Assembly (NCBI GenBank): GCA_017432325.1
Contig: JAFRJJ010000013.1
Span: 1-64,000 of the forward strand
Direction: 5' to 3'
Length of the DNA stretch: 64,000 bases
From: Solobacterium sp.
GTDB taxonomy: Bacteria > Bacillota_I > Bacilli_A > Erysipelotrichales > Erysipelotrichaceae
This document shows, one piece after another, positions 1-64,000 of this stretch. Within the stretch, counting starts at the first letter, position 1; each line of letters begins with the position of its first letter. The notes beneath the pieces are model-generated. The model worked only from the letters and a program-made list of their open reading frames with translations. It was not told the DNA's origin and made no database searches. The position numbers and the translations under genes are program-made.

Positions 1-1
1 A

Positions 2-208
2 TTCTGCGAATTGGATAACACATACTCCTCCTCTGAGGTGCTTCGTTTCATGAAGGATCTCAAGGTGGTCGGCAATGGTAAAGGCTTTATCAATATCACC
101 ATCGGAAACAGCTTTATCTCGGAACTGGCAAAGAAAACAGAACTCCCCCTGGATCACTATACATTGTCAGAACGGCAACTAAAAAAGGTGTTGAACTTCA
201 AGATCTGA
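2..208 (+). pseudogene. C-terminal end of a transposase, cut by the window edge
   Basis: The frame is open to the left edge and stops at 208, so only about 68 C-terminal residues are visible. They look like the tail of IS1634/IS4-type DDE transposases: a helix-rich stretch of the 'YSSSEVLRFMKDL' type, a short strand and a final 'YTLSERQLKKVL'. No catalytic residue is in view, so it is not possible to say whether the element is intact. The TTG at 11 is not a credible start because the frame continues upstream of it. No clear terminal inverted repeat is recognisable after the stop. Family assignment is from recalled resemblance only. Confidence 0.5.
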
Positions 209-356
209 TCTTGAGGTTTTACACCATTTTTTAATCGTTTATTCGAAAGTCAGGGATTATAACACAAGCAGGGATAATAGGAATATCCCCTTTACATTCA
301 TGCATGTAAAAATGTTTTAACTGCATAATCATCGCCTTTTTGAAGGCGCTTCAATT

Positions 357-380
357 GAAAAAGCCGGGTTTAAACCCGGC
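357..380 (-). terminator. Rho-independent terminator of the PTS operon
   Basis: On the minus strand a perfect GC-rich palindrome (GCCGGG, TTTAAA, CCCGGC; 363-380) is followed by five T. It lies 18 bases past the stop of the deacetylase gene and closes the operon that starts near 6.5 kb. Confidence 0.85.
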
Positions 381-397
381 CTTCAGTCTGTAGTCGT

Positions 398-1174
398 TCA
401 GTGAATATCCTTGAATGTGACCAGTTCGATCTTGTTTTCTTCGATCCACTGTTTCATTTTCGGATCAGTCGCTGCAGCAAGATCAACGACCCTGCATGTA
501 TTGAAGCTGGACAATGCAAACAGTTCAGCATCACAGTATCCGCAATGTGTTACAACATAGACGTAATCACAGTTCAGCAGTGACTGATCACCGGTAATAC
601 TGCCGAGCGGATCATTCTTCAGCTGACCTTCAGGTCCGGCACCTATCGTGTACCAGTCCATCTTGTTCGTAACATCTTTACGATCTCTGAAATCCCCGGT
701 ATAGATCACTCCGTACTTTTCAGCGAGATCCCTGCGGACTCTGTCTGTCGTCTTTGTCCCGTATGCATGACCGTGAATATAATCAGGCTTCTTTCCGACA
801 AGTTCGATGAACTTCCGGATCTGTGCATCGAATTCTGCGTAAAGCTGATCATAGTCGACATGGTCATGATCGTTTTCGTCAGTATCCAAAACCCTGTTCT
901 CCCTGCTGGTATAGAAACTGCCATCTTCGTGACAGAGATTCGGAACCTTATCATAACCAAGCAGTGAAGAACCTGTGGAAGCGTTCAGATCAATGCCGAA
1001 TGCGATCTGATCCAGATACGGTCTGATCCATTCAACGCATTCCTCTGTCCAGGGCATGTTGGCAAATAATCCTGTGTTTCTGACAACACCGTTCCGGATT
1101 CCGTGCAGGATCCCCTGTGCAGCCGCCCGGGTGATCGCATAATCATCCGACTGGAATACTAACTTCATATGCAT
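398..1174 (-). CDS. ChbG/YdjC-type carbohydrate deacetylase
   Basis: This 258-residue protein resembles the ChbG/HpnK/YdjC family of metal-dependent deacetylases, which remove N-acetyl groups from chito- or related oligosaccharides in the cytoplasm. It has the N-terminal 'SDDYA' metal-binding pair and a 'YIHGHAYG' motif near residue 135, equivalent to the family's H-x-x-H region. The usual G-x-H-L motif reads 'GIDLNAS', so the expected His is Asp. It is last in an operon with two PTS permeases, and its start overlaps the stop of the EIIC gene by one base. Two in-frame ATGs (residues 1 and 3) are possible; the AAAGGA upstream fits either. The job is probably processing of an imported amino-sugar phosphate; the substrate is not known. 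Confidence 0.8.
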   Translation of the reverse strand: MHMKLVFQSDDYAITRAAAQGILHGIRNGVVRNTGLFANMPWTEECVEWIRPYLDQIAFGIDLNASTGSSLLGYDKVPNLCHEDGSFYTSRENRVLDTDENDHDHVDYDQLYAEFDAQIRKFIELVGKKPDYIHGHAYGTKTTDRVRRDLAEKYGVIYTGDFRDRKDVTNKMDWYTIGAGPEGQLKNDPLGSITGDQSLLNCDYVYVVTHCGYCDAELFALSSFNTCRVVDLAAATDPKMKQWIEENKIELVTFKDIH

Positions 1175-2481
1175 TATTCCTTTGTAATTCCCTGTTCCTG
1201 TTCGTAGTCGATGTTATCCTGGATCTTGAAGAACGGATACCAGAGTACCATGGACAGAAGGATCATCAGCAGTTCCCAAAGTGCCAGCATAAATCCGCCC
1301 TGCAGGAAACCATGGATGATACCCGGCGTTGTCCAGGGAAGCTGAATGCCATGCGGGATCGGGATCAGGCCGATACTCATGACGATATATGTGAGTGTTC
1401 CCTGAATAGCTGTCAAGAACAGCATCGGGAGGAAGAACAGAGGGTTCATAACTGTCGGAATACCAAACAGCAGCGGTTCATTGATAAAGAAGATCGTTGT
1501 CGGGAGAGAGAGTTTTCCGAGTGTCTTCATCTGCTGTGATCTGCTGAAGAATACCATCAGGATCGCAAGACCCATCATGGAAGCGACACCGCCGAATGTG
1601 AAGGTCTTGTTGAAAGCTGTACCGATAAAGATATAAGGCATCTTTGCGGTAGGATCAGCTGTGAATACAGCCAGGTTTTCCAGTGACAGCGGTGTGTAGA
1701 TCGGGTTTGTAATAGAACCGACGATGTTTCCGCCATGGAGACCGAAGAACCAGAGCAGACCTGTCATGATGTTGAAGAACAGCCAGGATGCCAGGTTGTT
1801 GCCCATGAAGCGCATCAGGTTGGACTGAATGACGCCGAAGATCATTGCGTGGAGGTTGCCCCAGGAAGTCATCTTCATCAGAGCGGAGATGATCAGCCAA
1901 ATAGTTACGATAATGAAGCCCGGCACCAGAGTCTTGAATGAGTTGGAAACGTTCGGAGGTACGGAATCGGGAAGCTTGATCGTCCACCCTTTTTCAACGA
2001 TCCAGGCATAGAGTCTTCCGGAGCACAGCGCAACGATCATAGCTGTGAACAAGCCCTTCGCACCCAGCCAGTCCATAGCGAGTGCTGAAGTTGCTGCAGC
2101 ATCAGCAGATGCTGATGTATAGAACGGTGTTGTTCCTGTTACGATCAGGAAGGAAACAAGTGCGATCAGGCCACCGCCGGCGCCGTCTGCACCAAATTCT
2201 CTTGCGCAGTGGAAGGCAATGAAGAATACGGCATACAGAGCGATCATGGATACGGTAACTGTACCCGGGAGCGCAAATACTGCATTCAGACCTGTCTTTG
2301 CAAGCCATGCTGTGTAAGCGGGAATCGGAAGGTTTCCAAGCAATGTGAACATGGAACCGATGATGTTGGCAGACATAACTGCAACGAAACCGGCACTGAT
2401 GGATCTCAGATACTTGTTGTTTGACAGTTTTCCTGCAAGAGGCATGAGATACTGCTCAAGCCATGACATGAGTTTTTCCAT
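1174..2481 (-). CDS. PTS lactose/cellobiose-type permease, EIIC
   Basis: A 435-residue polytopic membrane protein of the lactose-N,N'-diacetylchitobiose-beta-glucoside PTS family. It has about ten hydrophobic segments and the typical start (amphipathic helix, then 'MSANIIGSMFTLLGNLPI'). Conserved family stretches include 'GLHGGNIVGSITNPIYTPL' and 'INEPLLFGIPTVMNP', the latter part of the sugar site. The C-terminus 'PFFKIQDN' matches that of the upstream EIIBC, so the two permeases are paralogues. No EIIB or EIIA is attached, so it must be energised by another protein, plausibly the EIIB of the neighbouring fusion. The start has a good AAAGGGG ribosome site. Confidence 0.88.
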   Translation of the reverse strand: MEKLMSWLEQYLMPLAGKLSNNKYLRSISAGFVAVMSANIIGSMFTLLGNLPIPAYTAWLAKTGLNAVFALPGTVTVSMIALYAVFFIAFHCAREFGADGAGGGLIALVSFLIVTGTTPFYTSASADAAATSALAMDWLGAKGLFTAMIVALCSGRLYAWIVEKGWTIKLPDSVPPNVSNSFKTLVPGFIIVTIWLIISALMKMTSWGNLHAMIFGVIQSNLMRFMGNNLASWLFFNIMTGLLWFFGLHGGNIVGSITNPIYTPLSLENLAVFTADPTAKMPYIFIGTAFNKTFTFGGVASMMGLAILMVFFSRSQQMKTLGKLSLPTTIFFINEPLLFGIPTVMNPLFFLPMLFLTAIQGTLTYIVMSIGLIPIPHGIQLPWTTPGIIHGFLQGGFMLALWELLMILLSMVLWYPFFKIQDNIDYEQEQGITKE

Positions 2482-2542
2482 AATTTATCCCCTTTCTCAT
2501 TGCTTTCAGTTTAGCTGAGTTTCGGCAACATAAATTACGGAC

Positions 2543-4129
2543 CTATGCCGTCCCTTTTGGCAGATCATCGGAATTTTCTTCTTTCAGATACTTGTTGTCC
2601 TGCACTTTGAAAAACGGATACCAGATAAATGTCTGCACAGCCATCACGATCAGCTGCCATACTGCCAGTCTCCATCCTCCCTGGATCATTCCGCTGATCA
2701 GCGGGGGCGTTGTCCAAGGAATATCAAACCCTATCACATACGGCAGGATCTCCATTTTCATCAGCACCCATGTAACAAACAGGCTGACCATCGGGATCAG
2801 TATAAACGGCACCATCATCAGCGGATTGAATATGATCGGAAGACCGAAGATGACCGGCTCATTAATAAAGAAGATGCCCATCGGCAGAGCCGTCTTGCCA
2901 AGCCGTTTCATTCTCTGGCTTTTTGCCATAAATGCCATCAGGAAACATAACGGAAGTGTTGAACCGGCACCGCCAAACGTCGTCAGGAGCCTGAACTGTC
3001 TGTTGATAATATGAGGAAGCGGGAGTCCCGTCCGGAAAGCAGTCAGATTTTCAAACGACAATGACTCCAGGATCGGATTGGTGACTGCACCAACGACAGA
3101 ACCTCCGTGGATGCCGAAAAACCAGAGCACCTGTGTCAGGAGGATTATAACGAGCAGCAGGATAATATTGTCCCCGGCAAAGGCTGCGATCCTGTCCTGA
3201 AGTTCCCTGTACATCCATTCCGGGAAACTCGCGTGAAAATAATGACCGAAAACCGATGTGATGATCAGAAAAAAGACCATACTGATCAATGTCGGGATCA
3301 ATGAAACAAATGACTGATAGATACTTTCCGGTATATTCCTTAAATTCTCAAATAATTCCTGGCCCAAATGATGCATCGAAGCATACAGCCTGACAGAAAT
3401 GATCCCGGTGAAGATCGCGCAGAAAACACCTTTGGAGCCCAGATACGTCATTTCGATCAGGCCGTTCCTGAGATCAAGACCGGGAGAACATATGACCAGC
3501 AGAAAGCAGATGACCGCATTGATCCCTGCATGAGGACTGCTGACATTAAAATATTCCGCATAATAATAACCGATCAGGAACACGGTATATACACTCATGA
3601 TATTGATCGTCATGTCTGTTCCAAGCAGCAGCATTTCTTCGATCATTGTTCCTTTGATCAGCTCAGCAGCTGCAGTCCAGGGCAGGTTCAGCAGTAATGT
3701 AAATACCGATCCTGTCACCAGTACGACCATCAGATTCGTCATCGCTGAAGAGATCGCCGATAATTCCTTGCTGGTATTGGCAAAAGATGCCAGTTTCACG
3801 ATCAGACCGTTCTTCCTGTACACTTCAGGATCTTCTTTGCGGTTCATCTGTGAAATGATGGTTTCCATATTCCGGTCCGCATACGCTTCTGCCGGTATCA
3901 GGTAAAACCGTTTGTCAGGATATTCTTTTTTCAGATCGTTCACCATGTATCCCAGATGAGGCGACACTAAAACAATATCTGCCCGGGAGATATGAGCTAC
4001 GATCTGATTGGATGCGCAGGAGCCGACTTTATACTCCAGTTCAGGATGCTCACGTACATATTCCCTGAAATATGTCACCAGCACACTGGAGGTCATTCCT
4101 GCGGCACATACTATCAGTACATTCTGCAT
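2543..4129 (-). CDS. PTS lactose/cellobiose-type permease, fused EIIB-EIIC
   Basis: The 528-residue protein begins with an EIIB domain (about 1-100) whose 'LIVCAAGMTSS' holds the phosphorylated Cys at residue 8, followed by a membrane EIIC domain (about 110-520) of the lactose/cellobiose family with 'GIHGGSVVGAVTNPI' and 'INEPVIFGLPIIFNP'. The order B-C is the reverse of LacE (C-B). It follows the PRD regulator by 5 bases and precedes a second EIIC. No lactose-type EIIA gene is in the operon; phosphate must come from an EIIA encoded elsewhere or the domain in the regulator. The ribosome site is weak, which suggests coupling to the regulator gene. Confidence 0.85.
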   Translation of the reverse strand: MQNVLIVCAAGMTSSVLVTYFREYVREHPELEYKVGSCASNQIVAHISRADIVLVSPHLGYMVNDLKKEYPDKRFYLIPAEAYADRNMETIISQMNRKEDPEVYRKNGLIVKLASFANTSKELSAISSAMTNLMVVLVTGSVFTLLLNLPWTAAAELIKGTMIEEMLLLGTDMTINIMSVYTVFLIGYYYAEYFNVSSPHAGINAVICFLLVICSPGLDLRNGLIEMTYLGSKGVFCAIFTGIISVRLYASMHHLGQELFENLRNIPESIYQSFVSLIPTLISMVFFLIITSVFGHYFHASFPEWMYRELQDRIAAFAGDNIILLLVIILLTQVLWFFGIHGGSVVGAVTNPILESLSFENLTAFRTGLPLPHIINRQFRLLTTFGGAGSTLPLCFLMAFMAKSQRMKRLGKTALPMGIFFINEPVIFGLPIIFNPLMMVPFILIPMVSLFVTWVLMKMEILPYVIGFDIPWTTPPLISGMIQGGWRLAVWQLIVMAVQTFIWYPFFKVQDNKYLKEENSDDLPKGTA

Positions 4130-4134
4130 CTGGT

Positions 4135-6093
4135 TTACCGAAAGAAATCCTCTTCTTTATTTCCGGAATACTCTTTCAGGATCTCTGTCAGAGTAATGTA
4201 TTCCGGATTTTTCATATAACGTGTGATCTTATCACGGCTTGACACAAAATCCGCGATCATCTCGGAGAATGTCCGGGACAGGTCGTCTTCTTCTGTTTTC
4301 ATATTGAACAGGATGATCAATGAAACTTCATCCTTTCCCCATTTCAATGGTGTTTTCAGGTGGCATACAGCAAGACCGATCTGATTGCTGATAAGACGGT
4401 CAGGATGCGGCATTGCCACACCGTTCCCGACTGTCGTTGCCGCAAAACGTTCGCGTTTCAGGACACTTTCTTCAAAGACATCAGGCAGATCCGTTGTTCT
4501 GCTGAGCTGATCACACAGGAAATGGATCGCGTCATGTCTCGACGCAAAAGACATATCACGGAAAAAGAGTCTTTCATCCAGACAGCTGATCACCTGATCC
4601 GTCACTGTTTCGTCCTCGTAAAGAGATCTCTCCACAGAGTTCAGTTCACTGAAATCCGGAAGTTCATGGATGCGGATCACCTTTGCGTCTGTCGCAAACG
4701 GGATCGGGACTGTCGACAAGATCAGATCGCATTCCACATGAGGGTCTTTTTCCAGTTCGTAATACCCGGCTGTCATGATATCGGTATTCTTTGAACCCAG
4801 TGCGTTTCTGAGCCTGTATTCAAGTATCCGGGATGTTCCGGCTCCGCTGGCACAGACTACAAGGATCTTCTTCCGGTGATGATATCTGTTTTTCTCGATC
4901 GCAAGCGCGAAATGCAGTGCCATATAGCCGATCTCATTTTTATCAACAGCGTATCCTGTCTGCGCAATGATCTCATCGGCAGCCAGTGTTCCCATATCAA
5001 AAGCCAGTGAGTTTTTCGTCATGATCGTTTCAAGCATGGGATTACTGATATGGAGTCCGAACTTTGCCCTGTGCAGCAGCGGCTGCATATGCATCGCCAG
5101 CGCAGCAAACAGATCGGTATCCCCAAGGAAATCATAATGATAGTTGACTTTGACCGCGTCCAGTATCCTGACGAGCATGTTCAGTGTTTCCGGATACAGG
5201 ATCAGCTCATTCTCATTCACGATCATCCGTTTTCCTGCCAGATGGATCGTTACATATCCGATCTCGGATTCCGGGATCTCCAGCTGCAGCTGTTTCCCGA
5301 TACTGCTGTAGATATCTTCTGCGATCTTCCACTCTTCCATCTGTTTCAGTTCAGACAGCTTTCCTGAACTGTCATCAATATAAGTCTCTGTACAGATCCT
5401 TGAAATTGCCACAAGAATATGGATCAGCAGATAGCGGAATCCGGCATCAGCCATATGGTAATCATATTTGTTCAGTGTTTCATGGATCGTACGCTCGGCA
5501 ATATTCCTGACACCTGGTTCAAAATACAGATCCATGAGTTCTGCTTCGTGATTGTTGAAGGGTTCAGAGATGAGTGTACGCGCGATCGCTTCACGGATGT
5601 TCCTTTCATCTCCTTCGACCCTGACACCCTCGCCATAGATCGTTTTTAATGTCAGCTGAAAGTCAGCCAGCTGTTCCCTGACTTTTTTCAGATCATCTGC
5701 GATCGTTGAACGGGCTATATACATCCGGTCTGCCAGCTGTTCGGTCCTGACCGGCTTTTTCGCAGACAAAAGAACACGGATCATATATTTAACACGGTCA
5801 TCCTGGCTGCCTGAGATCACAGTCTGTTCATTGACCAGGCTGTTCAGCATTTCCTTCTGGAAAGCGTAGTATTTATCCTTATCCTTTACGACAAGTCTGT
5901 ATCCGATGCCTATTCCCGATTCAATATCGATCCCTGCCTGAGACTGAAAAGAATTACGAAAAGAGCGGATACATTCTCTGAGTGTCCGCGGTTTGATCTC
6001 AAGAAACTCACACAGTTCTGACTGGGAAACATATCCCTGCGTTTGTGCCAGTCTCTGGATCAGCATCGTTTCTCTTTTCGACAATACGACCAT
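4135..6093 (-). CDS. PRD-domain transcriptional regulator with EIIB and EIIA domains (LicR/MtlR type)
   Basis: At 652 residues the protein has the full length of PTS-controlled activators. Order: N-terminal helix-turn-helix domains (about 1-160, starting 'SKRETMLIQRLAQTQGYVS'), two PRDs (about 180-285 and 300-400, with His in 'ALAMHMQPLLHR' and 'GYMALHFALA'), an EIIB-like domain with Cys in 'VVCASGAGTSR' (about 410-500), and an EIIA of the mannitol/fructose type with the active His in 'GVAMPHPDRL' (about 505-645). All phosphorylation residues seem present, so it should respond both to general PTS state and to the cognate permease. It most likely activates its own operon when sugar is present. 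It starts 5 bases after the stop of the small membrane protein gene. Confidence 0.88.
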   Translation of the reverse strand: MVVLSKRETMLIQRLAQTQGYVSQSELCEFLEIKPRTLRECIRSFRNSFQSQAGIDIESGIGIGYRLVVKDKDKYYAFQKEMLNSLVNEQTVISGSQDDRVKYMIRVLLSAKKPVRTEQLADRMYIARSTIADDLKKVREQLADFQLTLKTIYGEGVRVEGDERNIREAIARTLISEPFNNHEAELMDLYFEPGVRNIAERTIHETLNKYDYHMADAGFRYLLIHILVAISRICTETYIDDSSGKLSELKQMEEWKIAEDIYSSIGKQLQLEIPESEIGYVTIHLAGKRMIVNENELILYPETLNMLVRILDAVKVNYHYDFLGDTDLFAALAMHMQPLLHRAKFGLHISNPMLETIMTKNSLAFDMGTLAADEIIAQTGYAVDKNEIGYMALHFALAIEKNRYHHRKKILVVCASGAGTSRILEYRLRNALGSKNTDIMTAGYYELEKDPHVECDLILSTVPIPFATDAKVIRIHELPDFSELNSVERSLYEDETVTDQVISCLDERLFFRDMSFASRHDAIHFLCDQLSRTTDLPDVFEESVLKRERFAATTVGNGVAMPHPDRLISNQIGLAVCHLKTPLKWGKDEVSLIILFNMKTEEDDLSRTFSEMIADFVSSRDKITRYMKNPEYITLTEILKEYSGNKEEDFFR

Positions 6094-6098
6094 ATCAG

Positions 6099-6509
6099 TT
6101 ACTTCAGAAGTGCCATTCTGTTTTTATAATACCTGTACAGCAGCCAGACCATCAAAACTGTGAATATCGTATATCCGATCAGCCTTTCCGTTACAGCCTG
6201 AGTCCACAATCCCTGCAAAGCTGCCGCACCGAAAATGATATAGTTATATCCAAGTTCCAGTACCAGGTACGCATACAGAAGATATACACCTGTTTTCCTG
6301 CTGTGGAAAACCGCAGCCAGGATCAGGATCACCGCAAACACAATGTTGAATACCACATCTTTGAAAGCTCCGGCCCTCAGAAAATAATAAATATTGCCTG
6401 CACATGAGATCACGAGAAGGATCTTCATGATCAGGATCCATGTATGTGCAGGTGTCAGCACTGCGGTGCTGTCTGCTGTTGAACGGTTTTCAGTAATTCT
6501 TTTACTCAT
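6099..6509 (-). CDS. Small four-helix membrane protein of unknown function
   Basis: The protein has 136 residues if translation starts at the ATG at 6509, which has GGAGAG ten bases upstream; a TTG 27 bases further up extends the frame but has no ribosome site. After a polar N-terminus of about 20 residues there are four hydrophobic segments ('ILIMKILLVISCAGNIYYFL', 'VVFNIVFAVILILAAVF', 'GVYLLYAYLVLELGYNYII', 'LIGYTIFTVLMVWLLYRYY'). No known family is recognised. It is the first gene of the PTS operon and is spaced 5 bases from the regulator, so it is co-transcribed with the carbohydrate genes. Confidence 0.7.
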   Translation of the reverse strand: MSKRITENRSTADSTAVLTPAHTWILIMKILLVISCAGNIYYFLRAGAFKDVVFNIVFAVILILAAVFHSRKTGVYLLYAYLVLELGYNYIIFGAAALQGLWTQAVTERLIGYTIFTVLMVWLLYRYYKNRMALLK

Positions 6510-6521
6510 GATCGCTGCTCT

Positions 6522-6550
6522 CCGATGTTTATACAATACAACATTTAGTT
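6522..6550 (-). promoter_or_regulatory. Candidate promoter of the PTS operon
   Basis: On the minus strand TTGTTT and TATAAA are separated by 17 bases, ending about 12 bases before the GGAGAG ribosome site of the small membrane protein. A second TATAAA lies further upstream. A 7-bp hairpin (TCTGCCG/CGGCAGA, 6580-6600) sits upstream without a T tract; its role is unknown. Confidence 0.4.
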
Positions 6551-6648
6551 AAACAATAGGCATTTATATCATACTGAGTTCTGCCGCCTGACACGGCAGA
6601 TCACTGGATAAATTCATTCATCCGTTAATTTTACACTCATTTTAACGT

Positions 6649-6684
6649 AAAACAGGCGGACCGTTTGATAAGAAGGCCCGCCTG
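6649..6684 (-). terminator. Terminator after the lipase-like gene
   Basis: On the minus strand CAGGCGGGCC pairs with GGTCCGCCTG (one G-T pair) across a 12-base loop and is followed by TTTT. It lies 34 bases past the stop at 6718. Confidence 0.75.
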
Positions 6685-6717
6685 ATCGTGATTATGATTG
6701 CTGTATTTTGAAAACAC

Positions 6718-9270
6718 TCATGCTGTTTTCTGTTCGGGTTCCGGAAGATATTCCGGGATCATTCTCGGTCTGCCGAATCCGCTGCCGGTCCCGGCAAGTG
6801 TCACTGCTGCTACATAATACAGACCTGATGCGATCAGATGCGACAGGAATGTCGTTCCTCTGGCTGTATTGAGGATCAGCAGGATACCTGAAACAAACAG
6901 CAGAAGCGAACCGCGTGATGTTCTTGATGAACGGGTGAATGAAGTCGCTACCAGAGCCGATCCCGACAGCATGTAAAGGATCGCCAGATACCTGAGATAA
7001 CCGAAATCTCCCTTTACTTTCATGATGAACCAGATACTTGCTGCGCTCATCAGCAGGAAAAGCAGGATCTGTGATCTTCCCGGTGTATCTTCTTTGATGT
7101 AGTTATAACAGAGAAGAATGTATGCTGACATATACAGCAGAGCTCCGACCGGGATGGAAACGGTCATGGCAAGGTCAGAAGCAGTCAGAAGCACCACTGC
7201 AGGCATGATCAGCAGATGGAAGCGGTCTTTTTTCCTCCGGTATCCATAGAACGCTATGATCAGCAGCAGGAAGCCCATGATTGCCTTATAAAGATTGATC
7301 TCGTTCGGATCAACTTCATAAAGCGCAGAATAGAATTCCTTGACAATGAAGATCATCTGAATGAGGAATGTGCAGATGATCGGAAGCGGGCGGAACTTTG
7401 CGTCCGGCGGAATAAAACCGCGTTTTCTTCTATGCCTGTGACGTATCCACATCATAAGCAGCGTGATGATAAACGTTACGACAGCTATCAGAACGAGTAC
7501 AAGAATGATCATTGCAAGAACAAGATCTCTCCAGTTAACGTCCGTTTTTCTGTAAATATAGTCCATGATACGGCTTCCCGACTGGGCATTCTCTGTTTCG
7601 TATTCAATGGATACAGTGTAGAAACCGCCGGGATACTCGGTTCTTCCATTTTCCGTCAGCACGAGTTCCATAACATCTCCGGCCTTGGCGTCATATGTGT
7701 TCTTCGCCACTTGTTCCGGCGCATGCCGGCCTGCCTGGAAATCAGCTTCCGAAACAACGATAGCCTGATCAGCTTCTGAACGGATCGCGATGTTGTATAT
7801 TTCATCACGCGGAACCAGCACAGTGATCTTATGGTTATGCATACTCAGATAATGATAATCATCCTTATCCATCGGATCCCCAAAGGCATACGTTTCAAGC
7901 AGCTGCCCGTCTCTGAAAACCGTTACCTCTGTATCACCTTCGATATACAGCTGGGTATATTCATTGGAATCACTGTAAAGTTCTGATGGGTCATCTGCTG
8001 AATATACCCACGATATATACAGTTCCGGTGTATGTGTCTGCAGGAAATTTGATCCGATTGAAGCCCGCTCGTTATAGCGGCGGAATGAGTTCTCCGAACC
8101 GACATAATCCAGCAGCAGATATGCGATCTGGTTCATCAGATTATTTGCGTCATGCCGGTTTTCGTCATTGATCAGGATCGGATCTTCCGCCATTTTCAGA
8201 AGCCCGGATAATAGGCTGAACGGATCATGATTTTCCCAAAGTGATATGAGATTATCCTGCAGATGTTCACGGTATGTTTTCACATCCGGGCAGATATTCA
8301 GCAGGCTGTCCATGAGATTTCTCAGCTGGAAGTTCATATCCGGATTCATCCAGTAGGTTATTCCGGTAGTTTTCTCATATACCTGATCTGCTTTTTCGCG
8401 TTTCTGCAGGAAGTCGGAATCCGTTTCCAGAGACGGAGTATGGTAAGTTACGCCATACCGTGTATAGCCCCAGTCCGCGAACGGCATATTCGTGACAGGG
8501 TCCATTTTTCCACAGATATTAAAGATATTTTCGTACTTTGCCGGTTCTTCCTCACGGACTGTCATCGGCGTCGCAAATGTATAGGCAAATACTGTTTCCC
8601 GGGAAAACGTATCAGAGTCAGAAAGGAGTGATGCAGTGATATTCGATACTGCTGCTGCCCTTGAAAAACCGGAGATCCATATCTTCATCTTTCCATTAAG
8701 ATGTTTCTCGGAAATATACCCGAACACTCTGTCATATACAAGATGCGCTGCACTGTAAAAACCTTCCGGGTTCTTTCTGGTACCGATAGTCAGGTTTGAT
8801 TCCCATTCATCCATGTAACCCTGACCGCAGATCCCCACTGCGATCAGTTCAAATGCCTCGTCTCCTTCTCCGACTGTCCGATGTCCCATAACAGTAGAAA
8901 CGGTGTACATACTGGGGTCCTTGTCATAGTCATCGCTGCGCAGATCATCGAATCCTCCCTGACGGAGAAAATACCGCAGGTTGTAGTCCGGAGCCCGGTT
9001 TTCCACGATATGATTTTTATTGGGACGGAATGCCGAGGTCGCAAGACCTAAGGACAGCTTTGCCAGATCATGATTATATACTCGCGCGTCATTCTTAAAC
9101 CAGGACGCATTGAAAGGAACATCCAGGCTGTGATTTTCCTGGGTCGTTACAGCAAAAAAGTAATCGGTAAGAGTTATCGTTTCTTCATCGGAACTTTCTT
9201 CCGCATAAACAGGAACAGCCAGATTCAGAAGAACAAGCATGCTTAACAGACAATATATGATTTTTTTCAT
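6718..9270 (-). CDS. Secreted lipase-like alpha/beta hydrolase with a C-terminal polytopic (YhhN-like) domain
   Basis: The 850-residue protein has a signal peptide (cleavage after 'VYA', residue 23). Residues 40-400 resemble class 3 lipases: the nucleophile elbow is 'ISGFSRAAA' (Ser203), with an Asp in 'KMDPVTNMPF' (Asp257) and a His in 'VTYHTPS' (His277) as likely triad partners. Residues 410-575 look like an extracellular beta-rich part. A first membrane segment (about 582-608) and a basic loop lead into about seven more (625-840). That last part resembles YhhN/TMEM86 proteins, whose known members hydrolyse lysoplasmalogen: 'SDLAMTV', 'LLLFVSGILLILNTA' and a final 'LIASGLYYVAAVTLAG' match the topology. 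Substrate and cooperation of the halves are inference. It is flanked by its own terminator. Confidence 0.65.
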   Translation of the reverse strand: MKKIIYCLLSMLVLLNLAVPVYAEESSDEETITLTDYFFAVTTQENHSLDVPFNASWFKNDARVYNHDLAKLSLGLATSAFRPNKNHIVENRAPDYNLRYFLRQGGFDDLRSDDYDKDPSMYTVSTVMGHRTVGEGDEAFELIAVGICGQGYMDEWESNLTIGTRKNPEGFYSAAHLVYDRVFGYISEKHLNGKMKIWISGFSRAAAVSNITASLLSDSDTFSRETVFAYTFATPMTVREEEPAKYENIFNICGKMDPVTNMPFADWGYTRYGVTYHTPSLETDSDFLQKREKADQVYEKTTGITYWMNPDMNFQLRNLMDSLLNICPDVKTYREHLQDNLISLWENHDPFSLLSGLLKMAEDPILINDENRHDANNLMNQIAYLLLDYVGSENSFRRYNERASIGSNFLQTHTPELYISWVYSADDPSELYSDSNEYTQLYIEGDTEVTVFRDGQLLETYAFGDPMDKDDYHYLSMHNHKITVLVPRDEIYNIAIRSEADQAIVVSEADFQAGRHAPEQVAKNTYDAKAGDVMELVLTENGRTEYPGGFYTVSIEYETENAQSGSRIMDYIYRKTDVNWRDLVLAMIILVLVLIAVVTFIITLLMMWIRHRHRRKRGFIPPDAKFRPLPIICTFLIQMIFIVKEFYSALYEVDPNEINLYKAIMGFLLLIIAFYGYRRKKDRFHLLIMPAVVLLTASDLAMTVSIPVGALLYMSAYILLCYNYIKEDTPGRSQILLFLLMSAASIWFIMKVKGDFGYLRYLAILYMLSGSALVATSFTRSSRTSRGSLLLFVSGILLILNTARGTTFLSHLIASGLYYVAAVTLAGTGSGFGRPRMIPEYLPEPEQKTA

Positions 9271-9354
9271 ATTGATCCCCGTTTCCTTTTACTATTTTAA
9301 TCTGATTGGTTCCTTACAGCTTATCAAGAGGTGTTTTTTTGTATATTTTATACC

Positions 9355-9385
9355 GCAAAAAATGATGAATCGATCATGATCATTT
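9355..9385 (-). terminator. Weak terminator after the NAGPA-domain gene
   Basis: On the minus strand AAATGAT and ATCATTT pair across 12 bases and run into a T-rich tract. The stem is AT-rich and overlaps the stop codon at 9380, so it is only probable. Confidence 0.4.
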
Positions 9386-10270
9386 GATCTCAGTCACATA
9401 TTTCCGGATATATACCATCTGTGTCGAAATGCCCCCGTCCATGCGCAGCGCATTGACAGTGTTCAAAGACTGCAGGAATTTCACGATCTTCTTATCATCG
9501 ACTACCCCGAAGATCTCGATCAGCAGATATTCATGCTGTGCGTTCTGGGCGAATATCGTAGCAGCCCGTCCGAATGTCCGGTAATCAATGATTCCGTAAT
9601 CTTCTCCGGTAATATCCTTAGCTTCTCCATCTACGATATATGTATATGACCCGGATATTCCGTTTTCCGCATTGATCATATATCCGTATTCATATGTCCA
9701 GTCTTCATCACCGGTCCATACACCCTTCTGCCACCCATGATATTTCAGCCACATGGTATCTCCGGTAAAGTATGCAGTGGCAAATCCGCTTCCATAAGCA
9801 GGTGTATTTTCTTCTCCCTGCCACTCTGTCCAGGCATTTTTTCTGCGAACAGCACCGACAGGCCTGCCGTATTCTTTTCCGGTCAGGCGGAAAAAGCCTC
9901 CGTTGATCCCGCCTGCATAGGCATACCCGGACGCTACTGTCTCTTCATCCACCAGTTCACTCAGAGGTTTCGGTTCTTCTGTATAATCGACCTGCACAAA
10001 TGTATGCTCAGATGGTATGACCCGCAGAATGTCATACTGGATCCCTTCCAGTGTTCCCGTTTCATGAAACACTTCCTGTACTGTACCGTCTGTATAAACA
10101 TTGATCGCTGTCGTAATATCCCTGCTGAGTTTATTTTCTTTTTCTTTCTCATCCCAGGAATACGTGACAGGCTTATTCGTGTAATTCAGTACAAAAACAA
10201 CTGCAGCAGCTATCAGGAGAATGACTGCAGACAGGATCAGTTTCCAGTATTTCTTCAGAAATTCTTTCAC
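9380..10270 (-). CDS. Membrane-anchored phosphodiester glycosidase-family protein (NAGPA domain)
   Basis: From the proposed GTG start the protein has 296 residues: a short basic N-terminus, one membrane anchor ('LILSAVILLIAAAVVFVLNY'), then an extracellular NAGPA/DUF2233 domain. Family landmarks are 'GGINGGFF' and 'ALRMDGGISTQMVY' near the C-terminus. Members include the human uncovering enzyme that removes GlcNAc from phosphodiesters; bacterial ones act on cell-surface glycans or exopolysaccharide. An upstream ATG at 10345 would give 321 residues, but it lies inside a terminator hairpin of the preceding gene and lacks a ribosome site. A good promoter ends just before the GTG, so the message may be leaderless. 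Substrate unknown. Confidence 0.75.
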   Translation of the reverse strand: MKEFLKKYWKLILSAVILLIAAAVVFVLNYTNKPVTYSWDEKEKENKLSRDITTAINVYTDGTVQEVFHETGTLEGIQYDILRVIPSEHTFVQVDYTEEPKPLSELVDEETVASGYAYAGGINGGFFRLTGKEYGRPVGAVRRKNAWTEWQGEENTPAYGSGFATAYFTGDTMWLKYHGWQKGVWTGDEDWTYEYGYMINAENGISGSYTYIVDGEAKDITGEDYGIIDYRTFGRAATIFAQNAQHEYLLIEIFGVVDDKKIVKFLQSLNTVNALRMDGGISTQMVYIRKYVTEIK

Positions 10271-10274
10271 GTGA

Positions 10275-10303
10275 TATATGATACCAGTTTTGACGGTTTT
10301 CGT
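10275..10303 (-). promoter_or_regulatory. Candidate promoter of the NAGPA-domain gene
   Basis: On the minus strand TTAACG and TATCAT are spaced by exactly 17 bases. The -10 box ends about 7 bases before the proposed GTG start at 10270, which would place transcription start on or next to the start codon. Confidence 0.45.
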
Positions 10304-10317
10304 TAAAAATCTTAAAA

Positions 10318-10345
10318 CAAAACCATGCCTGCTCCTGACAGACAT
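10318..10345 (-). terminator. Terminator after the MBL-fold hydrolase gene
   Basis: On the minus strand CCATGTCTG pairs with CAGGCATGG (one T-G pair), loop TCAGGAG, followed by TTTTGTTTT. It begins 27 bases past the stop at 10372. Confidence 0.75.
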
Positions 10346-10371
10346 GGCATGTATTATGAATTGAAGTCCGA

Positions 10372-11457
10372 TTATTCTTTGACCTGTTTTTTATACACAG
10401 TCCTCAGTGTATACCGCAGCGCGCTGCCCTGCTGGATATATTTGCTGCAGACGGTCATTTTGATGCCGCCGCGTTCAACTTCCCTGACCTCATTACAGTT
10501 TTCAGGATCCTTCATGACAGCGGTGCATGCGTCAAGCAGGTACTGCATGACGATCGGATGCTGGTCGAGCATACCATGACCCGGGAATACACCTGTCATT
10601 TCCGCAAATCTTGGTTTCAGTTTTGTCAGTGCGTCATACATCGCTTCGACGGTACAGTATTCTCGGAACGGATGTTCCTTCGGTCTTGTACCCATACCGG
10701 ACGTATCACCGGTAAACAGGGTCCGGTTATGATGGTCATAGAACCCGCACTGTCCGGGTGTGTGTCCCGGCAGCAATACTGCTTCTACGATATATCCATC
10801 ACCCAGATCAAATTCATATCCATCCGGAACACCGATGATCTCATACGGCTGATATGTTTCTTTATGGTCGATATCGACAATGATGTCTTTTCTGTCAAAC
10901 TTCGTATATACGGGTTCTCCCGGCTGAATCATCTGTCCCCAGACTTCAACCGGATGATCTTCCTGATTGAACAGATAGTCCCAGATATTGGGATTGTTCT
11001 TTTCCTGCAGGTCAGGAACTTCGTATTCATGGCAGTATACTCTGCCGAACTGTGCGCTGCCGTAACAATGATCAAAATGAGAATGTGTTGTAACAGCTAT
11101 GATCTCTTTGTCTCCTACCAGATGACGGATCAGTCCCTTCAGGTCACCGATACCGAATGAGCTGTCTATGATCATGCACTTTTCAGGTCCGTCGATCAGG
11201 TACATCCAGACATCTCCCGCACCGTCAAAGCTGTCGTTATACAAAGCCCAAGTGTTATCACGCACCTTGTAGCACTCTGTATAAGGATTGATCTCTGGAT
11301 AGAACTCCTTTAATGAACTTGTTTCTCTTAATACCTTCATAAATGACCAGCGGATCGGTCGTTCCGGTTCCCAGACGATCCTTTCCGATTTCAGGTCTGA
11401 TTTAATGGGACGCGGTTTTGCGTTGATCGCTGTCCCCTGTTTAAAACTTCCGGGCAT
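10372..11457 (-). CDS. Metallo-beta-lactamase-fold hydrolase
   Basis: The 361-residue protein has a 70-residue polar N-terminal extension followed by an MBL fold. The metal-binding signature is 'THSHFDHCYG' near residue 123, with later ligands in 'LLPGHTPGQCG', 'LFTGDTSG' and 'GVFPGHG'. All metal positions look intact, so it is likely an active Zn or Fe hydrolase of the glyoxalase-II-like group, acting in the cytoplasm. No signal peptide is seen. The ATG at 11457 has GGAGG six bases upstream. It stands alone between terminators; the substrate cannot be told from context. Confidence 0.8.
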   Translation of the reverse strand: MPGSFKQGTAINAKPRPIKSDLKSERIVWEPERPIRWSFMKVLRETSSLKEFYPEINPYTECYKVRDNTWALYNDSFDGAGDVWMYLIDGPEKCMIIDSSFGIGDLKGLIRHLVGDKEIIAVTTHSHFDHCYGSAQFGRVYCHEYEVPDLQEKNNPNIWDYLFNQEDHPVEVWGQMIQPGEPVYTKFDRKDIIVDIDHKETYQPYEIIGVPDGYEFDLGDGYIVEAVLLPGHTPGQCGFYDHHNRTLFTGDTSGMGTRPKEHPFREYCTVEAMYDALTKLKPRFAEMTGVFPGHGMLDQHPIVMQYLLDACTAVMKDPENCNEVREVERGGIKMTVCSKYIQQGSALRYTLRTVYKKQVKE

Positions 11458-11616
11458 GGTTTACCTCCATATTTCTGCAGTTATATTATTCACTTTTCTG
11501 AAGACATCTCGATTTCTGCTTTGCATATAAGCAGACCGCATTTTCTGATAAAAACGTGCCGGAACAATGTCAGGAAACCGTAAAACGATACCGGACAGAC
11601 AGATCTGCGGACTGAA

Positions 11617-11654
11617 AACCGGAACCTGTGAGGGAAACCCAGCCGGTTCCGGTT
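11617..11654. terminator. Terminator after the proline-iminopeptidase-like gene
   Basis: AACCGGAACC and GGTTCCGGTT form a perfect 10-bp stem across an 18-base loop. On the minus strand it is followed by a short T run (TTTTCAG), 37 bases past the stop at 11691. The rest of the 11458-11690 gap shows only weak AT-rich promoter-like sequence for the next gene. Confidence 0.6.
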
Positions 11655-11690
11655 CTTCAAATAGTTCTGTGACCTGTACGCTGTCCTGTT

Positions 11691-12662
11691 TTACAGTCCT
11701 TCTCTCTCCGCAATCGGAAGAAGTTTTTCACGCAGGCACTTTTTAAATTCTTCCGGGCAGTCTCCCAGCGGGTTATGTCCTGCCTGATCAAACCAGATCA
11801 GATCCTTTTCTGGAGCCTGCAGGCTGTCGTAATAATCCTGCACAAGGGAAGCGGGCGTATTATTATCCAGCCGTCCGTCAAAGATAAAGTACGGGACATC
11901 TATTACCCCTTCTGTTTCCTTCAGCATATTCAGTCCGGCGACTTCCTTCCACATGTTCTTCAATACGAAGTGATAGCCTTTGATATAACCGGCGAGCTCT
12001 TTTGCGGTATACTCTTTGCTTCTGAAAACAGGCAGGAACGTGGCGCTCAGATAAGAGCGCTTCTTTTTATCCTGGGAATATCCGCCGTATTTCATCATGA
12101 TCTTCCGCTGCGTCATCATGTCTTCATAAACATGAGGATATACACCGTCGACCGGATAACCGATCTGTACAAGTTTTTCCACAGACTTCTGATCGTTGTG
12201 CCGGCGTGCTTCATCGAGGGCAAACTGATAGGAAAGCTTCTCATTTTCAGGACCGTCCACAAACTGACCGAATCCGACATAAGCCGCTATATGCTCCGGA
12301 TGACGTTTGGCAAGCAGTGTGCCAAGACAGCTTCCCCAGCTTCCGCCGATGATAAACACTTTTTTCTGATCGAATGTTTCGCAGAGATACTTCACCAGTT
12401 CCGCAGCATCTTCTACCAGCTGGGATACTGTCAGATCTTCAGCTTTGCATCCCTCATAAGAACCGCATGTTCCTCTCTGATCCCATGCCACGATCGTAAA
12501 AGTGTCGCACAGATCACTGTTGGCATCGATCACCGAATGACGGTTTGTAACACCCGGGCCGCCGTGCAGGAACAGCAGGATCGGATTGGATGCTTTTTGT
12601 CCCTTGACATGGATCCTCTGCGCAAGACCATTTAAAACAACTGTTTCTTTATAATCGATCAT
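11691..12662 (-). CDS. Alpha/beta hydrolase, proline iminopeptidase-like
   Basis: This 323-residue cytoplasmic protein carries the S33 peptidase hallmarks: the oxyanion motif 'HGGPG' near residue 34, nucleophile elbow 'GGSWGS' near 105, acid in 'FDGRLDNNTP' and the His in 'QAGHNPLG'. Prolyl iminopeptidases release N-terminal proline from peptides; related members cleave other amino-acid amides. A helical cap domain lies between about 135 and 235. The start has AGGAGG with good spacing. It stands alone, before the tungstate transporter operon and facing the same way. Exact specificity is not decidable. Confidence 0.8.
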   Translation of the reverse strand: MIDYKETVVLNGLAQRIHVKGQKASNPILLFLHGGPGVTNRHSVIDANSDLCDTFTIVAWDQRGTCGSYEGCKAEDLTVSQLVEDAAELVKYLCETFDQKKVFIIGGSWGSCLGTLLAKRHPEHIAAYVGFGQFVDGPENEKLSYQFALDEARRHNDQKSVEKLVQIGYPVDGVYPHVYEDMMTQRKIMMKYGGYSQDKKKRSYLSATFLPVFRSKEYTAKELAGYIKGYHFVLKNMWKEVAGLNMLKETEGVIDVPYFIFDGRLDNNTPASLVQDYYDSLQAPEKDLIWFDQAGHNPLGDCPEEFKKCLREKLLPIAEREGL

Positions 12663-12721
12663 GATTACCTCCTGGTTTTTTCTTCTTAATTATACCGTCC
12701 GGAACAGCGGGAATACCTGCC

Positions 12722-13387
12722 TTATTTCGCCAGGCTGCCGTAGAATTCCAGAAATCTGCGGGTGATCTCCTTTTGCGGGTGATACAGGAGCTTTTCAGCC
12801 GGACCGTATTCGTACAGTTCTCCTTCCTGAAAGAACAGCACTTCGTCCGCCAGCCGGCGGGCCTGACTCAGATCATGTGTCACAAGAAGAACAGCGCTGC
12901 CGTATAAATTCCGATATTCGGTGATCAGCTGCTCGGAGATCATTGCGGATTCCATATCCATCGCGGATGTCGGTTCATCCAGGATCAGCAGATCACACGG
13001 TTTCATCAACACCCGTACCAGAGCCATTCTGGCGGTTTCCCCGCCGGAAAGTGAAGAGATCTTCTGCTGTTCGATCGCTGTCAGGTTCAGCCTGCGGATC
13101 AGTTCTTCCGCCCTTTCCGGGTCTCCCCCCGACAGCATAATATTCCTGCGCACACTCATGCGGAACGGATAGCTCTTCTGGGGCATATAACGGATCACCC
13201 CGTCAGACACATGCTTTCCGTTTTTTTCATCCGGATCCAGCACGCCTGCAGTGATCCGGGCAAACGTTGATTTACCGCTGCCATTAGGACCGATCAGGAC
13301 ATAGATCTTCCCGGGATCGAACGTCAGCTGCGGCGTACGCAGCACGGTACGTCTGCCATAGGTTTTTGTGAATGGCGGAATGATCAT
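12722..13387 (-). CDS. tupC: Tungstate ABC transporter, ATP-binding protein
   Basis: From the ATG at 13387 the protein has 221 residues. Walker A is 'GPNGSGKST' near residue 33, the signature is 'LSGGETAR', Walker B is 'LLILDEPTS' and the switch is 'LVTHD'. It drives uptake together with TupB. The start overlaps the end of tupB by four bases (ATGA), so translation is coupled. A longer frame runs upstream to 13627 but only shadows the permease in another frame. Assignment to tungstate rather than molybdate rests on the neighbouring TupA and TupB and the tungsten-type oxidoreductase nearby. Confidence 0.85.
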   Translation of the reverse strand: MIIPPFTKTYGRRTVLRTPQLTFDPGKIYVLIGPNGSGKSTFARITAGVLDPDEKNGKHVSDGVIRYMPQKSYPFRMSVRRNIMLSGGDPERAEELIRRLNLTAIEQQKISSLSGGETARMALVRVLMKPCDLLILDEPTSAMDMESAMISEQLITEYRNLYGSAVLLVTHDLSQARRLADEVLFFQEGELYEYGPAEKLLYHPQKEITRRFLEFYGSLAK

Positions 13388-14070
13388 GCACTGAGTCTCC
13401 TTTGCATCATTGTTACGGCAATATTTACGAGAAGCGAGAGTGCGATCAGGATCATTCCCAGGGCAATACCCAGTGTAAAGCTTCCCCGGTTCGTATAAAG
13501 CATGATCGCAGTCGTCATAACATTGGTTTTCCAGGCGATCGCCCCGCCGACCATGGATACTGCGCCTACTTCCGCGATCGCACGGGAAAATGCCAGGAGA
13601 TAAGTTGAGAAGATCGGATAGACACACTCATTGTAAAGAAGCACGAATGTACGCCTGCGGCCAAGACCCAGTCCGAAAGCGGTCTCATAGATCTGCTGTG
13701 AGATCGGTGATACATATGTTTCCAGATTTGCGATGACAAGGGGCGTGATCAATATTACCTGGGCTATGACCATGATCGTTACCGTGAACAGGAGCTTCAG
13801 TTTTCCAAACGGGCCGACACCGGAAAACAGCATATACATCAAAAGGCCGGCTACTACCGGAGGCATTCCCATCAGTGTTCTGGCTAAAACGATAAATACA
13901 TGTTTTCCCTTGAATCGAGTAGTCCCCAGCCAGATACCGAGAGGCACACCGATCAAAAGGGCGATCAGGGAACTTGTCAGGCATGTTTTTGCCGTAACGA
14001 TCAATATGTTGATCAGTTCACGGTCACCGGAAATGATCAGTTCCCACGCAGTTATAAAAGCACCCAGCAT
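13384..14070 (-). CDS. tupB: Tungstate ABC transporter, permease
   Basis: A 228-residue inner-membrane permease with five to six hydrophobic segments. It has the binding-protein-dependent transport loop ('EVGAVSMVGGAIAWKTNVMT') and the TupB-typical 'TLMGMPPVVAGLLMYMLFS'. The ATG at 14070 is chosen because AGGAG lies eight bases upstream; a GTG two codons earlier is too close to that site. It follows tupA across a GC-rich hairpin and overlaps tupC by four bases. Confidence 0.87.
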   Translation of the reverse strand: MLGAFITAWELIISGDRELINILIVTAKTCLTSSLIALLIGVPLGIWLGTTRFKGKHVFIVLARTLMGMPPVVAGLLMYMLFSGVGPFGKLKLLFTVTIMVIAQVILITPLVIANLETYVSPISQQIYETAFGLGLGRRRTFVLLYNECVYPIFSTYLLAFSRAIAEVGAVSMVGGAIAWKTNVMTTAIMLYTNRGSFTLGIALGMILIALSLLVNIAVTMMQRRLSA

Positions 14071-14092
14071 ATACACAGCTCCTGGAAAATGA

Positions 14093-14110
14093 GGCGGGCA
14101 GCTGCCCGCC
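14093..14110. terminator. GC-rich palindrome between tupA and tupB
   Basis: A perfect 18-base palindrome (GGCGGGCAG/CTGCCCGCC) followed on the minus strand by TCATTTTCC. The T tract is poor, so it probably acts as a partial terminator or mRNA-stabilising hairpin, giving more binding protein than permease, as is common in ABC operons. Confidence 0.5.
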
Positions 14111-14131
14111 CCGTCTTATTAATATCGTATA

Positions 14132-15163
14132 TCAGTTTCCGTTATTGGCCTGGAAGGTCAGGAATGTAGCTTTGTCTGTCAGAATATAGGCATGCATTTC
14201 TTCAGCCATAACAAGGCATGCGCCCATACCGGCATTGGCGGAGATATACCAGTCTGTATAATCCGCATAGCTGTCTGCTTCAGCTGTAATGCCGAGGTCT
14301 TCCGGCCAGAGTGAAAGTTCTTTTGTGTGTGTTCCTGAACCGTCGCCTCTGGAAATGAACGGATACTTGTTTTCAGCGATCGTCTTAAATGCGACAAGCA
14401 CGCTGTCCATATCCTTTACACCGGCAGGATCTTCCGTCGGACCGCAGAGAACAAAGTAATTGTACAGGAAAGAGAGACGCTCTGTATCAAATCCCGGAAG
14501 TACATAAGCAAATCCGTCCTGAACGAATGTTTCTTCCTGTGCCTTGGCATGGACAAAGATCAGATCAGCGTTTCCGTATTTCGCCGCGGCGATAGCTTTT
14601 CCGGTTCCGGCGGACTGGACCTCGACTTTATAACCGTATTTTGATTCGAATACAGGAAGCAGTGCTCCGAGCAGACCCGAGTCATTTACGGAAGTGGTCG
14701 TAGACAGGCGGATCTGTGCTGTCTCCTCTGTTGCCGGTGTGATCTCTCCTTCAAATACTGGAGCACCGTCCAGCAGATAGAACAGACTGTCACCGAATTC
14801 TTCCTGACCAAAGGCAGCTGCCAGTTCTTTTCCTTCTTCCGAAAGGAACCAGTCGATCAGCGCTTCCGCACCTGCGGTGTTGACTTCCACACCATCAACG
14901 GGATTTCCGTCCGCGTCGGTAAACGGTGATTCAGGATTTACCGCAAGCAATGTATAAGTGTTGATCATCTTGTCATCTGCTTCCTTGAGGATGACCGTGT
15001 TGACTGTGCCGGTTTCTGCAGGTGCTGTTTCAGCAGCCGGTTCTGCAGCAGGTGTTTCCGGTTTGTCGGGTTCAGCCGACGGGGCAGCCGGAGATGAGGA
15101 GCAGCCTGTCAGGACACACAGCATCAGTGCGGCTGACAGATTCAGTGATAGTGATTTTTGCAT
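14132..15163 (-). CDS. tupA: Tungstate-binding lipoprotein, apparently circularly permuted TupA
   Basis: The ATG at 15163 has AAGGAGG seven bases upstream, giving 343 residues. A lipoprotein signal ends in 'LTGC' (Cys21), followed by a Pro/Ala/Glu linker to about 53. Residues 152-343 match the N-terminal two thirds of TupA proteins: 'LSTTTSVNDSGLL', 'SAGTGKAI', 'SRGDGSGTHTKE' and 'AYILTDKATFLTF'. The protein then stops. The segment that normally follows ('ILKEADDKMINTYTLLAVNP', a 'DWFLSEEGKELAAAFG' helix and 'LFYL') is instead at residues 55-135, before the TTTS strand. The order of segments is therefore rotated relative to known TupA. Tungstate binding outside the membrane is inferred from the preserved TTTS and GDGSGTH motifs. 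Confidence 0.82.
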   Translation of the reverse strand: MQKSLSLNLSAALMLCVLTGCSSSPAAPSAEPDKPETPAAEPAAETAPAETGTVNTVILKEADDKMINTYTLLAVNPESPFTDADGNPVDGVEVNTAGAEALIDWFLSEEGKELAAAFGQEEFGDSLFYLLDGAPVFEGEITPATEETAQIRLSTTTSVNDSGLLGALLPVFESKYGYKVEVQSAGTGKAIAAAKYGNADLIFVHAKAQEETFVQDGFAYVLPGFDTERLSFLYNYFVLCGPTEDPAGVKDMDSVLVAFKTIAENKYPFISRGDGSGTHTKELSLWPEDLGITAEADSYADYTDWYISANAGMGACLVMAEEMHAYILTDKATFLTFQANNGN

Positions 15164-15173
15164 TTCAATCCTC

Positions 15174-15277
15174 CTTAAAATAACAAACGAGCCTCCGCCA
15201 TACAAAAAGCAATCCGATTCAGGATCAACTTGTATGGAAGAGGCTCGTCCACCGCTTTCAAACGGGATCTGTTATCT
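15174..15277 (-). ncRNA. Structured 5' leader of tupA, possible Moco/Wco riboswitch
   Basis: As minus-strand RNA the leader folds into an outer stem (TTAAAGATAAC with GTTATTTTAA), a small hairpin with a GAAA-containing loop (CCGTTTGAAAGCGG) and a long two-part stem (GAGCCTC + CCATACAA with TTGTATGG + GAGGCTC). The 3' strand of the outer stem ends directly at the AAGGAGG ribosome site of tupA, which suggests translation control. No terminator is seen. Position before a tungstate transporter, next to pterin-cofactor genes, is where Moco/tungsten-cofactor RNA elements occur. The match to that class is inferred from context and shape, not from a consensus alignment. Confidence 0.45.
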
Positions 15278-15282
15278 TTAAC

Positions 15283-15291
15283 GATTATATC
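15283..15291 (-). promoter_or_regulatory. Extended -10 promoter of tupABC
   Basis: The minus strand reads TGATATAAT, an extended -10 element, about 7 bases before the start of the structured leader. No good -35 box is seen, as often with extended -10 promoters. Confidence 0.55.
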
Positions 15292-15383
15292 ATGATATGC
15301 CGGCACATATGTATACAGTGCACGAAAGTATATACAGCAATATGCTTTATCATTGCTTTTTGGAATATAATATCTTACTGTTA

Positions 15384-15406
15384 AATTAAATTCCGCAGTT
15401 TTAATT
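15384..15406. promoter_or_regulatory. AT-rich inverted repeat, candidate LysR operator
   Basis: AATTAAA and TTTAATT form a perfect 7-bp dyad with a 9-base spacer, between the divergent tupA and LysR-type genes. Its symmetry and place fit a LysR-family recognition site controlling both genes. Binding is inferred. Confidence 0.4.
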
Positions 15407-15464
15407 CCATCTTCCGATTGATTGATCAATATCCGCCCTGCAGTTCATACATAGTGATCATCCT

Positions 15465-15470
15465 TATAAT
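15465..15470 (+). promoter_or_regulatory. -10 box for the LysR-type gene
   Basis: TATAAT lies 36 bases before the start codon; the best -35 candidate (GTTCAT, 16-base spacing) is poor. GAAGGAGA at 15490-15497 is the ribosome site. Confidence 0.4.
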
Positions 15471-15506
15471 CCCGGCGTTTTTTATGCGCAGAAGGAGAAT
15501 TTTTTT

Positions 15507-16403
15507 ATGCGTATATCACAGCTGCGTTATTTTGTGACTGTTGCACAGCTGGAAAATATGTCACAGGCGGCAGAACTGCTGCATCTTTCGCAGTCTTCCC
15601 TGTCCAAGAATATTTCTACACTTGAAGAAGAGCTCGGCATGCAGCTTTTTCAGCGCAGCGGAAGACGGGTCATATTGAACGCTGCCGGGGAACGGTTTCT
15701 GGAATACAGCACGATGGCGCTGCGTGAACTCGAATATGCGGTTGACGACATGCAGCTGCTGTCCAGCGGCAGGGAATCCAGGATCAGGATCGGAACAGCC
15801 GGATTCAGTGACCGTCTGGGAGAATGCCTTGCTGAATTCAGGAAACTCGAACCGCAGGCGGAGTTTGAACTGACCGGCAATATTGAGACGCAGGAACATC
15901 TGGACATCAATCAGTTTGATATGCTGATATATCCCGATACTCATAAATATGAAAAATATCAGGGAATGCTGCTGTATGAGGAACGGTATTATCTGGCCGT
16001 CCCTGCAAATCATCATCTTTCTGAAAGCACAGTAGCAGGCACCAAACTGTTCGAAGATGAAAATGTCATATTTCTGCGCAGCGGCAGGTCAGGAGAAGAA
16101 TATCCCTATCATATCTGCAGTGTGCTTGCGCTGCGTTTCCCGTCTGTCTGCTTCGCTGACACGAGGGAGCTTCACTGCAAAATGATCGCCGGCGGACTTG
16201 GCGTTGGATTTGTGCCCCGCACAAGCGCATATCTGTATCAGAAAGAGGAGATCCGTCTGATCCCGATCCTGGATCAGCGTTTCTCACGCAGAATGATGAT
16301 CTGTTTCCGGAGAGAGAAATACCTCTCTGAACTGGCTTCCAGATTCCGTGATTTCGTTCTGGAATATTTTTCTGTCGAAGAAAAACCCGGTGAAACCGGG
16401 TAA
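15507..16403 (+). CDS. LysR-family transcriptional regulator
   Basis: A 298-residue protein with the N-terminal winged helix-turn-helix of the LysR family (1-60: 'MRISQLRYFVTVAQLENMSQ', 'LHLSQSSLSKNI', 'LEEELGMQLFQR') and a C-terminal periplasmic-binding-like effector domain (about 90-290). It is divergent from tupABC and opens the pterin-cofactor cluster, so it plausibly controls tungstate uptake or the aldehyde oxidoreductase. The effector is unknown. The last codons contain a hairpin that is the terminator of the opposing gene. Confidence 0.88.
   Translation: MRISQLRYFVTVAQLENMSQAAELLHLSQSSLSKNISTLEEELGMQLFQRSGRRVILNAAGERFLEYSTMALRELEYAVDDMQLLSSGRESRIRIGTAGFSDRLGECLAEFRKLEPQAEFELTGNIETQEHLDINQFDMLIYPDTHKYEKYQGMLLYEERYYLAVPANHHLSESTVAGTKLFEDENVIFLRSGRSGEEYPYHICSVLALRFPSVCFADTRELHCKMIAGGLGVGFVPRTSAYLYQKEEIRLIPILDQRFSRRMMICFRREKYLSELASRFRDFVLEYFSVEEKPGETG
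16380..16401 (-). terminator. Terminator of the MoeB/ThiF-like gene
   Basis: On the minus strand ACCCGGT, TTC, ACCGGGT is followed by five T, 16 bases past the stop at 16417. It sits inside the 3' end of the LysR coding sequence. Confidence 0.8.
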
Positions 16404-16416
16404 GAACAGTATTGTT

Positions 16417-17091
16417 TCAGCGCAGCGGGATCAGTGTCCATTCCATCGTCCTGAGGTCTGCCATCAGCAGTTTCCCATCCAGGGATGACGGCCTTCCGCA
16501 CAGCAGTTTGACTGCTTCTGCCGCTTCCAAGGCAGCACATGCCGCAGGCGTGAATGACAGGCTTGTTTTTGAAGAAGAAGCCCCTTCACTTCCATAAAGC
16601 CGGTGAAGTATTCCTTCACCCGGACGTATGACCGCAGCCTGCAGGGCCCAGCCCTGAATGGCACCATGCACCAATGTGATCTGATGCTTTGCGCATGTAT
16701 CTTCCAGCAGAAGTCTTGCGGCAACATTATCAAGGGCATCAATGACAAGATCCTGACCGCATACCATTGCATCTGCGTTTTCCGCATCCAGGAAAGCTTC
16801 AAAAACCTTTGTTTTTGCATCCGGATTGATACGCCTGAGCCTTTCCGCAGCTGCCTGTGCCTTTGATCTGCCGAGCATGTCCGGTGAAGAAAGGATCTGC
16901 CGGTTCATATTGGACGCTTCAAAAACATCCCCGTCCGCAAAGGTCAGTTCACCGACACCGATTCTTGCGAGATATTCCAGGACATAGCCGCCCAGGCCTC
17001 CGCAGCCTGCTACAAGCACTTTTTTACATTTAAGAATATCCTGCTCTTCCTTACTGAGGGCAGGGATATTCCGTTCATATCTGGATTCCAT
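16417..17091 (-). CDS. MoeB/ThiF/HesA-family adenylyltransferase
   Basis: The ATG at 17091 has GGAG ten bases upstream and gives 224 residues. The nucleotide site is 'VAGCGGLGGYV' and the conserved acidic/Arg block is 'DGDVFEASNMNRQ', both needed to adenylate the C-terminal Gly of ubiquitin-like sulfur carriers. The two CxxC zinc pairs of classical MoeB are not visible, nor is a rhodanese domain. Its likely partner is the MoaD-like protein at 24943-25179, whose tail ends in Gly-Gly-Gly. It faces moeA and shares an 80-base divergent region. It may act in molybdopterin dithiolene formation. Confidence 0.8.
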   Translation of the reverse strand: MESRYERNIPALSKEEQDILKCKKVLVAGCGGLGGYVLEYLARIGVGELTFADGDVFEASNMNRQILSSPDMLGRSKAQAAAERLRRINPDAKTKVFEAFLDAENADAMVCGQDLVIDALDNVAARLLLEDTCAKHQITLVHGAIQGWALQAAVIRPGEGILHRLYGSEGASSSKTSLSFTPAACAALEAAEAVKLLCGRPSSLDGKLLMADLRTMEWTLIPLR

Positions 17092-17105
17092 AGCACAAAA
17101 GCTCC

Positions 17106-17124
17106 TGCTATTTCCAATATAGCA
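17106..17124. promoter_or_regulatory. Inverted repeat between the MoeB-like gene and moeA
   Basis: TGCTAT and ATAGCA are separated by 7 bases in the short divergent region. It could be an operator for either gene; no clear promoter boxes are visible beside it. Confidence 0.25.
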
Positions 17125-17171
17125 CAGGCGGAAACAGACCTTATTACGATATGTCATAAGAGGAGATACCA

Positions 17172-18395
17172 ATGCTGAAAGTAAAAACACCGGAAGAAGC
17201 GCTGACGATCATTCTGGAGATGCCTCTCTCTGTACAGCCTGCTATGGAGAAAGTTCCTTTGTCACAGGCACATGGCAGGATCCTGTTTGCGCCTCTTAGG
17301 GCTTCAGAATACGTACCTGGATTCGACAGGTCATCCGTGGACGGTTATGCGGTACATTCATCAGATACATTCGGATGCTCGGATGCCATTCCGGCGATCC
17401 TTACCTGCAGCAAACATATCCGGATGGGCGAAACAGCTCAGGAAACACTGCACCCGGGTGAATGCGCAGCCGTTCCGACCGGAGGAGCTGTACCGCCGGG
17501 CGCTGACGCGGTCGTCATGATCGAATATACGGAAGACTATGGCGACGGTACGGTCGGTATCCTGAAAAGTGCAGCGCCGGGCATGAACATGGTCTACCGG
17601 GGCGATGATGTGTTCCCGGGAAAACAGGTACTTCCATCCGGGAGAAAACTGAATGCAGGTGATATCGGGGCACTGGCCGCAATGGGCTGTATGACAGTAT
17701 GTGCTGCCAGAAAGCCGCTGATCGGTATTATTTCCACCGGCGATGAACTTGTCAGTGTGGATGAGACCCCGGAGGAAGGCATGGTCCGCGATGTGAATTC
17801 GGCAATGCTGGCAGCGGCTGTATCAGATGCAGGAGGAGTACCTGTCTGTTACGGCATTGTTCCGGATCAGGAAGAGGTCCTGCATCAGATGCTGGAAAAA
17901 GCTCTGCATGAATGCAGTATGGTCCTGATCTCAGGCGGCAGCTCAGTCGGTGAGAAAGATGTTTCGGAACGGATCATGGAAGAATTCGGAGAGATCCTGT
18001 TTCACGGGATCGCCATGAAACCAGGCAAACCGACGATTCTGGCTTCAGCAGACGGGAAACCCGTATTCGGACTGCCCGGACATCCCGGTGCAGCATATCT
18101 GGTGAGTCAGCTCTTTGTAAAACCTATGCTCGGGCGTCTGCTGGGAAAAACAGCCGGTACGCGAACAATACCGGCAGTTCTGAAAGAAGCGGTCAGCGCC
18201 AATCATGGAAGAGCACAGTATATGGGCGTTTCACTGCAGGAAGAAAACGGCACCCTGTACGCGGTGCCGATCCATTCAAAATCAGGTCTGATCACCGGTC
18301 TGTCCGGTTCAGACGGGTTCTTCGGCATCCCGCGTGACTGTGAGGGTATTCCGGCAGGACAGGTCATTTCAGTCCGCTTTTATTCCGAAGATTGA
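17172..18395 (+). CDS. moeA: Molybdopterin molybdotransferase
   Basis: A 407-residue protein of normal MoeA length. MoeA inserts molybdate or tungstate into adenylylated pterin. Motifs are 'DRSSVDGYAV' in the N-terminal domain, 'IISTGDEL' and 'ISGGSSVGEKD' in the MPT-binding domain, 'FHGIAMKPGKP' and 'GLPGHPGAA'. The C-terminal beta-barrel domain starts near 335. The ribosome site GAGGAG precedes the ATG. It is followed directly by a second MoeA-type gene. Two MoeA proteins in one locus often reflect separate metal choices, which fits a tungsten enzyme here, though this is inference. Confidence 0.92.
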   Translation: MLKVKTPEEALTIILEMPLSVQPAMEKVPLSQAHGRILFAPLRASEYVPGFDRSSVDGYAVHSSDTFGCSDAIPAILTCSKHIRMGETAQETLHPGECAAVPTGGAVPPGADAVVMIEYTEDYGDGTVGILKSAAPGMNMVYRGDDVFPGKQVLPSGRKLNAGDIGALAAMGCMTVCAARKPLIGIISTGDELVSVDETPEEGMVRDVNSAMLAAAVSDAGGVPVCYGIVPDQEEVLHQMLEKALHECSMVLISGGSSVGEKDVSERIMEEFGEILFHGIAMKPGKPTILASADGKPVFGLPGHPGAAYLVSQLFVKPMLGRLLGKTAGTRTIPAVLKEAVSANHGRAQYMGVSLQEENGTLYAVPIHSKSGLITGLSGSDGFFGIPRDCEGIPAGQVISVRFYSED

Positions 18396-18409
18396 CAGGA
18401 GGTTGCTAT

Positions 18410-20320
18410 ATGGCATTTCATTATCTGACCAACATGCCTCTGGAACAGGCAAGAACAGAATATTTTGCTGCTTTGCGGGAAAACGGATTCCGGTATGATA
18501 CAGAGATCATTCCCGTAACCGAGTCACATGGACGCATTACTGCCAAAGCGGTATATGCGCATATCAGTGCGCCGCATTATCTGGCAAGTGCCATGGACGG
18601 GATCGCCCTGAGGTCTTCTTTGACATTCGGAGCCGGTGAAACTACCCCGTTATTTCTGAATCCGGATGACTTTACGGTCGTGGATACAGGTGATCCGATC
18701 CCCGATGGGTGCGATGCGGTCGTAATGATCGAAGATGTGATATACCAGGATAACGGCAAAGCCGCTGTTTATGAACCGGCAGTTCCCTGGCAGCACATCC
18801 GGCAGATCGGTGAAGATATCTGTGCAGGGGAAATGATCCTCGGCTCTCATATCACCATTACCCCTGCCGCGATCGGTGCCATGCTGGCAGCAGGCGTTAT
18901 GGAAACGGAAGTTCTGCGCCGTCCTGTTGTCGGTATTATTCCGACCGGAGATGAGATCGTTCCGCCTTCTGCCAACCCCGGTCCGGGAGATATTGTTGAA
19001 TTCAACTCCTCCATTTTTTCTGCAATGGTAAAAGAATGGGGTGCAGAGCCGAAAACATTCCCGATCGTACCGGATAAGCCTGAACTGTTGCGGGATGCAC
19101 TGTCAAATGCGCTTGAAACATGCGACATCGTCCTGCTGAACGCAGGCTCTTCTGCAGGCAGGGAGGATTATACTGCGCAGATCATTGAAGAAGCTGGTAC
19201 AGTTATATGTCACGGGATCGCGATAAAACCCGGTAAGCCTGCTGTGCTCGGACTGTGCGGAAACAAACCGGTGCTCGGAGTTCCCGGCTATCCTGTGTCA
19301 GGCATTCTGGTATTGAGTGAGATCATCCGTCCGATGCTGGAAATATGGTACAGCGCAGAACCTGCAAAAGAAAAAATGATCCGGGCCGTCCTTGCGCGGA
19401 ATGTTATCTCCGGATTGAAATATCAGGAATATATCAGGGTCCGCCTCGGCAGAGTCAACGGTAAAACCGTAGCCTCTCCGCTCAGCCGGGGAAGCGGTGT
19501 CGTTTCATCATTCATGAAAGCCGACGGAATTCTCGTAATACCGCAGGGAACCGAAGGATATTCAGCCAGGGATGAAGTTGAAGTACGTCTCCTGAAAGAT
19601 GAAGAGATCCTGGATCATACACTTGTGGCGATCGGAAGCCATGATCCCCTGCTGGATGAATGCGCTGACCTGATCCATCTGACGGATCCGAAAATGTTTA
19701 TGAGTTCCAGCCATGTCGGTTCCATGGGCGGTCTGATGGCAATACGCTGGGGAGAAGCACATATTGCCGGAACGCATCTGCTGAATGAAGAAGACGGTAC
19801 TTACAATACTGCCTTCGTAAAGAAGTATTTCCCTAACGGAGGTGTTTCACTTGTGGAATGCGTCGGACGTACGCAGGGACTGATGATTGCAAAAGGAAAT
19901 CCTCTTGGAATCAGGAGCCTGAAAGATCTGAATAAAGAAGGACTGCGTTATGTCAACCGTCAGAAAGGCTCCGGTACGAGGATCCTGATCGATTATCTGT
20001 GCCGGAAAGAAGGACTGGACACGGCGAAGATCTATGGATATGACCGCGAAGAATTCACACACACTTCCGTAGCAGCACAGATCGCGGCAGGAACCGCGGA
20101 TGCCGGCATGGGTATTTATTCAGCCGCAAAGCTGTATGATCTGGATTTCCTGCCGATATGCATTGAACAGTATGACCTGCTGATACGGGATGACGCGATG
20201 AATACGGAGATGGTACAGCATCTGCTGGAAGTACTGCGATCCGATGCATTCCGTGAACGGATCGAAGCGCTCGGCGGATATACCCTGTCTCATCCCGGAA
20301 CAGTACGGGAACACTTCTGA
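18410..20320 (+). CDS. MoeA fused to a periplasmic-binding-protein-like domain
   Basis: From the ATG at 18410 (AGGAGG just upstream) the protein has 636 residues. Residues 1-400 are a second MoeA: 'LASAMDGIAL', 'GIIPTGDEIV', 'LLNAGSSAGREDY', 'CHGIAIKPGKPAVLG', 'GVPGYPVSG'. Residues 405-636 form a PBP-like fold related to tungstate/molybdate-binding proteins, without signal peptide: 'IGSHDPLLDECADL', 'RQKGSGTRILIDYL', 'GTADAGMGIYSAA'. The fusion suggests a cytoplasmic oxyanion-sensing or metal-delivery module attached to the metal-insertion enzyme. This architecture is known in Firmicutes and archaea. It follows moeA closely and is probably co-transcribed. Confidence 0.88.
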   Translation: MAFHYLTNMPLEQARTEYFAALRENGFRYDTEIIPVTESHGRITAKAVYAHISAPHYLASAMDGIALRSSLTFGAGETTPLFLNPDDFTVVDTGDPIPDGCDAVVMIEDVIYQDNGKAAVYEPAVPWQHIRQIGEDICAGEMILGSHITITPAAIGAMLAAGVMETEVLRRPVVGIIPTGDEIVPPSANPGPGDIVEFNSSIFSAMVKEWGAEPKTFPIVPDKPELLRDALSNALETCDIVLLNAGSSAGREDYTAQIIEEAGTVICHGIAIKPGKPAVLGLCGNKPVLGVPGYPVSGILVLSEIIRPMLEIWYSAEPAKEKMIRAVLARNVISGLKYQEYIRVRLGRVNGKTVASPLSRGSGVVSSFMKADGILVIPQGTEGYSARDEVEVRLLKDEEILDHTLVAIGSHDPLLDECADLIHLTDPKMFMSSSHVGSMGGLMAIRWGEAHIAGTHLLNEEDGTYNTAFVKKYFPNGGVSLVECVGRTQGLMIAKGNPLGIRSLKDLNKEGLRYVNRQKGSGTRILIDYLCRKEGLDTAKIYGYDREEFTHTSVAAQIAAGTADAGMGIYSAAKLYDLDFLPICIEQYDLLIRDDAMNTEMVQHLLEVLRSDAFRERIEALGGYTLSHPGTVREHF

Positions 20321-20340
20321 AAAAACTGCCGTGAGGCAGT
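20319..20340 (-). terminator. Terminator of moaC
   Basis: On the minus strand ACTGCC, TCAC, GGCAGT is followed by six T, 13 bases after the moaC stop. It lies between the convergent MoeA-PBP and moaC genes. Confidence 0.8.
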
Positions 20341-20352
20341 CTGCATATGAAG

Positions 20353-20832
20353 TTACTCAGCTTCAAAGAAGAAATCTCCGCTTTTTCCGCCATGCTTTTC
20401 AACCAAGTGGATATCGGAAATGATCATTCGTTTGTCGATTGCTTTGCACATATCGTATATCGTTAACAATGCCGTGGAAACACCGGTCAGAGCTTCCATT
20501 TCCACTCCCGTCCTGCCGTCTGTCCTGACGGTGCATACTGCCTTGATCCGGCAGGTATCTTCCAGCATTTCAAATGTCAGCGCTGCGTTTGTCAGGCTCA
20601 GCGGATGACACATGGGAATCAGTTCAGAAGTCTTTTTGCAGGCCATGATCCCTGCGGTCTGAGCAACGGTCAGCACATCACCCTTGGCGACTGTCCTGCC
20701 GGCCACCGCTTCAAATACTTCCCGGCTCACAGATATGTATCCTTCAGCCGCTGCTGTACGCGTCGTGATCTCCTTCCCGGAAACATCTACCATGCGGGCA
20801 TTGCCCTGTTTGTCAAAATGGGTTAAATCCAT
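20353..20832 (-). CDS. moaC: Cyclic pyranopterin monophosphate synthase
   Basis: A 159-residue protein of standard MoaC length. It converts the MoaA product into cyclic pyranopterin monophosphate, the second half of the first Moco step. Family motifs are '[14 protein letters not shown]', '[10 protein letters not shown]' with the catalytic His, '[12 protein letters not shown]', and 'MCKAIDKRM' with the catalytic Asp/Lys. It is on the opposite strand from its partner moaA and divergent from it across 96 bases. Confidence 0.95.
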
Positions 20833-20847
20833 GTCCGTTACTCCTTA

Positions 20848-20872
20848 TCCTGTATGTTTTCACAGTACAGGA
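20848..20872. promoter_or_regulatory. Inverted repeat between divergent moaC and moaA
   Basis: TCCTGTA and TACAGGA form a perfect 7-bp dyad with an 11-base spacer, placed between the two divergent start codons. The T-N11-A shape resembles LysR-type sites, so the nearby LysR regulator is a candidate binder. Confidence 0.4.
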
Positions 20873-20928
20873 CAGAAACATGATTTGCAATATTTATGAT
20901 TGCCTCTCAGGACGGAGGAATATACAGA

Positions 20929-21909
20929 ATGATTGATCAATATGGAAGAAATATCGATTACATGAGGATCTCCATTACGGACCGCTGCAGTCTGCGCTGC
21001 CGTTACTGCATGCCGGAAGGCGTGGAGCTGGTTCCGATGAAAGATATTCTTTCCTATGAAGAGATCGCTGAGATCGTTTCTGCCGGCGTGAAGCTCGGTA
21101 TCACAAAACTGAAAATTACCGGCGGGGAACCATTGGTGCGAAGAGGCTGTCCTGATCTGATCAGAAGTCTGAAACAGATCCCCGGGATCGAACAGGTCAC
21201 CATGACAACGAACGGTGTTCTTCTGGAGCACTATCTGCCTGCCCTGCTGGATGCCGGACTCGATGCGGTCAACATCAGTCTGGATACATTGAACAGGGAA
21301 CGTTTTGAACAGATTACCGGAAGAGATCTGTTTGTGGAAGTCATGCAGGGAATCAAAGCAGCGGCGGATTCATCCATCAGAACAAAAATCAACACTGTTC
21401 TTCAGAAAGATATCAACACGGATGAGATCCTGCCCCTTGCCGGACTGGCGGAGACATATCCGCTGGATGTCAGATTTATTGAAATGATGCCGATCGGATT
21501 CGGCGCAGAAACAGAAGGTGTATCAAATACGGAAGTCTTCAATACTCTGAAAGAACATTATCCTCAGCTCAGCGATGATTCGTCGGTACACGGAAACGGA
21601 CCGGCGGTCTATGCACATATTCCCGGCTGGAAAGGCAGTATCGGCTTCATCAGTGCAGTACACGGTAAGTTCTGCAGTTCATGCAACAGGATACGCCTGA
21701 GTGCACAGGGACAGATCAAACCCTGTCTCTGTTACGGCGACATTGCCGATCTCAGACCGGTCCTGCGGCAAGGATACAATGCCGAAGACAAACAGGAGAA
21801 ACTGCAGGAGATCCTGTATGACGCGATATTCCATAAACCGCAGGAACACTGCTTTGAGAATTTCGAAAAGATCACCGAAAAGAACCGGATGGTTAAAATC
21901 GGCGGATAG
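20929..21909 (+). CDS. moaA: GTP 3',8-cyclase, radical SAM enzyme
   Basis: From the ATG at 20929 (GGAGG ten bases upstream) the protein has 326 residues, close to the usual MoaA length. MoaA turns GTP into 3',8-cyclo-dihydro-GTP. The SAM cluster motif is 'CSLRCRYC' near residue 22, with 'KITGGEPL' following. The C-terminal cluster site is 'CSSCNRIRLS' plus a later Cys in 'IKPCLCYG'. The extreme C-terminus does not show the classical GG tail. It leads into the MOSC-Mog gene nine bases later. Confidence 0.94.
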   Translation: MIDQYGRNIDYMRISITDRCSLRCRYCMPEGVELVPMKDILSYEEIAEIVSAGVKLGITKLKITGGEPLVRRGCPDLIRSLKQIPGIEQVTMTTNGVLLEHYLPALLDAGLDAVNISLDTLNRERFEQITGRDLFVEVMQGIKAAADSSIRTKINTVLQKDINTDEILPLAGLAETYPLDVRFIEMMPIGFGAETEGVSNTEVFNTLKEHYPQLSDDSSVHGNGPAVYAHIPGWKGSIGFISAVHGKFCSSCNRIRLSAQGQIKPCLCYGDIADLRPVLRQGYNAEDKQEKLQEILYDAIFHKPQEHCFENFEKITEKNRMVKIGG

Positions 21910-21918
21910 GAGGAATAT

Positions 21919-22905
21919 ATGACACAAACAGAAAAAACAGCTGCTGTCGGCAAAGTATTGGCAGTATGCACAAGCCCGGCTAAAGGGACGCAGAAGAACG
22001 AAGTGCCTGAAATCGTCCTGAAGGAAGACTGGGGTATTGAGGGAGATGCTCATGCCGGGAAATGGCATCGTCAGGTCAGTCTGCTGTCATTTGAGAAAAT
22101 TGAGGAATTCCGTCAGCGCGGGGCAGAAGTTGACTTCGGCGCGTTTGGTGAAAACCTGGTTGTCGAAGGATTTGACTTCCGGACTCTTCCGGTCGGAACA
22201 CGGTTCAGGATCAATGACGCTCTTTTGGAGATGACGCAGATCGGCAAAGAATGCCATACACATTGTGCTATCCACAAGATCATGGGTGACTGCATCATGC
22301 CGCGTGAAGGTGTTTTTGCAAAAGTACTGAGAGGCGGAACTGTCAGACCGGGTGATTCTGTAGAACAGCTTTATCTGGAACCGGACCGTCCGTTTACCGC
22401 CGCAATCATTACCCTCAGCGATAAAGGCTCCCGCGGAGAACGCGAAGACAAAAGCGGACCCCTGATCCGATCAATGCTGGAAGAACAGGGATATGAAGTT
22501 GTTGAAACGCTCCTGCTGCCGGATGAGAGAGCACAGCTGGAATATCATCTGAAACGCATCAGCGATCAGAGACAGGTAAATCTCCTCATTACCACCGGCG
22601 GAACCGGATTCTCTGCCCGGGATATCACTCCTGAAGCGACAATTGCGGTATGCGACAGAATGGCGACAGGTATAGCAGAAGCCATGCGGTACTATTCTCT
22701 GCAGATCACACCCAGGGCTATGCTGAGCCGCCAGACATCCGGGATCAGAAAGAAGACGCTGATCGTCAATCTGCCGGGCAGTCCGAAGGCATGCCGCGAA
22801 GACCTTGAATTTATCCTGCCTGTACTGAAGCACGGTCTTGGCATCCTGCGCGGAACAGACGGTGAATGCGGTACCGATGCCGCTGCACCTGCTCATAAAC
22901 ACTGA
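21919..22905 (+). CDS. MOSC domain fused to MogA-type molybdopterin adenylyltransferase
   Basis: The 328-residue protein joins a MOSC domain (about 8-152; 'DWGIEGDAHAGKWHRQVSLL', the Cys-containing 'IGKECHTHCAIH', 'GVFAKVLRGG') to a MogA/MoaB domain (about 158-320; 'IITLSDKGSRGEREDKSGP', 'LLITTGGTGFSARDITPEA', 'IVNLPGSPKA'). MogA adenylates the pterin before MoeA adds the metal; MOSC domains bind or transfer sulfur or cofactor in related enzymes. The C-terminus is His-containing. It sits nine bases after moaA with a strong AGGAGG, so the two are one transcript. This fusion is known in some anaerobes. Confidence 0.9.
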   Translation: MTQTEKTAAVGKVLAVCTSPAKGTQKNEVPEIVLKEDWGIEGDAHAGKWHRQVSLLSFEKIEEFRQRGAEVDFGAFGENLVVEGFDFRTLPVGTRFRINDALLEMTQIGKECHTHCAIHKIMGDCIMPREGVFAKVLRGGTVRPGDSVEQLYLEPDRPFTAAIITLSDKGSRGEREDKSGPLIRSMLEEQGYEVVETLLLPDERAQLEYHLKRISDQRQVNLLITTGGTGFSARDITPEATIAVCDRMATGIAEAMRYYSLQITPRAMLSRQTSGIRKKTLIVNLPGSPKACREDLEFILPVLKHGLGILRGTDGECGTDAAAPAHKH

Positions 22906-22918
22906 ACTGCATATAACT

Positions 22919-22939
22919 GTCCCGCCCGCGGGACATTTT
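22919..22939 (+). terminator. Terminator of the moaA operon
   Basis: GTCCCG, CCCG, CGGGAC followed by ATTTTCC, 14 bases past the stop. The stem is short but GC-rich. Confidence 0.55.
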
Positions 22940-23001
22940 CCTTATGCCAAAAAGCGATCAGGAATTCTCCTGTGCTTGCTATAAACAATAAGGATTAAAA
23001 A

Positions 23002-23040
23002 TATAATGAAATTGAACACAACGGTTATGCATGATGCATA
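23002..23040 (+). promoter_or_regulatory. -10 box and 15-base palindrome upstream of the aldehyde oxidoreductase
   Basis: TATAAT lies at 23002-23007, without a well-spaced -35. The perfect palindrome TATGCATGATGCATA follows at 23026-23040, in the likely start of the message, 57 bases before the start codon. A regulator bound there would block transcription; which one is unknown. Confidence 0.45.
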
Positions 23041-23096
23041 GCAATGAAGCATACTGCGTAAACAATAATAAAAAAGTTTCAGGAAAGGAATGAATT

Positions 23097-24938
23097 ATGT
23101 TTGGCTACAATGGAAAAATGCTGTTTGTAAATCTGACGACCGGTGTTATGGAAGACCGTGTCCTGGATGAAAAACTGGCGAAAAACTTCCTCGGCGGTCC
23201 GGGTCTGGGTGCCCGTATCCTGTACGAAAATATGCCGGCACATGCAGATCCGTTCGGACCTGACAGCATGGTCGGATTTGTTACCGGACCGGTAAACAAT
23301 ACCGGTGCCCTGTTTGGCGGACGTTATACCGTCGTTTCAAAGTCACCCGTTACCGGCGGCTGGAATGACGCCAACTCCGGCGGCTATTTCGGACCCGGTC
23401 TGAAAAAAGCAGGTTATGACGCGGTATTTGTCAACGGAATCTCAGATCATCCGGTCTATATCTATATTGAAGACGGAAAAGCAGAGATCCTGGATGCCGG
23501 TGAGCTTTGGGGAAAAACAACTCTGCAGACAGAAGCATGGCTGCAGGAAAAGCATGGCAAAGATATTCAGGCTGCCCTGATCGCACCGGGCGGAGAACGC
23601 ATGGCGCTGACAGCCGCGGTCATGAACAACGGACACCGTGCAGCCGGAAGAGGCGGCTCCGGTGCTGTTATCGGCTCAAAGAAACTGAAGGCGATCGTTG
23701 TAAAAGGAGACATCCCTACCGAAGTAGCTGACCGTGAAGCAATGATCCAGACAAACCGTGATATTGCCCAGTATATGCAGACCGGTGCCGGTGCACCGAC
23801 TGCCGGTGCACTCGGTACTTACGGAACCGGTGTCGGATTTACCAATTCCGTTCTTTCCGGTGATGCCGGTATCAAAAACTGGAGCGGATCCGGTGTGGCT
23901 GATTTCCCGGAACAAATTGCGTTCCCGATCGGCAGTATCGGAATGGACCAGTTCAAGAAGAAAAAGTACAACTGCTCCAACTGCCCGATGGGCTGCGGTG
24001 CGTTTATGGACTTCCCGAGTGATAAGTATGATCTGAAGGATTCCCCGCGTCCTGAATACGAGACTCAGGGTGCATTCGGTTCCCTGCTGCTCAATAACGA
24101 TGTAGCGTCTGTTGCGCAGTGCAATAACCTCTGCAATGAGTACGGTGTAGACACGATCTCCACAGGTTCAACAATTGCCTGGGCTATGGAATGCTATAAC
24201 GAAGGTGTTCTCAGCAAAGAAGAACTGGATGGAATCGATCTGACATGGGGCAACAGCGACGCGATCGTTGAACTGTGTGAAAAGATGTGCCGCGGCGAAG
24301 GTGTCGGTGCGATCCTGGCACTCGGTTCCCAGGAAGCCTGCCGCAGATTTGGAAAAGGCGAAGAATTCCTCGTTACAGCAAGCGGCATTGAAGAACCCCA
24401 GCATGACAGCCGTCTATCACACGGTCTTTCCCGTACCTACCGGTTTGACCCAACACCTGGCAGACATGTCAAGGGCGGTCTTGGTATAAACCCGCTGCCT
24501 GCTGACTTTGACTATTCGAAGAGCGGAGAAGGCGACAAGATGGGTGTGATCGGAACAGAGATCTGCAATGCCGGCGGCTTCTGCCTTTTCGGAATGTCCG
24601 TTACCCAGCCGGATGCTTATCAGCGTCTGCTGCAGGCTGTTACCGGATTCACTTATACTCCTGAAGAATATGCCGCACTCGGTACGCGTATCTACTACAT
24701 GCGTCATGCATTCAATCTGAGAGAAGGCATGAACCGTGACAGCTTCACATTCTCCAAGCGTTTCACTCAGGCATCCCCTCCGTTCACCGGACCGCTGAAG
24801 GACGCTAACGTACCTGCGGACCTGCTGGCCGACAACTTCTTTGACGCAATGCATTTGGACCGCCAGACTCTGATTCCCGAGAAAGAATATCTCGAGTATC
24901 TCGGTGAACTGGATCTTGTGGAGAAAGATCTGTATTAA
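23097..24938 (+). CDS. aor: Tungsten-type aldehyde:ferredoxin oxidoreductase
   Basis: A 613-residue protein of normal AOR length and start ('MFGYNGKMLFVNLTTG'). These cytoplasmic enzymes oxidise aldehydes to acids and reduce ferredoxin, using a bis-pterin tungsten centre and one [4Fe-4S] cluster. The cluster site is 'CSNCPMGC' near residue 291, with the distal Cys in 'NAGGFCLFG' near 500. Pterin-binding stretches such as 'GRGGSGAVIGSKKLKAI' and 'DTISTGSTIAWAMECYNEG' are present. Its own promoter region follows the moaA operon, and a MoaD-like gene follows. No separate electron-transfer subunit is adjacent, so it probably works with free ferredoxin. Metal identity is inferred from family and tupABC. 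Confidence 0.93.
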   Translation: MFGYNGKMLFVNLTTGVMEDRVLDEKLAKNFLGGPGLGARILYENMPAHADPFGPDSMVGFVTGPVNNTGALFGGRYTVVSKSPVTGGWNDANSGGYFGPGLKKAGYDAVFVNGISDHPVYIYIEDGKAEILDAGELWGKTTLQTEAWLQEKHGKDIQAALIAPGGERMALTAAVMNNGHRAAGRGGSGAVIGSKKLKAIVVKGDIPTEVADREAMIQTNRDIAQYMQTGAGAPTAGALGTYGTGVGFTNSVLSGDAGIKNWSGSGVADFPEQIAFPIGSIGMDQFKKKKYNCSNCPMGCGAFMDFPSDKYDLKDSPRPEYETQGAFGSLLLNNDVASVAQCNNLCNEYGVDTISTGSTIAWAMECYNEGVLSKEELDGIDLTWGNSDAIVELCEKMCRGEGVGAILALGSQEACRRFGKGEEFLVTASGIEEPQHDSRLSHGLSRTYRFDPTPGRHVKGGLGINPLPADFDYSKSGEGDKMGVIGTEICNAGGFCLFGMSVTQPDAYQRLLQAVTGFTYTPEEYAALGTRIYYMRHAFNLREGMNRDSFTFSKRFTQASPPFTGPLKDANVPADLLADNFFDAMHLDRQTLIPEKEYLEYLGELDLVEKDLY

Positions 24939-24942
24939 AGCA

Positions 24943-25179
24943 ATGACCGGATATACTGTTGTATACTACGATCTGACCGAAAAATGGACGGAGACCATAT
25001 CTTCTGCCCGGCCCCTGACATGCCTTGAGGCAGTCCAGGCTGCACTCAGTCAGCATGGAAAAGCCGGTGAACCGCTGCCCGGACTGGTTTATGTCTGCGA
25101 CGGAGCACAGTTATTGAGCAATTCAGTGCTTCCGGACGGAGCCCGGCTGAATGTGCACAGGCTTCTCGGCGGCGGATAA
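24943..25179 (+). CDS. MoaD/ThiS-like sulfur-carrier protein
   Basis: A 78-residue protein with the look of a ubiquitin-fold sulfur carrier: short strands 'GYTVVYYDLT', a helix with 'LTCLEAVQAALSQHG', 'LVYVCDGAQLLSNSVLPDGA' and the tail 'HRLLGGG'. The C-terminal Gly-Gly is the site adenylated and thiocarboxylated for molybdopterin synthesis. The start at 24943 lies 4 bases after the aor stop and has only a distant ribosome site, so translation is probably coupled. Genes of this kind often follow aor. Its activator is likely the MoeB-like protein at 16417-17091. The MoaE partner is not in the window. Confidence 0.72.
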   Translation: MTGYTVVYYDLTEKWTETISSARPLTCLEAVQAALSQHGKAGEPLPGLVYVCDGAQLLSNSVLPDGARLNVHRLLGGG

Positions 25180-25202
25180 CAGACATCATTCAAAATCAAA
25201 AC

Positions 25203-25250
25203 AAATACCGGAGGATGAATTCCCGCTTTGGGGATCCAGCCTCCGGTATT
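25203..25250. terminator. Bidirectional terminator between the MoaD-like gene and the MalY-like gene
   Basis: AATACCGGAGG and CCTCCGGTATT form a perfect 11-bp stem with an inner TCCC/GGGA pair. On the minus strand it is followed by a T-rich run (TTTGTTTTGATTTTG), on the plus strand by a weaker one (CATTTATTCT). It separates two convergent transcripts. Confidence 0.75.
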
Positions 25251-25278
25251 CATTTATTCTGTTCGATCGTACCGACGG

Positions 25279-26475
25279 TCAGTCTGTAAATACGTATTTG
25301 TCCAGTCTGTCAAATGCTTCCTTGACTCTCGACAAAGGAAGTGCAAGATTCATACGAATACCGTACGGTTCGAAGAAACTGCGTCCGTCCTGCCACATAA
25401 CGCCGACAGAAGCACCCTTCTTCTGAAGCTCGTCGATCGTAATGTTGTGTTCTTTGCACCACTGCTCACAGTTCAGGAACAGCATATATGTTCCTTCCGG
25501 CTTTGCCAGTGTTACACCGGGATAATTCTTCAGGATATGGTCATATGCAAAATCGACGTTGCCTGCCAGAACTTCTCTCAGCTCATCCAGCCATACCCTG
25601 CCTTCTGCGCTGTAGCCGCCGATCAGGGCATGCATGGACATGACATTCATGGAATTATAGTGGCTCAGGGAAGCTTCCTTTCTCATACGGTCATTGATCC
25701 ATTTGTTGTATACGATATGGTAGCTTCCGATCAGACCGGCAAGGTTGAATGTTTTGCTGGGTGCATACATCGCAACAGTATGCATCTTCGCATATTCATT
25801 GATGCTTTGTGTCGGGATATGTTTATGGTCGCCAAGGATCAGATCTGACCAGATCTCATCTGAAATAACGAATACCTGGTACTTTTCGTAAAGTTCCATA
25901 GCCTTTTCGATTTCCCATTTTTCCCACACTCTTCCGACCGGATTGTATGGTGAGCAGAAGATCGCCGTATGAATGTTCTGTTCTGCCAGCTTCTTCTCCA
26001 TATCCTCAAAATCCATTCTCCATACGCCGTTTTCATCGCGGTGAAGAGGACTCAGTACCATATCATATCCGTTGTTTTCCAGGGTTCCCCTGAATCCGAC
26101 ATAGGTAGGTGAATGCAGAAGAACTTTGTCTCCTCTTGAGCAGAATACTCTGAGTGCTGTCGCCACACCGCCAAGCACACCGTTCTCATAGCCGATGTTT
26201 TCTGGCTTGAGACCTTCAACACCGTTCCTGTCTTTATGCCAGTCGATGATCGCCTGGTAGTATTCATCAGACGGACGGAAATAACCGAATGCAGGATGCT
26301 GCGCGCGCTTGATCATTTCTTCCTGGATCGTCGGAACAGTCGCAAAATTCATGTCTGCGACCCACATCGGGATCTGGTCAAAGCCTTCTTTTGTATACTG
26401 CCCGTTGGGCGGGAAATCCACAGCGATGGCATCTTTGCCATGTCTGTCGATAATTGATGTGAAATCGTATTTCAT
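25279..26475 (-). CDS. PLP-dependent C-S lyase/aminotransferase (MalY/PatB type)
   Basis: A 398-residue fold-type I PLP enzyme. It has the MalY/PatB start 'IPMWVADMNFATVPTIQE', the substrate loop 'CSPYNPVGRVW', 'VISDEIWSDL' with the PLP Asp, and the Schiff-base Lys in 'APSKTFNLAG'. 'EPYGIRMNLALP' carries the carboxylate-binding Arg. Members cleave cystathionine or cysteine to pyruvate, ammonia and a thiol. The next gene is ridA, whose product removes the enamine/imine intermediates such enzymes release, which fits well. It is the last gene of a four-gene amino-acid operon. Confidence 0.88.
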   Translation of the reverse strand: MKYDFTSIIDRHGKDAIAVDFPPNGQYTKEGFDQIPMWVADMNFATVPTIQEEMIKRAQHPAFGYFRPSDEYYQAIIDWHKDRNGVEGLKPENIGYENGVLGGVATALRVFCSRGDKVLLHSPTYVGFRGTLENNGYDMVLSPLHRDENGVWRMDFEDMEKKLAEQNIHTAIFCSPYNPVGRVWEKWEIEKAMELYEKYQVFVISDEIWSDLILGDHKHIPTQSINEYAKMHTVAMYAPSKTFNLAGLIGSYHIVYNKWINDRMRKEASLSHYNSMNVMSMHALIGGYSAEGRVWLDELREVLAGNVDFAYDHILKNYPGVTLAKPEGTYMLFLNCEQWCKEHNITIDELQKKGASVGVMWQDGRSFFEPYGIRMNLALPLSRVKEAFDRLDKYVFTD

Positions 26476-26480
26476 ACGCC

Positions 26481-26858
26481 TTATTCTCCTCTGTTCTCCG
26501 CGATCACTTCTATCTCACACAAGCCGTTCTTCGGAAGCTGTTTAACTGCTACACAGCTGCGTGCCGGTTTTGAAACAAAGTACTTTTCATATACTTTATT
26601 GAATGCCGCAAAATCAGCCATGTCCGCAATGAAGCATGTAGTTTTCACAACATCCTCAAATCCCAGTCCTGCTGCATCCAGCAGTGCTTTTACGTTCAGG
26701 CATGCCTGTTCTGTCTGGGCTTCGATGCCTTCCGGCATTTCTCCTGTTGCAGGATCGATCGCGATCTGTCCGGAGAAAAATGTCAGTCCGTTTGTTTTGA
26801 AACCCTGTGAATAAGGTCCGATCGCTGCAGGTGCTTTTTCAGTGTGTATCAGTTTCAT
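26481..26858 (-). CDS. ridA: RidA family enamine/imine deaminase
   Basis: A 125-residue protein of the YjgF/YER057c/UK114 family. Typical features are 'IGPYSQGFKTNGLTFFSGQI', the active Arg in 'KPARSCVAVKQLP' and the terminal 'CEIEVIA'. It hydrolyses reactive 2-aminoacrylate formed by PLP lyases. It is five bases upstream of the MalY-like gene and has AGGGAGG as ribosome site, so the two are made together. Confidence 0.92.
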   Translation of the reverse strand: MKLIHTEKAPAAIGPYSQGFKTNGLTFFSGQIAIDPATGEMPEGIEAQTEQACLNVKALLDAAGLGFEDVVKTTCFIADMADFAAFNKVYEKYFVSKPARSCVAVKQLPKNGLCEIEVIAENRGE

Positions 26859-26869
26859 ATACTCCTCCC

Positions 26870-27853
26870 TTATAATGTCTCTTTCATGACACGGATCGCG
26901 TTTTTCCAGAAGATCATTTCGATCTCGTCCGATGTAAATCCATGGCGCTTCAATGCATCTTCGATCAGTCCGAACCGGTCGCTGGAACCGACTTCCAGGT
27001 CTCCTCTGATTCCGTCAAGATCAGAACCGAGTGCGATCACATCAATACCTGCCACATCAGCCATGTGACGTGCATGCACTGCCATCAGTTCAGCAGTGGA
27101 ATCCGTTCTTGTGATGTCGCTGTTCAGGAATGCCGGCGCAAAATTGATGCCGGTAATACCGCCGCAGTCTGCAAGTTTTCTGAGCTGATCATCCGACAGA
27201 TTGCGCTGATGCGGGGACAGATCTCTGCAGTTGGAGTGTGTTGCCACAAACGGCTTTTTGCAGATATCCGCTACATCCCAGAATCCGCCTTCGCTGAGAT
27301 GGGAAACATCCACCAGAATACCCAGTTCCTGCATATAGCGGACAGCGTCCTTTCCGAACTCTGTCAGTCCTTCGTTCATGACAGCAAAATCTTTGGAATT
27401 CGGCGAACCGAAACAGTTGCGGAAATTCCAGGTCAATGAGATCGCCCTGACACCAAGATCATCGTGATAGTGCTTCAGTTTCTCAAGACTTCTATTGACA
27501 CTTCTGCCGTCTTCGATCGTAAATATGGCAGACATTTTTCCGGCCGCGTCGTTTCTCAGAATATCATCGGCATTATATGCCATTTCAATGATGTCATTAT
27601 GTTCGGCAACATTTCTGACAAGTGCGTCATGCAGGGTATTGATATAAACATCATCATCCAGCGGCTCTGCTCCGAAGTGTTCATATGTGCTTGGCTGCGG
27701 AAGGAACGCCGCGAAGAACTGTGCCATCTGACCGCCCTTCCGCATTCTTTTCAGATCGACCATCGTATGAGGAGACTCATACAGATTCATGTTCTCTCTG
27801 TCCTTGAACAGAAGGACCATGAGCGTATCGCAATGCATATCGATATATTTCAT
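26870..27853 (-). CDS. Membrane dipeptidase family protein (M19)
   Basis: A 327-residue zinc dipeptidase of the renal dipeptidase family. Metal ligands are visible in 'DMHCDT' at the N-terminus (H-x-D), Glu in 'IFTIEDG', His in 'VDVSHLSE' and His in 'VATHSNCR', with 'LGSDLDGI' near the C-terminus. No signal peptide is seen, so the enzyme is probably cytoplasmic. It splits dipeptides, often with D-residues, feeding amino acids to the rest of the operon. Position between proC and ridA supports a role in amino-acid or peptide turnover. Confidence 0.9.
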   Translation of the reverse strand: MKYIDMHCDTLMVLLFKDRENMNLYESPHTMVDLKRMRKGGQMAQFFAAFLPQPSTYEHFGAEPLDDDVYINTLHDALVRNVAEHNDIIEMAYNADDILRNDAAGKMSAIFTIEDGRSVNRSLEKLKHYHDDLGVRAISLTWNFRNCFGSPNSKDFAVMNEGLTEFGKDAVRYMQELGILVDVSHLSEGGFWDVADICKKPFVATHSNCRDLSPHQRNLSDDQLRKLADCGGITGINFAPAFLNSDITRTDSTAELMAVHARHMADVAGIDVIALGSDLDGIRGDLEVGSSDRFGLIEDALKRHGFTSDEIEMIFWKNAIRVMKETL

Positions 27854-27883
27854 CGTCTTCTTCTCCTATCACTGCACGGATCG

Positions 27884-28687
27884 TTATTTTCCGAGTTTTT
27901 TGTCCTTTTCGATCACAGCATCCACCGCATCGATGATCATTCCCTTGAAGCTGTTATGCTCCAGAACAGTGACACCCTCGATCGTCGTGCCTCCGGGAGA
28001 ACATACCTTATCCCTCAGAGCATCCGGATGTTCACTGCTTTTCATCAGCGTTGTACCGCTCCCCCGGATCGCTGCTGCAGCGATCTGATAAGCTGTTGCG
28101 CGCGGTATCCCTGCCTTAACGGCTGCCATTGCAAGCGCATCAGCATACATAAAGGTAAATGCAGGTGAAGCTCCGGCGATCGCGGAAAATACCGGAAAAT
28201 GGTGCTCATCGATCCGGACCGTCGTTCTGACAGACGCAAATATGCGTTCTGCTGTTTCTATATCATTTTCAACCGCTTCAGCGCCTCCGCAGATCCCGAC
28301 GATCGCATCATGATATGCGGCGTTCAGGTTCGGCATTGCCCTGACGATACGCACACAGTTCTCTTTCAGCTCGTTTTCAAAGTACTCAGTCTGCAGCCCT
28401 GCGGCGATCGATATGATCAGGCAGCCCTCAATATCAAGCGGCTTCAGTTCATCCAGGACTGACTGCATGTACTGCGGCTTCACCGCAAGGATAATGACAT
28501 CGGAATGTCCGGCAAGATCAGCAACCGAGTCACACAGACTGACGCCTGCTTCCTCATACAGCTGTTCTGCTTTTACAGGATCTACATCATACCCGTAAAC
28601 TTCGTCGTCGGAAAAACTGTCGCCGGAAAGAATTCCTTTAACAATGGCCCCGCCCATATTGCCGAGACCGATAAAACCATAGCGCAT
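27884..28687 (-). CDS. proC: Pyrroline-5-carboxylate reductase
   Basis: A 267-residue protein of standard ProC length. The NAD(P) site is 'GFIGLGNMGGAIVKG', and the C-terminal family signature spans 'IAGASPAFTFMYADAL' to 'LRDKVCSPGGTTIEG'. It makes proline from pyrroline-5-carboxylate. It is first in the operon with a dipeptidase, RidA and a C-S lyase. Confidence 0.92.
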   Translation of the reverse strand: MRYGFIGLGNMGGAIVKGILSGDSFSDDEVYGYDVDPVKAEQLYEEAGVSLCDSVADLAGHSDVIILAVKPQYMQSVLDELKPLDIEGCLIISIAAGLQTEYFENELKENCVRIVRAMPNLNAAYHDAIVGICGGAEAVENDIETAERIFASVRTTVRIDEHHFPVFSAIAGASPAFTFMYADALAMAAVKAGIPRATAYQIAAAAIRGSGTTLMKSSEHPDALRDKVCSPGGTTIEGVTVLEHNSFKGMIIDAVDAVIEKDKKLGK

Positions 28688-28762
28688 ACCATACCTCCGC
28701 TGTAATGCTGTATGTTCCGGAAGTGTGTCTTTCCGGATCGAATGATATCTGCAGTGTTAATG

Positions 28763-29704
28763 TCAGCGTTTATCTTTGTCTACCCGTTTCAGCAGCAGTA
28801 CCGCAATGACTGCAAATATGACTGCCATGATGATCATGTACTTCCATGACTGAAGCAGGTTTGCCTTATCGTACAGATATGCAGGATCCTGGTTATAAGA
28901 ACCGGATTCCAGGAGGAAATCATTCAGTCTGCCTTCTTGGATGATAGTATCTGTGAAGATCTTGATCGGCTGATGTCCTTCAATGGTCATACTGCGGAAC
29001 TTCCAGATCTCGTTCCACAGTGATACCATCGGCTGACCATTGTAATTTGCCAGTGTGCATAACGCGGCCAGGCCCCATCTTGCAATCGTGAAACCGGTCA
29101 GCTTTTTGGCCGCCCCTTCCAGAAAGATCAGACCGCCTGAGAAGATCAGCTGGAAGATCAGCATGAACGGCATCAGCGTCATGGCAGCTGTTGTGTTTTT
29201 GACATAACAAGAGATCGCCAGCGATGCCATATCCGCGGCATAGGTGATCAGGAACAATGACAGCGTGAAATCAATATAGAAATTGTTTGTGATAATTCCT
29301 TCTTTCGGGAAACTCATATTCGCGATCGAGCAGATGAACATCAGTATGCCTGTCTGCATCAGGCACAGAAGCATCTGATAGATCATGTGCGCGCCAATAT
29401 AAGAAGTAATATGCATGCCTGCACGGTGTTCACGTTTGACGATAGCTCGTTCACGGCACACTACCTGGATGGAATTGAAGAAACCGTTCCAGATACAGAC
29501 ACATACAAGAGCGAAGCATCCGCTCAGCGTACCTTCCTGTGTTTTGAAGATATTGTTGCCTACAGCAAAGGTTACGACACCGGCAATGACTGCGGCCATC
29601 GGCAGCATCTTCCAGTCATTCTGGTAAATAAACATACGGAAGAGTTTTCCGAGGTAAATGCCTGTCTGGGCGATTCTGCCTCTGTAATGCTTAACGCTGT
29701 TCAT
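28763..29704 (-). CDS. ABC-2 type permease of an ABCG-like exporter
   Basis: The ATG at 29704 lies inside the end of the ATPase gene and has GGAGG nine bases upstream, giving 313 residues. Six hydrophobic segments follow the ABC-2 pattern ('MLPMAAVIAGVVTFAVG', 'LVCVCIWNGFFNSIQVVCRER', 'LTLMPFMLIFQLIFSGGLIF' type, and a last one at the C-terminus). The 'CRERAIVKREHRAGM' loop is typical of ABCG-family membrane domains ('ERxVFxRE'). It pairs with the ATPase encoded upstream. The cargo is unknown. Confidence 0.8.
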   Translation of the reverse strand: MNSVKHYRGRIAQTGIYLGKLFRMFIYQNDWKMLPMAAVIAGVVTFAVGNNIFKTQEGTLSGCFALVCVCIWNGFFNSIQVVCRERAIVKREHRAGMHITSYIGAHMIYQMLLCLMQTGILMFICSIANMSFPKEGIITNNFYIDFTLSLFLITYAADMASLAISCYVKNTTAAMTLMPFMLIFQLIFSGGLIFLEGAAKKLTGFTIARWGLAALCTLANYNGQPMVSLWNEIWKFRSMTIEGHQPIKIFTDTIIQEGRLNDFLLESGSYNQDPAYLYDKANLLQSWKYMIIMAVIFAVIAVLLLKRVDKDKR

Positions 29705-31076
29705 CAGGCAGTTCCTCCTTTTCTTCATTTCCGGAATGTTCATTGACATATTCCGCATATTTGGCAATAAATTCGTCTGCGCGTCCTTCGCCGCCTTCAT
29801 CCTTTCGGTTGATCGCCATGATGATATTTTCCATAGAATCTTTTCCGAAGAATTTCAGCGCTTCATCCGGTCTTCCGTAGAAAGCCAGACGGCCGACTCT
29901 TCCCGAGTCACGCGCAAGTACGATCACCTTATCAAACATATTGATGACACGGTCCGGTGTATGCGTGATCGCAATGACGATACGCCCGGTATGCGCGATC
30001 TTCTGCAGTGTTTCAAACAGTTCTCTTGCAATAACACCATCCAGACCGGAATCAGGCTCATCAAGAATAAACAGTTCAGGACGGCAGATCAGTTCTGTTC
30101 CGATCGAAATTCGTTTCTTCATGCCTCCTGATTTCTTCGATACAAGTCCCGACTTACCGGAAACAAGACCCAGCGTATCAAGCACTTCATCGATCGCGTC
30201 TGTTCTGTCTTTCCTTTTCATGGAGGTCGGAAGCCTGAGCTTTGCGGCATCATTCAATGTATTCAGGACCGTGTCATTGTATCTCAGCAGGTCCTGCTGC
30301 GGTACAAACCCGATCTTGTATTTCATCAGTTCATACTGTTCATAGACATTCTGACCATTCAGATATATTTCCGCATTCGCCTTTTCATAACCGGTGATTG
30401 CGTTGACCAGTGTCGTTTTTCCCGAACCGGAACCGCCGAGCAGAAGCACCAGCGAATTGTTGGGGATCGTAAAGTAGATATCCTTCAGCAGATAGCGCTT
30501 CTTGTTGAAGTCACGAACAGTCCTTTCCTTCAGCATGACCGTCAGACCGCCATCCTGAATATGGCTCATGTAATTCCTGATCGTTCCGATCATTGCCGGA
30601 TCGGTACCTGCCTTCAGGTCTTCATTCAGACGGATGCCGAGATTAACAGGCTGGAATTTCGGATTGAATCCAAAGATCAGTGCTGCAATCCAGTTAAACG
30701 GGACCCACAAAAACATCCAGCGCCAGCTTTTTCCAAATGTAAAGCAGACACCTGTATAGATCCTGAACATAAATGCAAACTGAATCAGGACAACAACGAT
30801 CACCGCCAGACCGATAATGCCGGTAGACATCGATTCATGCGGCACGAATTCACCTGCGATCCACAGCAAACAATAACAAATCTCAAGAAACAGGACTACA
30901 ATGCCTGCGTTATCGCACTCAACGACATCACCGAGCTTAAAGTACCTGCCTCCCGGCAGCAATGCCCACCATCCTTTGGCACCGCATTTTTCCAGGACCT
31001 TCCATAAACCGATCGTAAACAGGGCAATTGCAGCATAATGGTATATATCCACTATATTCAGGAACAATTCAGACAT
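29691..31076 (-). CDS. ABCG-like ATPase with an N-terminal membrane domain
   Basis: In this 461-residue protein residues 1-140 carry about four hydrophobic segments of the kind found in DUF5684 or signal-peptidase-associated membrane proteins ('GWWALLPGGRYFKLGDV' is characteristic). Residues 185-430 are an ABC ATPase: Walker A 'LGGSGSGKTT', signature 'KKSGGMKKRISIG', Walker B 'LFILDEPDSGLDG' and the switch 'AITHTPD'. The signature and D-loop resemble ABCG/White ATPases, although these usually carry the membrane part at the C-terminus. The C-terminal 30 residues are acidic. It overlaps the permease start by 14 bases. Function as an exporter is probable, cargo unknown. Confidence 0.8.
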   Translation of the reverse strand: MSELFLNIVDIYHYAAIALFTIGLWKVLEKCGAKGWWALLPGGRYFKLGDVVECDNAGIVVLFLEICYCLLWIAGEFVPHESMSTGIIGLAVIVVVLIQFAFMFRIYTGVCFTFGKSWRWMFLWVPFNWIAALIFGFNPKFQPVNLGIRLNEDLKAGTDPAMIGTIRNYMSHIQDGGLTVMLKERTVRDFNKKRYLLKDIYFTIPNNSLVLLLGGSGSGKTTLVNAITGYEKANAEIYLNGQNVYEQYELMKYKIGFVPQQDLLRYNDTVLNTLNDAAKLRLPTSMKRKDRTDAIDEVLDTLGLVSGKSGLVSKKSGGMKKRISIGTELICRPELFILDEPDSGLDGVIARELFETLQKIAHTGRIVIAITHTPDRVINMFDKVIVLARDSGRVGRLAFYGRPDEALKFFGKDSMENIIMAINRKDEGGEGRADEFIAKYAEYVNEHSGNEEKEELPDEQR

Positions 31077-31255
31077 AATTTATTCTCCAATTGAATCAAG
31101 CACACAAAAAGTGCCTGCCGTAAGATTTCTGCTTTAATGATACCGCTTTTTTAGTTTTCATGATATCCGGAATAATGATCTGGTCCTGCTAATTTTGGTT
31201 TTCCCGGATTTCTGTTACAAATCATTCAGGTTCATCCGGCACATGTACAGCAATG

Positions 31256-31292
31256 AAAAAGACCGGAAGAGATCTTACTCTCAACCGGTCTT
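31256..31292 (-). terminator. Terminator of rpoC
   Basis: On the minus strand AAGACCGG and CCGGTCTT form a perfect stem (with an inner GAGA/TCTC pair) followed by five T, 38 bases past the rpoC stop. The remaining part of the 31077-31329 gap holds only the GGAG ribosome site of the ABC gene and no clear promoter. Confidence 0.85.
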
Positions 31293-31329
31293 ATCAGATT
31301 TTGTTCAAAGAGAACAGTACTGTGTCTGC

Positions 31330-34300
31330 TTATTCAGCAGTTTCCTCTTCGTCAATGCGAACTTCTTTATCCGCATCGGAACGGATCACTTCATCCGGAA
31401 GTCTTGTTTCCGTAGCTTCCAGAAGTTCTTCCGCCTTTCTGCGGCGCTCTGCCTTCATCCATTCAGCCTTGGCAACAATGCGGTCAGTTGTTTCACGCTT
31501 GTATTCAGGGCGTCCTGTTCCGGCAGGGATCAGCTTACCGATGATGACATTTTCCTTCAGTCCGCTGAGTGAGTCGACCTTGCCCTTTACCGCAGCATCT
31601 GTCAGGACACGTGTTGTTTCCTGGAATGATGCAGCAGACAGGAAGGAGTCTGTTTCAACGGCAGACTTGGAAATACCAAGCAGGATCGGTCCGTACTGGA
31701 TCGGAGCTTTGTCTTCATCCAGCAGTGCTGCGTTGCGTTCGTTGACAGCATTGATGCTGAGTGTCTGGCCAAGTGACAGTCCGGAGTCTCCTCCGTCTGT
31801 AACAACGACCTTCTTCAGCATCTGCTTGATCATGACTTCCAGGTGCTTGTCGGAAATGTCGATGGACTGTGTAGCGTATACCTTCTTGACTTCCTTCAGA
31901 ATATACTCTTCAACAGCACGGACACCGGCAACTTCCAGCAGTTCCTTCGGAGCGATCTGGCCTTCTGTCAGTGTGTCACCTGCTTCAACAAGTGAGCCGA
32001 CTCTCAGGTCTGAGGATACAGCCTGTGTCAGGTCGCACTTATGTTCAATGGATTCCTGATCATTGGATACAGTAACGATCATACCCTGATGATTTTCCTG
32101 TTCACGGATATCAGTGATCTCACCGGAGATCTTCGCAACAACTGCAACTCTCTTCGGAGTACGGGCTTCAAACAGTTCTTCAACACGGGGAAGACCCTGT
32201 GTGATATCACCGCTCTGGTTAGCAACGCCGCCGGTATGGAAGTTACGCATGGTCAGCTGGGTACCGGGTTCACCGATAGCCTGGGCAGCCATGACACCAA
32301 TCGCTTCGCCTGTTTCAACAGGATTGCCTGTAGCCATGTTGCGGCCATAGCACTTGCAGCAGATTCCGTGTGCTGATTCACATGTGAATACGTTGCGGAT
32401 GTATACCTGTTTGACACCTGCATCAACGATCTTCTTTGCAAGTTCGCTGGTCAGATATGTGTCAGCTTCGACAATGACTTCACCGCTGTTGGGATCGACC
32501 ACTGCTTCAGCAGTATAGCGTCCGTCAATACGATCAAACAGACGTTCGATCATGGAGTTGTTCTTCGGATCAACAATATCTTCTACCAGATATCCCTTAT
32601 CTGTTCCGCAGTCTTCCTCGTTGACGATCACTTCCTGAGCAACGTCAACCAGACGTCTTGTCAGATAACCTGACTCGGCAGTCTTCAGAGCAGTATCGGT
32701 CAGACCTTTACGTACACCGTGGGTGGAAATAAAGAACTCTGATACGGTCATGCCTTCACGGAAGCATGAATAGATCGGGACTTCGATGATACCGGGCTGA
32801 TATTCTTTACGTGATTTGGACTGTGTAGGACGAGCCATCAGACCACGCATACCGGCAAGCTGTGTGAAGTGGTTCTTGTTGCCGCGGGCACCGGATACAG
32901 CCATCATGTTGATCGGGTTCATACGGGGCAGAGATGCCATCAGTGTATCACCGACGTTGTTCTTGACACGGTCCCACAGAGAGGAGAACGCACGTTCCCA
33001 TTCCTGCGGTGTCAGCATGCCTCTGTCACGCAGTGCATTCAGCTGATCGGACTTCTGACGTCCTTCACCAACGATCTCATCCTTATGAGGTGCGACAGAA
33101 ATGTCACTGAGGGCAACTGTCATACCTGCTGTTGTGGAATAGAGATATCCCATATCCTTGAGGGAGTCCAGAATATCACTTGTACCGTTGATGTTGTACT
33201 TATCGAATACTGCAGCGATCAGGTTTCCGAGGTCCTTCTTCTTGAATTCGGAAGTGACCTTACGGCTCTGGATCTCCTTGCGGATATCTGTTCCCATCGG
33301 AACAAAGTCATCGTTCGGAGTAACCTTCAGATTGCTTTCCGTTGCTTCATTGATATAAGGGAAGTCAGCGGGCAGTACGTTATTGAAGATGATCTTACCG
33401 ACAGATGTCAGCAGATAGCATTCATTCTGATAACTGTTGAAGCATGTCTTCTTCAATGTCTTTGCGGGCAGCGCGATCCTTGTATGAAGATGTACTGCAC
33501 CGGTCTGATATGCCATCAGGATCTCATTGACATCTTTGTAGATATGTCCTTCGTTATCACCGTATCTTCTCCACTTCGCAGCCTCATTCGGCAGGCCCAG
33601 CTTTTCGAGTGCGTCTGCTTTCGCATAGAACTCTTCAGCTGTTTCTTCCATGTTCAGATAGAAGTTGCCAAGAACAAGGTCCTGTCCGGGAGTAACGATC
33701 GGTTTACCATCCTTCGGACCCAGAATGTTGTTGGCACCGAGCATCAAGACTTCCGTCTCGGCTCTTGCCATTTCACTCAGAGGCAGATGGACAGCCATCT
33801 GGTCACCGTCGAAGTCGGCGTTGAATGCCGGACATACGAGCGGATGGACACGGATTGCATGTCCTTCAACCAGTTTCGGGAAGAAGGACTGGATTCCAAG
33901 TCTGTGCAGTGTAGGTGCACGGTTCAGGAATACTGGATGGCCGTTGATGACCTGTTCAACAACGTCCCATACACGCGGTTCCTGTCTGTCGATCAGCTTT
34001 TCAGCTGTCTTGGGATTGCTGGCGATTTGCTGGTTGACCAGTTCATTGATAACAAACGGTTTGTACAGCTGAATAGCCATTTCTCTCGGCAGACCGCACT
34101 GATTCATCTTCAGTGTAGGTCCGATCGCGATAACGGAACGGCCGGAGAAGTCTACACGCTTACCGAGCAGGTTCTGACGGAAACGTCCCTGCTTACCCTT
34201 CAGTGAGTGAGACAGTGACTTCAGCGCACGTCCGCCCGCACCGGTAATCGGCTTGGAACGGCGTCCGTTGTCGATCAGAGCGTCGACAGCTTCCTGCAGC

Positions 34301-35160
34301 ATTCTCTTTTCGTTCTGAACGATGATCGCGGGAGTTCCGAGTTCAAGCAGTTTCTTCAGACGGTTGTTGCGGGTAATGACACGACGATACAGATCGTTCA
34401 GGTCACTTGTCGCAAATCTTCCGCCGTCCAGCTGCAGCATCGGTCTGAGATCCGGCGGAATGACCGGCAGTACCGTCAGAACCATCCATTCAGGACGGTT
34501 TTCACTGGTACGGAAAGCATCGACAGTTTCAAGACGCTTGATCAGCTTCTTGCGCTTGTCTCCGTTTGCCTTTTCCAGTTCCTTCAGGATCCCGGTGTAT
34601 TCTTTTTCCAGATCGCACTGTTCAAGCAGTGTTCTGATCGCTTCCGCACCGGTCGCAGCACTGAAGCTGCCCGGTCCGTAAATAGCCGTATTCTCACGGA
34701 ATTCACGTTCGGAAAGGATCTGCTTGTAGCTCAGCTTTGTATCGCCCGGATCAGTTACGATCCAGCTTACAAAGTAAACTACTTCTTCCAGCTGTTTGGG
34801 CGGCACATTCAGAAGTAAGCTCATGCGGGAAGGAATTCCCCTGAGGTACCAGATATGCGCAACCGGAGCAGCCAGTTCAATATGTCCCATACGCTCACGG
34901 CGGACGCTGGATTTTGTGATCTCAACGCCGCAGCGATCGCATACAACGCCCTGATAACGGATCTTCTTGTATTTTCCGCAGGCACATTCCCAGTCCTTCT
35001 GGGGACCGAAGATACGCTCGCAGAACAGACCGTCACGTTCAGGCTTCTGGGAACGGTAGTTGATGGTTTCGGGTTTCTTTACTTCACCGTAGGACCATTC
35101 ACGAATTCTTTCAGGAGAGGCGAGTCCGACTTTAATCGCGTCAAAGTTATTGATATTCAT
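31330..35160 (-). CDS. rpoC: DNA-directed RNA polymerase subunit beta'
   Basis: At 1276 residues this is somewhat longer than B. subtilis RpoC. It has the N-terminal zinc site ('CACGKYK' and 'CDRCG'), the catalytic '[12 protein letters not shown]', the bridge-helix region ('[20 protein letters not shown]') and the second zinc site ('[15 protein letters not shown]'). It forms the catalytic core with RpoB, alpha and omega. It follows rpoB by 13 bases with an AAGGAGG-type site, as in other bacteria. The acidic C-terminal tail is typical of Bacillota. Confidence 0.98.
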
Positions 35161-35173
35161 CGCTTATACCTCC

Positions 35174-38100
35174 TTAGTACTGATCCGTATCATCGAAGTC
35201 ATCAAATCCGACAGCTGCTGCCTCGGGAATCTCTTCTTCAAGGCTGTCAGTGATCGTCAGATCTGACTGTGATTCAGCATCGTTGACAATGTTCTGACGG
35301 CTCAGGTCGAGTGTTGTTTCTTCCTTCAGCTCTTCCTGTTCCATCTGCTTCAGATCCATTTCCTCACCGTCTTCACCGACCATCTTGACATCGACTGCAA
35401 GAGCCTGCAGTTCATGTACGAGGACGCGGAATGACTCGGGAATGCCGGGTTCCGGCAGATCCTTGCCCTTAACGATTGCTTCGTAAGTCTTTGTACGGCC
35501 CATGATATCGTCTGACTTCACTGTCAGGATCTCCTGCAGTGTATTTGCGGCACCATAAGCTTCCAGTGCCCAGACTTCCATTTCACCGAATCTCTGGCCG
35601 CCGTTCTGAGCTTTACCGCCCAAAGGCTGCTGAGTTACGAGTGAATAAGGTCCTGTTGCACGTGCGTGCAGCTTATCGTCGACCATGTGAGCCAGCTTGA
35701 TCATGTACATGACACCGACCGCGATGCGTTCATCATACGGTTCGCCTGTCATACCGTCAGTGAGCAGATACTTTCCGTCTGCGGATGTATTCGCTTCCTG
35801 CATGATGTTTCTGAGGTCTTCGTTGGATACACCGTCGAATACCGGTGTAGCGAACTTGCAGTTCAGAGATCTCGCAGCCATTCCCAGATGTACTTCCAGG
35901 ACCTGACCGATGTTCATACGTGAAGGAACGCCGAACGGGTTCAGCATGATGTCGATCGGAGTACCATCCTGCATGTAAGGCATATCTTCGATCGGCATGA
36001 TCCTTGAAATGACACCCTTGTTTCCGTGACGGCCGGCCATCTTGTCGCCCTCGGAGATCTTTCTCTTCTGAACGACATATACCTTTACCACTTCATTGAC
36101 GCCCGGTGACAGTTCATGGTCATCCTTGCGCTTGAAGATACGTACGGAATGAACGATACCTGCACCGCCGTGAGGTACTTTCAGGGAGTTGTCTCTGACT
36201 TCTCTGGACTTTTCACCAAAGATCGCCAGGAGCAGCTTTTCTTCAGGAGAGATCTCGCTCTGGCCTTTCGGTGTAACCTTACCAACCAGGATATCTCCTT
36301 CTTTTACTTCAGCACCGACCATGACGATACCTCTTCCGTCGAGATTGCGGCATGCGCTTTCTGCAACGTTCGGGATATCTCTCGTGATCTCTTCAGGTCC
36401 GAGTTTTGTATCACGGCATTCGATGTCATATTCTTCAATATGAACAGAAGTATATACGTCTTCACGTACCATACGTTCGGACATGATGATCGCATCTTCG
36501 TAGTTGTAACCATGCCATGTCATGAATGCGATCAGGACGTTCTGGCCAAGTGCCAGTTCGCCGTTCTGCATTGCAGGACCATCAGCCAGGATGTCACCGC
36601 GCTCGATACGTTCACCGTCAAAGACGATCGGTCTCTGGTTCAGACATGTGGAAGAGTTGGAACGACGGTATTTCGTCAGTTCATATGTATGTTCTTTTCC
36701 GCTGTCTTCCTGAATGACTACCTTAGTAGCATCTACATAGGTAACGACACCGGGAGCCGTCGCAACACAGGCAGCACCTGAGTCACGCGCAATACGGTGT
36801 TCCATACCTGTACCGACAAACGGGCTGTGCGGGTTCAGCAGAGGAACTGCCTGACGCTGCATGTTCGCGCCCATCAGAGCACGGGTACAGTCATCGTTTT
36901 CCAGGAAAGGAACGCAGGCTGTCGCAACAGATACGATCTGACGCGGGCTAACGTCCGCAAAGTCGATCTCGTCTTTGGAAACCATGACGGTTTCACCGGC
37001 GATTCTCGCGACGATACGGTCGCCTGCCAGATGTCCTTCTACGATCTCGTTTGCCTGAGCGATAACGTGGTCGTTTTCTTCATCTGCAGACATGTACTGG
37101 ATCTCGTCCGTTACAAATCCGTCGATGACCTTACGGTACGGGGTCTGGATAAATCCGTATTCATTGACTCTCGCATAAGTTGTCAGATAAGAGATCAGAC
37201 CGATGTTCGGACCTTCAGGTGTTTCGATCGGACAGATCCTTCCGTAATGGGAGTTATGAATATCACGGACTTCGAATCCGGCACGTTCACGTGTCAGACC
37301 GCCGGGACCCAGCGCAGAAATACGGCGCTTGTTGGAAAGTTCAGCCAGCGGGTTCTGCTGGTCCATGAACTGTGACAGCTGGGAGCTGGAGAAGAACTCC
37401 TTGATCGCTGCTGTCAGCGGACGGATATTCGTCAGCTGCTTCGGTGTCAGGTTGGAAGCGTCCGCAATGGACATTCTTTCCTTGACAACACGTTCCATAC
37501 GGGAAAGACCGATACGGAACTGGTTCTGGATCAGTTCACCGACTGTACGGATACGACGGTTGCCCAGCATATCGATATCATCTGTTGTACCGATACCATC
37601 GAGCATCGTCAGTTCATAGTTGTACAGCGCATACATATCCGGCATTGTGATGGTGTGCTTGTCATTCAGCGGATCGATACCGATCAGCTTGACAGGGTGA
37701 CCGTCAGCTGCCAGGATCGTGATCTCCTGTACGCACGCACCGACCAGCCAGAGGCTGACAGATGCGCCTTCCATTACCATCTTTGTGACTGCTTCTTTCT
37801 TCGCGTTCGTCAGAGTCGGAGCAGCTCCGTCCGGAATGTAGCGGTCCAGAAGGTTTGTTCCTGTGCCATCAGTCACGTCAGCACCGTTGACCGTCAGACG
37901 GCCGGGTGTATAAAGACGCTGTCCCAGCTTCAGTACTGCTGTTACGTTGTCGTTTGTCAGTTTCGCTTCGCTTGCGATGATGCCTGCATAAACAGTAACC
38001 TCACTGAATTCAGCTGCTACTGCTTTGACATCTTCCGGCGTCAGGACTGTTCCCTTGGAAAGGGATACAGTGCTTCCGTCAAGGTCTGTTGCCAGGATCC

Positions 38101-39331
38101 TTCCGACCAGGGCATTCGTCCAGCTTGTATTCATCACTGCTGTTACAGGATGAGAGAATGTATGGTTGAACGGAAGTGCACGGCAGTTGATGCCCTTGTT
38201 GATCTCGGGACGCAGTGCGTTGCGCTCTGTTTTTCCGATATGGACATCTTTATTGAAGATGACAGTTCCTTCGGCACCGACCAGGTCTTCCGCAAGCTTA
38301 TGGCCTTCCATACGGTCAAGAATGTTCAGCTTCTTGCGTACCTTGTAACGGCCTGCTTTCGTCAGATCATATCTTCTGTAGTCGAAGAACTTGGCATCCA
38401 TCAGGTTGATGGCACCGTCGATCGTAGCGATTTCATCTGCACGCTGGTTTTCATAAACAGACAGAAGAGCTTCATTTGTTGTCTTTGTCTTATCAGCGTT
38501 CAGAGTGTTGAGGATCTCCTCATAATTTCCGAATACGGATGTGTACAGCAGCATGTAGTCGTTCAGGAATTCTCTTTCTTCCTGTTCAACGATCACATCC
38601 GGATACAGCTCGAAACGCAGAGTCTTCAGGAATTTCTGCATTTCTGTCGTATCAAACGGATCATCTGTACGTTCAAGATTCAGGGACATACCGATCGCCT
38701 TGAAGAGGATCGTGCTGAGCACCTTTCTTCTGCGGTCGATCGAAACGTTCATGATCCTGCCCAGAGCCGCTTTCTTATCATCCGACATGAATTCCAGCCA
38801 GGTTCCTCTGGAAGGGATCAGTTCGCATGTGTATGTATCACGGCCTGTACGGTCTTCGGAAACGATATCAAAATATGCGCCGGGTGAACGCACGATCTGG
38901 CTTACGATAACACGCTCAGCACCGTTGATGATAAACGTGCCGGTCGGTGTCATCAGAGGGAAGTCTCCGAGGAAGACTTCTTCCCACTGCGTCATCACTT
39001 CACCTGTATCAGGGTCAACGATCTCGAGTTCCATCTTTGCCCTTAAAGGTGCACAGTAGTTTGTTTCTCTGTATTTGCATTCACTGATCGAATATTTCGG
39101 CTCGCCGAATTCATAATCAATGAACTTCAGCCGGATGTTTCCGGCATAGTTGTAGATTGGGTAGATATCATTAAATACTTCTTTGATACCTACCGTTGTG
39201 AACCACTCAAAGGATGCTGTCTGTATTTCCACCAGATCCGGAAGATCCAGCCCCGCACTTACCTTTGAATAATCGCGGCGGGTTGCTTTGTTGCCATAAT
39301 TCACAACACGGTAGGTTTCTTTATTCTCCAT
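35174..39331 (-). CDS. rpoB: DNA-directed RNA polymerase subunit beta
   Basis: From the ATG at 39331 (AAAGGA nine bases upstream) RpoB has 1385 residues, about 190 more than in B. subtilis. Core motifs are '[20 protein letters not shown]', '[17 protein letters not shown]' and '[10 protein letters not shown]'-like '[13 protein letters not shown]'. Most of the extra length lies between the '[11 protein letters not shown]' stretch and '[10 protein letters not shown]', plus an acidic C-terminal tail. In the rifampicin cluster the E. coli His526 position is Asn. It has its own promoter upstream and leads into rpoC. Confidence 0.97.
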
Positions 39332-39424
39332 TGTTCGCCATCCTTTCGCCTGCATCGCCTTATATACGCCGAAAAGGGCATACTTACCCTTACCCTTATT
39401 TTTAGCGACATTTATCAACATATA

Positions 39425-39453
39425 ATAATATCAATGTTGAGTAAAGCCGTCAA
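39425..39453 (-). promoter_or_regulatory. Promoter of rpoBC
   Basis: On the minus strand TTGACG and TATTAT are spaced by exactly 17 bases, overlapping the end of the methyltransferase gene. Transcription would start near 39418, giving a leader of about 85 bases. It lets rpoBC be transcribed apart from rplJL. Confidence 0.75.
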
Positions 39454-40049
39454 TTTCTGATCCCCTTAAGAATCCAGTATCCTTTATCCCTGTCAATTAC
39501 CTCACAAGACCCGAAAACTTCCGCTATCTTCCGGACAGCGCTTTCAGCGCCTTGTTTTCTCCTGATCACCGCCAGCAGCACACCGCCGCGGTTCAGATGA
39601 TCATAAGCTTCCGACAGGATCCCGTGCACCACAGCCTTTCCGGCTCTGATAGGAGGATTTGTCAGAATCATATCAAAGTGATCAGCCAGGCTGTCGAAGC
39701 GGTCTGACATGACCGCTCTGACAGTCGCCCTGTTTTTTTCGGCATTGAGCTCAGTGAGCTCCAGCGCTCTCGAATTGACATCGCTGCAAGTGACAGAACA
39801 TTCCGGAAATATTGTTTTCACAACAATTCCTACAGTCCCGTATCCACAGCCCAAGTCCAGAACACTTCCGGACAATGGCGTGCATACGGCGTTTTTCAGC
39901 AGGATCTTCGTACCCTGATCGACACCATCCTTGCTGAAAACACCATCATCCGTAACAAATGTGAATGTGCGGCCCGAAAACTGAAAGGTGATCTCCCTCC
40001 TATTGGAAGGCAGCCCGCTGTTATCTGTAAAATAGTGAATTTGGCTCAT
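39450..40049 (-). CDS. Class I SAM-dependent methyltransferase, RsmC-like
   Basis: A 199-residue methyltransferase in the place of ybxB of B. subtilis, between rplL and rpoB. The SAM site is 'VLDLGCGYGTVGI' and the catalytic 'LTNPPIRAGK' is the N-P-P-[FILMVWY] motif of N-methyltransferases acting on exocyclic amino groups; in RsmC the target is guanine in 16S rRNA. Length matches the single-domain bacillary form, not the double-domain E. coli RsmC. It is likely an rRNA guanine methyltransferase. Confidence 0.88.
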   Translation of the reverse strand: MSQIHYFTDNSGLPSNRREITFQFSGRTFTFVTDDGVFSKDGVDQGTKILLKNAVCTPLSGSVLDLGCGYGTVGIVVKTIFPECSVTCSDVNSRALELTELNAEKNRATVRAVMSDRFDSLADHFDMILTNPPIRAGKAVVHGILSEAYDHLNRGGVLLAVIRRKQGAESAVRKIAEVFGSCEVIDRDKGYWILKGIRN

Positions 40050-40073
40050 AACGCGGTTCCTTTCTTAGGGCCG

Positions 40074-40097
40074 AAAAGCCGAAACAGATTTCGGCTT
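40074..40097 (-). terminator. Terminator after rplL
   Basis: On the minus strand AAGCCGAAA and TTTCGGCTT form a perfect 9-bp stem followed by a short T run (TTCGG). It would partly separate rplJL from the methyltransferase and rpoBC. Confidence 0.6.
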
Positions 40098-40123
40098 CTC
40101 TAGATGATTATTTTGTTCAAATC

Positions 40124-40495
40124 TTATTTGAACTCAACTGTAGCTCCTGCTTCAACAAGCTGCTTCTTGATGTTCTCTGCTTCTTCCATCGGTACATCCT
40201 TCTTGATTTCTGCAGGGATACCATCAACCAGCTTCTTAGCATCAACAAGTCCCAGACCTGTGATTGTACGAACGACTTTGATAACGCCGACCTTGGAGTC
40301 ACCGAAGCTTGTCATAACGACTGTTACGTTTGTCGGTGCTGCAGGTTCAGCAGCTTCTGTAGGTGCAGCTACTGCAACAGGTGCAGCAGCGCTTACGCCA
40401 TACTTTTCTTCGATTGCTTTTACGAGCTCATTCAGCTCAAGAATTGTAGCTTCATCAAGATAAGCAAGAATCTCTTCCTGTGTTAACTTTGCCAT
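40124..40495 (-). CDS. rplL: 50S ribosomal protein L7/L12
   Basis: A 123-residue L12 with the N-terminal dimerisation domain ('[20 protein letters not shown]'), an Ala/Pro-rich hinge at about 35-55 and the C-terminal factor-binding domain ('[20 protein letters not shown]'). Several copies form the ribosomal stalk and recruit translation GTPases. It follows rplJ by 21 bases with a strong AAGGAGG. Confidence 0.97.
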
Positions 40496-40516
40496 GGATT
40501 TTTTCCTCCTTCTTCC

Positions 40517-41050
40517 TTAGGCAGCTGCCTCTGCAGCTTCTTCTTTTGGTGCTTCTGCGCTACCGCCTCTGGCTTCAGCAACAGCATTGATAGCTCTTGC
40601 AAAGCCGGAAACAGGTGCCTGTAATACAGATAACAGCATTGACAGCATTCCTTCTCTGTTCGGGAGCTGGGACAGCTCTGCAACTGTTTCAGATCCGATA
40701 ACACGGCCTTCAACAATTCCGCCCTTGAGAATCAGTGCCTTATGCTTTTTCGCGAACTGTGCCATAACACGAGCCGCTGCGGTTTCGTCTTCGCCGAATG
40801 CGATCGCGTTGGGTCCTGTCAGAACGTTTTTCAGGTCTCCGTAACCAGCCGCATCTGCTGCTCTGGCAGCCAGCGTGTTCTTATAGACTTTCATCTCAAC
40901 ATGCTCGGCCATCAGTGCACGGCGGAGTTCAGTGACCTCAGCAACGCTCAGTCCACGGTACTCAGCGACAACTGCAGAACCGGATTTTTTCATCTTGTCT
41001 GCAATCTCGGTGACGACATTTTTCTTTGTTTCCAATACCGCCTGATTCAT
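40517..41050 (-). CDS. rplJ: 50S ribosomal protein L10
   Basis: A 177-residue L10, the base of the L12 stalk. It has the family start ('VVTEIADKMKKSGSAVVAEYRG') and ends in an Ala/Glu-rich helix that binds L12. An L10 leader with its own promoter precedes it, so the rplJL unit should be controlled by free L10(L12)4. Confidence 0.96.
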   Translation of the reverse strand: MNQAVLETKKNVVTEIADKMKKSGSAVVAEYRGLSVAEVTELRRALMAEHVEMKVYKNTLAARAADAAGYGDLKNVLTGPNAIAFGEDETAAARVMAQFAKKHKALILKGGIVEGRVIGSETVAELSQLPNREGMLSMLLSVLQAPVSGFARAINAVAEARGGSAEAPKEEAAEAAA

Positions 41051-41089
41051 TCCTTCACCTAAACCTTTCCTGTTATCGCGTACCTGAAT

Positions 41090-41121
41090 ATATAAAGCCC
41101 TCGCTGACAGACAGCAAGGGC
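41090..41121 (-). terminator. Terminator hairpin at the end of the L10 leader
   Basis: GCCCTTGCTG pairs with CAGCGAGGGC (10 positions, one G-T or mismatch) across TCTGT, followed by TTTATAT. As it lies between the L10-binding fold and rplJ, it is probably the attenuator through which L10 acts. Confidence 0.65.
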
Positions 41122-41205
41122 ATAAAAGTTCAACTAACAGATTGACTTTCTCTACCTCGGTAACCTGATTAAGCTTACGCCGTTACTGTCTCTGGTATTT
41201 GATAA
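41097..41205 (-). ncRNA. Ribosomal L10 leader
   Basis: The minus-strand leader of rplJ contains the conserved L10-binding landmarks 'AGAGACAGTAACGGCG', 'CTTAAT' and 'GGTTACCGAGGT' in the expected order, followed by a long hairpin (GCCCTTGCTG/CAGCGAGGGC, 41097-41121). L10 in complex with L12 binds such leaders and represses rplJL. The assignment comes from recognised landmarks and position. Confidence 0.8.
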
Positions 41206-41212
41206 CGTTAAA

Positions 41213-41241
41213 ATAATACGAGCGTTTAACGTGTTTGTCAA
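41213..41241 (-). promoter_or_regulatory. Promoter of rplJL
   Basis: On the minus strand TTGACA and TATTAT are spaced by exactly 17 bases, a near-consensus housekeeping promoter directly after the stop of the adhesin gene. Confidence 0.88.
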
Positions 41242-41249
41242 CCTTCAGT

Positions 41250-44200
41250 TTATCTTTTTAACAGCAGTTTTGCCGACAATGTGAACAGGGCTCCGCTGAC
41301 CAGGAATACACCCGCCCAGAAGAGCGGATAACCGTCTCCGCCCGTCTTGGGAAGCGCCGTCAGGAATTCAGATTTCTTTCTGTCATACATCGTGATGAAC
41401 TGCGTCTGATCGGAAGACGCTGCTGTAAATGTGATGGACGCGCTGACTTCATACTGCTCAGGCGCCTGTTCCTCCATCAGGGTGTATGTTTTTCCGGCAC
41501 TGACCGACTGCAGTCTGTGTGCTTCTTCCGTGCTTGTCCAGCGGTCTATGACCTTCCCGGTCTCATCGATGATCTTCAGGACTGCTCCGGCCAGCGGTTT
41601 CTTTGTGAAGGAGTCAAGTTTTTCCACACGGATATCCAGCGGAACGTTCTCGATCTTCAGTACACGGCCTTCCATATCCGCGTCAGTGATCACAGTCCCG
41701 TCCTGCAGGACGCTGAACTCAACAGGTCCGTTGTGTGAAGCATATCCGTCCGGTATTTTGATTTCCGTGATCGAATAGCCTTCCGAAGCCTTCAGTTTTG
41801 GTCCAAGTTCCTCCTGGGCTCCGGATGATGTCCAGCTGTATATCTCATTGCCATGTTCATCCCACAGACAAAGCTGTGCCCCGGGCAGGGCATTGCCCCT
41901 TTCATCTGTTTTCAGTACAGCCAGACTGATCTGATGGTTCGTAAATATATGCCCGGTATCATCCACAGTCACCGCATAGCCTGCCGGCACATTCTCCCGG
42001 ATCTCATAAACGATCTTTCTGCCGGTATCATCATATTCATTCAGACCAGCAAATACGCCTTTCCAGGATGATTCCGCATTGACTGACAGATGCCGGATGT
42101 CTTCTCCGTCTGCAAGCAGAATGAATTCAGCTTCTGCCAGTTCTGCGCCGTCCCATATCTTTTCCACCGGCAGATCGACCTTCCTGCGCTCATAGATATT
42201 CGTAACGGTCAGTTCGACTGTTTCTCCGCTGATCCGTACAGCCGGATCGCCGGTGACCGTGAACCTCCTGAAGACATATGCCGGGGACAGGCTGTCTTCC
42301 GTACCGTTCAGTTCCGTCAGAACATAGTTTCCATAGGGAATATCATTCAGTACCGTGCTTTCATTGTTTCTGATCTCGAATGTCCGGATCAGGTCCCCGT
42401 CTGCCGTATGCAGGGCAAACCGGTAGCTTTGTTCTGTCTGCAGCGGATCCCCTTCTGTGTCTTCCGTATGTTTTGTGATCTTCAGGTTTCCCCGGATACG
42501 TTCATTGGTGACCGTCATCGTCTGTTCAGCAGCGTCCCATTCCGCATGTCCGTGATCCTGTGCTTCCAGGCGGAACAGTTTTCTGAGGAAACGGATCAGC
42601 CCGTTTTCTGTAAGCTCATCCTTCAGATACAGTGTTCCGTCCTGCAGGATCTCGAAGGAGATATCCGCGTCGGATCTCACATATCCTTCCGGCGCGGTGA
42701 CCTCTCTCAGAACATAACTTCCTTCTTCCAGGGAACTGATCATGACGCTTCCGGCATCTGTTGTGTACTGTCCCAGAGATACGCCTGATCTGAACAGTTC
42801 AAATACAGCAGGTTCATTGATCAGGCTGTGGTCCGCACTGCATTTCTGCAGCGTCATTTCAAATGTGCCTGTCTGTTCTTCGCTGGCTGGGTCCCAGGTG
42901 TTGATCACCTCAAGACGATCGCCTGAAAGTCTGTTCTCCGAGATCCAGAGCCCTGCCTCAGATACTGTTTCGCCTGTCTGCACAAATACCGTATTTCCGT
43001 CCAGTATTTCCTTACTGCATCCTGCTACTGCTGATTCACTGACAGTATACTGTATCCGATCCGAACCATCCTGTCGGTAGACCGGCAGAGCCACGGTCGT
43101 GATCTGCCAGATGTCTGTTCCTGAAACGGCATCTGCCTGGGTAAGTGTATATGTTTCAAGCAGCTGTCCGTCCGCATACAATCCGATCAGGATCTCTGCG
43201 GGAAGTGCTGTCTGTGTTTCCCTGACCCAGGTCTTCCGGATCAGCAGCGGCTGTGCGGCCGGCGCAATGCCTGCGTCATTGTTTTCCGAAGCATAGCGGT
43301 AAGAACCGATCGACGAGGCTTCCGGCATGGTAATGCCGTCTATTCCGATTCCGGTCAGTCGTTCTTCTTCATAGATACCGGTCCCGTCTGAATCGCTGTC
43401 TTTGTTTCCGATATGAAGCGGTGACAGCAGATATTCAGGGAGACAGTCCGCCTCGATCAGTATCCGGTACGTCCCTTCGGGAAGCGAGGTGAACCGGTAT
43501 CTTCCGTCTGTGTATGTTGATACCGTCCCTGTATGGACATCCATGCTTTGGGAAGAATGAATGACCGCAGGCACACCGTCAGATTCATATATCTCATAGT
43601 TTCCTGCAGTGTCCTGTTTCAGCAGTGTGACCGTCATATCATGCATCGGCTGTTCCAGCGAGCTGCGCTGACCGTCCAGGTCGCCGTCTTCCCAGATAAT
43701 ACCCTCAATACTGCGCGATACGATGTAAACTGTCGATTCTCCGGTATCGGAACCCCTGTAGACCGTGTTTCTGATCTTCTGGCCTCCCTGACTTCCCGGC
43801 ATACTGACACGAAGATGCAGCCTGCATGTCTGCTGTCTGTAAAGCGTACCGATCACAGCAGCAGCTTTGATATTCTTCCGTTCTCCGGGATCCAGTACGA
43901 GGACACGGTCTTCCCTGTCAGACTGCACAGTTCCTTTGATCCATGCCGGAGAATTCCTGATCTGCCCGGCTGTGATGTGTTCAGCAGCCGCTTCATCAAT
44001 TTCCTGAAAGGTGTACCATATCTCCCAGTCACCGATATTCTCGGCAGTGATCTTTGTACCGTCTGCGGAATACTTCAGGATCCTGAATTCATCCAGATAC
44101 AGATCTCCCGTGTATGTACTGTCTGAGGCAAATACATCCAGTACAACGGAGTCCGTCAGATCAGAAGAACCGTTGTTTCCCGCCGTGATCGTCCATCCCG

Positions 44201-47200
44201 CGCTTTCCTGCGGATCGATGAATCTCCGGTCGGCCTTTTTCGATACAGCCATTGCCAGCTGTTTGGAGATACGGATCCCCGCTTCACTGATATTGTCGTT
44301 TGCAGGAGTCAGAGGACGATGATCCCCGTCTGCACTGATGGATGACGTCACGATGATCTGCTGCTGATCAGCTATTTCGATATATCCGTTCTCTTCATCG
44401 ATCACCGTGCCGAAGTAGATGTTGTCCATATCCTGCGAAGGAATGATGTTCTCCAGCGTCCATGTCAGGATCGTCTGTCCGTTCTCCCCTGCTGTCAGTA
44501 CGGGTTCAAGCGGTATGCCGGAACAGCTTCCCTGCTTTCCGATACCAGTCTGTACGTATTGGGAACCTGACGCGTACCAGGAACCGAAATCATTGTTGTA
44601 CATCAGCTGCGCAGGCATGACCGCTCTGACAGTCACTGTGACCGGTGTGCCTTCCCCGGTCTGCGTATATGTTGTCAATGACGGTTTGATCCGGTATTCC
44701 ACATAGCGCTGTCCGCTGTCCAGGCTGTAGATCCTTGCCGGTTCCGCTGAGCCTGTCCGGGTCTGCGCAGCAGTGATCTCGATCTCGCTTCTGAACGGAG
44801 TGACATAAACTGAATCTCCATCATGATTATCCCCGGTATGTCCGGACACATAGGCGCTGTTTTCCCACACTGCTTTGACATACTCTTCTTTCACATCCTG
44901 CCTGTCGCCCTGCGGAAAGATAAATGAAAGATTATCGGTCCCTTCCGGACGCAGCGGGATCATTCCTCCGGCTGCGCTGACCTTGTCTTTCAGCCACCAT
45001 GTCGTGCTGATCCTGATCTGATACACATTGCCCACTGTCTGACTCTCATCCGCGGTCGTACAAGGTATATATGACAAGGCTGCCTTTTTGGTGAATTCTT
45101 TTTCCGACAGATCCTTGCGGTACTGGGTCAGGATCCCCACACACGTATATCCTAGATCCTGCAGCTGCTGCAGATCGGAAAAATAGATCAGATCCGACTC
45201 AACTGCGTCATTCATTTCCGCGTCATCACTCCATCCCGTTCCGTCCGGCTTCGCCGCATACATCCATGAATATGTTCCTGACGCATAATAACCGTCGTTA
45301 TAGGCAGACGGACTGCCGGGAGTACCGTCACTGTTCTGCAGGAGTATGCCTTCATCATCGAACTTCATCAGGCTGTTTGCGGCATATACGACATTGTCGC
45401 TGTCACCTCTGGGATCACACCAAAGTCCCCAGGTGATCCCGAACGGCTGTCCGGCTGCCACAGCATCCTCGCCGGTATGCAGAAAGGAATCAGGTTCTTC
45501 GTTATGGTTGATATCGCCGTATCCGTCTGCGGAAGCGTAATGGATGTTCGGTGTATATACCCCTCCACCGGCAATAAAGGCCGACCATGTCAGCACGTCA
45601 TCAGATGTATTTCCCTGCTCTAGCAGTACATCCGATACCTTCAGCTGTGCATCTGTTACGCTCAGTTCGACTGTTCCTGTGTCTTCATACCATTCGCTGA
45701 GATCTGTTCCGTTCTGTTCATAGGGGACGACAAAGTATACCTCTGCCGCGGAGATACAACCGACCCGCGCTGTAAACACACCGTCTGAAGGTTTCCAGTA
45801 GATGTTCTGGTTCTTCGGGGCAGCGCCGCTGTTGCCGTTCGGGAACCACTGCGGATTCACTTCATAACCATTAGGATGCTGTTCACTTTTCGGATAGATC
45901 GTGTAGGTTACAACACTTCCTTCCTGCACTGCGCTCCAGTCACCTCCGTTCCAGCATCCGTTGGAGCCGTCGGCAGGCATGATATCGGGCCGTTCATTCT
46001 TTCTGTTCAAAGGTGCCAATGTAGCGTACGTCAAACCATAGCTCTTAACATCTCTTTCATCGGTCTGCAGGTCGGAATACGGACGCTTATTGCCTTCATA
46101 GCTCCAGATCAGCGGTACAAATCCGTCATTATTCATCGACACAGGAGACGAAGATGCGGAGGACTTTCTGTATACAGCCTGCATATCAACGCTGACACTG
46201 ATCGGTCCGCCCGGCAATGCGCATCCTTTCAGGTCCGCACCCGTTCCGGCACTGCCTTTGCTGTAGAGCTGGAGGTTCACGGAATAACCATAGATCCTTC
46301 CTTTGACCTGTCCGGCATCTTTGTTCAGCGCGAGACTGTTTCCTGTGGAAAAGTCGAACACATCCAGACCCTGTGTATGCGTATGTTTTGCAAGCGCGGC
46401 ATTCATTCTGAGTTCACATGTGACCTCTACCGGTTCCGAAACGCATTCAGCCGCCTGACTGATATCGTTATGATCCATCCAGGCACGGAAGACAGGCTGT
46501 ATGACTGTGCCGTCGGAAGCTCCGAGGATATGGATCACCACGCTGACAGTCCCGCTGCCGGGGAATGCGTTTTCCGCGGTCTCATTCGGCTCCATAAACC
46601 GTTTGACAAGCAGCACCTGGTTCCCTTCTCCGTCCTTACTGAGCGTCCATCCGGTCGTTCCGGGTGCCAGTGTATCAAGATCATTGCATTGGTTTCCCGT
46701 CCAGCCCATGGATTCCGTATCAAAAACCGCTTCCTTTTCTGTACATGGAAGAATGAATTCATAGAACATATATCCGCTGCCGACACTGTCGTAAATACCA
46801 TTGGATCTTGTTCTGTAAAACAAGGTATATGTCAGCGTATCAAACGTCCTGATCCTGTGATTTGCGTCCGATGTATCTCTGCCGGGAGTATCCGCTTCAT
46901 CAAACGGGCCGATTCCGTCTTTCATCTCCGAAACACTCAGTGTCTCAACATAGATCAGGTCATCATCCAGATAATCATGTTCTCCTCCGGACTGATCCAG
47001 CAGGATCGTGCACAGTTCCTGATAAAGAGCATATTTCTCAGGGTTCCTGCCCTGCCATTCAGTTCTGTCTTCTTCAGACATTCCGTTTTCAAGGGACCTG
47101 ATCTGCTGCAGAAGCGTACGTATACTGTCCTTTTCCTCTTCACTCATCTGAAATACGGAACTGCTTTCCGGCAGCTGTTCCAAATACTGCGTGATCTTCA

Positions 47201-47597
47201 GAAATTTTACTATGATGACAGTCATCTCGGGCATATCATCCCAGACCAGCGATGTGTCCGCAAACACAGACTGAAAGACATAACTGCCTTCGATGTCCGC
47301 ATCATATGTACTGCACTGCCAGACTGCTTCCTGTTCCTCCGGCGTCTCACTTCCGGCAAACAGAACTGCTAATGTATCCGGAAGATACAGATCTTCTTCC
47401 GCAGTTCCTGCTTCAGCCATGATCTCTGAAGGATCAGGCACTGCGACCGCTTCGATCACCCGCTGTTCTGTTTCCGTTGATTCAGTCTGCTGTTCTGATG
47501 CCGGATCCGGTTCTTCGGCAGTTACAGGCATTGTCCTCAGACAGATCATTGCCGCAAACAACAATGCCTGTCGTTTTTTCCATGCTGTGCTATACAT
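41250..47597 (-). CDS. Giant LPxTG-anchored surface protein with SdrD-B, CnaB and SpaA-like domains
   Basis: The ATG at 47597 (GGAGG five bases upstream) gives 2115 residues. A signal peptide ('LLFAAMICLRTMPVTA') opens the protein. Residues of about 40-1290 form a long region of beta-rich ectodomain without a recognised family. From about 1300 an SdrD-B-like domain ('IEGIIWEDGDLDGQ', 'GRYRFTSLPEGTYRI') is followed by CnaB and SpaA-like units ('SYVLREVTAPEGYVRSD', 'NYVLTELNG', 'YEIRENVPAGYAV', 'GYSITEIKIPDGYASH', 'YTLMEEQAPEQYEV'), the type that often carries isopeptide bonds. It ends with 'LPKTG' (41340-41354), a hydrophobic helix and Lys/Arg, a class for sortase anchoring. Adhesion to host or mucus is inferred. 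It lies between rplA and rplJ, an unusual site. Confidence 0.88.
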   Translation of the reverse strand: MYSTAWKKRQALLFAAMICLRTMPVTAEEPDPASEQQTESTETEQRVIEAVAVPDPSEIMAEAGTAEEDLYLPDTLAVLFAGSETPEEQEAVWQCSTYDADIEGSYVFQSVFADTSLVWDDMPEMTVIIVKFLKITQYLEQLPESSSVFQMSEEEKDSIRTLLQQIRSLENGMSEEDRTEWQGRNPEKYALYQELCTILLDQSGGEHDYLDDDLIYVETLSVSEMKDGIGPFDEADTPGRDTSDANHRIRTFDTLTYTLFYRTRSNGIYDSVGSGYMFYEFILPCTEKEAVFDTESMGWTGNQCNDLDTLAPGTTGWTLSKDGEGNQVLLVKRFMEPNETAENAFPGSGTVSVVIHILGASDGTVIQPVFRAWMDHNDISQAAECVSEPVEVTCELRMNAALAKHTHTQGLDVFDFSTGNSLALNKDAGQVKGRIYGYSVNLQLYSKGSAGTGADLKGCALPGGPISVSVDMQAVYRKSSASSSPVSMNNDGFVPLIWSYEGNKRPYSDLQTDERDVKSYGLTYATLAPLNRKNERPDIMPADGSNGCWNGGDWSAVQEGSVVTYTIYPKSEQHPNGYEVNPQWFPNGNSGAAPKNQNIYWKPSDGVFTARVGCISAAEVYFVVPYEQNGTDLSEWYEDTGTVELSVTDAQLKVSDVLLEQGNTSDDVLTWSAFIAGGGVYTPNIHYASADGYGDINHNEEPDSFLHTGEDAVAAGQPFGITWGLWCDPRGDSDNVVYAANSLMKFDDEGILLQNSDGTPGSPSAYNDGYYASGTYSWMYAAKPDGTGWSDDAEMNDAVESDLIYFSDLQQLQDLGYTCVGILTQYRKDLSEKEFTKKAALSYIPCTTADESQTVGNVYQIRISTTWWLKDKVSAAGGMIPLRPEGTDNLSFIFPQGDRQDVKEEYVKAVWENSAYVSGHTGDNHDGDSVYVTPFRSEIEITAAQTRTGSAEPARIYSLDSGQRYVEYRIKPSLTTYTQTGEGTPVTVTVRAVMPAQLMYNNDFGSWYASGSQYVQTGIGKQGSCSGIPLEPVLTAGENGQTILTWTLENIIPSQDMDNIYFGTVIDEENGYIEIADQQQIIVTSSISADGDHRPLTPANDNISEAGIRISKQLAMAVSKKADRRFIDPQESAGWTITAGNNGSSDLTDSVVLDVFASDSTYTGDLYLDEFRILKYSADGTKITAENIGDWEIWYTFQEIDEAAAEHITAGQIRNSPAWIKGTVQSDREDRVLVLDPGERKNIKAAAVIGTLYRQQTCRLHLRVSMPGSQGGQKIRNTVYRGSDTGESTVYIVSRSIEGIIWEDGDLDGQRSSLEQPMHDMTVTLLKQDTAGNYEIYESDGVPAVIHSSQSMDVHTGTVSTYTDGRYRFTSLPEGTYRILIEADCLPEYLLSPLHIGNKDSDSDGTGIYEEERLTGIGIDGITMPEASSIGSYRYASENNDAGIAPAAQPLLIRKTWVRETQTALPAEILIGLYADGQLLETYTLTQADAVSGTDIWQITTVALPVYRQDGSDRIQYTVSESAVAGCSKEILDGNTVFVQTGETVSEAGLWISENRLSGDRLEVINTWDPASEEQTGTFEMTLQKCSADHSLINEPAVFELFRSGVSLGQYTTDAGSVMISSLEEGSYVLREVTAPEGYVRSDADISFEILQDGTLYLKDELTENGLIRFLRKLFRLEAQDHGHAEWDAAEQTMTVTNERIRGNLKITKHTEDTEGDPLQTEQSYRFALHTADGDLIRTFEIRNNESTVLNDIPYGNYVLTELNGTEDSLSPAYVFRRFTVTGDPAVRISGETVELTVTNIYERRKVDLPVEKIWDGAELAEAEFILLADGEDIRHLSVNAESSWKGVFAGLNEYDDTGRKIVYEIRENVPAGYAVTVDDTGHIFTNHQISLAVLKTDERGNALPGAQLCLWDEHGNEIYSWTSSGAQEELGPKLKASEGYSITEIKIPDGYASHNGPVEFSVLQDGTVITDADMEGRVLKIENVPLDIRVEKLDSFTKKPLAGAVLKIIDETGKVIDRWTSTEEAHRLQSVSAGKTYTLMEEQAPEQYEVSASITFTAASSDQTQFITMYDRKKSEFLTALPKTGGDGYPLFWAGVFLVSGALFTLSAKLLLKR

Positions 47598-47616
47598 AGT
47601 TTCCTCCGTTTCCATC

Positions 47617-47629
47617 GGCCGCAACGGCC
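47617..47629 (-). other. Short hairpin in the adhesin mRNA leader
   Basis: GGCCG, TTG, CGGCC on the minus strand, 19 bases before the start codon and just before the GGAGG site. It might affect translation of the adhesin; no promoter is clearly visible between the rplA terminator and the gene. Confidence 0.25.
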
Positions 47630-47681
47630 TTCTGAAATAACATTCGGTATTCACACTGAATCTCCACGGAAAAACAAAAAA

Positions 47682-47713
47682 AAGATCTGAAATTCAACAT
47701 TCCAGATCCTTTT
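47682..47713 (-). terminator. Terminator after rplA
   Basis: On the minus strand AAAGGATCTG pairs with CAGATCTTT (one G-T) across an 11-base loop, running into a tract of eight T. It ends the rplKA transcript before the adhesin gene. Confidence 0.85.
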
Positions 47714-47733
47714 GGTTACATGTGTATGCTGCC

Positions 47734-48411
47734 TTACTCAACTACAACTTTAACGCCGGGGCCCATTGTTGTGGAAACAGTGATTCCCTTCATGTATGTA
47801 CCCTTGACTGTTGCAGGCTTGATACGGTTCAGCTGATCATACAGAGCCTTGAAGTTCTCTGCAAGAGCCTGATCAGAGAAGGAGCACTTGCCGATCAGAC
47901 AGTTGATGTTTCCATCTCTGTCAACACGGTATGTGATCTTACCTTTTTTGATCTCTTCGATCGCCTGGGTAATGTTTGTTGTAACAGTACCTGTCTTAGG
48001 GTTCGGCATTAAGCCCTTAGGACCGAGCACACGGCCGAGTTTACCGAGCTGACCCATCATATCGGGAGTAGCTACGATAATATCGAAGTCGAACCATCCG
48101 CCCTTGATCTTTTCGATCATGTCTGCGCCGCCAACGAAGTCAGCGCCTGCATCCTTAGCTTCCTGTTCTTTCGGGCCCTGAGTAATAACAAGAACTTTTC
48201 TTGTCTTACCTGTGCCGTTGGGAAGAACCATAGCACCACGGATGTTCTGTTCAGCCTGACGAGGGTCAACGTTCAGGAAGAAGCTGGCTTCTACTGTAGC
48301 GTCGAATTTTACCGGGCTGAGTTTCTTTGCGAGTGCAACACCTTCTGCATAGGGATACAGTTTTGTGCTGTCTACCTGAGCCTGAGCGGCCTTGAATTTC
48401 TTACCTGCCAT
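47734..48411 (-). CDS. rplA: 50S ribosomal protein L1
   Basis: A 225-residue L1 with the family start ('[20 protein letters not shown]') and RNA-binding landmarks ('[20 protein letters not shown]', '[20 protein letters not shown]', '[17 protein letters not shown]'). It forms the mobile stalk at the ribosomal E site and can repress its own message. It starts two bases after the rplK stop. The leader upstream of rplK holds a possible L1-binding site. Confidence 0.97.
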
Positions 48412-48413
48412 GA

Positions 48414-48836
48414 TCAGTTATCCATCCCTTCTACTGTAATACCCATGTTGCGGGCTGTACCTGCAATGATCTTCATAGCTGCTTCAACACTGTTAGCATT
48501 CAGGTCAGGCATCTTGTACTCAGCGATCTCGCGGAGCTGATCAACAGTGATCTTGCCAGCCTTGACAGTCTTCGGTGTACCGGAAGCTTTAGCGATTCCG
48601 GCAGCCTTCTTCAGCAGGAATGCTGCAGGTGTTGTTTTGATGACGAAATCAAAGCTCTTGTCTTCATAAGCTGTGATGACGACAGGAACGATGTCACCCT
48701 TGCGGTCCTTTGTTTTGTCGTTGAATTCCGTGCAGAATTTCGGCATGTTGATGCCTGCGGATGCCAGAGCCGGTCCCGGTTTAGCGCCGCCTGCAGGGAA
48801 CTGCAGTTTGCATACTTTTGCAACTTTCTTTGCCAT
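48414..48836 (-). CDS. rplK: 50S ribosomal protein L11
   Basis: A 140-residue L11 with the family marks '[20 protein letters not shown]' and 'KTPPAA'-like '[15 protein letters not shown]', and the C-terminal rRNA-binding domain ('[20 protein letters not shown]'). It binds 23S rRNA at the GTPase centre. It has AAAGGAGG before the start and its own promoter. Confidence 0.97.
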
Positions 48837-48861
48837 GTGGCGTTCCTCCTTTAAATAGGTT

Positions 48862-48903
48862 CCACATGCAGTGGTAAACGGATAAGCTGCTTATCCTCCC
48901 ACG
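48862..48903 (-). promoter_or_regulatory. Candidate L1-binding site in the rplKA leader
   Basis: The minus-strand leader reads GTGGGAGG, a perfect small hairpin (GGATAAG/CTTATCC), then ACCAC, resembling the GUGGGAG...ACCAC element bound by L1 in rRNA and mRNA. This would allow L1 to repress rplKA. A second hairpin (CACACG/CGTGTG) lies upstream. Confidence 0.45.
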
Positions 48904-48936
48904 CATGATTACACACGAAAAAACGTGTGCTTCAAT

Positions 48937-48965
48937 ATGATAGTATTAATTGCTTCTCGAGTCAA
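48937..48965 (-). promoter_or_regulatory. Promoter of rplKA
   Basis: On the minus strand TTGACT and TATCAT are spaced by exactly 17 bases, between the AEC transporter stop and the rplK leader. Confidence 0.78.
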
Positions 48966-48971
48966 TCATTT

Positions 48972-49895
48972 TTAACCGAGAACTACAGATGCCAGTGTAA
49001 TTACAAGAGGCAGTACCGCCAGGCAGAGGATCGTTGACAGACACACCTGCTCTACGGCGTCCGTGTAGTTCTTGTCATATGCCTGTGCAAACACAGCAAC
49101 ATTGGAACCGACCGGTGCCGCAGCAGCGATCATCAGTGCCAGTTTCATTTCAGATATGCCGAACGGCAGGATCCTGAATATGGCAAGCGTTGCCAGCGGG
49201 ATCAGGACCAGTCTGAGCAGGCATACGATATATGTCTTTTTCTTTTTGAACATTGCCAGCAGATCCGACTGAGCGAGGAATATACCGCTGATCATCATGG
49301 CGATCGGTGTGTTCAGTCCCGCAATCGAACTGAATACACTGGTCACGACGCCAGGCATATGGTTTCCGGCTCCGGAAAAGAAGATGATCAATCCGGCAGC
49401 CACCGCAAGAACGATCGGATTCGTTATGATCTTTTTCGGCGAGATGACATTCTTATCAGAGGTGATGACATACACTCCGTATGTCCACTGCAGTGCGTTG
49501 ACGAACACGATCATGACGGAAATGTAGAATACATACTGGCTTCCCATAACCGCTGTGACCAGCGGGATACCGATGAACCCCGCGTTTGAGAAAGCCGATG
49601 AGAAGCAGGAAATACCGTCACGCTTCCCAAAAACGATATGCGAGATCACGATCGCCGCCAGCATGGCTGCACCTGCCAGCAGTGTTGACTGCAGGAGCTC
49701 CGCAGCCTTTTCAGCTGTCCGTTCAATGCAGAAGTTGTTGATCACCACGACCGGGATGACCAGGTACAGCAGGATCTTGCCGAGTTCCTTTGACCCCTGA
49801 TCCGTGATCATTCCCTTTTTATAGAAAACATATCCTGTCAGCATCAGCAGAAACATGACACAGATCTGTTTCAGCAGCAGTAAGCCGATCGCCAT
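48972..49895 (-). CDS. AEC family transporter (auxin efflux carrier type)
   Basis: The ATG at 49895 has AAGGAGG nine bases upstream, giving 307 residues. About ten hydrophobic segments in two halves follow the AEC/BART pattern, starting 'LLLLKQICVMFLLMLTGYVF' and with 'FSNAGFIGIPLV' and 'AAPVGSNVAVFAQAY' as conserved stretches. Family members export organic anions such as malate or lactate; the substrate here is unknown. The start lies 4 bases after the CYTH gene stop, so they form an operon. It sits between nusG and rplK. Confidence 0.87.
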   Translation of the reverse strand: MAIGLLLLKQICVMFLLMLTGYVFYKKGMITDQGSKELGKILLYLVIPVVVINNFCIERTAEKAAELLQSTLLAGAAMLAAIVISHIVFGKRDGISCFSSAFSNAGFIGIPLVTAVMGSQYVFYISVMIVFVNALQWTYGVYVITSDKNVISPKKIITNPIVLAVAAGLIIFFSGAGNHMPGVVTSVFSSIAGLNTPIAMMISGIFLAQSDLLAMFKKKKTYIVCLLRLVLIPLATLAIFRILPFGISEMKLALMIAAAAPVGSNVAVFAQAYDKNYTDAVEQVCLSTILCLAVLPLVITLASVVLG

Positions 49896-49899
49896 ATGT

Positions 49900-50346
49900 T
49901 CATTCCTCCTTGAACGCAAGCATTGCATTCGTATAGTAGGGATCGTCCGTCACTTCCGTGCCGAACCATACCGGCGGCTCAAATGCGTTCGCTTCCTCTT
50001 CACTGCCAAATTCCGTTTCCACCACCAGCAGTCCGTCGAGCCTGCCGTGATACACATCGATCTCGGCGTGATGTCTGTCCGGGAGTTCCATGACATACCG
50101 GTTCTTTGCGACCGGATGGCCGATCGTTTTTTCACACAGTTTTGCATAGTCTTCAGCAGAGATCTCAAATTCTTCTTCCTGCCGGATCATGCCCATGCCG
50201 CTTTTATATGTGAAGATATGTTTATCATCCGCTTTCCGGATCCTGAGGACCGGGTCGACTGAAAGATACCTTTGTTCCATCCGGATCATAACTGTTCCTG
50301 TCAGATCGGGAAGTTCTTTTACAAGAAATTTACGTTCAATTTCCAT
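49900..50346 (-). CDS. CYTH-domain triphosphate-binding protein
   Basis: A 148-residue CYTH protein. The 'EIERKFLV' start is the E-x-E-x-K signature of triphosphate tunnel enzymes, with 'LRIRK', 'FTYKSG', 'EIDVYHG' and 'VVETEFGSEEEA' further on. Members hydrolyse tripolyphosphate, thiamine triphosphate or make cyclic AMP; short bacterial ones most often act on inorganic triphosphate. It is coupled to the AEC transporter. Which reaction it does cannot be told. Confidence 0.88.
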   Translation of the reverse strand: MEIERKFLVKELPDLTGTVMIRMEQRYLSVDPVLRIRKADDKHIFTYKSGMGMIRQEEEFEISAEDYAKLCEKTIGHPVAKNRYVMELPDRHHAEIDVYHGRLDGLLVVETEFGSEEEANAFEPPVWFGTEVTDDPYYTNAMLAFKEE

Positions 50347-50377
50347 AATGGCCGCCTTTCCGCAATGTATTCATTCA

Positions 50378-50414
50378 TAAAAAACAAAACCCACCGGAAG
50401 TGATCACGGTGAGT
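50378..50414 (-). terminator. Terminator after the SGNH hydrolase gene
   Basis: On the minus strand ACTCACCG pairs with CGGTGGGT (one T-G pair) followed by TTTGTTTTTT. It lies between the SGNH and CYTH genes, so the latter needs read-through or a promoter that is not evident. Confidence 0.8.
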
Positions 50415-50422
50415 TCCTGGCT

Positions 50423-51148
50423 TTACTGTTTGAAGAATGCCGTGAGATCCTTTTCAAACATTGGTGTCCACCATTCCAGATACCCTGCCCTGGTCGGATG
50501 TACCGGATCAAACATATAGAGCTGATATGCCTCATCCGTGATCTCGTACATCTCTTTATGGTTCCAGAGATCGATCAGACCGATATTCCACTTTTCCTGC
50601 ATGACCGGCAGCAGCTCTGTCATGCTCTGATAAAGATCAGAGATAAATCTTGTGCCGCTGTAGAACAGTACCGGGCAGTGCCAGGTATTCTGCGCGTAGG
50701 AAATAATATATTCCATAGCTCCAGCGATCGTCTGCAGGTCAAATGCCTCAGGATCTCTTTCATCCGTTACCGTTCCAAGAGGCATACCCTGTGTCGCGTC
50801 ATTGGTGGAAAGCTGGCAGATCAGCGCGTCCGCCGGGAATGACTGATCGATCGTCCTCAGACGTTTGATATAGGACGGTCCTTTTGCGTCAACATCGACA
50901 AGTGTTGTGCCGTTGACCGCTTCCTTGATCATAACGATGCCGTCAAGATGTTCCAGATCATCCGCGAATGACTGGTTCATTGAAGCGTATCCGAGTGTTA
51001 CGGAACTGCCGAGAAATATCAGGTGTTTCCCTTTCAGCGGGCTGTTTTCCTTTGCGGGATACTGCGTAACATCATACTGCGGCGCGTTGCCCGGATGTCC
51101 CTCTTTGGTATAACCGTGTTCAGGCTTTTTCAGTTCAGGTATCTGCAT
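50423..51148 (-). CDS. SGNH/GDSL-family hydrolase
   Basis: The ATG at 51148 is chosen because AGGAGG is seven bases upstream; an ATG two codons earlier is too near it. The 241-residue protein has SGNH blocks: the nucleophile Ser in 'IFLGSSVTLGY', block III Asn in 'CQLSTNDATQG', and the Asp/His dyad in 'MFDPVHPTRAGY'. No signal peptide is visible, so it is probably cytoplasmic. Members are esterases, acyl-transferases or deacetylases acting on sugars or lipids. It is separated by terminators from nusG and from the CYTH gene. Confidence 0.85.
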   Translation of the reverse strand: MQIPELKKPEHGYTKEGHPGNAPQYDVTQYPAKENSPLKGKHLIFLGSSVTLGYASMNQSFADDLEHLDGIVMIKEAVNGTTLVDVDAKGPSYIKRLRTIDQSFPADALICQLSTNDATQGMPLGTVTDERDPEAFDLQTIAGAMEYIISYAQNTWHCPVLFYSGTRFISDLYQSMTELLPVMQEKWNIGLIDLWNHKEMYEITDEAYQLYMFDPVHPTRAGYLEWWTPMFEKDLTAFFKQ

Positions 51149-51220
51149 GATCATCCCTCCTTGTTATATTTACAACAACATCTTATCAGACTAAAGTTCT
51201 TCTTGAAACTGACGATTACA

Positions 51221-51251
51221 AAAGAAGATCCTGCTGAATCATTCAGCAGGA
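51221..51251 (-). terminator. Terminator after nusG
   Basis: On the minus strand TCCTGCTGAA, TGA, TTCAGCAGGA is followed by TCTTCTTTT. It begins 8 bases past the nusG stop. Confidence 0.85.
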
Positions 51252-51258
51252 CCCTTTA

Positions 51259-51840
51259 TCAGTCTTCCACTTTCTGCAGATCGTTATAGTTGATATCGGT
51301 CGGTGTTTCACGTCCGAACAGCATTGTCATAATGCTTGCGACCTGTGTCTGGTCGTTCATTTCGCTGACTCTGCCTTCCATGCCTGTGAACGGTCCGGTC
51401 AGGATACGTACTGTATCGCCGACCTTGAAGTCAACAACGACCTTCTTGTCGCTCTGACCCATTCTGCGCAGGATGGATTCGATCTCATCCGGGGAAACAG
51501 GGAACGGCTTTGCGCCGCCGCCTGAAGAACCGATAAATCCGGTAACTCCCGGAGTGTTACGCACAACATACCATGCTTCGTCCGTCATCTTCATCTCAAC
51601 GAACACATAGCCCGGGAAAATGTTTCTCATCTTCTCGACTTCCTTGCCGTTTTTGATCTCGATCTCGGGTTCTTCCGCAACGAGTACACGGAACAGTGAA
51701 TCCTGGATACCCATGGATTCAACACGCTTTTCCAGATTGTCCTTTACGCGGTTTTCATGTCCGGAGTATGTATTGACTACATACCAGCGTTTTTCATTTT
51801 CATCGTCAATCACAGGATTGTTCTTTTTCTCGTCGCTCAT
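51259..51840 (-). CDS. nusG: Transcription termination/antitermination protein NusG
   Basis: A 193-residue NusG with an N-terminal NGN domain ('RWYVVNTYSGHENRVKDNLE', 'FPGYVFVEMKMTDEAWYVV') and a C-terminal KOW motif ('FKVGDTVRILTGPFTGMEG'). It binds RNA polymerase and couples it to Rho or ribosomes. The first 12 residues are polar and extra. It follows secE by one base. Confidence 0.96.
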   Translation of the reverse strand: MSDEKKNNPVIDDENEKRWYVVNTYSGHENRVKDNLEKRVESMGIQDSLFRVLVAEEPEIEIKNGKEVEKMRNIFPGYVFVEMKMTDEAWYVVRNTPGVTGFIGSSGGGAKPFPVSPDEIESILRRMGQSDKKVVVDFKVGDTVRILTGPFTGMEGRVSEMNDQTQVASIMTMLFGRETPTDINYNDLQKVED

Positions 51841-51841
51841 G

Positions 51842-52027
51842 TTATCCTCCGATTCCGATCAGTGTCAGAAGGGTCGTGCTTAAGAAATCGCACAGTACAA
51901 AGAACAGCGCAAAGAATGCTGTAAATGTTACAACTTCTCCTGTATTGGATACTACGTCGGCGCGCTTCGGCCAGCGTACACGTTTGGCTTCCTTTTTGAT
52001 ACCGCTCCAGCTGAATGTCTTATCCAT
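51842..52027 (-). CDS. secE: Preprotein translocase subunit SecE
   Basis: A 61-residue single-span SecE with the family motif 'EAKRVRWPKRADVVSNT' and one C-terminal membrane helix. It stabilises SecY in the translocon. It sits between rpmG and nusG as in most Bacillota. Confidence 0.94.
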   Translation of the reverse strand: MDKTFSWSGIKKEAKRVRWPKRADVVSNTGEVVTFTAFFALFFVLCDFLSTTLLTLIGIGG

Positions 52028-52037
52028 AGAGTACCTC

Positions 52038-52187
52038 CTACTTCGTTTCTTTATGGAGTGTTTTGCGTCCGCACTTCGGACAGAATTTCATCAGTTCCAG
52101 ACGTTTCTTCGCATTTTTGTGTGAAGTTGTATAATTTCTGGACATACATACCGTGCATGCCATAATTACTTTTTCATCTTTCGCCAT
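52038..52187 (-). CDS. rpmG: 50S ribosomal protein L33
   Basis: A 49-residue L33 read on the minus strand (start '[14 protein letters not shown]', end '[15 protein letters not shown]'). Four Cys in two CxxC pairs (residues 11/14 and 36/39) form the zinc ribbon, so this is the zinc-containing type. The ribosome site GAGGAG precedes the start. It stands 10 bases before secE and shares its promoter. Confidence 0.93.
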
Positions 52188-52213
52188 GACAAAAACTCCT
52201 CGATTGCCTACCT

Positions 52214-52242
52214 AATTTAACACAAGAGACAATGCCAGTCAA
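52214..52242 (-). promoter_or_regulatory. Promoter of rpmG-secE-nusG
   Basis: On the minus strand TTGACT and TAAATT are spaced by exactly 17 bases, 27 bases upstream of the L33 start. Confidence 0.7.
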
Positions 52243-52276
52243 TTATGTTCAAATACGCACAGATTAATTTTTATCT

Positions 52277-52301
52277 GAAAAAACCGGTCCCGGGCCGGCT
52301 T
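52277..52301 (-). terminator. Terminator after the sigma factor gene
   Basis: On the minus strand AAGCCGG and CCGGTT (one bulge) are followed by six T. A second hairpin (CCGGCC/GGCCGG) lies just upstream near 52325-52345. Confidence 0.65.
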
Positions 52302-52347
52302 CTTCTCATTTCTCCAATCATACGCCGGCCGTTTTCAGGCCGGATCT

Positions 52348-52947
52348 TCATGCTTTTTCAAGAATGCTCTTTTTGATCTTCTTCCGCACTCTCTGCTTTC
52401 TTCCGTCAAACTGCTTTGTCGTGATGCCCATCTCCTGTGCGGAATCACTGTATGAGCTGCCGTTCATCCAGCTCTGAAGGACCTGCTGTTCCTTTGGGTT
52501 CAGTTTGCTGATCTGCTCCATCAGGCGGTCTCTTGCCTGGTTCATCCGCAGCACGTATTCCGGGTCGGTCAGCCTGTTTTTCTGTTCCAGTGTTTCAATA
52601 GCTGGATTGTTCTCGCTGATCATGCTGTCGAGCGAATACATATGATTGACGCGTCCCAGCTGTTTCCGCTTCACCGCTCTCGTATATGTGATCATCGTGT
52701 TTCTGATCACGATCGTCAGGAATGTCGCAAAACTGCTGCCCCTGTCTTCCCTGTACGATTCGGCAGCTTTGCATAACGCCAGCATACATTCCTGCATCAG
52801 ATCATCCCAGTAGATATTCAGGCAGGGACATGACTCAATTGCGTTTCTGACCTCATGGATCAGGATCGGTTTGTAGAGATTAAAAAGAGCACGGACGGCG
52901 TACGTGTCTCCTGTCCGGCTCATATAAAGCAATTCGTATGGATTCAT
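52348..52947 (-). CDS. Sigma-70 family RNA polymerase sigma factor (SigH-like position)
   Basis: A 199-residue sigma factor with region 2 ('YWDDLMQECMLALCKAAESY', 'GSSFATFLTIVIRNTMITYT') and region 4 ('LNPKEQQVLQSWMNGSSYSD', 'GITTKQFDGRKQRVRKKIKK'). It stands between rlmB and rpmG-secE-nusG, the place of sigH in B. subtilis, and the length is close to SigH. No ECF-type anti-sigma gene is adjacent. Role in competence, stress or sporulation remnant is open. It is last in the T-box-led cysS operon. Confidence 0.88.
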   Translation of the reverse strand: MNPYELLYMSRTGDTYAVRALFNLYKPILIHEVRNAIESCPCLNIYWDDLMQECMLALCKAAESYREDRGSSFATFLTIVIRNTMITYTRAVKRKQLGRVNHMYSLDSMISENNPAIETLEQKNRLTDPEYVLRMNQARDRLMEQISKLNPKEQQVLQSWMNGSSYSDSAQEMGITTKQFDGRKQRVRKKIKKSILEKA

Positions 52948-52959
52948 AAGCTTTCCTCC

Positions 52960-53673
52960 TTAGCGGAAGAAACGCCCGTCTGTGATCTGATACATCAGGA
53001 TCCCGGCACTGACTGCCGCATTCAATGAAGAGATCTTTCCTCTCATCGGAAGTGAGACCAGATAATCACACTTCTCTCTCAGCAGTCTTGAAATGCCCTT
53101 TCCCTCATTGCCGATCACCAGTACGGTATTGAAATCATACTTCAGTGATCTGTAGTCCTGTCCGTCCATGTCTGCTCCGACGATCCAGTAGCCTTTTTTC
53201 TTCAGCTCCTCTGCAGTGCGCGCAAGGTTTGTCACCGACGCGCATTTCACTGTATCGATCGCTCCGGCTGATACTTTCGCGACCGCCGGTGTCAGACCGA
53301 CCGCATGCGTTTTCTTGAAGATAACACCGTCCGCGCCTACAGCGTCCGCGGTACGCAGAACAGCTCCCAGGTTATGCGGGTCTTCCAGTTCATCCAGCAG
53401 GATCAGGAAACCGTAGTCGGAATGCCGTTCATTCACCAGATCGTCCAGTGTATAAAGGCGGTATTCCTGTACTTCCGCAGCGATGCCCTGGTGATTGTCG
53501 CTGCCGGTCATTTTTTTCAGGTCATTGCGGCTTACATGCTTCACCTTGATCCTGTTTTTCGCGCACTCCGCTTCGATCTGAGGATCCTGGATACACAAGT
53601 ATACACAGTCTACTTTCGAGGGATTCTTAAGCATCTGCTTTACGACGTTTTTTCCGTACATCAATTGTGCCAT
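52960..53673 (-). CDS. rlmB: 23S rRNA (guanosine-2'-O)-methyltransferase RlmB
   Basis: The ATG at 53673 (AAGGAGG seven bases upstream) gives 237 residues. It overlaps the end of mrnC by 13 bases. The N-terminal RNA-binding part ('MYGKNVVKQMLKNP') is followed by the SPOUT knot: 'LILLDELEDPHNLGAVLRTA', 'VIGNEGKGISRL' and 'LPMRGKISSLNAAVSAGI'. It methylates G2251-equivalent in 23S rRNA. Synteny cysS-mrnC-rlmB-sigma is as in B. subtilis. Confidence 0.93.
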   Translation of the reverse strand: MAQLMYGKNVVKQMLKNPSKVDCVYLCIQDPQIEAECAKNRIKVKHVSRNDLKKMTGSDNHQGIAAEVQEYRLYTLDDLVNERHSDYGFLILLDELEDPHNLGAVLRTADAVGADGVIFKKTHAVGLTPAVAKVSAGAIDTVKCASVTNLARTAEELKKKGYWIVGADMDGQDYRSLKYDFNTVLVIGNEGKGISRLLREKCDYLVSLPMRGKISSLNAAVSAGILMYQITDGRFFR

Positions 53674-54059
53674 AACCCTTCCTCCTTCAGTGTTATAACT
53701 TTGTCCCATATCGTCCCGATCCTGTTCCAATTGTTCTCAAGTGACAAAGCACCCAGAATCGCTTCAAATCCAGTGGACTTCCGATAGATGCTGACAGGTG
53801 TGTTTTTCGGGACAGTGCCTGCGTTGGCGTTGCGGCCTTTGCGGTACCAGTCCTCTTCCTCTTCTGTAAAGAACGACGCTTCATGAAGAAGGTCATACAG
53901 TTCAGACTGTGCTTTGGCGCTGACATACTTTACGGAATGCTTCTGCAGGTCATTGCCCCTGCCGTATCCCTTTTCAACCAGATATGTCCTGACTACCAGC
54001 GACCATGCCGCGTCTCCCAGAAAGGCAAGCGTTCTGCCGGAGCATTCAGACGCTCTCAC
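53661..54059 (-). CDS. mrnC: Mini-ribonuclease 3
   Basis: A 132-residue RNase III domain without the double-stranded RNA-binding domain, starting at a GTG that overlaps the cysS stop by four bases (GTGA). The active-site helix is 'LAFLGDAAWSLVVRTYL', and 'GFEAILGALSLENN' is the second conserved part with its Glu. It matures 23S rRNA in B. subtilis. Position between cysS and rlmB is the classical one. Confidence 0.93.
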   Translation of the reverse strand: MRASECSGRTLAFLGDAAWSLVVRTYLVEKGYGRGNDLQKHSVKYVSAKAQSELYDLLHEASFFTEEEEDWYRKGRNANAGTVPKNTPVSIYRKSTGFEAILGALSLENNWNRIGTIWDKVITLKEEGLWHN

Positions 54060-55390
54060 AGCAGACCTTTCTCTGCAAGCTTGCCGCGGTAAATATCGGC
54101 ACTTGCAAAATCCTTGTTTTTCTTGGCTTCATTCCATTTTTCAAACAGAACGATATCTTCATCGGTAACGACCGGTTTCACAACGGCAACACCGAGAATA
54201 TCAAGCATCTTTTCTACAGCGTTGCGGTATTTTCCGACTGCTTCGAAATCGATCTCGCGCTGTCTCAGGGCACCGTTCAGTTTCTTTACGGTGTCATAAA
54301 TAACCGCATAGGCGTTCGGTGTGTTCATGTCATCGTCCATCTGGTCCAGGAATGCCCTGAAGGCTTCCGCATCATATGCGTCCGTAAATGTATAGCGTGC
54401 CATAGCCGCCTTGACATCCGCCTGCTTCAGCGGTGTCATAACGCGGTCCAGCTCTTTTCTGGCTGTTTCGATCGTTTCATCGCTGAAGTTCAGTTCCTTG
54501 CGGTAATGAACGGAGCTCATCAGCCATCTTGTCAGATTCGTACCAAGACGGTCCACGATATCCTTGGCCCAGAGAACATTTCCCAGTGACTTGGACATCT
54601 TGATTCCGTCAATGTTCACCATTGCATTGTGGATCCAGTAATTCGCAAGGCAGTTGCCATGGCAGGCTTCCTGCTGTGCCGCTTCGTTTTCATGATGGGG
54701 GAACTTCAGGTCCATTCCGCCGCCGTGGATATCGATCATTCTGCCGAGGTTGTTGTTGATCATGACGACACATTCCGTATGCCATCCGGGTCTTCCATCA
54801 CCCCAGGGACTGCTCCACTTGATGCCCATATCTGTTTTCTTCCACAGCGCAAAGTCATACGGGTTGCGCTTCTGGTCATTGGCTTCAATGCGCGCGCCGG
54901 CTTCCAGCATGTTCAGCTTCTGATGACTGATCTCACCGTAAGTGGGAACGGAATCAACGGAGAAATAAACATCTCCATTTGCCTCATATGCATGTCCCGA
55001 CAGCATCAGTTCATCGATAAACGCAATGATCTCATCCATTGTCTCGGTAACGCGCGGCGTAATATCCGGGAGTTCCGTATTCAGGAGCTTTCTGACTTCC
55101 TGATATGCTTCGATATAGCGCTCGGCGATCACAGCTTCGGTCGTTCCTTCATCGGCAGCCTTTTTAATGATCTTGTCATCTACATCCGTAAAGTTGGACG
55201 CATAGGTTACGGTGTATCCTTCCGCTTCAAACAGACGCTTGAGCACATCAAACACGACCATCGGTCTGGCATTTCCGATATGCGCATAGTTGTACACGGT
55301 CGGACCGCATACATACATATTCACATGTCCTTCTTTGATCGGATGAAATTCCTGCACTCTCAGTGTTTTCGTATTGTAAAGTCTGATCAT
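54056..55390 (-). CDS. cysS: Cysteinyl-tRNA synthetase
   Basis: From the ATG at 55390 (GGGAGGG just upstream) the protein has 444 residues. Class I motifs are 'YNYAHIGNARP' and 'GIKMSKSLGN'. Zinc ligands are in 'MYVCGPTVY', 'GWHTEC' and 'FPHHENEAAQ'. It loads tRNA-Cys. A T-box leader precedes it, so expression rises when tRNA-Cys is uncharged. It heads the operon with mrnC, rlmB and the sigma factor. Confidence 0.96.
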   Translation of the reverse strand: MIRLYNTKTLRVQEFHPIKEGHVNMYVCGPTVYNYAHIGNARPMVVFDVLKRLFEAEGYTVTYASNFTDVDDKIIKKAADEGTTEAVIAERYIEAYQEVRKLLNTELPDITPRVTETMDEIIAFIDELMLSGHAYEANGDVYFSVDSVPTYGEISHQKLNMLEAGARIEANDQKRNPYDFALWKKTDMGIKWSSPWGDGRPGWHTECVVMINNNLGRMIDIHGGGMDLKFPHHENEAAQQEACHGNCLANYWIHNAMVNIDGIKMSKSLGNVLWAKDIVDRLGTNLTRWLMSSVHYRKELNFSDETIETARKELDRVMTPLKQADVKAAMARYTFTDAYDAEAFRAFLDQMDDDMNTPNAYAVIYDTVKKLNGALRQREIDFEAVGKYRNAVEKMLDILGVAVVKPVVTDEDIVLFEKWNEAKKNKDFASADIYRGKLAEKGLL

Positions 55391-55394
55391 ATTC

Positions 55395-55597
55395 CCTCCC
55401 ACAAAAACAGGGACCCGCAAAAAGACACCTTCGGCGTGGTCCCACTTTTCTTTTTACTCTGACAGATTAACGCACTGTATACGTCCTGCTTTAAAGGCCC
55501 TCCAAGGTGCATCTTATGCAGAACATACCGGACAGTTTCACCGGCCCTGTCCTCTCTAGGCGTCATGTTTCTGCTTTCTTTCCTCTTCCCAGGTTTC
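55395..55597 (-). promoter_or_regulatory. T-box riboswitch of cysS (tRNA-Cys)
   Basis: The minus-strand leader has the T-box core 'AAGTGGGACCACGCC' followed by a terminator (GGGACCACGC/GCGGGTCCC, one bulge, then TGTTTTTG; 55398-55440). Upstream, stem I shows a distal loop (GCCGGTGAAACTGTCCGG) and on its 3' side TGC followed by A, matching a Cys specifier codon. Uncharged tRNA-Cys would pair with TGC and the T-box bulge and prevent termination. An open frame of 72 codons over this region is a shadow. Confidence 0.87.
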
Positions 55598-55603
55598 CTA
55601 CAC

Positions 55604-55633
55604 ATTATAGAACATCAGCCAAGCATGAAACAA
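55604..55633 (-). promoter_or_regulatory. Promoter of the cysS operon
   Basis: On the minus strand TTGTTT and TATAAT are spaced by 18 bases; transcription would start at about 55597, where the T-box leader begins. Confidence 0.68.
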
Positions 55634-55662
55634 GGCATAAAGTTCCTGTGTACGGAAACAGG

Positions 55663-56781
55663 CTACAGTGTTTCAAGCAGACGGAGCACCTGATCAACAC
55701 CAGGCATATCCATCAGCGTTTCCGCATAATGGCTGTACAGTACCGTTCCCTGATCATCGAGGATGAACAGAGCGGGCAGCTGCAGTTCGTCGCCTTCATA
55801 ATCACCGTGTGAGAAGCCTACCTCCCTGGCTGCGGCAGCTTTCCGTTTCAGCTGTTCCGCGCTGCTGCCAAGCAGTTCTTCCTTTGAGCCTGCCGCATTG
55901 ATTCCCAGTCTTCTGTAAATAACCTGTCCGGGATCGGCGATGATCTCAAACGGCAGTACAGTATCGGACTGTTTCAGATCATTCTGCAGGTGTGCAGTAT
56001 CGCTCTGCATGACGACGATCACCTTCGCGTTTCTGGCTGTGAATTCTTCGTAGCGTTTCATGATCATGTAAACATCAAACCTGCAGACGGTGCATCCGAT
56101 GTATCTCAGCACCCACAGTACGGTTTTCCCGTTCAGCATTTCACGCAAGTGTTCATAGTGACCGTTCTGGGTATCCACAGAGAAATCAGGGATCCGGTCT
56201 CCCTTTTCCATCCGGCACGACAGACCTTCTGTTTCATCCAGTATCCTGAGCGTTTCTTCTGCCATCGGGATATCCGCAATGTCCTGCGCGTAGTGCGCGT
56301 AACTGACCAGGCCGTCCGGCTCGATGATAAACATTGCCGGCAGCTGCAGTTCATTGCCTTCATAGTCTCCATGCACATAACCCGCTTCTTCGGCAGCTTT
56401 TCTCTTGGCAAGCAGTTTTGTCATATCACTGCCGCGCAGTTCCTCTACAGTTTCCGCGGCATGGATTTCCAGCGTCCGGTACAGTACTTCGTCCGAATCC
56501 GAAATGATCTCAAACGGGAGCGGTTCGTCACTCAGCGCCGCCTGCAGATGCGCCTGATCGCTCTGCATAACGACAATGATCTGTGTATTGCGTTTTTCGA
56601 ATTCCGGATAAGCATTCGCCAGAACACGCATATCGATCCTGCATGTCGGGCAGCCTGCATAACGCAGCACTCTCAGTACGGTACGTTTTCCGCCCAGAAG
56701 TTCACTCATCTTCACATCTGTGCGGAACGCTGTATTCACGGTAAATTCCGGGAATCTGTCAAGTACATTCAATCTGCTCAT
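55663..56781 (-). CDS. Tandem peroxiredoxin-like (AhpC/TSA family) protein
   Basis: The ATG at 56781 (AGGAGAG six bases upstream) gives 372 residues made of two similar thioredoxin-fold halves (about 1-185 and 190-372). Each has a CxxC-like site ('RYAGCPTCRIDM' and 'RYIGCTVCRFDV'), then 'VVMQSDQAHLQ'/'VVMQSDTAHLQ', 'LPFEIISDSDEVLYR'/'LPFEIIADPGQVIYR' and 'HGDYEGNELQLPA'/'HGDYEGDELQLPA'. The halves are clearly a duplication. They resemble AhpC-TSA_2/PRXL2-like proteins, likely thiol-dependent peroxidases or oxidoreductases in the cytoplasm. The gene stands alone next to cysS. Activity is inferred. Confidence 0.85.
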   Translation of the reverse strand: MSRLNVLDRFPEFTVNTAFRTDVKMSELLGGKRTVLRVLRYAGCPTCRIDMRVLANAYPEFEKRNTQIIVVMQSDQAHLQAALSDEPLPFEIISDSDEVLYRTLEIHAAETVEELRGSDMTKLLAKRKAAEEAGYVHGDYEGNELQLPAMFIIEPDGLVSYAHYAQDIADIPMAEETLRILDETEGLSCRMEKGDRIPDFSVDTQNGHYEHLREMLNGKTVLWVLRYIGCTVCRFDVYMIMKRYEEFTARNAKVIVVMQSDTAHLQNDLKQSDTVLPFEIIADPGQVIYRRLGINAAGSKEELLGSSAEQLKRKAAAAREVGFSHGDYEGDELQLPALFILDDQGTVLYSHYAETLMDMPGVDQVLRLLETL

Positions 56782-56843
56782 AAAACTCTCCTGTAATAAG
56801 TCCATTGTTTCAGAAATTTCACAAAAATACAGTAATGTGCACA

Positions 56844-56869
56844 AAAAAGCGGAGAGTTTCCCCTCCGCC
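56844..56869 (-). terminator. Terminator after the GYF_2 gene
   Basis: On the minus strand GCGGAG, eight bases, CTCCGC are followed by six T, directly after the stop at 56871. Confidence 0.85.
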
Positions 56870-56870
56870 G

Positions 56871-57068
56871 TTATTCAGCAATGATATAGCTGCTGTAGAT
56901 CGAGTTGCCGAGTCTCAGCCAGTCTTCCAGATCCATCATCCAGATGTAATCATTTTCTGTCAGGATCCCCTGGCGGATCAGACGGATGAGCTCATCATCC
57001 GTATACGGACCGTATTTCTCGGTATCTCCCGCTTTGTTGTAATACCAGAATTTTCCCGCTTCACTCAT
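56871..57068 (-). CDS. Small GYF_2-domain protein
   Basis: A 65-residue protein from the ATG at 57068 (GAGG eight bases upstream), 13 bases after the stop of the large HTH gene. It looks like a lone GYF_2 (DUF4339) domain: 'FWYYNKAGDTEKYGPYTDDE' matches the W-x-Y...G-P-[YF]-T/S pattern, and 'IRQGILTENDYIWMMDLEDW' the following helix and strand. Such domains bind proline-rich peptides or sit in membrane proteins; here there is no other domain. A longer frame reaching 57383 only shadows the HTH gene. Its position suggests that it works with the HTH-propeller protein. Confidence 0.72.
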   Translation of the reverse strand: MSEAGKFWYYNKAGDTEKYGPYTDDELIRLIRQGILTENDYIWMMDLEDWLRLGNSIYSSYIIAE

Positions 57069-57081
57069 AATTCCGTCCTCA

Positions 57082-59766
57082 TCAATCAGCCACACAGGCT
57101 CCGTCAGACCAGTGGAAGCCTTCCTGCTCATCACAGATCTGCTGTTCTGACTTGCAGGCTCCGTCAGACCATATACCGCCGTTTTCAAGACAGTCGCGTT
57201 CCGGTGTGATGCAGGCTCCGTCTTTCCAGATGTTTCCTTCATCCGAGCATACCTGTTCCGGTGTCTTGCACGCGCCATCCTGCCAGATATTCCCGTCTGC
57301 AGCACATATATCAGCCTGGGAGACCGTCTGAACATCACTGACTTCCATATTGCTGTTGACAGTAAATGTCTTTGAAGGTTCACTCAGCATATTGCCGTCT
57401 GTCAGGTAACCTGACAGAATATCCGAATATGTATATGTTCCTTTTTTCAGATACAGCTCTGCTGTATTTGTCTGGGCTCCGGTAAACTTCACGGTGACTT
57501 TGTACTGATACGCGCTGTAGACCAGCCTTGCCTTTCCTATTCCGCTGGCTTTATATTCATCGGAATCACTCTTAGGCAGTGCGATGACGCTTACTTCATA
57601 TTCTTGACCGTCATTCAGACTTCCGACATACTCGGCACGGTTCGTGGTAACAAGCAGTGACTGTGTATCAGATCCGACCGTCACTTTATACGAATCGGCA
57701 CCATCAACGCTGTCCCACGTGATGATCCATTGATTTTCACCGGATGAAGCAGTGATATTTGCCGGTGTATCAAGAGGAACCGCTGCGGCTGTATATTTCA
57801 GTTTTCCAGTCAGCGGATCACTGTTGTTGTCTTCATCCCTGCCGTCAGAAGCAATTACAGTAACCTCATAAGTTGTACCGCTTTTCAGTGATGACGCGGG
57901 TATGGAACAGCTGTTCCTGGTAGATGTCAGCCTTGCGGCAGGATCACTGTTGACTGTAATGATATACTCCTGCGCGTCTGTCACAGCATCCCATCCAAGT
58001 TCCCATGAGTCTTCGGTTACAGAAGCTGTCAGATTCCTCGGAGCTGCCAGTTTCACAGGCGCTGCCTCATATCTGAACTCCAGTACTGTAGGCTCACTGC
58101 TCTCATCTTCAGAATTTCCGTACGCAGTCAGCGTTACTTTGTATACAGTTCCGTCCTTCAGATTTTTTGTTGGAATACTGGTGGAATTCTTTGCGGAACG
58201 CAGTGATGTTTCAGGTGAAGTATCGACCTTGATCATATAATACTTGGCACCTGTAACTTTATTCCATTTGATCGATACGTTTTCTTTTCCTGTCTCGAAA
58301 CTGACATTTGTGACCTTATCCAGTTTGTCAGCCTGTTCTGTTGGTTTGGGTGTCTCGGAAGCCGTACCATAAACCTTATTGGTATTATCACCAGCGCCGA
58401 TGATATCACCGTTGTAGTTGACAGCGACCAGAGTTCCGCCTCTGGCTGCGATATAACGCACATTGCTCAGCGCTGCCGCCTGTTTGGAGAAGGCATCATC
58501 CGTTGACGCTGTTGTTACCTTCCCGTCTGACGTCAGTCCTGCCGCAAAGCCGGAACCGGCCACGGCACTCGTCATGCCTGACCAGGATGTTGTATTCAGT
58601 GCGGAAGCTGAACCCGTTGCGTAGCAGGTCACTCCACCTTTGTCATCAACAACTGTCACATAGCTGTCGGATGCGCTGACGGATCTGACATTGGACAGCG
58701 CTTCAAGCGCAGAAGCGCACGATATATTGCCGGATACGAGCAGACTTCCGTTTTTCTTCTGTCCGACCGTATATCCGTTGCCGGCATAAACATATTTGAT
58801 GTTTTCCCATTCATCTACCTTGCATGCTGTATCACTTCCGGCACAAATAACTGTTCCGTCATCCTGCAGACCGGCAATATGTGTGTCTGCCGCTGCGATC
58901 ATCGTGATATTCTTCCATGCTTTGGCTGCTGTATAGGAACTGGAGCCCGCAAGCATGACCGTTCCGTCATTTTTCAGTCCGGCCAGCCAGCTGTTGGCAG
59001 CGCTGAGCTGCACAAGATCGGTATACTGACTGACATCAAGGTTTCCCATGGATGTGATCATGCCGTCATCATCAATAAACGCCGAGAAAGTCCTGCCCAG
59101 TGCAAGACGGTTGACATCACTGATCCTGACAGTGATATGACCGTCATCATCTTCGCCGTTTCCGCCGAACATGCGGCTGATGCCGAACAGCATCAGCAAA
59201 CCGCAGAACACAGCGATGCCGATCAGGATCCTCTTTTTCATCGGTGAAGGTTCTTCTTCATCAAATCGTTCGGATTCGTATTCATCTGTCTTTTCCGGAA
59301 CGGATTCTTCTATAGCTTCCGTACCGAACTGGATCGTTCCGGTAACAGCCGGGCGGCTGATATCCAGCGTTCCGCCATCAGATACCGGATAAACTGTCTG
59401 CGGTGCAGGAACCTGTACCGGTTCGGGCATCACCGATGCGATCGGCAGAATGTTATCCGCAATATCCTCTTCCAGTGTTTCCTCGGAAGCAGGACGGTTC
59501 AGATTCTGGAAAGGGATCTGAACACTGTGATATATCTGATCTTCTCTGGGCATTCGGAGCTCTCTGGTGTTGTCCAGAAAGTCCACAAGCGGAATGGAAT
59601 ACAGCTGCGAAAGTTTGCGGAGCTGTTCGATCCGGCAGATCATTCCGCCGTTTTCCCAACTCATATACTCTGCAACAGACACATTCAGCTTCGACGCAAC
59701 ATCAGCCTGAGCATAACCAAAGTGCTTACGCACTGCTGTTAATTTTTCAGGAAGTCGATTGTTCAT
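57082..59766 (-). CDS. Membrane-anchored HTH protein with RCC1-like propeller, Fn3 domains and Cys repeats
   Basis: An 894-residue protein with unusual order. Residues 5-65 are an XRE-type helix-turn-helix ('LTAVRKHFGYAQADVASKLN', 'MSWENG'). A Pro/Glu-rich cytoplasmic linker leads to one membrane helix at 177-200 ('RILIGIAVFCGLLMLFGIS'). Outside, residues 225-465 form RCC1-like repeats ('LAGLKNDGTVMLAGS', 'IAGLQDDGTVICAGS', 'AAGLTSDGKVTTA'). Three Fn3-like domains follow (about 480-566, 572-657, 665-750) and a strand-rich part to 812. The end (821-894) has four 19-residue units with C-x11-C ('GNIWQDGAC' type). The HTH-TM-ectodomain order recalls RodZ, but the ectodomain is far larger. Function unknown; signal or cell-wall sensing is inference. 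Confidence 0.75.
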   Translation of the reverse strand: MNNRLPEKLTAVRKHFGYAQADVASKLNVSVAEYMSWENGGMICRIEQLRKLSQLYSIPLVDFLDNTRELRMPREDQIYHSVQIPFQNLNRPASEETLEEDIADNILPIASVMPEPVQVPAPQTVYPVSDGGTLDISRPAVTGTIQFGTEAIEESVPEKTDEYESERFDEEEPSPMKKRILIGIAVFCGLLMLFGISRMFGGNGEDDDGHITVRISDVNRLALGRTFSAFIDDDGMITSMGNLDVSQYTDLVQLSAANSWLAGLKNDGTVMLAGSSSYTAAKAWKNITMIAAADTHIAGLQDDGTVICAGSDTACKVDEWENIKYVYAGNGYTVGQKKNGSLLVSGNISCASALEALSNVRSVSASDSYVTVVDDKGGVTCYATGSASALNTTSWSGMTSAVAGSGFAAGLTSDGKVTTASTDDAFSKQAAALSNVRYIAARGGTLVAVNYNGDIIGAGDNTNKVYGTASETPKPTEQADKLDKVTNVSFETGKENVSIKWNKVTGAKYYMIKVDTSPETSLRSAKNSTSIPTKNLKDGTVYKVTLTAYGNSEDESSEPTVLEFRYEAAPVKLAAPRNLTASVTEDSWELGWDAVTDAQEYIITVNSDPAARLTSTRNSCSIPASSLKSGTTYEVTVIASDGRDEDNNSDPLTGKLKYTAAAVPLDTPANITASSGENQWIITWDSVDGADSYKVTVGSDTQSLLVTTNRAEYVGSLNDGQEYEVSVIALPKSDSDEYKASGIGKARLVYSAYQYKVTVKFTGAQTNTAELYLKKGTYTYSDILSGYLTDGNMLSEPSKTFTVNSNMEVSDVQTVSQADICAADGNIWQDGACKTPEQVCSDEGNIWKDGACITPERDCLENGGIWSDGACKSEQQICDEQEGFHWSDGACVAD
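57085..57306 (-). repeat. Four Cys-Trp-Gly repeats encoded at the 3' end of the HTH gene
   Basis: Residues 821-894 consist of four units of 19-20 residues, each Cys-x11-12-Cys with a central G-[NG]-I-W-x-D-G-A-C or G-F-H-W-S-D-G-A-C. Eight Cys in all suggest disulfides outside the cell. Confidence 0.8.
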
Positions 59767-59782
59767 TTCTTTTCACCTACTA

Positions 59783-59802
59783 TAACCAGTATTGACTGGT
59801 TA
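59783..59802. promoter_or_regulatory. Palindromic operator candidate before the HTH-propeller gene
   Basis: TAACCAGT, 4 bases, ACTGGTTA form a perfect 8-bp dyad 17 bases before the start codon. On the minus strand a TATAAA (59810-59815) lies 7 bases upstream of it, so the dyad would cover the transcription start. It lacks a T tract and is not a terminator. Confidence 0.6.
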
Positions 59803-59819
59803 GCATTATTTTATACAAC

Positions 59820-60773
59820 TCATCCGCCGAGTACAAGTGAACCATCCTGACCGTACTGCTCGAAGAATCTGTATAATGCCCCGATCAGGTTCGCATCGCT
59901 CCGGTATCTGCAGGGTCTGATCACCGGTTCCGGACAAAGCGGCTGGTCAGAGGGCACATAGGCCTTGACCGCTTCCCTCAGCATGTTGATATAGCTGTCC
60001 TGTTCGCTGATCCCGCCGCCGATCGCGAACGCATCCGGATCGATCGTGCACTGGATATTGAAGATCATCATGGCAAGATCCCTTGCGGAATCTCTGACAG
60101 CCTGCAGCGCATATCTGTCTCCCCGGTCCATTCTTTCAAAAACCAGTTCACAGTCTGTGCGTTTGAGACCTGTTTCTCCGCTGAGCTGTGCATAACGCTT
60201 AACAATGCCTGCAGGCGTACACACTGAGGAATAACGGCAGTCAAACTCATCATGATCACGGATATGTTCTTCCCCGAACAGCTGCTGATTACGAAGGTAA
60301 TGATAAGACAGTTCTCCGGCCCAGAGATGGCTGCCTCTGACGATTTTTCTGTTTACAAACACTGTGCCACCGATCCCTGTTCCCAGCAGGATGACAACAC
60401 CGGTATCCGCATCCTTCAATGCGCCGCTGATCATTTCTGCGCGTGCAGCCGCTTTTCCGTCATTTTCCACAGATACCGGCAGGCCGCCGCACTGTTCCGA
60501 GATCAGATCGCACAGATATGTCCCTGCGCAGCACCTTATCGCCCCGGCATTTCTCATATATCCTTTGTCGATTTCGATAATACCGGGCATGGACAGCGCA
60601 ATGCCGGAAACATCAGGATACTCCATGTAGATCTCATGGATCCTGGCAAGGAAAGTATCCAGGTCATCCCCGGGTGTTTCATACTTTGATCTGTACAGGA
60701 TCTCTCCGTCCCCGCTCATGACAGCGTATTTCACATAGGTTCCGCCGCCGTCAAAACACAAATACGATTTCAC
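59820..60773 (-). CDS. ROK-family sugar kinase
   Basis: From the GTG at 60773 (GGAGG five bases upstream) the protein has 317 residues; an earlier GTG is too close to that site. The ATP site is 'LCFDGGGTYVKYAVM', the catalytic Asp lies in 'VSVENDGKAAARAE', and 'VILLGTGIGGTVF' and 'FAIGGGISEQDSYI' are family marks. The usual Cys-rich zinc motif after 'GELSYHYL' is replaced, so the protein may lack zinc. It phosphorylates a hexose such as glucose, N-acetylglucosamine or N-acetylmannosamine; which is not clear. No HTH is present, so it is a kinase and not a ROK repressor. Confidence 0.87.
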   Translation of the reverse strand: MKSYLCFDGGGTYVKYAVMSGDGEILYRSKYETPGDDLDTFLARIHEIYMEYPDVSGIALSMPGIIEIDKGYMRNAGAIRCCAGTYLCDLISEQCGGLPVSVENDGKAAARAEMISGALKDADTGVVILLGTGIGGTVFVNRKIVRGSHLWAGELSYHYLRNQQLFGEEHIRDHDEFDCRYSSVCTPAGIVKRYAQLSGETGLKRTDCELVFERMDRGDRYALQAVRDSARDLAMMIFNIQCTIDPDAFAIGGGISEQDSYINMLREAVKAYVPSDQPLCPEPVIRPCRYRSDANLIGALYRFFEQYGQDGSLVLGG

Positions 60774-60793
60774 AGACACCTCCGTTCTTCATC

Positions 60794-60802
60794 ATTATAG
60801 CA
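60794..60802 (-). promoter_or_regulatory. Extended -10 promoter of the ROK kinase gene
   Basis: The minus strand reads TGCTATAAT, an extended -10, 21 bases before the start codon. No good -35 is seen. The rest of the 60774-60972 gap holds this promoter and the gapA terminator. Confidence 0.5.
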
Positions 60803-60902
60803 ACCAATCAGAAGACATGCTGTAAGAGTGCCGCAGTATTTCTTAAGAATATTCAGTCTTCATGCCCTCCTGAAAAAGAAGACATCCGTGCCTGCTGTAA
60901 GC

Positions 60903-60939
60903 AAAAAAGGCGCCGGCCCGGATTATGTGGGTCAGCGCC
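60903..60939 (-). terminator. Terminator of gapA
   Basis: On the minus strand GGCGCTGACCC and GGGCCGGCGCC form an imperfect 11-position stem followed by six T, 33 bases past the gapA stop. Confidence 0.8.
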
Positions 60940-60972
60940 TGATCAATTATGAATTCTTATGAAAACCTGCAA

Positions 60973-62013
60973 TTACTTAACGTTGGAGAAGTACTTAATT
61001 GTACGAACCATCTGTGAAGTATAGGAGTTTTCATTGTCATACCAGGAAACAACCTGAACTTCATACAGATCGTCAGCGATCGGCTTAACCAGTGTCTGAG
61101 TTGCATCAAACAGTGAACCATACTTCATACCGATAACGTCGGAGGAAACGATCTGGTCAGTATTGTATCCGAAGGACTCGTTAGCAGCAGCTTTCATAGC
61201 AGCGTTGATGCCATCAACTGTTACTTCAGGAGCTTTTACGACAGCTGTCAGAATTGTTGTGGAGCCTGTAGGAACAGGAACTCTCTGTGCAGCACCGATC
61301 AGTTTGCCGTTCAGTTCAGGGATAACAAGGCCGATAGCCTTTGCAGCACCTGTGCTGTTCGGAACGATGTTAGCTGCGCCAGCGCGAGCACGGCGGAGGT
61401 CGCCCTTACGCTGCGGGCCGTCGAGGATCATCTGGTCGCCTGTGTAAGCGTGAACTGTGCACATGATACCGCTCTGGATAGGAGCATATTTGTTCAGTGC
61501 GTCTGTCATAGGAGCGAGGCAGTTTGTTGTGCAGCTAGCTGCAGAAATAACTGTATCCTCTGCTGTCAGTGTTTCATGGTTTACATTGTAAACGATTGTA
61601 GGCAGATCATTTCCTGCAGGAGCGGAAATAACAACCTTTCTTGCGCCGGCTTTGATATGAGCTTCAGCCTTTGCTTTTGATGTGTAGAAGCCTGTGCATT
61701 CCAGAACAACGTCGATCTTGAGATCGCCCCAAGGCAGGTTGTTAGCATCTGCTTCTTTGTAGATCTGCAGTGTCTTTCCATCGACTGTAATTGTGTTTGC
61801 TTCGTCGTCTGCAGTCACTGTGTGGAGACCTTCTCCGATTTTTCCAGCATAGCCGCCCTGTGCTGTGTCATACTTCAGAAGGTGAGCCAGCATTGAAGGC
61901 TTTGTCAGGTCGTTGATAGCAACAACATCATAACCTTCTGCACCGAACATCTGTCTGAAAGCGAGGCGTCCAATTCTGCCGAAACCATTAATAGCAACTC
62001 TTACATCTGTCAT
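60973..62013 (-). CDS. gapA: Glyceraldehyde-3-phosphate dehydrogenase, type I
   Basis: A 346-residue GAPDH. The NAD site is '[16 protein letters not shown]', the catalytic Cys lies in '[11 protein letters not shown]', its partner His in '[10 protein letters not shown]', and 'SWYDNENSY' is the C-terminal mark. It makes 1,3-bisphosphoglycerate in glycolysis. The gene has its own strong promoter and terminator and shows even codon use, as expected for a highly expressed gene. The start has AAAAGGAGG twelve bases upstream. No pgk gene follows. Confidence 0.97.
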
Positions 62014-62045
62014 CTTTATTTGTGACCTCCTTTTGTTGCACTAAA

Positions 62046-62075
62046 ATTATAGAATGAATTACATAGTATAGTCAA
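62046..62075 (-). promoter_or_regulatory. Promoter of gapA
   Basis: On the minus strand TTGACT and TATAAT are spaced by 18 bases, about 33 bases before the start codon. Confidence 0.82.
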
Positions 62076-62129
62076 TTATCAAATCTTTCACAAGTGCCTT
62101 TTGAGCCCTTTTCCGTAAGCTTTTTAAAA

Positions 62130-63044
62130 CTATACATATTCATTCATATTCAGCGGTTTTTTACTGATTGCAAACGCGTCTTCGACCGTCTCGATCTTTG
62201 TGTTGAACAGTCTGGAAAATAGCTGCGGATCATTCAGTCTCACCATCGTATGTCCGTAGTTTTTCACTTCCGCGTCAGGGAAGATAAAACGGACATTTTC
62301 TCCTGCAGATACGTGCAGATGAACACTTTCCTTGTCAAGGAGTGCTATGTTGACAAGCTTTATCAGCGCTGTACTGTTCAGATAAACACACTCTTCGATC
62401 TTGATCTGTCTTCCGTCAGTCAGAAGCGTTGCATAACCGGCGATCTGGTTCCGGTTATCATAATACGCGGCGATCCTGCCTCCCTCTGCTGCGATCTCCT
62501 TTTTCAGGTTTTCGAAATACGTCAGATCTCTTGTATAGAAACCGTTGAATTTACGGATAAAAGCCGAGTAGACTTTCAGCATATCGATCGCTGACGGATC
62601 ATACGCGCACCCTGTTGCCGACGCCCTTTTGATCATGCTTTTTTTCAGCAGATAATCACTGCGGTAATAGATGGTCCGGAACCCGTACGGTTCATATAAT
62701 TTCGGGTCATATGCCTGGATCAGCGTCAGCAGTTCTGAATGCGAACAGGCGTCCAGAACAGTATGCAGCAGTTCCGACATTCTGCCCTGTCCGCGGTATT
62801 CCGGGAGCGTTGCCGCGCCTACCAGCATGCTCGCCTTAATGACACGTTCATTGAACATGATCGCGTGCGGTACCCGGCACAGCGCAGCTACTACTCTGCT
62901 GCCTTCCACATCCGCATATCCGTATTCCGGTTTATAGATACACCGGAAAAAGAAATCGATATAGTTCGGATCCTCATTTTCAAAACAACGTTTCCAGCAG
63001 TCGCGGATCCCTCCCGTCAATGCCGGTTCACCTCTTAGTATCAT
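62130..63044 (-). CDS. GNAT-family N-acetyltransferase, Eis-like
   Basis: A 304-residue protein with an N-terminal GNAT domain (about 1-140: 'AATLPEYRGQGRMSELLHTV' holds the acetyl-CoA loop, 'YEPYGFRTIYYRSDYLL' the end of the domain) and a C-terminal half (150-304) as in Eis-like acetyltransferases, where a second GNAT unit and a sterol-carrier-like domain follow. Eis enzymes acetylate amines, including aminoglycosides, but many relatives have unknown targets. Start: GAGGGG seven bases upstream. It follows the small membrane protein gene by 11 bases. Confidence 0.82.
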   Translation of the reverse strand: MILRGEPALTGGIRDCWKRCFENEDPNYIDFFFRCIYKPEYGYADVEGSRVVAALCRVPHAIMFNERVIKASMLVGAATLPEYRGQGRMSELLHTVLDACSHSELLTLIQAYDPKLYEPYGFRTIYYRSDYLLKKSMIKRASATGCAYDPSAIDMLKVYSAFIRKFNGFYTRDLTYFENLKKEIAAEGGRIAAYYDNRNQIAGYATLLTDGRQIKIEECVYLNSTALIKLVNIALLDKESVHLHVSAGENVRFIFPDAEVKNYGHTMVRLNDPQLFSRLFNTKIETVEDAFAISKKPLNMNEYV

Positions 63045-63055
63045 AGTTTGTCCCC

Positions 63056-63346
63056 TCAGCCACGCATTTTCATTTCATCACGGTTTTTGACAGTAAACTC
63101 CACATCGATCACATCATCCTCATTCAGCTGAGGTCTCTGCTCTCTCTGTTCTTTCTGTACTTCCTGATATACCGTTTCATTCAGACTGTCTTCTGCCTGT
63201 TTGATCTGTTTCTTCATGCGGAAATATCCGTATATCATGATTCCGAAGATCACCAGCAGCAGAGGCCACATGTAACGGATCACGAAATATGCGATAAAGC
63301 CTACCGCAAACAGCCAGAAGAGCTGTTTCAGCGTCATCTTATTCAT
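63056..63346 (-). CDS. Small membrane protein of unknown function
   Basis: A 96-residue protein with two close hydrophobic segments ('LFWLFAVGFIAYFVIRYMW', 'LLLVIFGIMIYGYFRM'), then a charged coiled-coil-like stretch (about 42-75) and a short 'DVIDVEFTVK' strand near the end. This layout is common in small Bacillota proteins near whiA-type genes, but no function is recognised. The ATG at 63346 has GGAGGG eight bases upstream and overlaps the whiA end by eight bases. Confidence 0.75.
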   Translation of the reverse strand: MNKMTLKQLFWLFAVGFIAYFVIRYMWPLLLVIFGIMIYGYFRMKKQIKQAEDSLNETVYQEVQKEQREQRPQLNEDDVIDVEFTVKNRDEMKMRG

Positions 63347-64000
63347 CTGTCTTACCCTCCGCTTTCACAGCCAGATCATGTATCTTGACAAACCGGTGCT
63401 TCAGACCGGACTTTGAAACAACGATACCTGTCTTTGCCTGATAAAGCTTTGCAAGTTCGTTTAATGAAGCCTCCGGATCGGCCAGCCTCAGCATGACCAC
63501 ATCCTTCAGTTTTTCATCCAGCTTTTCGATCAGTCCGGCTTCCTGGAGGATCCGGATATCTTCCAGCTGGGCATTGGCAGCCTTCAGACTCTTATAGTCA
63601 TTTGCCATATCCACATTGGCAAGCCTGGTCACACTGTTGGCAAAGTCCCTTGAGATACGGGCGTCCTCAAATTCCATCAGACATCTGTCGGCGCCGATGC
63701 AGCGGATAAAGTCCGCGATCTTTTCTGCCTGTTTGACATAGACGATCTGCCTGGAACGGCGCTCGATCACCTTTGCCTGGATATAGAAGCGTTCCATCAG
63801 GTTCACCAGGAAGCCTGCCTGGGCCGTATCTGCCGTGCGGATCTCCATATGGTATCCCGCTGTTTCCGGCGAGTTGATACTGCCGTCTGCCATGAACGCT
63901 CCTGCCAGATATGCCCTGGCACAGCTGTCCTTTGCGACGATTCTCTGCAGCGGCTTTTCCAGCAGTCCGCGTGAAGAGAACAATCCCAGATCCGTCAGGA
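63339..64000 (-). CDS. whiA: DNA-binding protein WhiA, C-terminal part (cut by the window edge)
   Basis: The frame is open to the right edge; about 220 residues are visible. They contain the LAGLIDADG-like part ('RAYLAGAFMADGSINSPET', 'GYHMEIRTADTAQAGFLVNL') and the C-terminal helix-turn-helix ('LRLADPEASLNELAKLYQAK', 'SKSGLKHRFVKIHDLA'). WhiA occurs throughout Gram-positive bacteria and affects division and chromosome segregation; in Streptomyces it controls sporulation. The N-terminus lies beyond the window. The gene is followed by a small membrane protein gene with overlapping start. Confidence 0.93.
   Translation of the reverse strand, partial: LTDLGLFSSRGLLEKPLQRIVAKDSCARAYLAGAFMADGSINSPETAGYHMEIRTADTAQAGFLVNLMERFYIQAKVIERRSRQIVYVKQAEKIADFIRCIGADRCLMEFEDARISRDFANSVTRLANVDMANDYKSLKAANAQLEDIRILQEAGLIEKLDEKLKDVVMLRLADPEASLNELAKLYQAKTGIVVSKSGLKHRFVKIHDLAVKAEGKTDE

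Follow-up and report, generated by a model that had tools for sequence, protein, structure and literature searches.

A Circularly Permuted Protein of the TupA Family in a Tungsten Gene Cluster of Solobacterium sp.

Introduction

The window analyzed here, a stretch of 64,000 nucleotides from a contig (JAFRJJ010000013.1) of the Solobacterium sp. assembly GCA_017432325.1, contains a gene whose product resembles the tungstate-binding protein TupA over its whole domain but presents the parts of that domain in a different order. The locus raises the questions of whether this order reflects a natural circular permutation of TupA, how such a protein could have arisen, and whether it would still serve in tungstate uptake. 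For natural permutation in a substrate-binding protein we found one precedent, MglB-2 (Tp0684) of Treponema pallidum and its relatives. MglB-2 is a "Type Ic / Cluster Bc" glucose-binding protein, and its type of permutation is also known from gram-positive gut bacteria (PMC4990184). A search of the literature outside subscription papers found no prior report of a permuted TupA or of a permuted tungstate- or molybdate-binding protein.

Results and Discussion

Segment Order of the Predicted Protein

The gene and the parts of its product, all on the minus strand, are as follows.

14132–15163 (−): permuted tupA, whole CDS for a 343-amino-acid lipoprotein with its ATG at 15163 (ORF and homology)
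15101–15163 (−): signal peptide to the lipobox Cys (LTGC), residues 1–21 (translation)
15005–15100 (−): Ala/Pro/Glu low-complexity tether, residues ~22–53 (translation)
14774–15001 (−): moved segment, residues ~55–130, homologous to the canonical TupA C terminus (HMM profile 177–239; 3muq 184–235)
14714–14773 (−): new connection, residues ~131–150, between the old C terminus and the old N terminus (alignment and model)
14141–14713 (−): N-terminal and middle part of TupA, residues 151–341 (HMM, PDB matches, and VIA)

An AAGGAGG ribosome-binding site stands upstream of the start codon, and the stop codon lies at 14132. The initial annotation had described this ORF, at these coordinates, as a TupA in which the C-terminal segment precedes the TTTS...TDK part, and translation and HMM alignment agree with that description. 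It had placed the moved segment at residues 55–135 and the linker at 136–150; here the segment itself stood but its limits did not, the match reaching to about residue 130 and the connection spanning about 131–150.

A canonical HMM was built solely from 32 TupA proteins of ordinary order, taken from whole genomes. A comparison of native and restored order had been proposed for this protein. In native order the window domain (numbered from residue 54) matched in two swapped pieces, 4–77 with profile positions 177–239 (i-Evalue 3.7e-10) and 98–287 with positions 1–173, so that TupA homology covers the whole domain (1–173 plus 177–239 of 239 positions). In restored order it gave one full-length match, to positions 1–239, with a score of 242.9 bits, against 197.1 bits when the moved segment was shuffled and 198.8 bits when it was removed. 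Just three profile positions lie between the two parts, in keeping with the earlier claim that rejoining the ends leaves no gap. A phmmer comparison with TupA proteins of the PDB told the same story, residues 149–338 aligning with 5–179 of 3muq and residues 56–118 with 184–235, in reversed order.

The best PDB sequence relatives are four TupA-type structures (3muq, 3lr1, 3kn3, and 5my5), and Pfam recognizes PBP_like_2 (144–338) and SBP_bac_11 only; neither source places the protein in the MglB-2 or Type I sugar-binding family. The NCBIfam equivalog model for TupA (NF041772) matches in two stretches with 144.2 bits, under its cut-off of 400, as is expected of a collinear model applied to a permuted sequence. 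The initial annotation had named a second copy of the C-terminal segment beyond the stop codon as evidence against a permutation, and none occurs in the three frames of the 55-base gap before tupB.

Recurrence across Genomes

A search for further permuted members, also suggested beforehand, found 22 other loci, making 23 with the window; these others are 65–86% identical to the window protein over the domain. A contig scan supplied 17 full-length relatives and one fragment at a contig edge. Their genomes are all metagenome-assembled or of uncultured organisms, mostly of gut and rumen, under the names Oscillospiraceae, Lachnospiraceae, or Clostridia. Five more (L061–L063, L069, and L070) turned up when the orders around two of those genomes were sampled. 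All 23 proteins behave alike against the canonical HMM, with a mean of 240.1 bits in restored order versus 197.7 bits with the segment shuffled, and in every one the canonical order, with the TTTS strand first, is replaced by the swapped one. The new connection is itself conserved among them, as GAPxxxGEIxxATEET.

Ordinary order is that of most TupAs in the groups sampled, and a plasmid collection yielded canonical-order partial matches only, with no record covering 80%. In 18 genomes examined the permuted protein is the sole TupA found, with no canonical paralogue beside it. One genome (G732) has, in addition to a permuted tupA, a gene for a further TupA-like protein of ordinary order with a LysM-like N-terminal domain (L134:1625–2893, minus strand).

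Ligand Site, Gene Neighborhood, and Predicted Role

In the TupA of Desulfovibrio the residues named at the oxyanion site are T9–11, S12, H59, R118, T124, and D170 (PMC5517513). All eight of these residues are identical in 23/23 permuted proteins; in the window protein they are TTTS 155–158, H205, R272, T278, and D330. The genes around the permuted tupA are the following.

12722–13387 (−): tupC-like ATPase, 221 amino acids, true start probably ATG 13387 (Pfam ABC_tran; start codon)
13384–14076 (−): tupB-like permease (NCBIfam NF041773, 150.7 bits, below its cut-off of 320; NF038017, above its cut-off)
15507–16403 (+): divergent LysR-family regulator (Pfam)
16417–17190 (−): MoeB/ThiF-like adenylyltransferase
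17172–18395 (+): MoeA
18392–20320 (+): MoeA–PBP_like domain fusion
20896–21909 (+): MoaA (radical SAM)
21919–22905 (+): MOSC and MoCF_biosynth fusion
23097–24938 (+): aldehyde:ferredoxin oxidoreductase (AOR), of a tungstoenzyme family (AFOR_N, AFOR_C)

Both tupB and tupC thus adjoin the window tupA, the operon arrangement of TupA, and at nearly every permuted locus tupB or tupC follows directly downstream, with genes for MoeA, MoeA–PBP, MoaA, MOSC, or AOR nearby. Compared with the TupA proteins of Desulfovibrio alaskensis (5my5) and Geobacter (3lr1) and the family model NF041772, the permuted protein shares homology over the full domain, the ligand residues TTTS/H59/R118/T124/D170 (5my5 numbering), the operon partners, and the predicted fold elements; it differs in its swapped order, an extra loop in the moved segment, an extra lobe B helix, and a long tether.

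Because the gene lies within a tup–Moco–AOR cluster, tungstate uptake is its likely role, and we infer from the same cluster and from the invariant ligand residues that the protein binds tungstate. ModA was found to be absent from 14 of the 25 genomes examined, the window's genome among them, so that in the latter the permuted TupA is the only recognized molybdenum or tungsten oxyanion-binding protein. The WO4(2-) ion would be held between TTTS and His of lobe A and Arg, Thr, and Asp of lobe B, and would then be passed to TupB–TupC, feeding the cofactor supply of the neighboring AOR. Our reading as a whole, with a probability of about 0.93, is that the gene encodes a naturally permuted TupA acting as the lipid-anchored binding protein of a TupABC system that imports tungstate for AOR.

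It is unlikely that the protein has kept a permuted TupA fold but now binds molybdate or some other oxyanion, or serves as a sensor instead of an importer subunit. The permuted proteins have an insertion in lobe B that is specific to their lineage, a conserved Cys (VLCGP), and an altered YNY motif, all of which could suit such a change, but the ligand residues are invariant, tupB and tupC adjoin, AOR and Moco genes are near, and 18 of the genomes have no other TupA.

Origin of the Permuted Chain

Circular permutations usually arise by duplication, fusion, and truncation. A maximum-likelihood tree of order-restored sequences unites the permuted proteins in a single group (100/100), whose sister is a protein of ordinary order, L064 (99/92), 60% identical in the core. 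This canonical TupA belongs to genome G855 (its locus there also recorded as L137) and is encoded, together with AOR, MoeB, and MogA, in a tupA–tupB–tupC–moeA–moeA/PBP cluster, nearly the gene set of the window; it differs from the permuted proteins in its ordinary order and in the RNA element that precedes it (see below).

A C-terminal-like segment might instead have come from another gene by domain shuffling and taken the place of a lost C terminus, an alternative that the authors of the MglB-2 study raised for their own protein (PMC4990184). The moved segment has a mean identity to canonical TupA of 32%, versus 45% for the core, and carries an extra loop of about 11 residues; in a tree of the moved segment the groups do not separate, the segment being too short. 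Canonical proteins among themselves, however, show a like gap (core 49% versus segment 38%), and among canonical proteins L064 comes closest in all 23 cases for the core and in 22 of them for the moved segment. That both parts have the same nearest protein favors permutation inside one gene over a foreign segment, and we regard shuffling as quite improbable.

Under permutation within one gene, a single event of duplication, fusion, and truncation would have acted on an L064-like tupA, although no duplicated tupA intermediate was seen in this analysis. The cut would lie in the loop that follows the last helix of lobe B and leads to the strand preceding the second inter-lobe crossover, with the old lobe A termini joined through the connection of about 20 residues.

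Predicted Fold

An AlphaFold2 model from the 23-sequence alignment has a pLDDT of 92.2 and a pTM of 0.86, with nothing below 70; the connection at ~131–150 is included and predicted to be ordered, in blocks of pLDDT about 96–97. The moved segment comprises the last strand of lobe B, a crossover, and then part of lobe A (model elements E3–7 to H67–70). The initial annotation had suggested a structure prediction to see whether one intact two-lobe fold forms; the model is confident, and its elements correspond to those of the canonical sister L064 in permuted order. Its elements E3–7, E14–22, H43–53, H56–64, and H67–70 match, in order, the last five of the L064 model (E180–184, E190–198, H208–218, H221–229, and H232–235), and E97–103 to H278–286 match the first fifteen L064 elements, with one extra helix (H243–249).

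In VIA the permuted model aligns with 3lr1 (Z 17.1, rmsd 2.0, 181 residues) and 5my5 (Z 15.2) over just 180–181 residues, because sequential aligners can follow a permuted chain on one side only; the matches of VIA and Foldseek lie mainly at model residues ~93–290. The model of the canonical sister L064, which served as the yardstick instead, aligns with 5my5 over 240 residues (Z 32.7).

In 5my5, lobe A consists of residues 2–76 and 201–251 and lobe B of residues 91–200 (PMC5517513). By alignment the cut maps ~13–20 residues before the 200/201 crossover, and from this position it follows that both crossovers would be retained and that the new connection would link two old lobe A ends; homology likewise assigns both joined termini to lobe A. 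The predicted model and the order in which its elements come would put the moved segment at the place of the canonical C terminus, and the permuted chain is predicted to fold as one intact two-lobe domain. A domain-swapped dimer, in which the N-terminal segment completes the lobe of a neighboring molecule, would be compatible with a monomer prediction, but the monomer model is confident throughout, the connection at 131–150 included, and such a dimer seems very improbable.

Four lines of evidence support a circular permutation of TupA: HMM and PDB matches that are swapped and then merge when order is restored, recurrence, a sister of ordinary order, and the predicted fold.

Host Genome and Probable Horizontal Acquisition of the Cluster

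The tungsten cluster at 12722–24938 (tupABC, LysR, MoeB-like, two MoeA, MoaA, MOSC–MoCF, and AOR) was found in just one of 70 genomes from the genus; permuted tupA and AOR are absent from the 69 other congeneric genomes, and the window AOR is the sole one in the 70. The single rpoB of this genome is on the window contig and is 78–86% identical to near-complete copies from congeners and less than 73% identical to those of other families of the order; an rpoB of the genus type on the contig indicates that the contig is not misbinned. The chance that the swapped order stems from faulty assembly or binning, or that the gene is a broken pseudogene, is close to nil and we rule it out, for although the window genome is a 90-contig draft and the gene is missing from other genomes of the genus, 23 loci in different genomes and unrelated assemblies share the same junctions and the conserved connection in open frames with no stops, and the contig carries that genus-type rpoB. 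In the tree the window protein clusters with L023 and L061, which belong to other lineages, and the species has probably gained the whole cluster horizontally, the alternative being loss elsewhere in the genus.

Elsewhere in the window a ribosomal protein L10 leader (RF00557; 41082–41213, minus strand) precedes rplJ/rplL, downstream of which rpoB and then rpoC (the latter named by length and position) occupy 39421–31330.

Comparison with MglB-2

Like MglB-2, the permuted TupA is a natural circular permutation in a lipid-tethered binding protein of an ABC transporter. MglB-2 has a Type I fold and a sugar ligand, and in it N-terminal strands have moved to the C terminus, with little similarity left in the moved part, whereas the permuted protein here has the TupA fold and a C-terminal segment moved to the front, with clear homology and a known canonical sister. 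The authors of the MglB-2 study propose a tie between permutation and membrane tethering (PMC4990184). The tether from the lipid-bearing Cys to the domain has a median length of 45 amino acids in the permuted proteins versus 10 in canonical ones, which fits that idea.

Few natural permutations combine a clear sequence signal with a known unpermuted sister. The permuted clade and L064 form a before-and-after pair in which the effect of permutation on a Venus-flytrap protein, and its relation to lipid tethering, could be studied. A survey of tungsten use among gut bacteria that depends on a full-length TupA match may overlook genomes with the permuted form, because a collinear TupA model scores the permuted chain far under its cut-off.

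A Candidate RNA Element Upstream of Permuted tupA

The region 5′ of the permuted tupA contains one further feature.

15229–15264 (−): 36-nt RNA hairpin, sharing sequence with the 5′ arm of a terminator-like hairpin that extends to about 15180 (conservation)

The conserved hairpin GAAAGCGGUGGACGAGCCUCUUUC stands before the permuted tupA in the window (15180–15264, minus strand) and at L023–L031, L035, L036, L038, L039, L061, L062, and L070; the sequence GGUGGACGAGCC occurs in the window, in 13 of the 17 contig loci, and in 3 of the 5 later ones, about 85–250 nt upstream of the start codon. Copies were gathered with the pattern GTGGACGAGCC, and the invariance of the core is thus partly a result of selection. 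Several loci show changes in both arms of the outer stem of the small hairpin, with 88% of cells paired and 8 double changes, and none of 500 shuffles gave covariation as high, although sliding by −1 gives a similar score. In most of 18 copies the 3′ half of the element doubles as the 5′ arm of a stable hairpin, behind which a T-run usually stands; with this half shared, the small hairpin and the terminator-like hairpin would be mutually exclusive, in the manner of an attenuator.

No Rfam family matched the element. In a set of 245 genomes from one order, all those with matches at E < 1e-7 have permuted tupA. Directly upstream of the canonical sister tupA, in the same place as the hairpin/terminator element at the permuted loci, is a Moco/Tuco riboswitch (RF01055, 71.9 bits, L137:3896–4042). 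The element is a candidate attenuator or riboswitch of a tungsten-uptake regulon and, if real, would be a new regulatory element linked to tungsten uptake. A broader scenario, to which we give somewhat less than even odds, joins a single origin of the permuted clade to a regulatory switch, from the Moco riboswitch to an undescribed RNA attenuator (the GGUGGACGAGCC hairpin versus the terminator) that also precedes metal-chelate-type ABC transporters in some genomes.

More strong copies of the element occur at L127:1608, L128:1424, L129:3722 (minus strand), and L130:1477. Among these extra copies, one lies 5′ of a methyltransferase and a FecBCD-type transporter, others are near two further FecBCD-type transporters, and another is 5′ of a large lipoprotein with an Oxidored_molyb domain.
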